From positions 1 through 35,669 of the IMG/VR virus record IMGVR_UViG_3300043395_002906: 35,669 nucleotides of DNA. The stretch is one strand, 5' to 3'. Below the pieces are notes generated by a model. That model searched no databases, was not told the DNA's origin, and was given only the letters and a program-made list of their open reading frames with translations. Made by a program: the position numbers and the translations under genes. Source of the stretch: a virus. Below, piece by piece: positions 1-35,669 of this stretch. Every line of letters begins with the position of its first letter. The stretch's first letter is position 1.

Positions 1-305
1 TTGTCGGGCAGCAGATACTCACAGAGGTCAGCATCAAGACGAGGAGGGCAATCTTCACCCCTTTCGCTATAATGAAGTGGTCCGTAATAACCGCGTTGAG
101 TTTTACCTTCTGAAGTATAAAATCCATCATCAGTCCAAAGGCAACTTACATCTCCACCATCCACAAGTGCCTCAACTTTCTCACGGGTATTATAGTGAGT
201 GCGAAGAATACGACCCGCCCACTCTGGGTATCCATCATAATGTGAGTAGATTGAGAGGATACTTCCGTCAGCAAGTTCCAAACCGATTCTGCTTCTGGTC
301 GCCAT
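1..305 (-). CDS. Conserved phage hypothetical protein, N-terminal part, cut by window edge
   Basis: About 101 residues are readable from ATG at 305 to the left edge, starting MATRSRIGLELADGS and containing YSHYDGYPEWAGRIL. The frame is open to base 1, so the C-terminus lies outside the window. The opening resembles a small protein common in T4-like cyanophages whose function is not known; this is recall, not a search. No Shine-Dalgarno sequence sits at normal spacing; an AAGAGGG lies about 22 bases upstream. The gene follows the GIY-YIG gene by about 40 bases, so it probably shares read-through transcripts with it. The frame also stays open for some distance upstream of the ATG, so a longer N-terminus cannot be excluded. 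Confidence 0.75.
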   Translation of the reverse strand, partial: MATRSRIGLELADGSILSIYSHYDGYPEWAGRILRTHYNTREKVEALVDGGDVSCLWTDDGFYTSEGKTQRGYYGPLHYSERGEDCPPRLDADLCEYLLPD

Positions 306-346
306 TTGAGTGGTGCGTTTCTTTGACCCTCTTAATATACACGGTT

Positions 347-961
347 TCAGGGTGCTGTGGGTGCCACCTGTGACACTTTCTCAACTGCCACAATGTCCTT
401 GTGTCTTTTTCTTTCTTTCTTGTGTATTTTTGAAATACATCCCTTGTGATAACCATTCTCTTTGCACCAATTAACTAAACCACATCTAACAATCTGTCTC
501 CCATCAGAGAATGTTATTCTCCACCATTGTGCTTGTCCATTACCTTCACCAGTTACATTATCTCTTGCTTTTTTACTCATAGGGACACCCTTATTCCAAG
601 GAGATTTGCCCCATCTTGGGTTATTCTTTCCCTTAAGTTTATCACCCACTCTCCTCTTATATTCTTCGGTCTTCATATGATGCTTATCGCCAGAAATAAT
701 AGGAGGAGCATTGCCACCATCAGCAATATTCATTAAAATACCTGTTCCATCGCATTTCTTGCCAAACACTGAAATCATATAAGTTTCGTGTCTAAATGCT
801 TCCTCTTCAGTAAGATTTTGCTTTAGTTTAATTATCCTGCTTCTATCTTTTGGAGGATTGGCATTCTTTCCGTGCCCATAGTTACATCGGTATCCTTTCC
901 CCTTACCAATATAATAAGGCGTCCCATCTTCACGCAGGTAAGCGTAAGTGTAGTATTCCAT
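347..961 (-). CDS. GIY-YIG homing endonuclease with NUMOD3-like motif (copy 1)
   Basis: 204 residues. The N-terminal GIY-YIG nuclease core is seen as YTYAYLRED (residues 4-12) followed by YYIGKGKGYR (16-25), with Arg25 as the expected catalytic arginine. A glutamate-rich helix (LTEEEAFRHE) follows. A NUMOD3-type DNA-binding motif is visible in GKNNPRWGKSPWNKG. The C-terminal segment (WRITFSDGRQ to HKDIVAVE) closely parallels the end of the second GIY-YIG protein in this window. The family makes site-specific double-strand breaks that spread its own gene. It has a private late promoter (984-991) inside a hairpin element. It is free-standing rather than in an intron, as far as can be seen. The start codon is fixed by the promoter and by the motif at the N-terminus. 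Confidence 0.9.
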   Translation of the reverse strand: MEYYTYAYLREDGTPYYIGKGKGYRCNYGHGKNANPPKDRSRIIKLKQNLTEEEAFRHETYMISVFGKKCDGTGILMNIADGGNAPPIISGDKHHMKTEEYKRRVGDKLKGKNNPRWGKSPWNKGVPMSKKARDNVTGEGNGQAQWWRITFSDGRQIVRCGLVNWCKENGYHKGCISKIHKKERKRHKDIVAVEKVSQVAPTAP

Positions 962-983
962 CTGCTTTATCCGTGGTTATACT

Positions 984-991
984 TATTTATA
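984..991 (-). promoter_or_regulatory. T4-type late promoter TATAAATA for GIY-YIG copy 1
   Basis: Perfect match to the T4 late promoter octamer on the minus strand, 22 bases before the ATG of the endonuclease. Most structural genes here use CATAAATA, GATAAATA or AATAAATA; only the two GIY-YIG genes have the canonical first base T. Confidence 0.75.
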
Positions 992-1016
992 GAAGAAAGG
1001 GAGCATTTCTGCCCCC
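992..1016 (-). terminator. Terminator-like hairpin upstream of GIY-YIG copy 1
   Basis: On the minus strand GGGGGCA-GAAA-TGCTCCC forms a 7-pair stem (one G-U) with a GNRA tetraloop, followed by TTTCTTC. It has the shape of a factor-independent terminator with an imperfect T tract. It lies between the late promoter and the far arm of the outer inverted repeat. A very similar hairpin precedes the second GIY-YIG gene. Confidence 0.55.
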
Positions 1017-1050
1017 AATCTCTGCTTAAACAACCACGAATAAGCATCAC

Positions 1051-1058
1051 TATTTATT
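1051..1058 (-). promoter_or_regulatory. Possible late promoter AATAAATA
   Basis: The AATAAATA octamer lies directly after the terminator at 1058-1087, at the usual place for a late promoter in this genome. No convincing gene starts right behind it; the next real gene is the GIY-YIG gene at 961. Confidence 0.4.
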
Positions 1059-1087
1059 ATAAGGGGTCCCCAATGCTCGGAGACCCC
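1058..1087 (-). terminator. Terminator of the 1113-1553 gene
   Basis: GGGGTCTCC (1087-1079) pairs with GGGGACCCC (1071-1063) through nine pairs with one G-U, loop of seven bases, then TTATAAT. It follows the stop codon of the secreted-protein gene by about 25 bases and is preceded by the recurring AACTGGCACA motif (1101-1092). Confidence 0.7.
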
Positions 1088-1112
1088 CCTGTGTGCCAGT
1101 TTAAGAACTGTC

Positions 1113-1553
1113 TCAGCAACTATACATAAGTGCTCCAAGCCCAGCACCAAATAAAGTCCAACCACTAGTATTTTTATAAGAGTTAGACCAACTTCCAGAT
1201 GAACTGTTTCGGTTATATTTACGATTCCAACTGCCACTATTTTGCCATCCAGAACCACCAGATAGAGCACTTGCAAGACCAGCACCCATAGCTGCCCCAG
1301 CGGCAGGATTACAAATCCTACGATTATAAGTTGGTTGTTGATAGGTTACAGGACCACCACCAACACCACAAGAAGTATTATATCGATTTGTGTTTACATA
1401 ACCAGGAATATAATTTCCATACTGGTCATAATAACCAGGAACATAATTTTCTTGATATGTCTTACAAACTTGATAGTAATTTGTTTGCTGTGCAACTGCT
1501 GAAGTAGGAATAAGAATTCCTGCAGCAATTATGGCGGTGATGACTGCTTTCAT
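1113..1553 (-). CDS. Small secreted protein with glycine-zipper-like segments
   Basis: 146 residues from ATG at 1553. This start was chosen over an upstream in-frame start because the upstream one lies inside a terminator, and because this one opens a clean signal peptide (MKAVITAIIAAGILIP to about SAVAQ). The mature part is rich in Tyr, Asn and Gly: QVCKTYQENYVPGYYDQYGN, then NPAAGAAMGAGLASALSG and TLFGAGLGALMYSC, which look like short glycine-zipper membrane-associating stretches. Four cysteines are present in the mature part. Export to the host periplasm or envelope is inferred; the function is not known. It sits alone between two terminators (1584-1610 and 1058-1087), so it is probably a single-gene transcription unit. 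Confidence 0.8.
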   Translation of the reverse strand: MKAVITAIIAAGILIPTSAVAQQTNYYQVCKTYQENYVPGYYDQYGNYIPGYVNTNRYNTSCGVGGGPVTYQQPTYNRRICNPAAGAAMGAGLASALSGGSGWQNSGSWNRKYNRNSSSGSWSNSYKNTSGWTLFGAGLGALMYSC

Positions 1554-1583
1554 TTCAAATGAAACTATTATTAATAATATAGC

Positions 1584-1610
1584 AAAAAAGAGAAGTCTAC
1601 GCAACTTCTC
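1584..1610 (-). terminator. Factor-independent terminator after the 59-residue gene
   Basis: GAGAAGT (1610-1604) and ACTTCTC (1596-1590) form a perfect 7-pair stem with a 7-base loop, followed by six T residues on the minus strand. It lies just after the stop codon of the 1620-1799 gene. Confidence 0.85.
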
Positions 1611-1619
1611 TTGTGACAC

Positions 1620-1799
1620 TTAACGAACTGGTTGGGGATCACCTTTACCTTCAAGTGACCTTACCATAAGCTCAGTGAACCTTTCCATCTTTTCAAAATG
1701 AACTGATGCTGGGTCATATTTAATTGCTTCTTTGAGTGCAATCAGTTCATCCCATTCTTCTTGTGTTAGATTAGGGCCGCCTGATCTTGCTTGTGTCAT
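1620..1799 (-). CDS. Small hypothetical protein, 59 residues
   Basis: Reads MTQARSGGPNLTQEEWDELI and ends GKGDPQPVR before TAA. The start at 1799 has a good ribosome binding site (GAGGAA, about six bases upstream). The sequence is charged and mostly helical in character, with no signal peptide or membrane segment. I do not recognise a domain; similar small proteins occur in cyanophages. A strong terminator follows immediately, so it ends a transcription unit that probably includes the genes upstream at 1891-2596. Confidence 0.75.
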   Translation of the reverse strand: MTQARSGGPNLTQEEWDELIALKEAIKYDPASVHFEKMERFTELMVRSLEGKGDPQPVR

Positions 1800-1890
1800 A
1801 GATTCCTCATTGAATATGAGTTAATTCTACCACTATGTATACCTATGTGTTGGTTCCTTAACATTGTTTTTAGAGTGTTGTTACAGTTCT

Positions 1891-2115
1891 TTATGAATTA
1901 AAGAATGTATCAAATCCACCAGAATCTCCGTGGATACGATTCTCAAGTTTATCCATCAAACTATCAAAACTCTGCAATGTTTCAATTTCTTGAATTACTT
2001 TAGAAATTGTAGTGCATACGATTGGACGTTCTTGACGTGCAGCAAATGCTAGAGCATTTCTTAGACTTTGCTCCGCTTCCTTTAGACTTTCTTCTACAGA
2101 TTTACTTAGAGCCAT
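1891..2115 (-). CDS. Small helical hypothetical protein, 74 residues
   Basis: Begins MALSKSVEESLKEAEQSLRN and ends GDSGGFDTFFNS. The first 60 residues are amphipathic helix or coiled coil with regularly spaced Leu and Glu. The start at 2115 has GAGGAAAG eight bases upstream and overlaps the end of the AbrB-like gene by 14 bases in another frame, which suggests translational coupling. The function is not known. No signal peptide or membrane segment is seen. Confidence 0.75.
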   Translation of the reverse strand: MALSKSVEESLKEAEQSLRNALAFAARQERPIVCTTISKVIQEIETLQSFDSLMDKLENRIHGDSGGFDTFFNS

Positions 2116-2596
2116 TTACTTTCCTCATTTCAAAACTACCATCATTGCGATCAATCCATTCTACAGTATCACCCTCTTTAAGTCCAGCAACTTCAAGCAA
2201 ATCATCAGGCAATTCAATATAACAATCTCCAGTTAGTTCATCAACTTGAGTAGGAATTTGCCACTTTACAACTTTGTCATTGTTAACTCTCAAATATTCT
2301 TCGTGACTTGATTCCCAAAAGTCATTCCAAGCACCTTGACACTCTGGTGAAGAATCATTCATATCACAACTCAAGATTTTATTTAAATAATCATCATACT
2401 TGTTATTGTCAACACCAATATTCAAAAGTCCAAGAAGTTCATTTGCACGACTTGCTTGATCTTTATGATAATAATAACTTTCTTTTACTACACCAACAAT
2501 AACGTCATAGATTTCCTGCGGTGTTGCTTCACCCGCAGACATTGCATCGTTCAGCCAATTCTCAAGATTTTCAAGCGAATATTTTTTGTAGTCCAT
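2102..2596 (-). CDS. Hypothetical protein with C-terminal AbrB/SpoVT-like domain
   Basis: 164 residues. Residues 1-115 are helical and acidic with no recognised fold. The last 45 residues read YIELPDDLLEVAGLKEGDTV followed by EWIDRNDGSFEMRKV, which has the spacing of the swapped-hairpin AbrB/SpoVT/MazE fold (P-x-x-L-L-x-x-x-G-L-K-x-G-D). That fold binds DNA in transcription regulators and antitoxins, usually as a dimer. A role as a phage regulator is inference; no toxin is obvious next to it. A sigma-70-like promoter lies just upstream (2617-2645). The start codon has no strong ribosome binding site. Confidence 0.8.
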   Translation of the reverse strand: MDYKKYSLENLENWLNDAMSAGEATPQEIYDVIVGVVKESYYYHKDQASRANELLGLLNIGVDNNKYDDYLNKILSCDMNDSSPECQGAWNDFWESSHEEYLRVNNDKVVKWQIPTQVDELTGDCYIELPDDLLEVAGLKEGDTVEWIDRNDGSFEMRKVNGSK

Positions 2597-2616
2597 TGAT
2601 GTCGATGATTTTTTTA

Positions 2617-2645
2617 ATTTTACCAGTGAAATTTCAATTAGTCAA
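2617..2645 (-). promoter_or_regulatory. Sigma-70-type promoter for the AbrB-like gene
   Basis: TTGACT (2645-2640), 17-base spacer, TAAAAT (2622-2617): five of six matches in each hexamer. The -35 hexamer overlaps the stop codon of the 2638-2871 gene, the same layout seen at 8674-8702 and 34565-34593. Confidence 0.6.
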
Positions 2646-2871
2646 TAGTCTTATTGATATGATTCTCTATTGCAAGCATATCAATACGAGCATCTAAAGA
2701 ATTTTCAAGACGATAAAGTTCATTAGTTAATGAAATATTTTCATCTTCAAGTTTAAGTATTCTTTCTTCAAGTTCTTCAATTTTTTCAGCAACAGATTTA
2801 GTCACCCAGTCATCATCAAGGCAAGTAATTGTAGAACTAAAGTTAAAGATGCTATCCAACCATTTTCTCAT
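2638..2871 (-). CDS. Coiled-coil hypothetical protein, 77 residues
   Basis: Starts MRKWLDSIFNF; from residue about 27 to 65 there is a long coiled coil (EKIEELEERILKLEDENISL and onward) with leucines at heptad spacing. The start at 2871 has GGAG seven bases upstream. It overlaps the 3' end of the 49-residue gene upstream by 20 bases in another frame. It probably oligomerises through the coiled coil; nothing more specific can be said. Confidence 0.75.
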   Translation of the reverse strand: MRKWLDSIFNFSSTITCLDDDWVTKSVAEKIEELEERILKLEDENISLTNELYRLENSLDARIDMLAIENHINKTID

Positions 2872-3001
2872 TCATAATCTCCTTAAAATACCTTTGATAA
2901 GCCATAAACCTTTGAAGTGATGGTTTAACTCCAAGACTTTCGCAGCATCTTATGTATGAGATAAATTCATACCAGGGTGCAGTAGGATCAGTGTCATCCA
3001 T
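2852..3001 (-). CDS. Small hypothetical protein, 49 residues, coupled at both ends
   Basis: Reads MDDTDPTAPWYEFISYIRCC and ends KEIMNEKMVG before TAG. Its ATG overlaps the stop region of the preceding gene (ATGGATGA) and its 3' end overlaps the start of the coiled-coil gene. This tight packing, and the way it fills an otherwise empty 120-base gap, argue that it is real. Composition is balanced with no signal peptide. Function unknown. Confidence 0.6.
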   Translation of the reverse strand: MDDTDPTAPWYEFISYIRCCESLGVKPSLQRFMAYQRYFKEIMNEKMVG

Positions 3002-3443
3002 TTGATTCTTCTGCAGTCATTGCCTCAATTTCCTCATCCGTATATTGTTCTGCATCAGGATTTTCGAACCGCGACAGTTTTGCTTTCAGGTCACGAACTT
3101 GTTTTTCCAGTTCATAGTTTTTGTTCTCCAAAGGAATAACTTTGTTTGCATATTCTTCTGAAAGATACAAGTCATACTCATCAGCAACCTTTTTCATATC
3201 CTCAAAACTACGCATATCATTGAATGCGAGTGAGCAAGCACCTTTCATAATACCTTGCTCACAATGTCCCATCGTGCGGGCAATGTTTCCAAAGAAACGG
3301 AACAGTTGAATGCTGTTAAGGTCTTCTGTAGGAATCTCAAAGGTATAATGTTCCTCTGGAAGAGTTTCATCATCAAAAGTACCATATCCATTAGAAGTCC
3401 ATTCAGTATCAAAAGAAACTTTGAGGCGTGCTTTGTAGGTCAT
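2994..3443 (-). CDS. Hypothetical protein with C-terminal coiled coil, 149 residues
   Basis: Starts MTYKARLKVSFDTEWTSNGY at 3443. A longer frame to 3494 runs through a terminator hairpin, so the later start is preferred. The N-terminal half is beta-like (TLPEEHYTFEIPTEDLNSI). The middle is helical (FFGNIARTMGHCEQGIMKGA), and residues about 100-125 form a coiled coil (YANKVIPLENKNYELEKQVR). The tail is acidic. I do not recognise a domain family. It is followed, with an 8-base overlap, by the 49-residue gene. Confidence 0.75.
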   Translation of the reverse strand: MTYKARLKVSFDTEWTSNGYGTFDDETLPEEHYTFEIPTEDLNSIQLFRFFGNIARTMGHCEQGIMKGACSLAFNDMRSFEDMKKVADEYDLYLSEEYANKVIPLENKNYELEKQVRDLKAKLSRFENPDAEQYTDEEIEAMTAEESNG

Positions 3444-3470
3444 TGGTCTGAATTTGTATGTACCTACTAT

Positions 3471-3500
3471 AAAACCTCTTGACCGAAAAATCAAGAGGTC
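3471..3500 (-). terminator. Factor-independent terminator between 3511 and 3443 genes
   Basis: ACCTCTTGA (3499-3491) and TCAAGAGGT (3482-3474) form a perfect 9-pair stem with an 8-base loop, followed by TTTTATAG on the minus strand. It lies directly behind the stop codon at 3511 and the motif AACTGGCACA (3511-3502). A weak -10-like TATAGT overlaps its T tract and might start the next unit. Confidence 0.85.
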
Positions 3501-3510
3501 TTGTGCCAGT

Positions 3511-3747
3511 TTACTTTTTGTCTTTAAGTTCTTTCATTAATTCTTCTGCCATCCTCATAGATTTTCTTTTCATCTGATATGCTACGATTGGATTTGCAGG
3601 ATTATTTTTTAACCACCAATAAAAAATTGTCCACTTGATTTTCAATTGTTTACCTACTATTACAATATACTTTGCAAAACTTTGATCAGTAGTGATAAAG
3701 TATGCAAGAACACAAAATATGGTCAAGTACGTGTAATATGAGGTCAT
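3511..3747 (-). CDS. Small inner-membrane protein, 78 residues
   Basis: Residues 3-20 (SYYTYLTIFCVLAYFITT) form a likely transmembrane segment. The rest contains an aromatic stretch (WTIFYWWLKNNP) and a strongly basic, helical C-terminus (MKRKSMRMAEELMKELKDKK). The N-out or N-in orientation is uncertain, but the basic tail suggests a cytoplasmic C-terminus. The ATG at 3747 overlaps the upstream stop codon as ATGA. It ends a three-gene coupled chain and is followed by a terminator. Function unknown; a lysis role is possible but unproven. Confidence 0.7.
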   Translation of the reverse strand: MTSYYTYLTIFCVLAYFITTDQSFAKYIVIVGKQLKIKWTIFYWWLKNNPANPIVAYQMKRKSMRMAEELMKELKDKK

Positions 3748-3905
3748 TGAATAGGCCTCTTGGTATAAAGGTATTCTATTAGATCAAGTTTGATCTCATC
3801 GAGTTCTTTTTCACACCCAAGGTGTTTTGCAGATTTTCTGATGTCGCCGTGATGTTTTTGGAGATCTTCCAGCATTAAATCGATTGCGGATCTATATGCA
3901 CTCAT
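3744..3905 (-). CDS. Small hypothetical protein, 53 residues
   Basis: Starts MSAYRSAIDLMLEDLQKHHG at 3905 and ends EYLYTKRPIQ. This start was chosen over one 33 bases upstream because GGAG lies eight bases before it and because its ATGA overlaps the stop of the preceding gene. The protein is helical and soluble-looking. It lies between a putative exported protein (3902-4072) and a membrane protein (3511-3747) with 4-base overlaps on both sides. Function unknown. Confidence 0.7.
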   Translation of the reverse strand: MSAYRSAIDLMLEDLQKHHGDIRKSAKHLGCEKELDEIKLDLIEYLYTKRPIQ

Positions 3906-4072
3906 TTCTTTTTCTCCTGAACAATAGTCACTGGACATCTAGGGATAACATTGCGAATTTCTTGTACGATTTCGGTTTTTTGAACCTCAGTCAGTCCAAT
4001 AACCCTATGTATTTTGTTTATAATCGCAAAGGCTTGCGAGCAAGAAATCACGGTTGAAAGTAAAACAACCAT
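3902..4072 (-). CDS. Small exported or lipoprotein-like protein, 56 residues
   Basis: Reads MVVLLSTVISCSQAFAIINK and ends VTIVQEKKK before TGA. The N-terminus is a short hydrophobic stretch with two possible processing sites: a lipobox-like VISC (residues 8-11) or a signal peptidase I site after SQAFA. A basic n-region is missing, which weakens both readings. AGGAAAG lies five bases before the ATG. It starts a chain of three genes joined by ATGA overlaps (3902-4072, 3744-3905, 3511-3747). An outer-membrane spanin-like role is a guess only. Confidence 0.65.
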   Translation of the reverse strand: MVVLLSTVISCSQAFAIINKIHRVIGLTEVQKTEIVQEIRNVIPRCPVTIVQEKKK

Positions 4073-4123
4073 AACTTTCCTTTATTCTATTACTATTTAA
4101 TACAGTTTATAAAATTTTAATAA

Positions 4124-4495
4124 TTAGTCCCAACTTACATTTTGTACTAGGAATCCAGGCATTACATAAGTCCAGGCACCAAGTTCCTGAACACCACCAA
4201 CTTTATAGTCCCATTTGTATTCAAACTTATTGTGACTATCCCAAGTCATATAACCTTTTTCTTTATCAAATCGTCCTTTAATAGTCAATCCGTGTTTGTT
4301 GGAATAGATGTTACGAGTCCGAAGTGCTCCACCTTTTTCACGGGTTTCAATCACCACACAAGTATCTGGATAGGTTTGAATACCTGCCTCCAGAAGGCAA
4401 GGAGTTTCATATCGAAATGGTCGATAAGTTTTAGTTTCCTGAGCAAAAGCAGGAGAAGAGAACAAAAGTGTAGTGAGAAGAATCAGTTTTTTCAT
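4124..4495 (-). CDS. Small periplasmic protein with signal peptide, 123 residues
   Basis: The start at 4495 gives a textbook signal peptide (MKKLILLTTLLFSSPAFAQE), with cleavage expected after AFA. The mature part is beta-rich and aromatic: KTYRPFRYETPCLLEAGIQT, then TCVVIETREKGGALRTRN and GYMTWDSHNKFEYKWDYKVG. Two cysteines (in ETPC and DTC) may form a disulfide in the periplasm. The ATG overlaps the upstream stop as ATGA, so translation is coupled. The function is unknown; export is a firm inference from the N-terminus. Confidence 0.8.
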   Translation of the reverse strand: MKKLILLTTLLFSSPAFAQETKTYRPFRYETPCLLEAGIQTYPDTCVVIETREKGGALRTRNIYSNKHGLTIKGRFDKEKGYMTWDSHNKFEYKWDYKVGGVQELGAWTYVMPGFLVQNVSWD

Positions 4496-4695
4496 TTTAC
4501 AATACTCCAATGTTCGTTACCAGTTTTTTGAACCCAAAAGCAGTATTGCCTATTCAGCGAAACAAGAAACATCATATTGTCTGTTTCTTGCTCTACAAGG
4601 CAAGCGTGAAATGAATTCATAATGTTCACAAAGCGATTCTTTGCCTTGGAACTCTTAGGAATCACATTTACAAATTTTTGTTTGGTTTTAATCAT
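4492..4695 (-). CDS. Small hypothetical protein, 67 residues
   Basis: Begins MIKTKQKFVNVIPKSSKAKN and ends VQKTGNEHWSIVK. The first half is basic and the second half is beta-like (MMFLVSLNRQYCFWVQ). No signal peptide or known motif. It has its own sigma-70-like promoter (4716-4745) with a leader of about 14 bases and no Shine-Dalgarno sequence. It is coupled to the following secreted-protein gene by an ATGA overlap, so the two may act together. Confidence 0.7.
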   Translation of the reverse strand: MIKTKQKFVNVIPKSSKAKNRFVNIMNSFHACLVEQETDNMMFLVSLNRQYCFWVQKTGNEHWSIVK

Positions 4696-4715
4696 TGTGG
4701 TTTGATTGAAACTGT

Positions 4716-4745
4716 ATTATAAGTGATAAGGGAGTCATTTGACAA
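4716..4745 (-). promoter_or_regulatory. Sigma-70-type promoter for 4492-4695
   Basis: TTGTCA (4745-4740), 18-base spacer, TATAAT (4721-4716): five of six and six of six matches. It overlaps the stop codon of the 4735-4908 gene. Confidence 0.6.
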
Positions 4746-4908
4746 ACACTGTACCAGTTTGAGGACTGGCCCTATGTGTTTTAATAAACTTCTGTGCTTG
4801 ATTTACGGTGCTCACATCAGTCAATTGTTCTCCGTTGTAGATAATAACCAACCGCTTCCCCCAGGGTACAGCAGCGTATCCATCTTTGGTTTCAAATCCT
4901 TCCTTCAT
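4735..4908 (-). CDS. Small hypothetical protein, 57 residues
   Basis: Reads MKEGFETKDGYAAVPWGKRL, continues VIIYNGEQLTDVSTVNQA and ends GTVFVK before TGA. GAGGAGA lies about eleven bases before the ATG, and the ATG overlaps the upstream stop codon as ATGA. It looks like a compact beta-hairpin and helix protein with no export signal. I recognise similar small proteins in marine T4-like phages, but no function is assigned. Confidence 0.75.
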   Translation of the reverse strand: MKEGFETKDGYAAVPWGKRLVIIYNGEQLTDVSTVNQAQKFIKTHRASPQTGTVFVK

Positions 4909-5444
4909 ACTAGGAACTTCTCCTCATAATCTAATAGTTCTTGTGGTACATCCAGTATGTTTGACTGGACTTCTTCTGCAAGGTTCCAACGTAGTTTACC
5001 TTCGGGTCTCTGATACAATTTGATTCCCAAATGATTGTACTTCAAATTAGTGGGAACTTTGACCTGATAAGTGTTACCGTCGTTGGAAGTTAGTGCCGAA
5101 AGAGCTTCATTTTCCTCCTGAGTGACCACGATGGTGCGGGTGGAGTACCAGTAGACCCTCTGGAACGCCTCAAGCGAAGAAAGATGGGTTTCTGGGTTGT
5201 CCAGTATCATTCTACAGATAAATTGGGGTGATAAGCAGTGATCTAAGACCGTTTTCCCCTTTTTTTCCTTGTTTTTAAGTGCATTTTCCGAGATAAACCC
5301 CGTTGGGTTCGGGTTCCCCGCGTCAAAAACACCAAAATAGTAGATGCGGGTGATGGGTCGGGCAAACTCAGGTTTCCCCCAGTTCCCCAGGTTGCAGCGC
5401 AGACCGTGGTAGGCGGTTTCGCAGTAGGGTTTCCAGTCTTTCAT
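4905..5444 (-). CDS. Conserved hypothetical protein, 179 residues
   Basis: Starts MKDWKPYCETAYHGLRCNLG. ATG at 5444 is preferred over a GTG six bases upstream because it forms an ATGA overlap with the oxygenase stop codon. Distinct segments include PITRIYYFGVFDAGNPNPTG, DHCLSPQFICRMILDNPETH and AFQRVYWYSTRTIVVTQEEN. It ends in an acidic stretch. It appears to be a soluble mixed alpha/beta protein of no family I can name. It sits between an oxygenase and a small gene, coupled on both sides, so it is probably co-expressed with the helicase and oxygenase upstream. Confidence 0.8.
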   Translation of the reverse strand: MKDWKPYCETAYHGLRCNLGNWGKPEFARPITRIYYFGVFDAGNPNPTGFISENALKNKEKKGKTVLDHCLSPQFICRMILDNPETHLSSLEAFQRVYWYSTRTIVVTQEENEALSALTSNDGNTYQVKVPTNLKYNHLGIKLYQRPEGKLRWNLAEEVQSNILDVPQELLDYEEKFLV

Positions 5445-6004
5445 TGCCACTTAGGTCCCTCAAACCAGCAGGTTAGACTATGGCGAACACCAGAGGTAAC
5501 TGGCTTCACCTGATGATACTTGAACGATGGGAAGCAGATCACAGTTCCCTGAGAACGTAGAGCGTTCTGATCAGGAATCACATCACAGTCAAAGAGTTCC
5601 AACTCTCCTCCAGTGTATTGGGTGGGATCAGTCAATTGTAGCACACAGGTTAGTTTACGGTGGTAGGGCGTTGGATTGACCCAAAATACATCCTGATGCT
5701 TGCTATACTTCCCTTTGTATTCGGAGTTGTACTCAGCAAGTTGCATCAGTTTGAGAACTTTAAGGTCAAATCCAAACCAATAGTCATTGGCCTTCTTCGC
5801 AATGTTCCACATCTCAGTGAATACATCTTGGAATTGTTCGACCTCTAACCATTTAACTTTACTTTTTCTGATCTTTTCGTTTGCAGGGATGCCATCTACT
5901 CCTAAGGCCCCATCGCTCAGAGGTAGATTTTTAGACCTTTCCAGAATAATCTGACAATCAGATGCACTGAAGTGCTTCTCAAAACAACACCATTCACCCC
6001 TCAT
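5441..6004 (-). CDS. 2-oxoglutarate/Fe(II)-dependent oxygenase (prolyl-4-hydroxylase type)
   Basis: 187 residues from ATG at 6004, with GGAGG five bases upstream. A GTG six bases earlier is less likely. The double-stranded beta-helix metal triad is visible: H103-x-D105 (SKHQDVFW) and H164 (FKYHQVKPVT), with R174 in SGVRHSLTCW as the expected 2-oxoglutarate anchor. The middle segment GGELELF is typical of the prolyl hydroxylase subfamily. Such enzymes hydroxylate protein, nucleic acid or small-molecule substrates; the substrate here is unknown. It overlaps the helicase gene upstream by near-contact and the 4905-5444 gene by ATGA. Three other oxygenases of this superfamily occur in the window. 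Confidence 0.9.
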   Translation of the reverse strand: MRGEWCCFEKHFSASDCQIILERSKNLPLSDGALGVDGIPANEKIRKSKVKWLEVEQFQDVFTEMWNIAKKANDYWFGFDLKVLKLMQLAEYNSEYKGKYSKHQDVFWVNPTPYHRKLTCVLQLTDPTQYTGGELELFDCDVIPDQNALRSQGTVICFPSFKYHQVKPVTSGVRHSLTCWFEGPKWQ

Positions 6005-6006
6005 AA

Positions 6007-7251
6007 TCACCTCCGAATGGTAGAAACAGCAACATCGCCCTGCTCAAAGATAATGTCCACAACATTCTGGATCTTCTTTGCAGCGTTAGCAGTAGACTTG
6101 GAGAACACAGGGCAGATCACCAGACCATAAGATTTGGTGTATTCCTGCAGGTTACCCGCAGCAATCTGACCGTTACGAATACCAGCAGCATCATCAGGGT
6201 GCAGGCGAAGAGTACGGCCAACAGTCTGACCGATACCCACAATGTCCATATCGCGCATAAAGACCACTGCCTCCAGTGCAGCGATGTTGATACCCTCAGC
6301 AAGAATACTGTGGTGAAGAACCACAAACTTTTTGTCAGGATTGCGACCCCAGGCATTCAGAATATCAAAGAACACCTCACGGTTGACCTTCTGACCGTCG
6401 ATGAATGCACCGTGCTTAGAGGTAATGTGCATCACAGAATAACCTTGCAGAGCAAGAACGTGAGCAAAGTCAGTCTCAGACAGCAGATTGATGATGTGCT
6501 TGGTTGCCTTGGCACAAATCAGAATCTTATTGACAGGATTCTCTTCAAGAACTTCCAGAAGATTGTCACGGTCACGCTGAGCGATGTTGTCACCCTTCTG
6601 AACCATCTGCAGTTGCTTGGCAACAACCTTAGGAGGAATGATGTAACCACCATCCACCAGTTCGGGGGCAGGAACCTTAGCAATAATCTGACCATAAACT
6701 TCGGTCAGATTCATACCAGGTTTAGAAATGGTTGCAGAATACTTAGGGGTTGCAGTAAAGAAGTAGCAACGCTTTGCTTCCTGACTGAAATACTCAACAG
6801 CAGGGAAGAAGTGACGCTGAACACTGTTATGTGCCTCATCAAAGTAGATGGTATCAACATCAATCTCTGCTGCCTGCAGACGATTCAGAGAGTTGTAAGT
6901 TGTGAAGATAAGTTGATGCTTACCAGCAGCAAGACACATACCAGTGTGAGTAACAATGTCAGCAGGTTTAGTAGTGCTAACGTGATGAGTTTCACCACTG
7001 TGAACGTGGAGAACTTCAGCGTTAGTGATAAACTCAAGATACTCAGAAGACAGCTGCTCAGCAAGCAGAATGCGAGGAGCAACAACTACAATCGTCTTAG
7101 GAGTTTCAGATTGAAACACACGCATAGCATCAAAGATACCCACGTTGGTCTTACCACCACCAGTGGGGAACACACAGATACCTTTCGAATACTTAGCGAG
7201 AGAATCAAGTGCTTTTTGTTGGTGAGGGCGCAGTTGGAACACAGGACTCAT
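6007..7251 (-). CDS. DEXH-box superfamily 2 helicase (UvsW / type III Res-like)
   Basis: 414 residues from ATG at 7251; a TTG one codon earlier is in frame. Visible motifs: RPHQQKAL (8-15, Q-motif-like), Walker A PTGGGKT (29-35), DEAH (138-141), FTATP (165-169) and motif VI GQTVGRTLRLHP (341-352). This is a complete two-RecA-domain core with short ends. T4 UvsW, which unwinds branched DNA and R-loops, is longer, so this could be a UvsW relative or a separate cyanophage helicase. Hence no gene symbol is given. It is preceded by a terminator and a TATAAT box, and followed closely by the oxygenase gene with a strong ribosome binding site between them. Confidence 0.9.
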   Translation of the reverse strand: MSPVFQLRPHQQKALDSLAKYSKGICVFPTGGGKTNVGIFDAMRVFQSETPKTIVVVAPRILLAEQLSSEYLEFITNAEVLHVHSGETHHVSTTKPADIVTHTGMCLAAGKHQLIFTTYNSLNRLQAAEIDVDTIYFDEAHNSVQRHFFPAVEYFSQEAKRCYFFTATPKYSATISKPGMNLTEVYGQIIAKVPAPELVDGGYIIPPKVVAKQLQMVQKGDNIAQRDRDNLLEVLEENPVNKILICAKATKHIINLLSETDFAHVLALQGYSVMHITSKHGAFIDGQKVNREVFFDILNAWGRNPDKKFVVLHHSILAEGINIAALEAVVFMRDMDIVGIGQTVGRTLRLHPDDAAGIRNGQIAAGNLQEYTKSYGLVICPVFSKSTANAAKKIQNVVDIIFEQGDVAVSTIRR

Positions 7252-7268
7252 CAATTGAATATAGGAAT

Positions 7269-7274
7269 ATTATA
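7269..7274 (-). promoter_or_regulatory. Possible -10 box for the helicase gene
   Basis: Perfect TATAAT, 17 bases before the helicase ATG and directly behind a terminator. No good -35 hexamer is seen at 16-18 bases, so this may be a middle promoter or an activator-dependent one. The leader would be only about ten bases. Confidence 0.4.
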
Positions 7275-7278
7275 AAGG

Positions 7279-7301
7279 AAAAAGGACCCCCTCAGGGGTC
7301 C
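7279..7301 (-). terminator. Factor-independent terminator after the DUF262 gene
   Basis: GGACCCC (7301-7295) and GGGGTCC (7290-7284) form a perfect 7-pair stem with a 4-base loop, then TTTTTCC. It lies about 24 bases after the DUF262 stop codon and is preceded by AACTGTCACA (7313-7304). Confidence 0.85.
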
Positions 7302-7324
7302 AGTGTGACAGTTTCGAAACTGGA

Positions 7325-8491
7325 TCAAACACCAACAGGGATTTTCTCCATAATTTCAGAAAAAATGATATGTCGAAACTCAAGGTTTTCTTTGCTCATA
7401 CCATTACAACATTCTTTGAATGTTTTTTCATCGTCACCGCAGGTGTAAGTGCGATCCTTGTCTTTGTAAGCGTTTTCGTGTGCTTCAACTGCCGCAACTG
7501 CTTGATCGTAAGTGTCAACACCATTACACATCATCCAGTAAAGATTTTGTACTGCAGATGAACGTGTGAGAGATTTCTCATCCAAAATTTTTTCATCAAT
7601 CATTTGAGAAATGAAGTCCATCATCTCAACAAATTTATCAAAATAAAAACTTTGATCATCTGCACATAGGAAGTCGCTCAAATAAAGTTTGTTTTTTGTT
7701 GATTGTGAAATTCCTTTACAAGTTGTTTCTTCAGTTTCTGGATCAGTCGTGATTGCATTCAGAACAAGGTCAAGACAATCTACCACCCATTCTTCACCTT
7801 TAAGGCGGAAACGATGGTCTTTGAAGAGTTTTGAAAGAAGACTGCTGATTTCATCAGAAATTTCACGAACATAATCAGCCCACTCTGTAGAATAAGCATT
7901 ACGAAGTTCCTGTGCATTTAGTGGAACACCACTGTTCACATTCTGGAATACTTCAGACATTCCATCAAATGAAATTTGAGTGTAAAGACTAATGGAGGCT
8001 TGTCGTTCTTTAAGCACAGAACGAACCCTTTCTGGAAGGTCTGAAAACTTTTGCTTTCCTTTTCTTACAGTAAAGGAAGAAATAGTCCCTGCAAGTTCGT
8101 CGTTGATGAATTCGTATGTACCTTCTGGAATTGTATATTCATCAGAAAATAAAGATTGCATAAAGCACATACGGTTGTTCCCATCAAGAACAATGTACTT
8201 ATATCCACTGTCAAGAAACTTCTTAAAGAAAGAATACGTTTTTCCTGTGTATTCTCCAAGAGTTTCTAGTCGTTTAATACAACGAGTAACATCAACAAAG
8301 ACAAATGTGCCTTCTACTCGGTTCATCAACATAGAGTTGAAGAATTTTTTCCTATCTGCAGGAGCCCAAGCAATAGGACGTTGAAACTGACGGGGCGCAT
8401 TAAATGCTCCAAACTTTTGAAGCATCAGTGCATAGTCAAGAAGTGAAATTCGCTCCTTCAGAGGAACGCAAAAATTTTGATTGCTTTGCAT
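7325..8491 (-). CDS. DUF262 (ParB/GmrSD-N-like fold) protein
   Basis: 388 residues. The DUF262 signature is visible: QFQRPIAWAPADRKKFFNSM (35-54), YIVLDGNNRMCFMQSL (99-114, with DGNNR as the nucleotide-handling loop) and VFQNVNSGVPLNAQELRNA (181-199). In GmrSD-type restriction systems this domain hydrolyses NTP and is joined to a DUF1524 HNH nuclease. I see no HNH motif in the remaining 190 residues, which are helical. It may therefore be a stand-alone regulatory, ParB-like or counter-defence protein; this is inference. It has a private sigma-70 promoter, a long leader and a terminator, so it forms a single-gene unit, probably early. No ribosome binding site is seen close to the ATG. Confidence 0.8.
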   Translation of the reverse strand: MQSNQNFCVPLKERISLLDYALMLQKFGAFNAPRQFQRPIAWAPADRKKFFNSMLMNRVEGTFVFVDVTRCIKRLETLGEYTGKTYSFFKKFLDSGYKYIVLDGNNRMCFMQSLFSDEYTIPEGTYEFINDELAGTISSFTVRKGKQKFSDLPERVRSVLKERQASISLYTQISFDGMSEVFQNVNSGVPLNAQELRNAYSTEWADYVREISDEISSLLSKLFKDHRFRLKGEEWVVDCLDLVLNAITTDPETEETTCKGISQSTKNKLYLSDFLCADDQSFYFDKFVEMMDFISQMIDEKILDEKSLTRSSAVQNLYWMMCNGVDTYDQAVAAVEAHENAYKDKDRTYTCGDDEKTFKECCNGMSKENLEFRHIIFSEIMEKIPVGV

Positions 8492-8667
8492 AAGAAAAAA
8501 GAAAATGTGTTTTTGCTCACCTCTTCAATATGTTAGAAGAAGATTGCGGAATCAAACAGTTTGTCGTTTGATTTATTCACTTTAACGGATTAAAGAATTT
8601 CCGTCAAGTGAAACACGCTTTAAGGCAGCGGAACCGTCAGATTGGTTGGTTTCCCTCCCTCACCGAC
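8492..8667 (-). promoter_or_regulatory. Structured 5' leader of the DUF262 gene (candidate RNA element)
   Basis: About 175 bases lie between the predicted start of transcription and the ATG, unusually long for this genome. Two hairpins can be drawn. One is at 8612-8576: TTCACTTGACGG with CCGTTAAAGTGAA, about 12 pairs with one bulge. The other is at 8572-8551: ATCAAAC with GTTTGAT and an 8-base loop. Upstream of these, GGAAACC and GGTTCC may pair. No open frame of useful size is present. GAAGAGGTGAGC lies about 25 bases before the ATG. It could be a regulatory leader or an independent small RNA; I cannot assign a known RNA family. Confidence 0.5.
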
Positions 8668-8673
8668 TTAAGT

Positions 8674-8702
8674 AATATAAGACATTTCTTCTGGGATGTC
8701 AA
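8674..8702 (-). promoter_or_regulatory. Sigma-70 promoter for the DUF262 gene
   Basis: TTGACA (8702-8697), 17-base spacer, TATATT (8679-8674). The -35 hexamer contains the TGA stop codon of the upstream gene. Its quality suggests recognition by unmodified host RNA polymerase, hence early expression. Confidence 0.85.
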
Positions 8703-9208
8703 CCTGTATGTGCCACTTGTTCATCCGTCACACGATCCTTGAGCACTCTCACAATCAGATTCAATGATCTCTGATGTGGTCTCTCTTTCCATCCATACCA
8801 TTTACTCGGTTTTCCATTATGATAAGGAGGAAGTTGTCCTACAGAATAATATTGTTCAGCAGTTAGATCATAAATTCTCTCTCCATCTTGTAACCACCAA
8901 TGATACTCATCTCGATAATCTTTTCCACTCATCGGAACTAAACTATCAGTATCCATTAAGTAGAACAATGCTTGCGTAGAGTGATAGCAATGTCCATACA
9001 TTGGATTTATTTGATTTTCTGGACGATACTTAGGTGTCAAAAGATCTGGCGTGAGATTGCGTTTAATCAATCCCATCACCAGACTTAGGTTGTTTTCAGA
9101 GTATCTGTAAGGTTCAAAGGATAATCTACGAGTCTTTATGATATCCTTTCCTTTATACTTATGGCGTTCAACTGTCTTCATAAGATTCTTAAAGAAATAT
9201 TTAGCCAA
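8699..9208 (-). CDS. Hypothetical protein with Cys-His-Asp arrangement (transglutaminase/NlpC-like?)
   Basis: 169 residues if TTG at 9208 is the start; ATG at 9181 (MKTVERHKYKG) would give 160. Neither has a strong ribosome binding site. The central region contains YGHCYHSTQALFYLM (Cys74), EYHWWLQDGERIYDLT (His103, Asp114) and a Tyr/Pro-rich segment. The order Cys, His, Asp, with Cys at a helix start and H-W...Y-D-x-T behind it, resembles papain-like or transglutaminase-like folds. That is inference from pattern only. Its frame is continuous with the preceding metallopeptidase-like gene apart from a single TAG codon at 9236-9238. The stop codon overlaps a strong promoter. Confidence 0.75.
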   Translation of the reverse strand: MAKYFFKNLMKTVERHKYKGKDIIKTRRLSFEPYRYSENNLSLVMGLIKRNLTPDLLTPKYRPENQINPMYGHCYHSTQALFYLMDTDSLVPMSGKDYRDEYHWWLQDGERIYDLTAEQYYSVGQLPPYHNGKPSKWYGWKERPHQRSLNLIVRVLKDRVTDEQVAHTG

Positions 9209-9235
9209 CTTGTCTTCAAACCCAACAAAGGTATT

Positions 9236-9793
9236 CTAGAGGGATTGTTGGGTATCTGTCAAGTAGTTTAGATATTCCTCGTAGAGCACTTTTTCCATTA
9301 TGAAAGCTTGTTGTTCCCACGGTTGATCAGAATAGTCCAGATGAGAATGATCAATACCCCTCCAATGTCTCTTACCATACTTATCTCTTAGAGCACCTTT
9401 GACGTGTTGATTAATGTGCCATAACTCGTGGAGCAATACAACTGTATAATGTTCTGGTGACAATCGATTGTGCATCTCAATCTCAAATGCCCGAGGTCTA
9501 TGGTCACAATCGATTACGCCAACCCATCCATAAACTTCATCACGCATCATTCCACGATGATTCACAATGATGTCTAGTTTATATCGAGGAAGTTCTTTTT
9601 GAATAAACCAATTTACAATTTTTTCACAGCGTTTCTTGCTGTAATTGTATCCGCTGGTGTATAATGAAAGCATCAGAATACAAAGTTCAAAAGAGCTGCA
9701 GAAACTTTCGTTGTCCAGTGAATGAACCACACAAAGGAACCAACGAAAATCAAACGATCTAGATTTGAATACTTCATAGGTGTCTGGAGTCAC
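9236..9793 (-). CDS. Zinc metallopeptidase-like (HExxH) protein, SprT-like
   Basis: 185 residues. The motif VVLLHELWHINQH contains HELWH (122-126), the HExxH zinc site; E160 in QPWEQQAF is a candidate third ligand. The layout (beta-rich middle, HExxH helix, then a helix with E-x-x-A) resembles SprT-like and related zincins. In that group some members process DNA-protein crosslinks and others only keep the fold. The only usable start is GTG at 9793; a stop codon precedes it directly and no good ribosome binding site is seen. A terminator-like hairpin lies just upstream, so it may rely on weak read-through or an unrecognised promoter. Confidence 0.75.
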   Translation of the reverse strand: MTPDTYEVFKSRSFDFRWFLCVVHSLDNESFCSSFELCILMLSLYTSGYNYSKKRCEKIVNWFIQKELPRYKLDIIVNHRGMMRDEVYGWVGVIDCDHRPRAFEIEMHNRLSPEHYTVVLLHELWHINQHVKGALRDKYGKRHWRGIDHSHLDYSDQPWEQQAFIMEKVLYEEYLNYLTDTQQSL

Positions 9794-9805
9794 TCAGACA
9801 CTATA

Positions 9806-9836
9806 AGACCCCTCACAGACGATTCTGGAGGGGTCT
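9806..9836 (-). terminator. Terminator-like hairpin
   Basis: AGACCCCTC (9836-9828) pairs with GAGGGGTCT (9814-9806); an inner CAGA/TCTG extends the stem across a one-base bulge. It is followed by TATAG, not a T tract, so termination may be weak. It carries a version of the recurring element (AACTGTACC) in front. Confidence 0.6.
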
Positions 9837-9841
9837 GGTAC

Positions 9842-9866
9842 AGTTCTAGAAGTGTCTACTAGAACT
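9842..9866. repeat. Inverted repeat over the stop codon of 9859-10233
   Basis: AGTTCTAG at 9842-9849 and CTAGAACT at 9859-9866 are perfect 8-base arms with a 9-base loop. Together with the neighbouring hairpin at 9806-9836 they form a double stem-loop after the gene. Confidence 0.6.
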
Positions 9867-10233
9867 TTACTTTTAGTTTCATTTTGTCGTAAATAAAGAT
9901 TGAACCAGGAATTATTGGAACAAACTTTTTGTTTGGAAGGTAAACTCTTTTGTGTCCTTTGTATACAATTTGTAAATTCTTTTCATCAGAATTAAAATTG
10001 TAGATCAAAATGAGTTTTTTATAAATTTCTTCTAGTTGAATTTTTTCATCCCACTCTGGATCAATCATATTATGAATGATTCCAAAGTGATATTTGTCAT
10101 AAAATTCTCTTGCTCCACCAGCATCTACTGGTGGGCAAGGATGTTCAATTGAGCAATAACAATTGAACTTATTATGCATTTCCATACAACAAATGTATGG
10201 TTCTCTGTGAAAAAGTCTTTGAATAAAGTTCAT
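9859..10233 (-). CDS. Hypothetical protein with Cys/His-rich N-terminus, 124 residues
   Basis: Begins MNFIQRLFHREPYICCMEMH, then NKFNCYCSIEHPCPPVDAGG: five cysteines and three histidines within the first 34 residues, which could bind a metal, though the spacing does not match a zinc finger I know. The rest is a mixed alpha/beta domain ending VPIIPGSIFIYDKMKLKVKF. The ATG at 10233 lies three bases after the stop codon of the glycine-rich adhesin, so translation is probably coupled. It is the last gene of the fibre cluster. Function unknown. Confidence 0.7.
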   Translation of the reverse strand: MNFIQRLFHREPYICCMEMHNKFNCYCSIEHPCPPVDAGGAREFYDKYHFGIIHNMIDPEWDEKIQLEEIYKKLILIYNFNSDEKNLQIVYKGHKRVYLPNKKFVPIIPGSIFIYDKMKLKVKF

Positions 10234-10236
10234 AGG

Positions 10237-11274
10237 TCAAGATAAACGATAACGTATAACTACAATTCCAGATCCACCGGTTCCAGCCAACCAAGTTGGT
10301 GGTGTGAGTCCTGCTCCACTACCACCTCCACCAGTGTTTGTAACACCGTTTCTTTGTGGTGATGTTGGTGAAGGATCTCCACTTCTTGGTGGTCCTTTAC
10401 CACCTCCACCTAAACCACCATCACCACTGGAGCCGCCACCGCCACCGGCAAAGTATTGTGCTGGTGTTCCATAGGATGTTGGAACCCAAGGAACTTGAGT
10501 TCCATTACCACCAAATCCATTTGGTGCTGGTGTTCCACTAGCAGATGATCCTCCTCCACCTCCTCCGTGATCGGAAAAGGGTCCACCATAACCACCAGGA
10601 TTTCCTTGTCCCGGAGTTCCTGTTCCACCATTACCTGAAGGTCCTGCACCAACACCTCCACCACCAGAACCACCGGGAGTGCCTAATTGTGCTGCACCCG
10701 CTGCTGTTAGAGCGCCAGCACCTCCACCACCTCCAGTAGAAGTAATGGTGTGAAAAACAGATGGTCCTCCACTAGTTCCATTTGTTGATGATGGAAATGG
10801 ACCTGCTGCACCACCTCCACCAACAGTAATTGGATAAGGTGCAGCCGTTATGGTTAGAGTTCCTGTTCTTAAACCACCAGCACCTCCGCCACCACTAAAA
10901 GCTCTTGGTCCATTTGGTGTTGGTGTTGTACCGGCACTTCCTCCACCACCTCCTCCACCAGCAACCACAAGATAATCTAACTCTCCTGGTGTGCCTGCGT
11001 TTGATACAGTAAACGTACCAGGTCCAGTAAACACAAATAGTTGATAGTTTCCACTGGTTAGTGGAGTTACTGAACCAGTTGCAGTAGCTGTAATTGCAGT
11101 GAAAGAACTTTTACCATACAAGTCACTCATTGAAATCTGAGAAGCGGGAGTTGGTTTTCCTGCAAGATTTCGAACTGCAGCATCATTTAATGCTCTCAAC
11201 GTTGTTGATGGTGAACCAAGTTCAACATTCACCTGCGACATTGATATTGAAGATGGTGGTGATGGTAATACCAT
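10237..11274 (-). CDS. Glycine-rich tail adhesin (copy A)
   Basis: 345 residues. Residues 1-60 form an attachment module seen in two other adhesins here (ISMSQVNVELG, LAGKPTPASQISMSDLYGKS). Residues about 80-110 form a beta segment (YQLFVFTGPGTFTVSNAGTP). The rest is a glycine-rich domain with many GGGG and GGAGG runs, closing with GGSGIVVIRYRLS. Such domains fold into polyglycine-II sandwiches in phage adhesins that bind host outer-membrane proteins or glycans. Targeting of the host surface is inferred. It follows a DUF7936-like small gene with which it forms a unit that is duplicated next door (11642-13039). Confidence 0.85.
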   Translation of the reverse strand: MVLPSPPSSISMSQVNVELGSPSTTLRALNDAAVRNLAGKPTPASQISMSDLYGKSSFTAITATATGSVTPLTSGNYQLFVFTGPGTFTVSNAGTPGELDYLVVAGGGGGGGSAGTTPTPNGPRAFSGGGGAGGLRTGTLTITAAPYPITVGGGGAAGPFPSSTNGTSGGPSVFHTITSTGGGGGAGALTAAGAAQLGTPGGSGGGGVGAGPSGNGGTGTPGQGNPGGYGGPFSDHGGGGGGSSASGTPAPNGFGGNGTQVPWVPTSYGTPAQYFAGGGGGSSGDGGLGGGGKGPPRSGDPSPTSPQRNGVTNTGGGGSGAGLTPPTWLAGTGGSGIVVIRYRLS

Positions 11275-11280
11275 AATTTT

Positions 11281-11613
11281 TTACTCTTTTGTCCAGGGAA
11301 AGTCTTTTTCTTCTACGTATGTTCTATTTGATTTCATCTTATCTAGTTCATAATCAAGATATTGATTTAGAGATTCTTGATTTACTATTTTTTCAATCCA
11401 ACTTACGATAATGTCTAGATCTAATTCATTATAAGGTATGAAAGTATCAGAGTTTAATTGTTGTTCTGTAAAGGTTGTTGATCTTTTAACTGAGGTTACA
11501 ATTCCAGTTTCTTCATCAATACCAATCTTCCTCCAGGTCACTTCAACAACTACATCATCAATTGAATTTCTAGTTTCTTTTGTTAAAGAATGTATTCTCC
11601 AAGTGTATTTCAT
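11281..11613 (-). CDS. Small tail-cluster protein, DUF7936-like (copy A)
   Basis: 110 residues, starting MKYTWRIHSLTKETRNSIDD. It is clearly paralogous to 12701-13039: both share YTWxIHSLTKxT, VxWxKxGI, F(I/V)PYxxL, IIVxWxxxxxxxxS and end near FPW. A small beta sheet followed by helix is likely. Each copy stands directly before a glycine-rich adhesin, so a chaperone, adaptor or baseplate-linked role for that adhesin is plausible but unproven. It has its own late promoter (11636-11643). The DUF number is from memory. Confidence 0.75.
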   Translation of the reverse strand: MKYTWRIHSLTKETRNSIDDVVVEVTWRKIGIDEETGIVTSVKRSTTFTEQQLNSDTFIPYNELDLDIIVSWIEKIVNQESLNQYLDYELDKMKSNRTYVEEKDFPWTKE

Positions 11614-11635
11614 AATGTTTTGATGTCATTAGTGA

Positions 11636-11643
11636 TATTTATT
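11636..11643 (-). promoter_or_regulatory. Late promoter AATAAATA for copy A unit
   Basis: Octamer 22 bases before the ATG of 11281-11613. The TAA stop codon of the upstream adhesin gene (11644-11642) is built into it. Confidence 0.6.
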
Positions 11644-12697
11644 ACACAGCATATCTAATAATTACTATTCCAGATCCTCCAGAACCGGCACGAGAACCAT
11701 TTCCTACTGGTGGTGGATTTGGCTCTGATTGACCAGCACCACCTCCACCACCACCAGTATTTGCAGTTCCATCCGTCGCTATACCTAGACCTGTCGTTCC
11801 AGCACCACCCCCACCAGATCCTCCAGCAGCTCCAGCGAGACCACCAGATCCTCCGCCGCCACCACCTGCGAAATATCTACCAGGTGCAGGCCCTGGAGTT
11901 CCATAAGATGCAGGAACCCAAGTATATGGAAGTCCAACGCCTCCTATACTAGGTGTTGGACCATTGCTTCCGGCACCACCAGCACCTCCACCACCGCCAC
12001 CACGACTAGAACCACCAGCATCTGTAGCAGGTCCTCCTGGATTACCTTGTGATGGCGATGTTGGTGGTGTGTTCCCTGTGCCTCCAGCTCCTGGAGAAAT
12101 ACCTCCAGCACATCCTCCACCAGATCCTCCAGGTCCTCCGGCACCAGGACTTCCTCCTCTAGCACCTCCACCACCACCACCATTAGATGTTATAGTTGAA
12201 AATACCGAGTTAGAACCAGATGTTCCCTGATAGTAAACATAAGTTCCTGGTGTAGTTCCTGTATTTGCTGCCGGTTTAGGTCCTCCTGCACCAACTGTAA
12301 CTGGATAAGATCCCGGTGCGGTTACTGGAAATCCAGTACCATTTCTGAGTCCACCAGCACCTCCACCGCCACCATAATGATTACCTCCTGAACCTCCACC
12401 AGCAACTACAAGATATTCTACAACTGCTCCAGGACCTCCTGTTGCTGTTACTGTAAATGTTCCGGGACCAGTAAAAACGTGAAGCTTATAACCAGATATT
12501 GGAACGATGGTTCCTCCAGTTGCCGTAATTGGAACAACTGAACTCTTACCTCTCAAGTTGTCCATTGAGATAGTACCTGCAGGAACACCAGCAAGTCCTC
12601 TTACGTTTGCTTGATTGAGAGAAATTGTAGTTCCAGATGCGATTCCAAGCTCAATATTAACTTGGTCCATCGTAATTGTACCTGTTGGAAGAACCAT
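11642..12697 (-). CDS. Glycine-rich tail adhesin (copy B)
   Basis: 351 residues with the same plan as copy A: attachment module (ITMDQVNIELGIASGTTISL, then ISMDNLRGKSS), beta segment (YKLHVFTGPGTFTVTATGGP), a long glycine-rich part with GGGGGGG and PGAGGPGGSGG runs, and the closing strand GGSGIVIIRYAV. Start ATG at 12697 has GGAGG nine bases upstream and lies just after the stop of 12701-13039. The adhesin probably displays a variable polyglycine tip. Differences from copy A are mainly in the loops between glycine runs, as expected for receptor specificity. Confidence 0.85.
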   Translation of the reverse strand: MVLPTGTITMDQVNIELGIASGTTISLNQANVRGLAGVPAGTISMDNLRGKSSVVPITATGGTIVPISGYKLHVFTGPGTFTVTATGGPGAVVEYLVVAGGGSGGNHYGGGGGAGGLRNGTGFPVTAPGSYPVTVGAGGPKPAANTGTTPGTYVYYQGTSGSNSVFSTITSNGGGGGGARGGSPGAGGPGGSGGGCAGGISPGAGGTGNTPPTSPSQGNPGGPATDAGGSSRGGGGGGAGGAGSNGPTPSIGGVGLPYTWVPASYGTPGPAPGRYFAGGGGGGSGGLAGAAGGSGGGGAGTTGLGIATDGTANTGGGGGGAGQSEPNPPPVGNGSRAGSGGSGIVIIRYAV

Positions 12698-12700
12698 TTA

Positions 12701-13039
12701 TTATTCCTCCGTCATATTCCAAGGAAACTCTCCATCATTTACTTGAACCCAATGAGACCTTGCTTTTTCTATTTCTGCTTCAATACCTTTATTTACTGAA
12801 TTTTCATCAATAAAGTTTTTTACCCAACCAACGATAATTTCTTCTGTCAATTGGTCATAAGGTACAAAAGAATTCTCATCAATATCGCCAATATTAAAGT
12901 TTGCTGCTGATTTTACAGAACCACTGTAACCATCATCAGCAATACCAAACTTTTCCCAAACAACAGTGAATACTACACTATCAACAGTATTAATAGTTCT
13001 TTTTGTAAGAGAATGTATTTTCCAAGTATAGTTTATCAT
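12701..13039 (-). CDS. Small tail-cluster protein, DUF7936-like (copy B)
   Basis: 112 residues, MINYTWKIHSLTKRTINTVD to DGEFPWNMTEE. Paralogue of 11281-11613 (see shared motifs there). Its ATG overlaps the stop codon of the large S74 fibre gene as ATGA, so it is translationally coupled to that fibre and in turn to the adhesin that follows. This order (fibre, small protein, adhesin) suggests the small protein belongs to fibre or baseplate assembly. Confidence 0.75.
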   Translation of the reverse strand: MINYTWKIHSLTKRTINTVDSVVFTVVWEKFGIADDGYSGSVKSAANFNIGDIDENSFVPYDQLTEEIIVGWVKNFIDENSVNKGIEAEIEKARSHWVQVNDGEFPWNMTEE

Positions 13040-15474
13040 TTTTTCAAGTTATTAATTTCTTCTTTAAGGGTATTTATTTGCTCTTGTTGCTCTTTGATTG
13101 CTTCAACAAGTAATGGGACTAATCTTTCATATTGAATAGTAAGATAGTTTTCTCCTGATTTTGATATATTTTCACCAAACTCATTTGCCATTCTATCAAA
13201 TGGTGCTGGTGCTACTGCTTGTGGAAGAACTTTTTCAACTTCTTGTGCAAGTAAACCAATATCATTTGTTTCGTGTTTTGGAGTGAATCCAAGTTCTTTT
13301 GATTTATGATTCCAATCAAAGGTACAACCATTTAATTGAAGAACTTTTTCTACTGGATTTTCAAGATTTTTGATGTTTTCTTTTAATCTTTCGTCTGATG
13401 AGTATGCAGTAATGTTTGATGTTGCTGTTATTTCGCCAGTTACTGCAAGTTTTACTGATGGATTTGTATTACCAACTCCAAGATTACCAGAAACATAAGC
13501 ACCACCAGTTACCTGTAAAGTCTGACTTGCAGTACCTGTTGAAGTGCCAGAACCTACAATTACTGGACCATTTCTAACATTTAATTGTCCTGTCGGAGAA
13601 TTTGTTCCAAGGCCGACATTACCATCTGCTCTAAAATATGCAACTAATGTATCATAAGTAGTATCCGTCTGGTAATTACTTCCTCCAGATATAATTGAAA
13701 AACTGTCGCTAACATCATTGTCTCTAATTCCAATTACAATATGACCATTATTTGAACCTTCTAATATATTTCCAAATGCAGAACCTGGAAGAAGACCATC
13801 AACATCAGTGTCCGAAACACTACCCCAAACTCTTAATAATCCTTCATTGTTACCAGTTCCACCAAATCTTATACCACCATTTACATCTAAAGGATATGAT
13901 GGATTTGTGGTTCCGATACCAATATTGCCAGAAACATAAGCACCACCAGTGACTTGAAGTGGTTGAGATGCAGTTCCTGTAGCACTTGTAGAACCAACTA
14001 AAAGGTTACCACCAGTTACTTGAACACCAGAACGAGCTGTTACAATACCAATAGAATCAACATTTGTTACATCTTCATAAGTTAAGGTTCCTGCAATAGA
14101 AACATTTCCAGTAAATGTTGCTGCAGTACCAGTAATATTTCCATTAAATGTTGTTGCAGATACAACTCCAGTAGATGGATTGAAAGATAACTTAGTAGTC
14201 GAAACTTTCGATGCTGTAATTGTTCCTGAAGTTTGTGCAGTTAATACTGGATATAAAGTTTGATTAGTGCTTGTATCATCGACAACTGTAGAACCTGCTC
14301 CAGTTAATCCCGAACCATCTCCAACAAAACTTGTTGCAGTGATAACACCAGTTGCAACAATACCATTACTTATGGTGAGTCCAGTACCAACATTAATTCT
14401 ATTGTTGATACCATCAATTGTAACTGATGAAGAACCAACAGTCAGAATACCAGTAACTCTAGCATCGCCAGTTACAATTAGAGCCGTAGAACCAACTCCA
14501 ACCTGAACATAATTACCCAAAGTAGTAATACCAACTACTTTTAGGTTTCCATTAATTACCAAGTCATCTGTAGATAGACTAACAGCTTTATATCCAACAA
14601 CCTCTACAACATCTCCATTTTGTGCAGCACTTGTAAGACCAACTGTTGTACCGTTAGTTGCAGTATAGTCATCACCAGAAACTAAACGAGCACCGTTTAA
14701 ATAAACATCAACGTATCCAATTGTATATCCATTGGTTAATGTAAAGTTTGTTTGAACTCCAGTGACATTATAAGATTGTGCATTTCTCGATAAAGGTGCA
14801 GTGTTCAGTGCTGTAATGAAGTAATCAGTTTCGGTATTTGGAGCACTTGCAAATGTAATCGTTGACGAACTAACTGTATATGCACTTGTGGGTTCTTGAA
14901 TAACACCACCAAGAGAGACTAAAAGTTGTTGTGCATTCAGTGGAAAATAATTATTGCCATTATACTGCATCGTAAATGCAGTCGTAATTCCATTAAATGA
15001 AGGAGTCAGGGTAATGATATAGTTATCCGCTGATGTTAAAGCAGAAACTCCAGCGCCAGCACCTCCACCTGTCGATGTAATTGTTACATTACCAGTGGAT
15101 TGGTCAATGGAAATACCAGAACCAGCAGTGATAGAAGTAACAATACCTGTTAAGTTACTTCCAGAACCAGAGAATGAGGTTGCTGTTACAATACCAGAAA
15201 CTTTTACGTTACCAGTAACATCTAGTTTTGATGTTGGAAGTGTAGAACCAACACCAACATTTCCCGCAGTAAAGTTGATATCATAAGAATCAGTTCCCGT
15301 CCCTACGTTCCAAGGATTAACGGTGAAAACTGTAGTTCCTATACCAACGTTTTTAGAGGCAAATACCTTTCCGTCGTATGTATTTAAAGCTATTTCCCCA
15401 AGAGGTAACTGCGTCTCGTTGGGAATTTTGCCAGGTACAGACGACCTTTTAAACCGTACTTTTGGATCAGCCAT
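13036..15474 (-). CDS. Large tail fibre with C-terminal peptidase S74 chaperone
   Basis: 812 residues. Residues 1-45 (VRFKRSSVPGKIPNETQLPL, then GEIALNTYDGKVF) are an attachment module common at the N-terminus of phage fibres. The shaft carries repeats of the type GIGTTNPSYPLDV and GTASQPLQVTGGAYVSG, plus an FTLTNGYTIGYVDVYLNGARL beta module. From about residue 692 there is an S74 intramolecular chaperone: SSDERLKEN with Ser693 and Lys698 as the self-cleaving pair, then IGLLAQEVEKVLPQAV and a C-terminal coiled coil. The chaperone trimerises the fibre and is then cut off. It has a late promoter at 15526-15533 and an RNA hairpin in its leader. Confidence 0.9.
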   Translation of the reverse strand: MADPKVRFKRSSVPGKIPNETQLPLGEIALNTYDGKVFASKNVGIGTTVFTVNPWNVGTGTDSYDINFTAGNVGVGSTLPTSKLDVTGNVKVSGIVTATSFSGSGSNLTGIVTSITAGSGISIDQSTGNVTITSTGGGAGAGVSALTSADNYIITLTPSFNGITTAFTMQYNGNNYFPLNAQQLLVSLGGVIQEPTSAYTVSSSTITFASAPNTETDYFITALNTAPLSRNAQSYNVTGVQTNFTLTNGYTIGYVDVYLNGARLVSGDDYTATNGTTVGLTSAAQNGDVVEVVGYKAVSLSTDDLVINGNLKVVGITTLGNYVQVGVGSTALIVTGDARVTGILTVGSSSVTIDGINNRINVGTGLTISNGIVATGVITATSFVGDGSGLTGAGSTVVDDTSTNQTLYPVLTAQTSGTITASKVSTTKLSFNPSTGVVSATTFNGNITGTAATFTGNVSIAGTLTYEDVTNVDSIGIVTARSGVQVTGGNLLVGSTSATGTASQPLQVTGGAYVSGNIGIGTTNPSYPLDVNGGIRFGGTGNNEGLLRVWGSVSDTDVDGLLPGSAFGNILEGSNNGHIVIGIRDNDVSDSFSIISGGSNYQTDTTYDTLVAYFRADGNVGLGTNSPTGQLNVRNGPVIVGSGTSTGTASQTLQVTGGAYVSGNLGVGNTNPSVKLAVTGEITATSNITAYSSDERLKENIKNLENPVEKVLQLNGCTFDWNHKSKELGFTPKHETNDIGLLAQEVEKVLPQAVAPAPFDRMANEFGENISKSGENYLTIQYERLVPLLVEAIKEQQEQINTLKEEINNLKK

Positions 15475-15502
15475 TCAACCTCATCTTTGGTAAAAACCGT
15501 AG

Positions 15503-15520
15503 AACTCTTATATAAGAGTT
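15503..15520. repeat. Perfect 18-base palindrome in the fibre leader
   Basis: AACTCTTATATAAGAGTT is fully self-complementary. It lies between the late promoter (15526-15533) and the ATG at 15474, so it would form a hairpin near the 5' end of the late fibre mRNA. On the plus strand it is followed by TTTTATTATTT, so it could also stop antisense transcription. Confidence 0.65.
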
Positions 15521-15525
15521 TTTAT

Positions 15526-15533
15526 TATTTATT
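15526..15533 (-). promoter_or_regulatory. Late promoter AATAAATA for the S74 fibre gene
   Basis: Octamer about 50 bases before the ATG; the TAA stop of the 15529-15720 gene is part of it. Confidence 0.6.
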
Positions 15534-15720
15534 GGAAATCCTCGTCTGCTTTTCCAGTTCTCTTGGACTTTGCTCTTAATTTTTCTAGTTCAACACTTAA
15601 TGAATTAACAGTTGCATTTAGTTTTTCAACTTGGGTTTCTAGTACAATATTCGTATTGTATAGTTCAAATGCTTTTTGTTGATATTTTGCAAGAACTGCT
15701 TTCAAATCGTCTTCAGACAT
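15529..15720 (-). CDS. Small coiled-coil protein, 63 residues
   Basis: Starts MSEDDLKAVLAKYQQKAFEL; residues about 22-50 are a coiled coil (VLETQVEKLNATVNSLSVEL) and the end is basic then acidic. Small coiled-coil proteins of this size stand next to fibre genes in many cyanophages; a role in fibre assembly is inferred. The ATG lies directly behind the T tract of a terminator hairpin, with no ribosome binding site in the bases just upstream. Confidence 0.75.
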   Translation of the reverse strand: MSEDDLKAVLAKYQQKAFELYNTNIVLETQVEKLNATVNSLSVELEKLRAKSKRTGKADEDFQ

Positions 15721-15746
15721 AAAAAAAGGAGGAGATAACTCCTCCT
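15721..15746 (-). terminator. Terminator overlapped by a late promoter
   Basis: AGGAGGAG (15746-15739) and CTCCTCCT (15734-15727 region) form a perfect 8-pair stem with a 4-base loop, followed by six or seven T and then the ATG at 15720. The last base of a TCTAAATA octamer is the first base of the stem. Confidence 0.85.
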
Positions 15747-15753
15747 ATTTAGA
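15746..15753 (-). promoter_or_regulatory. Late promoter variant TCTAAATA for 15529-15720
   Basis: Same variant as at 18136-18143 and 31182-31189. A start about six bases downstream (15740) would begin inside the terminator's 5' arm, so RNA made from it could not form the hairpin. Confidence 0.5.
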
Positions 15754-15767
15754 AATTACTAGGAAAC

Positions 15768-18104
15768 TCAGAAAGTGCCAGCGTCAATGGTGATATTTTG
15801 TAAGAATCTTTCAGTTCCTGTGCAAGAAATAACCTGAGATTGTCCAGCACAATCATTAACCCATAGAGCACTAATTTCAATTGGTGCGTATGTTGTAAAT
15901 GTAATTTGTGGAGTATTGTTATCGGTTCCATCACCAGCAGTGACTTCTGAACCAAACTTAAATCTACCGTCTGCGTGCTCCCAAACAACACCAGATTTCT
16001 TAGCACCTGATGAGTTATAGTTGAAGATAACTCCAAGGTCCCAAGTAGTCGCAGAGCCAGGAGCACTTCCATTTACAACACCAAGTTCAATTGTTCTATC
16101 TTCTACAGTAATTGAAGCAGTGTTGACCTGAGTTGTAGAACCATTAACATAAAGATTTCCGCCAACAGTAAGGTCAGAATTTGTAATAACATTAGATGCA
16201 AAAGTGGAAACACCTGTTACGTTAATACCACCTGCACCAACAGTCAGTCCACCTGCACCGAAAGTAAGATTTGCACTGTCCTCAAGAGAACCTGAAGTTC
16301 CTGCAAGAACAACTCTACCTGCGGTTAAGTCAGAAACTGTTGCTGATGATAATGTTGTTTCGCCGCCAGAAATATCAGCACCACCATTACCATCTATAAG
16401 TCCGGAAACTGTAGCAATTCCAGTAGCACTGATGTGTCTTGTAGTTACATCAACACCAATAGAGGCACCACCAGTTACTTGAAGTCCGCCAACAAATAGT
16501 TGATTGTCAATGTAAACGTTAGATGTTGTAAATGTTGTTACACCAACAACTGTAATAAGGTCAGAACCACTATCACCTAAAAATACATTTCCTGCGAGAG
16601 TGCTGATACCACTGACTAAAACATTTCCAGTGAATTCTGCGTGCTGTGTGGTGAGTTTATTAGTACCAGGATTGTAGTAAATGCCATCATCGGTATAAAC
16701 AGTCTCATTGGTTGCAGAACCATTGTTGGCATCTACAAATGTTACATAATAATTTGCATTGTTATTAGATGCAGTAACAGTCTTAACTTGGTTTGCAGAA
16801 GATACGTTACCAACTAATGAACCATAGAAAGTTGATGCACTAACAGAAGTATCACCAACGGTTACACCAGTTCCGACAGCAAGGCGAACTCCATTCGCCA
16901 TTGTTGTGGTTCCAATTGCAACACCATAGTTGAAAGCAAATGCATCTGTTGAGAATCCAAGAGTTCCACTCTGGAACCACATCAATTGCTTATAAGTATT
17001 TGGAAGAGTGTTGATTCCAGAAGCATTAAAGTCTGCTAATGGAGTTCCAACTGTTGATGCAATTGCAACACCTGCGTGATTTGCAGTAGTATCGTTTGGA
17101 GTAATAGATGTAGTATATCCAAGAACAATGTCTTTATTCTCAATGAAAACATCAGCCCCACGTAAAGTAACAGTGGTTCCACCAAGAGAAATATTTCCAG
17201 TTACATCCAGGTCACCGATAATATCAACGTGATCATTAATAACAGTTGTTCCTGCAGCAGAATCTAAATAAAGACTTCCTGAGGTTGTATCAACAACTCC
17301 TGCACCACCAATTCCAAGTCTTACATTATCAGCAACTAAACCAGTTGCAAACGTACCAACTCCAGAGAATGCTGCGTGTCTCCATCTCTTTGGAGTTCCA
17401 TTGTCACCAATGTCATAGGTTGCATCAGTGTTTGGAACGAGATTTGAGATAAACTCGCCAGCGACATTAATGTCATCTGTGTTACTGTCACCAAGATTGA
17501 TAGTGCCACCCTTAAAGGTTGCAACACCAACAAATTCGGCGTAGCCCTGGACGTTTAAGTTTCCGCCAACCGTTACGTTCTTATTGACTCCTAAACCACC
17601 ATCAATTTGAACTGCACCTGTGTTAGCATCTCCTAAGGTGTTATCAGTTGTATTACTAAATGTGGTAATACCAGAAAAGTCTGCGTTAGTATTTACATCT
17701 AGGTAATCACCACCAATTGTGGTAATTCCAGAGAATACTGCGTTTAGGGAACCACTAGACCAAGAAAGATTACCGCTACCATCATTAGTCAGAACAGTCT
17801 GACTACCACCTTGAGTACCTGGCAGAACATAAGTTACAATTCCAGCAAGAGTATCAGGTGTTTTGAGTGCAACATAATTTGAACCGTCTTTATCAACTAA
17901 CTTAAAGCGGAGAGAAGTAGTTCCATCTTCTCTTAACCAATAACGATGAGAACCAAAGAACTTATTACCAGAAACTGAGGTATCAAAACCTACAAACAAG
18001 TCAAAGTTATTTAAAGAAAATCCAGGTTCACCTGGACGTAATGCTGGTATAGTTCCTCCTACACCCGCATTACCTCTTTTAAACTGCAATACTGGAGCAG
18101 CCAT
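15768..18104 (-). CDS. Large tail fibre / structural protein, 778 residues
   Basis: Residues 1-45 (MAAPVLQFKRGNAGVGGTIP, then GEPGFSLNNFDLFVGFD) form the N-terminal attachment module found in several phage fibres and tropism determinants. The rest is a long beta-rich shaft with FSGITT, GNLNVQGYAEFVGVATF and similar repeats and several DSGSDLITVVGVTTF-type strands. No S74, G2 or glycine-rich end is present. The end reads FLQNITIDAGTF; the same DAGTF tip ends the neighbouring 112-residue protein. It is translated from ATG at 18104 with GGAG and GGGA upstream, from a TCTAAATA late promoter. Function as a long tail fibre or tail-sheath-associated structure is inferred. Confidence 0.85.
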   Translation of the reverse strand: MAAPVLQFKRGNAGVGGTIPALRPGEPGFSLNNFDLFVGFDTSVSGNKFFGSHRYWLREDGTTSLRFKLVDKDGSNYVALKTPDTLAGIVTYVLPGTQGGSQTVLTNDGSGNLSWSSGSLNAVFSGITTIGGDYLDVNTNADFSGITTFSNTTDNTLGDANTGAVQIDGGLGVNKNVTVGGNLNVQGYAEFVGVATFKGGTINLGDSNTDDINVAGEFISNLVPNTDATYDIGDNGTPKRWRHAAFSGVGTFATGLVADNVRLGIGGAGVVDTTSGSLYLDSAAGTTVINDHVDIIGDLDVTGNISLGGTTVTLRGADVFIENKDIVLGYTTSITPNDTTANHAGVAIASTVGTPLADFNASGINTLPNTYKQLMWFQSGTLGFSTDAFAFNYGVAIGTTTMANGVRLAVGTGVTVGDTSVSASTFYGSLVGNVSSANQVKTVTASNNNANYYVTFVDANNGSATNETVYTDDGIYYNPGTNKLTTQHAEFTGNVLVSGISTLAGNVFLGDSGSDLITVVGVTTFTTSNVYIDNQLFVGGLQVTGGASIGVDVTTRHISATGIATVSGLIDGNGGADISGGETTLSSATVSDLTAGRVVLAGTSGSLEDSANLTFGAGGLTVGAGGINVTGVSTFASNVITNSDLTVGGNLYVNGSTTQVNTASITVEDRTIELGVVNGSAPGSATTWDLGVIFNYNSSGAKKSGVVWEHADGRFKFGSEVTAGDGTDNNTPQITFTTYAPIEISALWVNDCAGQSQVISCTGTERFLQNITIDAGTF

Positions 18105-18135
18105 TCCCTTTCTCCACTAGTTTTTCCCTTAGTAT

Positions 18136-18143
18136 TATTTAGA
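18136..18143 (-). promoter_or_regulatory. Late promoter variant TCTAAATA
   Basis: Octamer 31 bases before the ATG of the 778-residue fibre gene, between the two genes. Confidence 0.5.
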
Positions 18144-18147
18144 AAAC

Positions 18148-18486
18148 TTAAAAAGTACCCGCATCAAGGTCAATACGATCATCAAGGTCAATATCAACAC
18201 GATCCAAGAATGCTGTTGCATAGCCAACGAGTCCTGGTTGAACTGTTTCAGTTGCAGCTGCGGCGTTGAGAACTTCGTCTGGGTTCTTATCTTTCCATTT
18301 TCCAGATGCTGCATCATACATTAAGACATACTTATCATTCGCTCCACTGATTTCTACGTCTGTAAGTTCGTCTAGGTTCATTGGAGTAATCTCAAGTTTG
18401 TATGAGAGATTTGCTTTTTGGTTAAAAGGTTGAGAAATTTTTATTGAGTAGTTGTTACCTGAAGACAAAGATACTTTATATGTCAT
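18148..18486 (-). CDS. Small structural protein ending in DAGTF, 112 residues
   Basis: Starts MTYKVSLSSGNNYSIKISQP. The middle (LDELTDVEISGANDKYVLMY, then DAASGKWKDKNPDEVL) matches a widespread fibre-associated segment. The end is DLDDRIDLDAGTF, sharing its last five residues with the 778-residue fibre. The ATG overlaps the upstream stop as ATGA. It may cap or connect the same structure as that fibre. No enzyme motif. Confidence 0.75.
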   Translation of the reverse strand: MTYKVSLSSGNNYSIKISQPFNQKANLSYKLEITPMNLDELTDVEISGANDKYVLMYDAASGKWKDKNPDEVLNAAAATETVQPGLVGYATAFLDRVDIDLDDRIDLDAGTF

Positions 18487-18818
18487 ACAGAAACACTCTC
18501 CTCTACGATTGCTGTTCCTTTAATGACCTTTGTCTTTTTATTTGCAACTGTTAATACAACATCAAAATAATTTCTTCCCGCCTTTAAAGTCGCAGTTTGT
18601 GCTGCAGTTAAAGTTAATTTAATCGTACCTGTTCCTGCAGTGATTGTTTTTGAAAATTCAACTGAGTCCGTTGCTGTTGGATGCTTACGAATTGATGCAT
18701 AAGTCGTTCCAAGTTGACTCAAAACAGCAGCAGAACTGTCCGATTCAAAAAGATTGAAAGTCACCTCAAAATCTGTGCCTTTTTCAATAATTATATTGGT
18801 AATTTCAGCGACAGCCAT
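18483..18818 (-). CDS. Ig-like baseplate/fibre accessory protein, 111 residues
   Basis: Starts MAVAEITNIIIEKGTDFEVT and contains strands typical of a small beta sandwich (FEVTFNLFESDSSA, TIKLTLTAAQTATL, YFDVVLTVANKKTKVIKG). The pattern resembles N-terminal domains of baseplate upper proteins; this is a weak assignment. It is translated with the following 112-residue gene through an ATGA overlap. The start at 18818 lies behind a late promoter. Confidence 0.75.
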   Translation of the reverse strand: MAVAEITNIIIEKGTDFEVTFNLFESDSSAAVLSQLGTTYASIRKHPTATDSVEFSKTITAGTGTIKLTLTAAQTATLKAGRNYFDVVLTVANKKTKVIKGTAIVEESVSV

Positions 18819-18838
18819 TTTACTTCTGGTGTTTTAAA

Positions 18839-18846
18839 TATTTATT
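18839..18846 (-). promoter_or_regulatory. Late promoter AATAAATA
   Basis: Octamer 20 bases before the ATG at 18818; includes part of the TAA stop of the 85-residue chimeric gene. Confidence 0.6.
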
Positions 18847-19102
18847 ATACCAAACGTCTAACTATGACAATTCCAGACCCACCTGGTTGGGCACTATCAT
18901 TGAATCTTCCAGAACCTTCACCACCAGTGACCTGAAGAGTTTGGTTTGCAGTACCAGTAGAAGTAGCAGAACCAACAATTAGAGTTGTATTTCCTAAACT
19001 CAAACGTGTGATACCAGCAACAATTAATTCTTCATCTGCAAAGGTTACTGTGCCAAGTCCACTTCTATTCTTAATATTATTTACTCTAAGTTCAGAAACC
19101 AT
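18845..19102 (-). CDS. Chimeric remnant: fibre N-terminus fused to glycine-rich adhesin end
   Basis: 85 residues. Residues 1-60 (MVSELRVNNIKNRSGLGTVT to GTANQTLQVTGG) match the N-terminus of the 481-residue S74 fibre at 20780-22225 almost throughout. The last residues (QPGGSGIVIVRRLV) match the closing strand of the glycine-rich adhesins (GGSGIVIIRYAV). Everything between is missing. It therefore looks like a recombination or deletion product that kept an open frame, its late promoter and its stop codon. It may be a short decoy or minimal fibre, or simply a decaying gene. Confidence 0.75.
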   Translation of the reverse strand: MVSELRVNNIKNRSGLGTVTFADEELIVAGITRLSLGNTTLIVGSATSTGTANQTLQVTGGEGSGRFNDSAQPGGSGIVIVRRLV

Positions 19103-19116
19103 TATAGTTTTTTAGG

Positions 19117-19124
19117 TATTTATG
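19117..19124 (-). promoter_or_regulatory. Extended late promoter CATAAATACCTAAAAA
   Basis: Octamer CATAAATA plus the recurring CCTAAAAA extension, 14 bases before the ATG at 19102. No Shine-Dalgarno sequence. Confidence 0.65.
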
Positions 19125-19138
19125 ATACTGTTAATCTT

Positions 19139-19723
19139 TTAACTAGCAATAACATTGAATGATAATGAAATTCTTTCCTTATCTGTTTGTATAGTTCCGT
19201 GTAAACAACTACTCATAAACAAAATAAGTTTTCCAGTTGTTGTTTGAAATTTTGATGTGTGTTGATTATATTCATTTTCAATTTCATTAAATGGAAGAAG
19301 TGCTTGTTGATTATATGAAGAACTTCTCACATAAAAATCATATTCATCATTTGCCAAAATATAAAAACATCCAGAAATCATACTATCGTGATGTATGTGA
19401 AGTTCTTGTAAATCTCCTGGATTATAATAATTTAACCAACTTCCTTTGATTTGATAACTTTTAGATGTATCAAACCCCATAAAATTAATATAGTCTGACA
19501 ATCCATTTGTCACAAAAGTTCTAATGTTATGAAATTCAGGAAGGTCTAGAACATTTGAATAAGTTTCTACTGTTGTTGTGCATTTTGTTATGAAAGTATC
19601 TTTTCCATAGTCTTTACAAATATCTTTTGATGTTTTAATAATATGATTATCTACTAGATTTTTGTCATCTTTTTGATAGATGACTGTTGGAAATAATAAA
19701 TTGATTGATGCAACTTCTTCCAT
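19139..19723 (-). CDS. 2-oxoglutarate/Fe(II) oxygenase, TIGR02466-like phage type
   Basis: 194 residues, starting MEEVASINLLFPTVIYQKDD, an N-terminus typical of this phage oxygenase family. The metal triad is H111-x-D113 (LHIHHDSM) and H175 (SSCLHGTIQT), with R184 as the 2-oxoglutarate anchor. The strand ISGCFYI and the closing ISLSFNVIAS fit the double-stranded beta helix. Its substrate is unknown. It lies inside the fibre cluster between a glycine-rich adhesin and the chimeric remnant, so modification of tail proteins is conceivable, though not shown. A TATAAT box (19731-19736) precedes it without a clear -35. Confidence 0.85.
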   Translation of the reverse strand: MEEVASINLLFPTVIYQKDDKNLVDNHIIKTSKDICKDYGKDTFITKCTTTVETYSNVLDLPEFHNIRTFVTNGLSDYINFMGFDTSKSYQIKGSWLNYYNPGDLQELHIHHDSMISGCFYILANDEYDFYVRSSSYNQQALLPFNEIENEYNQHTSKFQTTTGKLILFMSSCLHGTIQTDKERISLSFNVIAS

Positions 19724-19752
19724 TATTTAAATTATATTGTCTATTTCATTAA

Positions 19753-20778
19753 TTATACTGCATTTATGACTATTCTTCCACCTGTACCAGGATTTCCACT
19801 TGTTCCTCTTTGTGGGTCTGATGGATTTCCTACTGTTGTTAAATTGCCACCATATAAAGTTCCTGTTGGGCAATACGCTGGATTATAATATCCAGAACCG
19901 CCGCCGCCACCAAATCCTCCGGCATCGCCACCGCCGCCGCCACCACCAAAATATCCACCACCACCTCCACCACCTCCAGCATCTCCTGGGTCAGTTACAC
20001 CAAGTCCACCATCATATAATCCAGTAACTCCTGAAGTACCATTTGCAATGTCAGCTTTACTACCAGATCCTCTACCACCATTTGTCCCACTTCCTGAAGT
20101 ACCTGTTCTTCTACTTCCAGCACCACCAGCTCCTGCTGCAGATTGAGTTCCTCCAAAACCTCCACCACCAGGAGCAGGAGGAGCATTTTGACCTGTTGTT
20201 CCTCCACCAGCACCACCATATCGAGTTGCGGATTCTCCTCCTCCACCACCTCCAGCAACTACAATTGCAGTATTATTTGAATTTAAAAGAAAACCAGATG
20301 CTGCAGCACCTCCTCCAGCAGCTCTTGTTCCTCCCGTGGAACCAAATCCTCCAGCAAATACTTTATAAGTGGTTCCTCCAGTTACTACGACATTTGCTAC
20401 TGTACATCCTCCAGCACCTCCAGGAGCACTACTACCAAAACCTCCACCACCTCCACCACCCCAAGATTTAACTTGAATTGTTCCTGGAGAATTGAAAGTA
20501 ATCGTATGAACAACACCCGCGTTTGTAGAGGAAACAAAAGTTATAGGAGCACCTGGACTTAATGTTCCAGGTGCTCCAGGAATTGTTGTACTATAAGTTA
20601 AAAAGGAACTCTTACCTCTAAGGTCATTGAATGTAATCAAAGTTCCTGGTGTTGCAAATGCAGGTCCTGCAAGAGACCTTACTGCAGCATCATTAAGAGT
20701 AATTGCAGTAGTGCTTGGATTCCCTAGTTCAATATTAATATCAGAAAATCCAATAGGTCCTACTGAAGGTGTAGTCAT
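19753..20778 (-). CDS. Glycine-rich tail adhesin (copy C)
   Basis: 341 residues. The attachment module (IGFSDINIELGNPSTTAITL, then LITFNDLRGKSSF) matches copies A and B. A beta segment (GVVHTITFNSPGTIQVKSWG) leads into a glycine-rich domain with GGGGGGGFG, GGGGGGGGYFGGGGGGG and similar runs, ending GTGGRIVINAV. The closing strand differs from the GGSGIV(V/I)IRY form of copies A, B and D. Its ATG lies one base after the stop codon of the S74 fibre upstream, so translation is coupled to that fibre. Confidence 0.85.
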   Translation of the reverse strand: MTTPSVGPIGFSDINIELGNPSTTAITLNDAAVRSLAGPAFATPGTLITFNDLRGKSSFLTYSTTIPGAPGTLSPGAPITFVSSTNAGVVHTITFNSPGTIQVKSWGGGGGGGFGSSAPGGAGGCTVANVVVTGGTTYKVFAGGFGSTGGTRAAGGGAAASGFLLNSNNTAIVVAGGGGGGESATRYGGAGGGTTGQNAPPAPGGGGFGGTQSAAGAGGAGSRRTGTSGSGTNGGRGSGSKADIANGTSGVTGLYDGGLGVTDPGDAGGGGGGGGYFGGGGGGGDAGGFGGGGGSGYYNPAYCPTGTLYGGNLTTVGNPSDPQRGTSGNPGTGGRIVINAV

Positions 20779-20779
20779 A

Positions 20780-22225
20780 TCACTTCTCCTCTAATCTTAT
20801 TTTCAGTTCGTTCACTTCTTCTTTAAGGTCTTTGATTGCCTCAATTAATAATCCAACAAGGTTTCCATAAGCAACCGACTTAATTCCCATATTATCAGTA
20901 TTTACAACTTCTGGAATAATCTCTTCAACTTCTTGTGCAATCACACCAATCTGATGTGGGTTTTCTTCTATATCATTTCTATCAAATTCTACTCCACGAA
21001 GTTTTGATACTTTATCTAATGCATTTGGAATTGTTTGAATATTATCTTTGAGTCTGATATCTGAATATCCACTGACGTTTCCTGATACAGTTAGGTTTCC
21101 TGAAGCATCAATTCTTCCAACTTGTCCAGTAGCACCATTACCAAAATATGTACCAGTAGTGCTTGTGCTGTACCAGTTTAAATATATTCCATAACCACCT
21201 GTTCTTGCATCAAGATGTAGATTTCCATTTGTTGTTGCGACACTAGCAGTTGTACTATTACTTTGGTTTCCATTACCACCAACAGCAAGATATGCACTCC
21301 AAGATGAATTAGGACCTAAAAGAATATTTCTATCTCCTAGGAGAGTAAGTGCATTTGATGGATTAGTAACTCCAATTCCAATAGAACCACTAAAATAAGC
21401 ACCACCATTTACTTGAAGTGGTTGTGATGCAGTTCCTGTAGAAGAACTAGTACCACCAATTAAAAGATTTCCAGAACTATCAATTACTTGCCTATAAGCA
21501 CCTGCAGCAGTATCATAGATGTAGAAAGCATTTGCTGGTGATGCTGCAGAACCTCTTGCACCTAATTCCCAATCACTTCCATTTGTTATTAATTTTAATG
21601 TTGTTCTTTCTGCAGTGTTTAACGATTCTAGAGCAAGAATATCATTACTACCTACAATATGGGTTTTATATGATGGATTTGTAAGACCTATACCGACATT
21701 GCAATTAGAAAAATAAACACTTTGAGTCGAATCTCCACCTTTAAATCTTAATCTTTCAATTTCTCCTGAACCTGCAGTTGTTCCTGAAAATATTGCAAAG
21801 TCTCCACTAGGTGCTCTATTTGTTAGGTATGGATAACTAGCATTATTTGTTGAGTCAAATCTAATCCAATATCTTGCTGTAGATGTAGAACCAGATTCAG
21901 TTGGATAATATTGTGCTCCGAGAGTCGAAGGTGAAAATACTAATCCAGAGGAATTAGGATTATTAACATATAAAGCACCTTCAAGATGAAGTTTTTGTGT
22001 GGGATTTGTGGTTCCTACTCCAACGCTACCACTTACATAAGCACCACCAGTCACCTGTAATCTCTGACTTGCAGTACCAGTAGAAGTTGCAGAACCAACA
22101 ATTAGATTTGTATTTCCTAAACTGAAACTTGTGATACCAGAAATTAATAACCCAGTGTCAGTAAAAGTTACTGTTCCAAGACCACTGCGATTCTTAATAG
22201 CATTTACTCTAATTTCAGAAGCCAT
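20780..22225 (-). CDS. Tail fibre with C-terminal peptidase S74 chaperone, 481 residues
   Basis: N-terminus MASEIRVNAIKNRSGLGTVT (attachment module shared with the 85-residue remnant). The shaft has three GTASQ(R/P)LQV(T/N)GGAYxSG blocks, each followed by GxGxTNP, and a middle domain rich in aromatic residues. From residue 388 there is an S74 chaperone: SDIRLKDN with Ser388 and Lys393, then IGVIAQEVEEIIPEVV and a C-terminal coiled coil. Self-cleavage at Ser388 would release the chaperone after trimerisation. Expressed from an extended late promoter with a leader of about nine bases and no Shine-Dalgarno sequence. Confidence 0.9.
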   Translation of the reverse strand: MASEIRVNAIKNRSGLGTVTFTDTGLLISGITSFSLGNTNLIVGSATSTGTASQRLQVTGGAYVSGSVGVGTTNPTQKLHLEGALYVNNPNSSGLVFSPSTLGAQYYPTESGSTSTARYWIRFDSTNNASYPYLTNRAPSGDFAIFSGTTAGSGEIERLRFKGGDSTQSVYFSNCNVGIGLTNPSYKTHIVGSNDILALESLNTAERTTLKLITNGSDWELGARGSAASPANAFYIYDTAAGAYRQVIDSSGNLLIGGTSSSTGTASQPLQVNGGAYFSGSIGIGVTNPSNALTLLGDRNILLGPNSSWSAYLAVGGNGNQSNSTTASVATTNGNLHLDARTGGYGIYLNWYSTSTTGTYFGNGATGQVGRIDASGNLTVSGNVSGYSDIRLKDNIQTIPNALDKVSKLRGVEFDRNDIEENPHQIGVIAQEVEEIIPEVVNTDNMGIKSVAYGNLVGLLIEAIKDLKEEVNELKIRLEEK

Positions 22226-22239
22226 TATAGTTTTTTAGG

Positions 22240-22247
22240 TATTTATG
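22240..22247 (-). promoter_or_regulatory. Extended late promoter CATAAATACCTAAAAA
   Basis: 14 bases before the ATG at 22225; essentially identical to the promoter at 19117-19124 through the ATG. The TAA stop of 22243-22512 is part of the octamer. Confidence 0.65.
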
Positions 22248-22512
22248 AAGCACTATCAGATGCTTCTTGATTTCTTTCTGCTACTGTTTTCACTAAACCC
22301 TCTTCATAAGCCGCTAGAACCATATCTGGTTTATTCGTAACTGTGATAGGAAGATTATTGTTTAACTTATGTTTAACATAGATATCACAAATTTCATCAA
22401 TAGCAATTCTTGCTCTATTGATTGCTGCATTTGTAATCCAATCATCTACATCAAGAGCAACGTACTCCATTGCTCTTTGTTCTGCTTCTGTTAAAGTAAT
22501 TGTATAATCCAT
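22243..22512 (-). CDS. Small conserved tail-cluster protein, 89 residues
   Basis: MDYTITLTEAEQRAMEYVAL, then VDDWITNAAINRARIAIDEI: a largely helical protein of a type that is very common between fibre genes of marine myophages. No catalytic motif. The first four residues (MDYT) are shared with another small gene at 28874-29125, but the rest differs. Function unknown; a chaperone or adaptor role for neighbouring fibres is guessed from position. Confidence 0.75.
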   Translation of the reverse strand: MDYTITLTEAEQRAMEYVALDVDDWITNAAINRARIAIDEICDIYVKHKLNNNLPITVTNKPDMVLAAYEEGLVKTVAERNQEASDSAS

Positions 22513-22526
22513 AAGTCTTTTTTGAG

Positions 22527-22534
22527 TATTTATC
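22527..22534 (-). promoter_or_regulatory. Late promoter GATAAATA
   Basis: Octamer 14 bases before the ATG at 22512, followed by CTCAAAAAA. The TAA stop of the 302-residue fibre gene is inside it. Confidence 0.6.
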
Positions 22535-23438
22535 CTAGTAACCAGATACTGATGGCAATTGCTGATAATGCTGTTCCTTGCCTACCAAAACTTACAGTAT
22601 CATTTGTAGCGAGTACACGAACTCTTGCACCTGTTACATCATTATATTGATTATTGCTTTCTACCCATTCTTCATAGTTTCCATTAAATGAAAGAGTTCC
22701 TATTGTTCTTCCAGTATTTGCGTCCTGTGACCAAGTTCCCATTATTAAGTATTTTCCTGTTACTGGTGCAGTAAAAACACCAGTGCTAGCATTGAAGTTA
22801 CTACCAACATCATATGATTCACTATAAGTTGTAAATGGATAATGTGGAGGAGACACTGGATTTGGTGTTCCAGAAACAGTTCCACTTGAAGCATACACAT
22901 AAACCTGAGAAGGCATTGTGATTCTACCAGAGGTATCAATTTGCATATAAGGAGAACCGGTCCAACCACCATTTACAAAGCGAAGTTGAGCGCCAGATAA
23001 ACCATTTCCTGTTGCTACTATATTCCATTCATTGTTAACACCTGCTTGTTTTCCGATTAAACCTAATATAGACGATTGAATCGTTCCTGTTGTGGTTGCT
23101 TTAATATAAGCATCGGTGGAAGTTGCTATATCTAAAACCACACCTGGATTTGTGGTCCCTATACCAATAGCACCACTTACATAAGCACCACCAGTCACCT
23201 GTAATCTCTGACTTGCGGTTCCTGTAGAAGTTCCAGAACCAATTAAAACAGGACCACTGATGAAAGTACCAATACCAGATGCATTAATATTATTGAAAGT
23301 ACTCACACCACTGGTATTATTCAGATTGACATTATTAAATGCTATACCTGCTCCATTAACATTATAAAAGTCAATAGCAGTTCCAAGAGCCGTTAGACTT
23401 GTGATACCTGCGATACTGTTGGGTCTAATTACTGTCAT
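22530..23438 (-). CDS. Tail fibre with C1q-like C-terminal head, 302 residues
   Basis: Residues 1-110 are shaft (ITSLTALGTAIDFYNVNGAG, GTASQRLQVTGGAYVSG, GIGTTNPGVVLDI). Residues about 175-302 look like a C1q/TNF-type jelly roll: NFNASTGVFTAPVTGKYLIM, then NDTVSFGRQGTALSAIAISI and WLLG at the end, with the usual F-x-P-x-x-G-x-Y signature. C1q-like trimers at the tips of phage fibres bind surface ligands; that role is inferred here. Start ATG at 23438 has AAGGAGA upstream, and the gene is co-transcribed with 23451-23885 (no late promoter between). Confidence 0.85.
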   Translation of the reverse strand: MTVIRPNSIAGITSLTALGTAIDFYNVNGAGIAFNNVNLNNTSGVSTFNNINASGIGTFISGPVLIGSGTSTGTASQRLQVTGGAYVSGAIGIGTTNPGVVLDIATSTDAYIKATTTGTIQSSILGLIGKQAGVNNEWNIVATGNGLSGAQLRFVNGGWTGSPYMQIDTSGRITMPSQVYVYASSGTVSGTPNPVSPPHYPFTTYSESYDVGSNFNASTGVFTAPVTGKYLIMGTWSQDANTGRTIGTLSFNGNYEEWVESNNQYNDVTGARVRVLATNDTVSFGRQGTALSAIAISIWLLG

Positions 23439-23450
23439 TGTTCTTTCTCC

Positions 23451-23885
23451 TTATACGACAACATAATTACCATCAACAGTCAAAGTCCCTTCAATTGTTA
23501 CTGGACCTGCCATTATGCCGTTAAAGTTTGTACCAATATAATGATTTCCTGAAAGAACATTATCAACAACAATCATTCCGTTTGAAACATAAAGTCCCTT
23601 GAATGAATTCCCAGCACCTGTTAAGTTTGAATTATCTAGATTTGTAGTATTAATACCAACTGATTTACTTGTTGCAATACCCGCAGTATAAGTTGTCCAA
23701 GTTCCGCCAGCACCAGAAGAAAAAACAACTCCGTTTTGTGTTAAGTTTCCGGAAAAGTTAACATTGCCTACAATATCTAACTTATAACCAGGAACAGTCG
23801 TACCAATTCCAACACGGTCATTGGCAACATCTACAAAGATATTATTATCAGAAACTAAATTCGAAGTCTGGCGGGTCTTTCCCAT
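23451..23885 (-). CDS. Short tail fibre protein, 144 residues
   Basis: Begins MGKTRQTSNLVSDNNIFVDV, then NDRVGIGTTVPGYKLDIVGN and FSGNLTQNGVVFSSGAGG, the same order of modules as the 305-residue fibre at 31185-32102. It ends AGPVTIEGTLTVDGNYVVV, a hydrophobic tip similar to that of the same fibre (GPITVGTGYTVTVQSGS, then TLVVV). It is probably a trimeric short fibre without a large receptor domain. Late promoter at 23905-23912. Confidence 0.8.
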   Translation of the reverse strand: MGKTRQTSNLVSDNNIFVDVANDRVGIGTTVPGYKLDIVGNVNFSGNLTQNGVVFSSGAGGTWTTYTAGIATSKSVGINTTNLDNSNLTGAGNSFKGLYVSNGMIVVDNVLSGNHYIGTNFNGIMAGPVTIEGTLTVDGNYVVV

Positions 23886-23904
23886 TGGATATTATAGTTT
23901 TAGG

Positions 23905-23912
23905 TATTTATC
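23905..23912 (-). promoter_or_regulatory. Extended late promoter GATAAATACCTAAAA
   Basis: 19 bases before the ATG at 23885; overlaps the TGA stop of the 149-residue gene. Confidence 0.65.
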
Positions 23913-24360
23913 AGGTTCCTGCTGGTCTCTCAAATTCTGTTCCCTCCTGAACAATTCCATCGCCATCACCATCTCGTGCATTTGGATTATAACCCTCAGG
24001 ATATGATAGTACCCAAGAAATTGTGTCTTCATCCCAAACGTAGTAATCACCTTCTGGTCTAGGAGTTGGTGCTTCCCATTGACCAGTAGTTTCATTCAAA
24101 ATCCAAGAAGGATATGGACTAGGACCAATAAACATATCAAGGTCTTCTCTGTAAGTATCACCAATACCTGCATACTTACCTCTGAAGTTTCCGCGATATG
24201 AAGTTCTTACCCATCTTCTATCTGCACCGTGATGATGATGAAGATGTTGAATTCCAAGTTCTTCTACTTCATTTCCATTTTCATCTGTGATAGTCTCATT
24301 GTCCATATAGACAACATAGATTACCTCATTGTTTTCATTAAGTTCTGCGTAGTGAGCCAT
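23911..24360 (-). CDS. Conserved marine-phage protein with calcium-loop-like tail, 149 residues
   Basis: Starts MAHYAELNENNEVIYVVYMD and contains TSYRGNFRGKYAGIGDTY and GPSPYPSWILNETTGQWEAP, a protein I recognise as very frequent in marine T4-like phages and metagenomes, function unassigned. The C-terminus adds NARDGDGDGIVQEGTEFERP, where D-x-D-x-D-G resembles an EF-hand or dockerin-type calcium loop. A His run (LHHHHGADRRW) lies at about residues 40-50. It is probably a tail or fibre component; calcium binding is inference. Confidence 0.85.
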   Translation of the reverse strand: MAHYAELNENNEVIYVVYMDNETITDENGNEVEELGIQHLHHHHGADRRWVRTSYRGNFRGKYAGIGDTYREDLDMFIGPSPYPSWILNETTGQWEAPTPRPEGDYYVWDEDTISWVLSYPEGYNPNARDGDGDGIVQEGTEFERPAGT

Positions 24361-24375
24361 AAGATTTTTTATGAG

Positions 24376-24383
24376 TATTTATT
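24376..24383 (-). promoter_or_regulatory. Late promoter AATAAATA
   Basis: 15 bases before the ATG at 24360; overlaps the TAA stop of the 434-residue adhesin gene. Confidence 0.6.
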
Positions 24384-25686
24384 ATGGATATGGATACCTG
24401 ATTGCAACAATACCGGAACCACCAGACCCTGCAGTTCCTGTTCCATCAAACCCACCACCGCCACCTCCGCCGCCGGTGTTTGTAGTTCCGGAAGTACCGG
24501 GAATAGTTCCTGGTCCATTTCCACCAGCACCACCACCACCTATACCCCCAGGGCCAGGTCCAGCGGTTCCTGCAGGGTCTCCATTTGTGGCTCCACCTCC
24601 ACCACCACCAGCTAAGTATCTGATGTTATTTGAAGGATTTAATTGCCCATAAGGAGACATAAGCCATGGTAGTGCTACTCCAGTTCCACCCGTACCAGAT
24701 ACTCCTGGAGAACCAGATCCACCAGCCCCAGCAGCTCCACCACCGCCTCCTGTAGATCTAGGAGATGAAACACCATTGCCTCCGGGATTTCCTTGGGGAG
24801 GTGTTGTTGGTGGAGTATTACCGGATGCTCCAGTTGTAAATCCAGGAGTAAATGTTGCACCACCACCAGATCCACCAGATGAAGCTGATGTACCTTCCCC
24901 ACCACCTCCACCCCCTCCGGAGGACACAATACTGTTAAATGATGATTGCGATCCATCAGATCCCGTAGAACCCTGAGGATTAGATCCAGCAGCACCACCT
25001 CCACCAACAGATACGGGATAAGATCCTACAGAAAGTCCGGTAAGAGTACCATATCTATAACCACCAGCTCCACCTCCACCTCCACGGTCAGTACCACCTC
25101 CTCCACCACCAGCAACAATGTAGTAGTCTAAAGTTCCTGGTCCTGCATAGGAAACAACAAAAGATCCTGGAGATGTGAAGACGTGAGTTCTAAATCCACC
25201 AGAATCAATAACTGTACCACCAGTTGCCTGTATTGCTGCTATAGATGTATCATTAATAGTAACTGTGGAACTTGTAGCAACAATAGTTCCACTTGTACTA
25301 TCAGTTCTAACTTGCAATTGGAATGATTCTGAACCTTCAGTTGTTACGTCATTTGCTAGTGTCAATGCAACTGAACCAGTTCCACCAGTAACAGTAAAAG
25401 AACCACTAGTAGCACCTCCACTAAAATCAGAAGCATTAATAGTTCCCGAAATAGTGTTTAATGTCCAATATAATGTAGTTCCGTCAGTTATATTTGCAGT
25501 GTTTACTGTAAAAGTAACTGATGAACCCTCATTTAGAGAAGTTGTAGATGGTGTTACAGAATATGCTCTTGCTGATATTGATATAGCTCCACCACCACGA
25601 GCAAATGTATTTCTAAGATAATTTAATAAGTGCCCATCACTCCTATTGTTTGGACCTCTGTTTATATTCGAACTTCTTACACCCAT
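24382..25686 (-). CDS. Glycine-rich tail adhesin with Calx-beta-like domain (copy D), 434 residues
   Basis: The N-terminus (MGVRSSNINRGPNNRSDGHL) differs from the other three adhesins. Residues about 40-150 form a Calx-beta or similar Ig-like domain (VTPSTTSLNEGSSVTFTVNT, TLYWTLNTISGTINASDF, DVTTEGSESFQLQV, VTINDTS). After the linker ATGGTVIDSGGFRTHVFTSP comes the glycine-rich adhesin domain with YIVAGGGGGGTD and many further runs, closing with GGSGIVAIRYPYP. The extra domain may act as spacer or additional binding module. Start has GAGGTAATTAATA upstream. Co-transcribed with 25698-26105. Confidence 0.85.
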   Translation of the reverse strand: MGVRSSNINRGPNNRSDGHLLNYLRNTFARGGGAISISARAYSVTPSTTSLNEGSSVTFTVNTANITDGTTLYWTLNTISGTINASDFSGGATSGSFTVTGGTGSVALTLANDVTTEGSESFQLQVRTDSTSGTIVATSSTVTINDTSIAAIQATGGTVIDSGGFRTHVFTSPGSFVVSYAGPGTLDYYIVAGGGGGGTDRGGGGGAGGYRYGTLTGLSVGSYPVSVGGGGAAGSNPQGSTGSDGSQSSFNSIVSSGGGGGGGEGTSASSGGSGGGATFTPGFTTGASGNTPPTTPPQGNPGGNGVSSPRSTGGGGGAAGAGGSGSPGVSGTGGTGVALPWLMSPYGQLNPSNNIRYLAGGGGGGATNGDPAGTAGPGPGGIGGGGAGGNGPGTIPGTSGTTNTGGGGGGGGFDGTGTAGSGGSGIVAIRYPYP

Positions 25687-25697
25687 TATTAATTACC

Positions 25698-26105
25698 TCA
25701 GATGTCCGTGTCGCCAAGAATATGATAATTTATGGCACTACCAATACCAGTTCCTCCAGTTGTTGGTGCTGTAACTTCTACAACAATCTTATCAGAACCA
25801 GTAAGAACTATTGGATAGTTAGTTTCAAAAAAGAATGTTTCGTTAGAAGCAAGGTCTACTCTTGCTAATCTGTATGCTGTAACGGCCAGACCAGTAACAG
25901 GTGATGCTGTACCTGTTGGATAAATGTAAAGAGATGATGTTGCGGTCGAAAGACCAGTATTGTGCATAATGACACTACGAATATAAGTCGTTGATGCAAT
26001 ACCAACTCCACCAGCAGTTTGAGTAACTCCAACAGTAAAAATACCAACTGTGGCAATACCAGTTACTGATTGTATATTCAAAAGTTCAGTTCTTTTAAGT
26101 GCCAT
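25698..26105 (-). CDS. Small structural protein, 135 residues
   Basis: Starts MALKRTELLNIQSVTGIATV and runs as a beta sandwich-like sequence: STTYIRSVIMHNTGLSTATS, LARVDLASNETFFFETNYPI and IVLTGSDKIVVEVTAPTTGG. The pattern is typical of small phage head or tail decoration proteins. No catalytic motif. It is the first gene of a unit with the 434-residue adhesin (12 bases apart). Late promoter at 26123-26130. Confidence 0.75.
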   Translation of the reverse strand: MALKRTELLNIQSVTGIATVGIFTVGVTQTAGGVGIASTTYIRSVIMHNTGLSTATSSLYIYPTGTASPVTGLAVTAYRLARVDLASNETFFFETNYPIVLTGSDKIVVEVTAPTTGGTGIGSAINYHILGDTDI

Positions 26106-26122
26106 CTTATTGCTTTTTAAGT

Positions 26123-26130
26123 TATTTATG
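26123..26130 (-). promoter_or_regulatory. Late promoter CATAAATA
   Basis: 17 bases before the ATG at 26105; includes the TAA stop of 26126-27388. Confidence 0.6.
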
Positions 26131-27388
26131 AAAACAACGCTGCGTCTAGTTCGTTGAATCCTTGAATTCCAGTTAAGTTTGCTCCAGAACCACTGAATGA
26201 TGTTGCAGTGACTATTCCAGTAACTTTTACATTACCAGTAACAGTAAGTGCTGATGTTGGATTTGTGGTTCCGATACCAACATTTGAAAGAGTACTGATT
26301 CCTACAGTGGTATATCCCCATCTATCATCACCAGCAACACCTCTACCCATCGTGTATTCGACAATATCAATGATGTCTCCTAATGATGCTGCTTCAGTCA
26401 ATACAACGGAAGTTCCACTAGTAGCTGTAAATTCAGTTGGACTTAATCTGACACCATTCAAATAAACATCAATATATCCTACAGAGTACACTACAGAGAA
26501 CGTTGTCTGTCCTGATGTTGCTGTAAATGATGTTTCATTCTTAGCAGCAACTAATCCACCACCTTCATTAAATGGTGCAGCATCAACCCATACTGCTGTT
26601 GAGCCAATACCTAAAGTAACCTCATTATAGTAGACAAAGGTTCTTGCATAATCAATATGATAGAACAAATCACCATTTGATGGAGATGCAGGGAACTGAG
26701 TTCCAATTCCAATAGAACCAGAGCCTCCACCACCACCTTCAAAGAAGATAGTTGCAATTCCTACATTTGAATTATAAAAAGTTGTAGAAACACCAGCACC
26801 TTTAAGGTCAATAAATGTAATACCGTAACCAACAACTCCACCAGTTGTTCCGATGCCAATACCAGAGATTACATTGGATAACTTACTACCATCTCCATAA
26901 TAAGTGATGATACCTGATGTTGCTGTTACAATTCCAGAAGAAACTTGAAGTGTTCCTAGAGTTGAAATGCCAGATACATTTAGTGATATGACTGATGCAG
27001 TGCCTCCAGAAACATTTGTAGATACTCCTGCAGTTATTGAATAAGTAGCAATTCCCGCAGTGTTAGCATAAGTGGCAACACCCGATAATGTTGCATAAGT
27101 GGAGATTCCTGAAGTACTGGAGTAAGTTGATACACCAGCATTTGGAGAATAAGTTGCTATTCCTGCAGTATCAGAATATGTTGCAATCCCCGAACTTGAA
27201 GAGTATGTGGCAACTCCTGCAGTTGTGGCATACGTTGCTATACCAGCAGATTCTGCATAAGTTGAGTTCGATGCACTTCCGATTCCTGTTAAATTACTTC
27301 CGTCTCCATAGAAAGCAGTAGCAGTTACAACACCAGCAACTGTGATATTAGTATCAACTGATTGTGATTGTAACTTTGTAAGTGCCAT
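26126..27388 (-). CDS. Tail fibre with nine 9-residue repeats, 420 residues
   Basis: Residues 1-40 (MALTKLQSQSVDTNITVAGV, AFYGDGSNLTGIGS) are an attachment and shaft start. Residues about 43-127 are nine near-perfect repeats of (A/S)G(I/V)(A/S)TYxxx. Later come a beta module (FTATSGQTTFSVVYSVGYID, VYLNGVRLSPTEFTA) matching one in the 812-residue fibre, and GIGTTNPTSALTVTGNV with SFSGSGANLTGI near the end. The C-terminus is GFNELDAALFS, with no chaperone or receptor domain. A spacer-like fibre is likely. Extended late promoter at 27407-27414. Confidence 0.85.
   Translation of the reverse strand: MALTKLQSQSVDTNITVAGVVTATAFYGDGSNLTGIGSASNSTYAESAGIATYATTAGVATYSSSSGIATYSDTAGIATYSPNAGVSTYSSTSGISTYATLSGVATYANTAGIATYSITAGVSTNVSGGTASVISLNVSGISTLGTLQVSSGIVTATSGIITYYGDGSKLSNVISGIGIGTTGGVVGYGITFIDLKGAGVSTTFYNSNVGIATIFFEGGGGGSGSIGIGTQFPASPSNGDLFYHIDYARTFVYYNEVTLGIGSTAVWVDAAPFNEGGGLVAAKNETSFTATSGQTTFSVVYSVGYIDVYLNGVRLSPTEFTATSGTSVVLTEAASLGDIIDIVEYTMGRGVAGDDRWGYTTVGISTLSNVGIGTTNPTSALTVTGNVKVTGIVTATSFSGSGANLTGIQGFNELDAALFS
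27011..27262 (-). repeat. Nine tandem 27-base coding repeats
   Basis: Encodes nine copies of a 9-residue unit such as AGIATYATT. The copies differ at the DNA level at many third positions, so the repeat is old or under purifying selection for protein sequence. Confidence 0.75.
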
Positions 27389-27406
27389 TATATCTTACTT
27401 TTTAGG

Positions 27407-27414
27407 TATTTATC
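27407..27414 (-). promoter_or_regulatory. Extended late promoter GATAAATACCTAAAAA
   Basis: 18 bases before the ATG at 27388; contains the TAA stop of 27410-28849. Confidence 0.65.
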
Positions 27415-28849
27415 TGACTAACCACTCCTCTACATTTTCACTAATGTCTTGCATCTTAATCCAACGGCTTCCGATGACTTGACCTTTGCGAACTCTAAGT
27501 TTTCCAACAAGACCTACAGCATCCCATTCAGGTCTATCTTCTCTTGAAACATACTCTTGGTCTGGATTGTATTCTGGATTTAACTTACGATGCGTGAAGC
27601 GATTACCTTTATCATCGTGAGTTTTAATCGTTGCATCAGCAGGAACTGTGACATCTTCTGGTAAGTTCCAATCCTCATAAGAATGATTTTTACCATCTTC
27701 GTCAGTCCACTCTACAACATTATGTTCTTCAAAGATATAACGATTAAACTCATCTTTTAAATATTTCTCTGTCCACTTATTCCAAGCAGTATCTCCAAGA
27801 ACTGATGGATTTCCAGAAATTACTCCAATTACCTCATCACCTTCTTCGGCAATCTTAATCTTATTTCCTACAAGTGATACTGTATAACCTACACGGTCCT
27901 CATTGTTGATGTTTCCATCTTCCCATTCAAACATTTCGGCATAGTCAGCACCACCACCGTTCCAAGAGCCGTCTGCATATGCTTGTCCATCACCACGAAG
28001 AATAAATTCAATATCTGCAGTACCTCCACTTCTTGCTTCATAGAAATAATAAGCAGTAGTATTTGCTCTTGTAATAAATTCTCTAAGTCCAACAGCAGTA
28101 TAAGAAGCGTTAGTTTCTGTTTTTACAAGTCCGTCATTATTTGTACTATTGCGGAATTCGTGGTAAGAAGCAGGTGAAGAATAATATGAACCATCATCAG
28201 ATGCTTTGAAATATGTTCCACTAGCGGTATTTGCAAATCTTGCATATTCTGTTACACCATAGATGCTACTGAAAATAATCGTCGCTTTTGAATCTGCTGT
28301 TAAACTTGTTCCAGATTGAATATAATTTATAGAACCTGAACTTGTAATTCTTAATATTGCTCCTCCTGCTCCAAAAGTTCTGAAAAATCCGGTTCCCACA
28401 ACGTCAAGTTCAGCACCTGGATTGTTTGTTCCTATACCAACAGAGCCTCCTGGTGTTATACGAACTCTCTCAGTTTCGTCAGGAGCAAAAATAATATTAC
28501 GAACTGCAGAATTATGTCCTAACCATAAACCAGTAGAATCCAAAGATATTCCACCATTATAACCATTGCCATTTATTTTTAAATGACCGTCAAACGAAGA
28601 ATTTGGTGTTTGGTCTATAGTATTACTTATGATTAAATTTCCACCACTAACGTGAAATTTTTCAGATGGATTAGTAACTCCAACACCCAAACTTCCACTC
28701 ACATAAGCACCACCAGTGACTTGCAATGTCTGACTTGCGGTTCCTGTGGTTGATGCACTTCCAATCAGAACTTCTCCACCAACTCCCAAATCAATGTTGG
28801 AACTTGCACCTGATGGATTTTGAAGTTTAATTGTCTTTAAAGTACTCAC
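27410..28849 (-). CDS. Tail fibre with C-terminal peptidase G2-type chaperone, 479 residues
   Basis: Starts at GTG 28849 (MSTLKTIKLQNPSGASSNID). The shaft has GTASQTLQVTGGAYVSG, GVGVTNPSEKFHV and GIGTNNPGAELDV. From about residue 285 the sequence (RGDGQAYADGSWNGGGADYA, then EMFEWEDGN) matches the peptidase G2 intramolecular chaperone first described in phi29 appendages. It continues with GYTVSLVGNKIKIAEEGDEV, IGVISGNPSVLGDTAWNKW and a positively charged end. Self-cleavage between shaft and chaperone is expected. This release mechanism differs from the S74 type used by other fibres in the cluster. Extended late promoter at 28871-28878. Confidence 0.85.
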   Translation of the reverse strand: MSTLKTIKLQNPSGASSNIDLGVGGEVLIGSASTTGTASQTLQVTGGAYVSGSLGVGVTNPSEKFHVSGGNLIISNTIDQTPNSSFDGHLKINGNGYNGGISLDSTGLWLGHNSAVRNIIFAPDETERVRITPGGSVGIGTNNPGAELDVVGTGFFRTFGAGGAILRITSSGSINYIQSGTSLTADSKATIIFSSIYGVTEYARFANTASGTYFKASDDGSYYSSPASYHEFRNSTNNDGLVKTETNASYTAVGLREFITRANTTAYYFYEARSGGTADIEFILRGDGQAYADGSWNGGGADYAEMFEWEDGNINNEDRVGYTVSLVGNKIKIAEEGDEVIGVISGNPSVLGDTAWNKWTEKYLKDEFNRYIFEEHNVVEWTDEDGKNHSYEDWNLPEDVTVPADATIKTHDDKGNRFTHRKLNPEYNPDQEYVSREDRPEWDAVGLVGKLRVRKGQVIGSRWIKMQDISENVEEWLVR

Positions 28850-28870
28850 GATTATCTCTTATTTTTTAGG

Positions 28871-28878
28871 TATTTATG
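28871..28878 (-). promoter_or_regulatory. Extended late promoter CATAAATACCTAAAAA
   Basis: 21 bases before the GTG at 28849; contains the TAA stop of 28874-29125. Confidence 0.65.
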
Positions 28879-29125
28879 ATAACCCAAGAAGTTCTTTGAG
28901 TTCTTCTACTGTAAGTCCTGCTGCTTCCAGTTTCTGTTGTGGTGTTAAGGTTTCTGGTTCTACTATTGGTGGAGGATTTGTTAAGAAATTAATATGATGT
29001 TCAACAAGTCCAGGTACTTCTGTTTCATCCTCTGCAACAATTACATTAAAATGAATAGTTTCTCCATTCAATTCTGTTGTTATTCTATAACACTTATTTT
29101 CAATTAGTTCTGCTGTGTAGTCCAT
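28874..29125 (-). CDS. Small tail-cluster protein, 83 residues
   Basis: MDYTAELIENKCYRITTELN, then IHFNVIVAEDETEVPGLVEH, a linker (NPPPIVEPETL) and a helical end TPQQKLEAAGLTVEELKELL. The end is a common motif of small proteins between phage fibre genes. Ribosome binding site AAGGAG is present seven bases before the ATG. Co-transcribed with the 262-residue fibre upstream (20 bases apart). Function unknown. Confidence 0.75.
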   Translation of the reverse strand: MDYTAELIENKCYRITTELNGETIHFNVIVAEDETEVPGLVEHHINFLTNPPPIVEPETLTPQQKLEAAGLTVEELKELLGLS

Positions 29126-29145
29126 TTTAGTTCTCCTTTATTATC

Positions 29146-29934
29146 TTATGCATTAGTTCTTGTACGAACAAAGAAAAATCCAAAGGTTGCTGCTGACCCA
29201 TAAGTATTTGTAAATCTATATCCATTTATTCCCACAACATAAGTAAGAGTTCCAACTTGTGCTATTACACTTGATGCTGCAAGAGTACTACCACCTCCAC
29301 AAAGATAAATTGTAACAGCACCATTACTATGATTATTTACAACCAACATTCCAGAAGCATTTGAAAAATCAACAGTTCCATTATTTGCAATACTTGTTGC
29401 CCCACCTGTTGTATCTACTGTATATTTTCCTGGTGTTTGTGTAATTGAAAAACTCCCGTCACTTGTGATACGAAGTTTTTCGGAAAAACTTGCAGATGGA
29501 TTTTCTGTTATTAAGGCAAAAGCACCGTCACCCCTATTACTCCAAATCCATCCTCTATCATTTGTTGTATCAGTCCATTTTATATCTGTAATACTACTGG
29601 AAACAATTTGAATTCCATTGAAACTACTGGTAGTACGAAATCTTGAATATGTGCCAAATACATCAAGTTTGAACTGAGGACTTGCCGTTCCGATACCAAC
29701 ATCACCACTCACATAAGCACCACCAGTAACCTGCAACATCTGACTTGCCGTACCAGTAGAAGCACCAGCACCAATTACTACAGGAGCACTTGCAAAACTT
29801 GTAATACCAGTTGTACTCTGAACGATAATACTTCCAGTTGTTGATGGTAAAGTGATTGTATTATTTGCTCCCGTTGCTGGTGCTGCAATCTCTACATATC
29901 CACTTGAAGTACCGTTAAGACGTAATTTAGACAC
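29146..29934 (-). CDS. Tail fibre with unassigned receptor-type head, 262 residues
   Basis: Starts at GTG 29934 (MSKLRLNGTSSGYVEIAAPA, then NNTITLPSTTGS), a frequent fibre N-terminus. The shaft has GTASQMLQVTGGAYVSG and GIGTASPQFKLDVFG. The C-terminal ~90 residues (TVDTTGGATSIANNGTVDFS to FGFFFVRTRTNA) form a compact beta domain that I cannot name; it holds the receptor-binding position. Extended late promoter at 29957-29964. Confidence 0.8.
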   Translation of the reverse strand: MSKLRLNGTSSGYVEIAAPATGANNTITLPSTTGSIIVQSTTGITSFASAPVVIGAGASTGTASQMLQVTGGAYVSGDVGIGTASPQFKLDVFGTYSRFRTTSSFNGIQIVSSSITDIKWTDTTNDRGWIWSNRGDGAFALITENPSASFSEKLRITSDGSFSITQTPGKYTVDTTGGATSIANNGTVDFSNASGMLVVNNHSNGAVTIYLCGGGSTLAASSVIAQVGTLTYVVGINGYRFTNTYGSAATFGFFFVRTRTNA

Positions 29935-29956
29935 TTTATTTCAGTTACTTTTTAGG

Positions 29957-29964
29957 TATTTATG
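29957..29964 (-). promoter_or_regulatory. Extended late promoter CATAAATACCTAAAAA
   Basis: 22 bases before the GTG at 29934, upstream of the stop region of 29972-31162. Confidence 0.65.
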
Positions 29965-29971
29965 ATAAGCA

Positions 29972-31162
29972 TTATAGTTCTGCTGAAAATGTACAATTAG
30001 ATTGAAGAATTTTATTGGATGTAATTCCTGATGTCAAAACTGCATATTGTAAACCAGTAGTGCTTACTGTAGAAGATGTTACTGCTCTATCTGTACCTCC
30101 CCATTCTTCTAAGTTTCCACTGGTATTATTATTTGGAGAACGATAAGTAACATTAGGAGCAATTCTCATATTGCTACTAAAAACAAGAGAACACGCCATA
30201 TATGTCTGACTTGAACCGGGATCTGCAGACCTAAAATTTAAATAATCATATTTTTGATAATATCTCTGACACAATGCAAGTTCTTGATTATAAGGCCTTC
30301 TTTCAAAAGGACTTGCAACTGGTCCGACTTCTAATTGAACTCCTGTTAGGAAAAATGTTGCATTCAATGTTGAAATCAATTGAGTTTGTGATGATGTACT
30401 AAATTTTACACCAGTTCCCCAAGTATTATTTGTTCCTTGATAATCAGTTCCTGCACCATAAGACCAAATCATATTTAATCCACCAGAATTGGTTTTTTCC
30501 CAAGTTCCAGTGGTATCTCCAGCAATTGTTATGGTTTTATATTCCCAAGTACTTGGAGAATTAATAGTATATTCTCTAGGAATTGAACGATTGTCTGCAT
30601 AATTTGAAAGTCCAAATCCATATGTTCCTGCTATACTAGATTTAACCCAAAAAGAAACTGTTATAGTTTTTGCTGATGAAAGTCCATAATCTAAATCAGC
30701 AACATTATATCCTTCTAATCTATGACCTATATGTGCATTATCACCTGCACCAATACTAGCATCAGCACTCGAAACACCAACTCTTATTGCATATGAAAAT
30801 CCCTGACCTGTTGGAACATCACTTGTTTGAATACCGGTAAGAGTACAAGAACTTGATTTTTGTATAGTAAATCTATCTACAGGAAATCCTCTATTTGCAA
30901 ATCCATCACCAGTTACTGAAATAGAAGCACCAGCATTTCTCTGGTCCACTCTCATATCCCCGTTGATTATCCGGTTCCGGAATCCAGAAATAGGACCATC
31001 ATTAATACTAGTTACATAAGCAGTCGTAACACCAATAGTGCTTACACCAACAATACGTGTGGTATCGATATTTACATTACTACCAATCTTAACATCAGAT
31101 GTACCAACAGTAACTGCTGTACCAACTGTAATACCAGTAGAACCGTCTAATCTTATCGGCAT
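29972..31162 (-). CDS. Receptor-binding tail protein with carbohydrate-binding-like jelly roll, 396 residues
   Basis: Residues 1-58 are shaft (LDGSTGITVGTAVTVGTSDV, GVSTIGVTTAYVTSINDG). FRNRIINGDMRVDQRNAGAS (about 61-80) opens a domain common in phage fibres, followed by a jelly-roll pattern (TITVSFWVKSSIAGTYGFGL, WEYKTITIAGDTTGTWE, FFLTGVQLEVGPVASPFE) of the carbohydrate-binding type. RRPYNQELALCQRYYQKYDY then leads to a C-terminal strand-rich tip. Binding of host surface sugar is inferred from fold. Late promoter variant TCTAAATA at 31182-31189. Confidence 0.85.
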   Translation of the reverse strand: MPIRLDGSTGITVGTAVTVGTSDVKIGSNVNIDTTRIVGVSTIGVTTAYVTSINDGPISGFRNRIINGDMRVDQRNAGASISVTGDGFANRGFPVDRFTIQKSSSCTLTGIQTSDVPTGQGFSYAIRVGVSSADASIGAGDNAHIGHRLEGYNVADLDYGLSSAKTITVSFWVKSSIAGTYGFGLSNYADNRSIPREYTINSPSTWEYKTITIAGDTTGTWEKTNSGGLNMIWSYGAGTDYQGTNNTWGTGVKFSTSSQTQLISTLNATFFLTGVQLEVGPVASPFERRPYNQELALCQRYYQKYDYLNFRSADPGSSQTYMACSLVFSSNMRIAPNVTYRSPNNNTSGNLEEWGGTDRAVTSSTVSTTGLQYAVLTSGITSNKILQSNCTFSAEL

Positions 31163-31181
31163 TTTTTACTTCTTTTTTGAC

Positions 31182-31189
31182 TATTTAGA
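31182..31189 (-). promoter_or_regulatory. Late promoter variant TCTAAATA
   Basis: 19 bases before the ATG at 31162; contains the TAA stop of 31185-32102. Confidence 0.5.
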
Positions 31190-32102
31190 CCACGACCAGT
31201 GTAGAACCACTTTGAACCGTGACAGTGTAACCAGTTCCTACAGTAATAGGACCAATCATTAATGCATTTTTTCCTGCAGGTACTGTCACGTTTGCATTGA
31301 TATTTGCATCCATCATATAAACACCATCACTGACTAAGATAGTTCCACTGACATCTAATTTCTGTGTTGGATTTGTGGTTCCAAGGCCAACATTGCCAGA
31401 AACATAAGCACCACCAGTTACTTGAAGTGGTTGACTTGCAGTTCCTGTAGCACTTGTAGAACCAACTAAAAGATTGCCACCAGTTACTTGAACACCACTT
31501 CTTGCCGTTACTAAACCAATAGAATCAACGTTGGTTACATCTTCATAAGTTAAAGTTCCTGCAATAGAAACATTGCCACTAAAAGATGCACTAACAGCAG
31601 TAATAACTCCTACAGTGATATTCGGAGTTCCTGTGAGACCTTGTGCAACTGTTGCGATTCCTGCAGTCGTTGCATATCCTGCTGTTGTTGAATTTGTCGC
31701 AATACCTGCTGATGTGGCATAGGTTGCTATACCAGCACTTGTAGCATAAGTTGCGATTCCTGCAGTTGTAGCATAAGTAGCAATTCCAGCGGTAGAAGCA
31801 TAAGAAGCAGAACCACCACCAGTAATACTGATGTTTACAGTGTTTCCATTAACCGCAAAAGTATTACCAAGTCCAATAAAGTTTAATGTGGTAATACCAG
31901 TTCCAATCACAGTCCCTGCTGATTGGATACCAACACCACTTGAAAATGCAGAACCACCTTGATATAAGGTTCCACTAAAACTTACATCCCCGTTTACATC
32001 TAATGTATACTGAGGAATCGTAGAACCTATACCAACCTTATTACCTGTTGCTGTGATGTAAGATATTCCACCAACATCTGACAGGTTTCTTGCTCTTGAC
32101 AT
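31185..32102 (-). CDS. Tail fibre with 9-residue repeats and hydrophobic tip, 305 residues
   Basis: Starts MSRARNLSDVGGISYITATG, NKVGIGSTIPQYTLDVNGDV and FSGTLYQGGSAFSSG, as in the 144-residue fibre at 23451-23885. Residues about 97-153 carry AGIATYATT-type repeats. Then comes a 75-residue block (VSIAGTLTYEDVTNVDSIGL to GTASQPLQVTGGAYVSG) almost identical to one in the 812-residue fibre. The tip is MIGPITVGTGYTVTVQSGST plus LVVV. It is probably a trimeric fibre without separate receptor domain. Late promoter at 32118-32125 directly behind a terminator. Confidence 0.85.
   Translation of the reverse strand: MSRARNLSDVGGISYITATGNKVGIGSTIPQYTLDVNGDVSFSGTLYQGGSAFSSGVGIQSAGTVIGTGITTLNFIGLGNTFAVNGNTVNISITGGGSASYASTAGIATYATTAGIATYATSAGIATYATSAGIATNSTTAGYATTAGIATVAQGLTGTPNITVGVITAVSASFSGNVSIAGTLTYEDVTNVDSIGLVTARSGVQVTGGNLLVGSTSATGTASQPLQVTGGAYVSGNVGLGTTNPTQKLDVSGTILVSDGVYMMDANINANVTVPAGKNALMIGPITVGTGYTVTVQSGSTLVVV
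31644..31814 (-). repeat. Tandem 27-base coding repeats, about six units
   Basis: Encodes AGIATYATT, AGIATYATS (twice), AGIATNSTT and two degenerate units; the same repeat type as at 27011-27262 in a different fibre. Confidence 0.7.
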
Positions 32103-32117
32103 TCTGATGTTTTTAGG

Positions 32118-32125
32118 TATTTATG
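32118..32125 (-). promoter_or_regulatory. Extended late promoter CATAAATACCTAAAAA
   Basis: 15 bases before the ATG at 32102, immediately downstream of a terminator's T tract. No Shine-Dalgarno sequence. Confidence 0.7.
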
Positions 32126-32150
32126 AAAAAACTCCACGCATTGGTGGAGT
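32126..32150 (-). terminator. Factor-independent terminator after 32158-32358
   Basis: ACTCCAC (32150-32144) and GTGGAGT (32137-32131) form a perfect 7-pair stem with a 6-base loop, then five T residues. The late promoter of the next gene follows without a gap. Confidence 0.85.
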
Positions 32151-32157
32151 TTAAGTA

Positions 32158-32358
32158 TTATTCTTCGGTTTCTTCTACTTTTTCTTTTTCTGGTTCTGGA
32201 AGAGTTACCCCAATTTGTTGGAGATATTCTAGTGCTCCTTGAATTTTAAGAGCCATTTCTCGTTTGGTAAGAATTGCTCTATCAAGTTCTTGAATTTCTT
32301 GAACAATTACTTTTTGTTGTTCCAGAAGATTTGCTAGATGTCCTTGTTGTTCGTTCAT
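32158..32358 (-). CDS. Small coiled-coil protein, 66 residues
   Basis: MNEQQGHLANLLEQQKVIVQ, then EIQELDRAILTKREMALKIQ, is a continuous coiled coil, followed by GALEYLQQIGVTLPEP and an acidic tail (KEKVEETEE). Proteins of this size and type are widespread beside fibre genes in marine phages. No function assigned; assembly scaffold is possible. A possible ACTAAATA promoter (32381-32388) lies upstream and overlaps the end of the GIY-YIG gene. Confidence 0.8.
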   Translation of the reverse strand: MNEQQGHLANLLEQQKVIVQEIQELDRAILTKREMALKIQGALEYLQQIGVTLPEPEKEKVEETEE

Positions 32359-32379
32359 AGTTTTATGTATTTCAGTGTC

Positions 32380-33108
32380 TTATTTAGTCATTATTTGTTC
32401 AACTTTTATAATATCTTTATGATGACTAGATTTTCTTTTTGATACACTATAAACAGCACCTTTATGGTAATTGTTTTTCTTACAAAATTGTGGGATTGTG
32501 TCTGTGAAAGTATTACCATCAGATAATGTAAACATATAAACTTTACCTTGTTTTCTAAGTTTATTCTTTGTTTCCTCTGTAACAATTCTTCCCCTGTTTG
32601 CCTCGCTTATTTTTTTACGATGTTCTTCTGACTTAGAGACTCCCTTATGTGTTTCACTTATTTTCTTTCTATTTTCTTCAGTATGAGTTTTACCATACAT
32701 AGGATTTTTTTCTTTTGTATACTTTCCCCTTAAAGATTGTCTTTGCTTCTCTCTTGTTTCTTCTGAGGGAGAAACCCCATAAAGAGGATGCTTTTTTCCC
32801 ATTCGAGATAATGCTATTTTTTTACGTTGTTCTGGAGTAGGTTTATAACCTAATGGACCTTCTCCTCCATCACTGAGATTTCTTAATATTCCAGTATTTA
32901 AATCTTTTCTACCGAACATTAAAATATAAAGTTTTTCCAACTCATATGCTTCCAGTTCACTTAAGTTGGATTTTAGTATATAAATTCTTGATTTATCTTT
33001 AGGTGCTTTAATCCTATGATTGGAATAGGCATATGCTCTTCTTTTAGTTCCTTTTCCAATATAATAAGGACTATAATCTTCTCGTAAATATGAGTAAACG
33101 TAATACAT
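32380..33108 (-). CDS. GIY-YIG homing endonuclease with NUMOD3 repeats (copy 2)
   Basis: 242 residues from ATG at 33108. A longer frame to 33189 was rejected because it runs through the terminator and promoter and because MYYVYSYLRED gives the normal N-terminus. GIY-YIG core: YVYSYLRED (3-11) and YYIGKGTKRRAY (15-26). The middle holds several NUMOD3-type DNA-binding repeats (GKKHPLYGVSPSEETR, NPMYGKTHTEENRKKIS, KGVSKSEEHRKKIS). The C-terminal part (YMFTLSDGNTFT to HHKDIIKVEQ) parallels copy 1. AAGAG lies about seven bases before the ATG. It inserts its own control element in front of the 66-residue gene. Confidence 0.9.
   Translation of the reverse strand: MYYVYSYLREDYSPYYIGKGTKRRAYAYSNHRIKAPKDKSRIYILKSNLSELEAYELEKLYILMFGRKDLNTGILRNLSDGGEGPLGYKPTPEQRKKIALSRMGKKHPLYGVSPSEETREKQRQSLRGKYTKEKNPMYGKTHTEENRKKISETHKGVSKSEEHRKKISEANRGRIVTEETKNKLRKQGKVYMFTLSDGNTFTDTIPQFCKKNNYHKGAVYSVSKRKSSHHKDIIKVEQIMTK
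32381..32388 (-). promoter_or_regulatory. Possible late promoter variant ACTAAATA
   Basis: 22 bases before the ATG at 32358; the last codons and stop of the GIY-YIG gene (ACT AAA TAA) form it. The same octamer lies on the other side of the GIY-YIG unit at 33206-33213. Confidence 0.35.
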
Positions 33109-33134
33109 TTTCGCTCTTTTGTTGGGTGCAGTAG

Positions 33135-33142
33135 TATTTATA
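33135..33142 (-). promoter_or_regulatory. T4-type late promoter TATAAATA for GIY-YIG copy 2
   Basis: Perfect octamer directly after a terminator's T tract. The expected start (about 33129) lies at the beginning of the 3' arm of the outer repeat. Confidence 0.8.
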
Positions 33143-33143
33143 C

Positions 33144-33170
33144 AAAAAAAGGAGCATCTCTGCTCCTTTT
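33144..33170 (-). terminator. Factor-independent terminator before GIY-YIG copy 2
   Basis: AAAAGGAGCA (33170-33161) and TGCTCCTTTT (33156-33147) form a perfect 10-pair stem with the GNRA-type tetraloop GAGA, then a T tract of seven including stem bases. It stops read-through from the oxygenase genes upstream. Confidence 0.85.
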
Positions 33171-33205
33171 CTACCTGTGAAGATTGCACCCAACTCAGGC
33201 AGTAT

Positions 33206-33213
33206 TATTTAGT
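33206..33213 (-). promoter_or_regulatory. Possible late promoter variant ACTAAATA
   Basis: Directly behind the stop codon of the 33213-33887 oxygenase gene. Before arrival of the endonuclease it could have served the 66-residue coiled-coil gene. Confidence 0.3.
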
Positions 33214-33887
33214 TATCGTGCCATATCGTTAGCGCAATGAGCTCTTAGACCATCTCTTAACACGTAGTGCATAAAAACCTGATGGTAGTAAAATTCTTTC
33301 ATACCTAACCATTTACGAATTTTATTCCTTCTTTTCCCTGGCATAGGATCTCTCCAGTGGCAAAGTTCACACCCCTTATATAATAGTCCATCACCAGGAT
33401 TTAAAAATACTTCTTTCTCATTACCTTCAATATCAATCAGTTTAAATCCCCATTTATCCTTTAAGTTAGAACCAATATGAATACTTACTGAAATTTCACA
33501 AGAATCACGATCTGCGTGTTTCTTTAATTCCATCGAAGGAAAATAGTAACGATCGTAATAATATGTGGTAGAAAGTGGTTTTCCTATAGTGCTCTCAAGA
33601 CTCTTTTTTACTTTAAAATATGCCTCTTTATATGGGGGATAATAATACCTTGCAAGGGAACCCTCTACTTGCATTTCTACGGGAGTATATGAGTATTTCT
33701 CAAGTTTTCCATAATAGTTGAATTGTCCTCTAACTTCAGGTACTTCGCAATAAAGTTCATTTGGGCCAATAAGATTTCTGATAACCAAATATCCTTGTTT
33801 CTCAAAGATATTATTGTCTGTCTTTGCTGTTCCCCGATTGACTTTAACTTGCCAGTCAATCTGTTCTTGTGTCATTCCTTCTGCCAT
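33213..33887 (-). CDS. 2-oxoglutarate/Fe(II) oxygenase family protein, 224 residues
   Basis: A metal triad is visible as H124-x-D126 (KKHADRDSCEIS) and H177 (YKGCELCHWRDPMP); R179 or a later Arg may bind the co-substrate. SVSIHIGSNL and FLNPGDGLLYKGCEL are the strand patterns expected around these sites. The N-terminal 100 residues (VNRGTAKTDNNIFEKQGYLV, IRNLIGP) are typical of phytanoyl-CoA-hydroxylase-like phage oxygenases. The substrate is unknown. ATG at 33887 has GGAGG upstream and lies 11 bases behind another oxygenase gene, so both are expressed from the perfect sigma-70 promoter at 34565-34593. Confidence 0.85.
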   Translation of the reverse strand: MAEGMTQEQIDWQVKVNRGTAKTDNNIFEKQGYLVIRNLIGPNELYCEVPEVRGQFNYYGKLEKYSYTPVEMQVEGSLARYYYPPYKEAYFKVKKSLESTIGKPLSTTYYYDRYYFPSMELKKHADRDSCEISVSIHIGSNLKDKWGFKLIDIEGNEKEVFLNPGDGLLYKGCELCHWRDPMPGKRRNKIRKWLGMKEFYYHQVFMHYVLRDGLRAHCANDMAR

Positions 33888-33898
33888 AATTCACCTCC

Positions 33899-34534
33899 TC
33901 AGCGAAAACGTGGGCCTACGCACCAACCAACAAGGCTCTTACGAATACCTTTAGTTACTTTTTGAACCCTATGTTGTGCTCGTGAGTCAAATAGAATAAT
34001 GGTTCCACGCTTTCTTGGAGCAATATATGATTTGTTATCTTCAGACATTAATTGCAAGTTTCCTCCTTCATAAGTCTCAGGATCGGAAAGAAGCAAACTG
34101 AAGGACAATTTCCTTACACGCTCACAGTTCTCATTCACAAAATCCTGAAACTGTTCTGCACCGTGGCCACGATTTCCTTGTGATACTGGTTTATAATAAG
34201 AAGCAAGTCCTGCATCATTATGCCAACCATAATATTCACCTTCTCCATACACCGTATACTGAAGACTTTCGCCATCAATATTTGTCAGGTCATACAGAAA
34301 GTTCTCACGGTTTGCACGTTGAACATAATGCCACACAAAACCAGCAACCCAATGAGTTGTAGGAACCCAAGCATTCTTTGCGTTTCTTTTATCCTTATCT
34401 ACAGTTCCAAAATCACCACCACCAACTTTTGAATCTTGTAGTTGATTATCAAAAGTTTCTGCAAGGTCTTCTTCAATAAGATTAATAACTTTATCTGGAA
34501 GGTCTGTGAAATACCAAATTGACTGATATGCCAA
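33899..34534 (-). CDS. 2-oxoglutarate/Fe(II) oxygenase (prolyl-4-hydroxylase type), 211 residues
   Basis: Starts at TTG 34534 (MAYQSIWYFTDLPDKVINLI), with AAGGAG seven bases upstream; no in-frame ATG is near. The triad is H105-x-D107 (YGWHNDAGL) and H188 (SRAQHRVQKVTKG), with R198 as anchor, and the end SLVGWCVGPRFR is typical of the T4-like cyanophage prolyl-hydroxylase group. EGGNLQL marks the central strand. Its substrate is unknown; candidates include phage or host proteins. It is the first gene behind a consensus sigma-70 promoter and so probably is made early, in contrast to the surrounding fibre genes. Confidence 0.9.
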   Translation of the reverse strand: MAYQSIWYFTDLPDKVINLIEEDLAETFDNQLQDSKVGGGDFGTVDKDKRNAKNAWVPTTHWVAGFVWHYVQRANRENFLYDLTNIDGESLQYTVYGEGEYYGWHNDAGLASYYKPVSQGNRGHGAEQFQDFVNENCERVRKLSFSLLLSDPETYEGGNLQLMSEDNKSYIAPRKRGTIILFDSRAQHRVQKVTKGIRKSLVGWCVGPRFR

Positions 34535-34564
34535 AGGTCATCTCCTTATAATCTATTCAACGAT

Positions 34565-34593
34565 ATTATATATTACTTAAGTTTTTATGTCAA
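34565..34593 (-). promoter_or_regulatory. Consensus sigma-70 promoter for the oxygenase pair
   Basis: TTGACA (34593-34588), exactly 17 bases, TATAAT (34570-34565): twelve of twelve consensus positions. The TGA stop codon of the upstream S74 fibre lies inside the -35 hexamer. Expected start near 34558, leader about 24 bases. Confidence 0.9.
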
Positions 34594-35669
34594 TTTTGTC
34601 TTGATTTTAATTCTTCTACTTCGGCAGAAAGTTCTTTAATTGCTTCAATCAGAACTCCAATCAGGTTACCATATGCAACGGATTTTAGTCCATCATCCGC
34701 AGTTTTTACAACTTCAGGAACAATCTTTTCAACTTCTTGTGCAACTACACCAATTTGAAGTGGATTTCCCTCCAAGTCCTTACGATTGAATCTAACACCA
34801 CGAAGTGAATTCACCATTTCAAGAGCATTTGAAATAGTCTCAATGTTTTCCTTTAAAGAAATATCAGAATATGCGGTAACGTTTCCTGATGCAGTTAGGT
34901 CATTTGTTGAAGGATTGTACGTAATTCCAGCATCAGTATAAAGTGTTTCTGCCGTTGCACTTCCATTATCAGAATCGACAAATGTTAGGTAATGAGTAGC
35001 AGCAGTTGATCTTGTAGTTGTTTTGATTTGGTCTGCTGATGATGCTGAAGATGCAGAGGAAGCATTACCGGTTAGAGTTGCGGTGATGGTGCCAGCACTA
35101 AAGTTTCCACTTGCATCACGAGCAACCAAAGTAGAAGATGTATTTGCGCTTGTGGCATTTGTTGCAATCGTAACTGCCGCTGAGCCATTATATGAAGTTC
35201 CAGTTAAATACGTACCAAAAGTCAATGTATTCAGATTACTTCCCAGAGAAATACCTGAAATTGTAGATGCTGCAAGTTTTGTAATATCAATTGCTGCGCC
35301 AGTTGCAATATCAGCATTAACAAGTGAATTAGAAAGACTTAATTTTCCATAAGTTATCGCTGCACCGACAGCAACGTCAGCATTAACAATTGAATTTGTT
35401 AAACTTAACTTACCATAAGTAATTCCAGCACCGGCGGCAATATCAATATTTGTAATCGCTCCGTCAGCAATCAAACCAGCAGTAACAACTCCTACACTTC
35501 CTGTACTAATAAGAGTTCCTGTTTCTGCAGGAAGAGTAAGTGTACCTGAAGCAGTTGCTGATGCTGTAAGAATAGTATGTCCAGATGTTGAACCTACAAA
35601 ACTTGCACCAATACCATTAATTCTTGGTGAGGTAAGTGTTTTATTGGTAAGAGTCTGGGAGTCAGTATC
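34590..35669 (-). CDS. Tail fibre with C-terminal peptidase S74 chaperone, 5' end outside window
   Basis: 359 residues are visible; the frame is open at the right edge (DTDSQTLTNKTLTSPRINGI, a common fibre shaft motif), so the N-terminus is missing. Three ITYGKLSL/NADxAxGAAI repeats and a TGNASSASSASSADQIKT linker follow. The last 92 residues are an S74 chaperone: SDISLKEN with the Ser-Lys pair kept (the usual Arg before Leu is Ser here), IGVVAQEVEKIVPEVV and a C-terminal coiled coil. The chaperone is close to that of the 481-residue fibre (KSVAYGNL(I/V)G(V/L)LIEAIK). Its stop codon lies in a sigma-70 promoter. Confidence 0.9.
   Translation of the reverse strand, partial: DTDSQTLTNKTLTSPRINGIGASFVGSTSGHTILTASATASGTLTLPAETGTLISTGSVGVVTAGLIADGAITNIDIAAGAGITYGKLSLTNSIVNADVAVGAAITYGKLSLSNSLVNADIATGAAIDITKLAASTISGISLGSNLNTLTFGTYLTGTSYNGSAAVTIATNATSANTSSTLVARDASGNFSAGTITATLTGNASSASSASSADQIKTTTRSTAATHYLTFVDSDNGSATAETLYTDAGITYNPSTNDLTASGNVTAYSDISLKENIETISNALEMVNSLRGVRFNRKDLEGNPLQIGVVAQEVEKIVPEVVKTADDGLKSVAYGNLIGVLIEAIKELSAEVEELKSRQN

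Follow-up and report, generated by a model that had tools for sequence, protein, structure and literature searches.

What is the nested repeat just upstream of a homing-endonuclease gene in this viral genome, and could it determine when the gene is expressed? The window, by which we mean the whole 35.7-kb viral contig that was analyzed, encodes a UvsW-like helicase whose closest relatives are from Synechococcus T4-like phages (at most 57% identity), so the virus is very probably a cyanophage. The window has two GIY-YIG homing-endonuclease genes, and copy 2 lies downstream of two oxygenase-type genes. (The second of these belongs to a family that is labelled 'ferrochelatase' in PHROGs; we doubt this label.) An earlier note on this DNA described a terminator and a late promoter within a 10-base inverted repeat before copy 2. 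We propose that this element is very likely a late-gated leader, or lock, that travels with the homing-endonuclease genes (HEGs) of phages.

Elsewhere in the window, several long glycine-rich proteins of the structural region (10237-12697, 19753-20778, and 24382-25686, minus strand) are alike in make-up and are probably tail or fibre parts.

The element before copy 2

Every feature of the element is on the minus strand. The parts and their neighbours are:

34565..34593, minus strand: sigma-70-type early promoter of the two oxygenase genes (a sequence match only)
34534-33899, minus strand: first oxygenase-type gene, upstream of the element
33887-33213, minus strand: second oxygenase-type gene, followed by the element and then by copy 2
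33206..33213, minus strand: P1, the upstream late-promoter motif ACTAAATA, with a predicted start at 33200; the motif and the oxygenase gene share one base, the last of the stop codon
33200-33144, minus strand: putative P1 RNA (57 nt), with the terminator at its end
33196..33200, minus strand: S1 (GCCTG), the 5' half of a local stem; in read-through RNA it is predicted to pair near the ribosome site
33185..33194, minus strand: 5' arm A (GTTGGGTGCA), within the loop of the local stem
33173..33177, minus strand: S1' (CAGGT), the 3' half of the local stem
33144..33170, minus strand: intrinsic terminator, with a 10-pair stem (33170-33161/33156-33147), a loop of 4, and a U run
33135..33142, minus strand: P2, the late-promoter motif TATAAATA, with a predicted start at 33129
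33121..33130, minus strand: 3' arm A' (TGCACCCAAC), at the 5' end of the predicted P2 mRNA
32380..33108, minus strand: copy 2, a GIY-YIG/NUMOD3 homing-endonuclease gene (242 aa; ATG at 33108)

The arms (33121-33130 and 33185-33194) form an inverted repeat with 10 of 10 pairs, and the two halves of the terminator stem (33147-33156 and 33161-33170) also pair at 10 of 10 positions around a 4-base loop, and a T run follows. These perfect repeats and TATAAATA are where the earlier note had placed them, and the 3' arm does end 12 bases before the start codon. The early oxygenase promoter that it invoked is present as a sequence (TTGACA-17-TATAAT, 12/12, at 34593-34565 on the minus strand). It had also put the predicted late start, 33129, at the beginning of the 3' arm; this position is indeed six bases past the octamer, but it is the second base of the arm.

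The read-through leader was expected to fold, and in silico it does: the read-through strand has a minimum free energy of -38.3 kcal/mol (z = -5.6), and 0 of 200 shuffled sequences were as good. The score of the enclosing helix was equalled by 0 of 300 shuffles. In the predicted RNA fold, the long helix exceeds 10 pairs, as bases of 33200-33197 pair beside the ribosome site. The uninterrupted helix stops 12 nt before the AUG. The left edge of the element is further upstream than the arms, at the P1 octamer (33213-33206). The core of the earlier picture, the lock, is well supported by comparison with other leaders (below), but P1 and the local stem-loop around the 5' arm had been missed.

The octamer alone is not significant: TATAAATA is found 2 times in the window versus 2.25 expected. 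Each of the two GIY-YIG genes has one of these occurrences 22-26 nt before its start codon. Neither ATG is preceded by a GGAGG-type Shine-Dalgarno sequence, and the region that would be hidden is A-rich. Without a strong Shine-Dalgarno sequence, exactly what the helix hides is less clear than in I-TevI.

A second element, with different arms, before copy 1

Copy 1 has an element of its own:

347..961, minus strand: copy 1, a GIY-YIG homing-endonuclease gene (204 aa)
984..1058, minus strand: copy 1 element, the second element of the window
1058-1051, minus strand: P1 AATAAATA, with a predicted start at 1045
1045-1041, minus strand: S1
1043-1030, minus strand: arm A
1028-1024, minus strand: S1'
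1016-1010/1005-999, minus strand: terminator-like stem
991-984, minus strand: P2 TATAAATA, with a predicted start at 978
980-967, minus strand: 3' arm A', just after the element

Upstream of the gene (961), the order is arm, stem-loop with a T-rich tail, TATAAATA, arm, and ATG. The layout is like that of copy 2, but the sequences of the arms differ (TTATTCGTGGTTGT/ATAACCACGGATAA versus GTTGGGTGCA/TGCACCCAAC).

The layout recurs before unrelated nuclease genes

Searches of public viral contigs with both GIY-YIG proteins gave 99 loci with 64 distinct leaders. In 59 of these 64 leaders, P2 (NATAAATA) is 24-40 nt before the ATG, and 57 of the 59 P2-bearing leaders have arms around it. The 3' arm begins 2-5 nt past the octamer in nearly all leaders, and a terminator (a GC-containing stem, then a U run) is present in 51 of 55. 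As controls, we used leaders of other genes on the same contigs that have the late-promoter motif (n = 64). The median arm score is 30 for the homology-selected leaders versus 13 for the controls. Scores of 22 or above were reached by 7 of the 64 control leaders, and these high scorers are mostly nuclease genes themselves.

We also scanned for the layout, requiring just P1, P2, and an ATG. The scan hit more than 100 places, which are mostly the element, and we retrieved 55 of them. Together with the homology set, this gave 104 distinct elements; since these come partly from a pattern that demands P1, the conservation of P1 should be read from the homology set only. At 51 of the 55 layout-scan places there is a readable downstream gene, and these genes look like homing endonucleases or fragments of them. 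The downstream nucleases include several GIY-YIG subfamilies, HNH_3, and NUMOD3 proteins with an HNH-like HHIFP motif, and there is a weak Endonuclease_7 match among the downstream proteins. (The Pfam scan covered ten representative proteins, of which three had no Pfam match.) Seven elements, no two with the same arms, are present in S-SRM01 (Kyanoviridae), and the element is also found in B23 and MC09. The covariance models of Rfam gave no match to the element; one chance hit was below threshold and away from it. Judging from these comparisons, the element is a widespread and previously uncatalogued RNA control module that is common to unrelated nuclease families.

The GIY-YIG genes at L109 (S-SRM01), L110 (B23), and L113 (Sf-CH5) are labelled 'translation initiation factor 2', which is very probably a misannotation.

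Three helices covary

Across the 104 distinct elements, 99% of cognate arms have a score of at least 22 (median 30), versus 7.6% of foreign arms (median 13). There are 47 distinct GC-rich arm 7-mers. In one class of elements, S1/S1' and the terminator are near-identical and the arm pair has been re-coded repeatedly. A covariance model of S1/S1' plus the terminator had 105 matches. In the alignment of these, 91% of the cells are paired (74% if shuffled), there are 258 double-change cells (72 if shuffled), and the covariation score is 0.57 versus 0.26 (slid versions, 0.16 or less); the alignment was fitted to its own model, so these values are biased toward that model. By these comparisons, all three helices (the arms, S1/S1', and the terminator) covary across the family. 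This covarying pairing, the layout, and the promoter motifs with their spacing are direct observations. A chance origin of the element is ruled out by the z-score of the fold, the shuffles, and the family-wide covariation. What the earlier note described for one locus, an arm pair that encloses a late promoter and can fold in read-through RNA alone, with a terminator as a second barrier, recurs in about 100 leaders with compensated arms, as well as in copy 1.

P1 and a putative short RNA

P1 is present in 57 of the 59 homology-selected leaders, versus 3 of 64 controls and 2.7% of shuffled segments. It is upstream of P2, mostly by 60-82 nt. The published late promoter of cyanophages is NATAAATA (PMC2984593). 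P2 fits this motif and its spacing, and P1 is N(A/C)TAAATA. In the window, TAAATA is found 38 times on the coding strand versus 10 times on the other, and about 20 of the coding-strand instances, in ATAAATA and CTAAATA forms, are 20-37 nt before gene starts. In 89 of 104 elements, the predicted P1 start is at most 1 base from stem S1, and 99 elements have a purine there. For P2, the predicted start is a purine in 101 elements and is within 2-3 nt of A' in nearly all.

The stretch from P1 to the U run holds a stem-loop with arm A in the loop and then the terminator (median 56 nt to the edge of P2). P1, the loop, and the terminator together look like a gene for a small RNA (~57 nt) that would be antisense to the 5' end of the P2 mRNA. 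The loop of this RNA is complementary to the start region of the downstream mRNA, as in C4-type antisense RNAs. The predicted duplex between the short RNA and its own P2 leader averages -20.7 kcal/mol, versus -10.7 with foreign leaders. Furthermore, the predicted partner of S1 depends on the transcript: S1 pairs locally when the short RNA is folded by itself (482/520 bases), and distally in the read-through RNA (441/520). In these folding models, S1 is a switch segment. Together, P1 and the stem-loop with the 5' arm in its loop point to a short antisense RNA, which might target the late mRNA in trans. The P1 unit may have an antisense role, which we regard as a live hypothesis rather than a conclusion. 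The earlier note had stated that late RNA lacks the 5' arm and cannot fold. This holds for the P2 RNA, in cis only; given P1, not all late RNA need lack the arm.

We also noticed that the P1 motif, as TAAATAA, frequently contains part or all of the upstream gene's stop codon (33215-33206 in the window; L029, L039, L053, L065, and others). This overlap suggests that the left edge of the cassette is at the 3' ends of genes.

A few units are incomplete. L357 (IMGVR_UViG_3300049043_000066: 44464-44538, minus strand) is an orphan with P1, the arm stem-loop, and the terminator intact, and without P2, the second arm, or an endonuclease; it has no target in its contig. Downstream of it are a sigma-70-like promoter and then an oxygenase gene. 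In the same contig, L355 and L356 have broken-looking endonuclease genes and a broken P1 as well (TAATATA for TAAATA); their arms, terminator, and P2 are still intact. L360 (IMGVR_UViG_3300025732_000037: 63783-63852, minus strand) is a decayed unit that ends inside the terminator and is followed by a gene for a Dam-like DNA methylase.

Other leader types in related phages

Another scaffold, type II, reads GTGGG-CA-GCAAC-arm-GTTGC-GTAAGT-CCCAC, then TAAATA, with an arm at the ATG. Here GTGGGcaGCAAC-arm-GTTGCgtaagtCCCAC is followed by a late-promoter motif and then by the complementary arm, which immediately adjoins the ATG of a GIY-YIG or other nuclease gene. The first arm is in the apical loop. 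Type II loci are L205-L280 (e.g. L206, L228, L250), L199 (S-SRM01), and L113 (Sf-CH5). The type II layout is present at 28 of the 30 ORF-bearing places of its 14-mer, which also matches unrelated DNA (34 of 64 places lack a fitting ORF). P1 is not conserved in type II scaffolds, which rules it out as a universal component.

Other GIY-YIG genes of these phages (L004, L011, and L016, with gene starts at 2905, 2862, and 821) have a simple I-TevI-like hairpin around TATAAATA, without a terminator or P1. A homologous site without a HEG, L102, has a terminator plus TATAAATA before a structural gene, and arms are absent.

Proposed mechanism and alternatives

From these features we infer transcription from P1 and P2, termination, silencing of translation, and action of the P1 RNA in trans, as follows. 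Early in infection, read-through RNA, probably from the putative sigma-70 promoter (34593-34565), would run toward the endonuclease gene and meet the terminator. RNA that passes the terminator and enters the gene would fold A onto A', and this helix, lengthened by S1, would cover the region before the start codon, so that little endonuclease would be made early. The predicted unpaired fraction around the start codon is 0.32 in read-through RNA versus 0.62 in P2 RNA, and it is lower in read-through RNA for 100 of 104 elements. Late in infection, P2, which lies between the arms, would start RNA at A', giving a transcript that lacks A and is open to translation. P1 should also give the ~57-nt RNA, which would be complementary to the 5' end of the P2 mRNA and may dampen its translation, possibly in trans. 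Taken in full, our proposal is that cyanophage HEGs of unrelated families share a portable module: a same-strand small-RNA gene immediately upstream, driven by a late promoter and ended by a terminator, with a loop dedicated to antisense pairing with the 5' end of the HEG's own late mRNA. The same complementarity would be the cis lock in read-through RNA, and these selfish genes would carry their own antisense brake. We advance this full version tentatively, at somewhat less than an even chance.

A cis lock only, like that of T4, has close to an even chance. By this account, read-through RNA is locked by the A/A' helix; P1 would be an ordinary late promoter that is tied to the insertion site or only adds late read-through RNA, S1/S1' would be a folding aid, and there would be no trans RNA. 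After all, I-TevI, segB, and mobE of T4-type phages manage without P1 (PMC2988022), simple hairpins are also present in these cyanophages, and type II scaffolds have the arm and P2 without a conserved P1. Nor is the orthogonality of arms within genomes significant (5 cross-pairings versus 7.0 expected, P = 0.33), and we dropped it as proof of trans action. Against this account, P1 is present in 57 of 59 leaders, with its predicted start on the first base of S1; S1' is unneeded for a cis lock yet covaries with S1; and a loop that holds arm A, with a terminator after it, is how a small RNA would be laid out.

We also considered that the inverted repeat might act as DNA, either as an operator bound by the endonuclease or as the remnant of a homing site. 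I-TevI does bind an operator over its own late promoter and represses it (PMC2988022), and P2 is flanked by the repeat. But many G-U pairs in the arms and stems preserve the symmetry of RNA, not of DNA; close relatives re-code the arms while keeping the scaffold and layout; and the layout is common to unrelated nuclease folds. This makes a DNA element unlikely as the explanation, although the arms could conceivably have a DNA-level role in addition to their RNA role. Far less probable still is an ordinary terminator and late promoter between two transcription units, with arms that arose by chance. Such a site does exist, at the HEG-less L102, and it lacks arms, whereas arm pairing with compensating changes is found in about 100 elements and is rare in control late leaders. 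The family comparison refutes this idea. Antitermination, with A/A' competing with the terminator, was also rejected: the arms lie clear of the terminator stem, and a single predicted fold contains both helices.

Our proposal of a late-gated lock suggests that the late gating of HEGs, a feature of only a few T4-type genes as known before, depends in cyanophages on a standard portable module, which is common to unrelated nuclease families and is present as many as seven times in one genome. An antisense RNA from P1, if one is made, would represent a new family of RNAs and clearly exemplify a selfish gene with its own RNA brake. The freely re-coded arms would make simple regulators.

Comparison with known systems

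In the leader of T4 gene e (lysozyme), as here, late promoters lie inside the 5' strand of an inhibitory structure (PMC3014915). Gene e is not mobile, unlike the genes that carry our element, and a nested terminator and loop unit are not described there. CfrI of cyanophage S-PM2 is also a cyanophage RNA beside a homing-endonuclease gene (PMC12197685). Unlike our element, CfrI is ~225 nt and antisense to psbA, and its design is different.

In phages P1 and P7, c4 is upstream of ant on the same strand, and C4 is processed from a shared transcript. The loop sequences of C4 antisense RNA are complementary to the ribosome-site region of the ant mRNA (PMC12197685), much as proposed for our P1 unit. 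Unlike our element, C4 controls immunity. Also, a late promoter and a terminator of its own seem to belong to the P1 unit, which is only a candidate for action in trans. The two have no sequence relation, and Rfam finds none.

The closest parallel is with T4 I-TevI, segB, and Aeh1 mobE, which have hairpin-gated late leaders (PMC2988022). The earlier note had drawn this likeness to I-TevI, and the comparative evidence points to the same principle. As in the T4-type HEG leaders (I-TevI, I-TevII, I-TevIII, segB, and Aeh1 mobE; PMC2988022), the late promoter is between the arms, a homing endonuclease is downstream, and the helix forms only in upstream-initiated RNA, where it hides the initiation region (here, in silico). 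A consensus Shine-Dalgarno sequence within the helix, which would be expected of a leader of that type, is missing here. The P1-loop-terminator unit was not found in the leader sequences of I-TevI and segB. And unlike those leaders, which are simple hairpins as described, our element encloses a terminator between its arms and has, further upstream, another late-promoter motif and a stem-loop holding the 5' arm in its loop; this one layout serves unrelated nuclease families.
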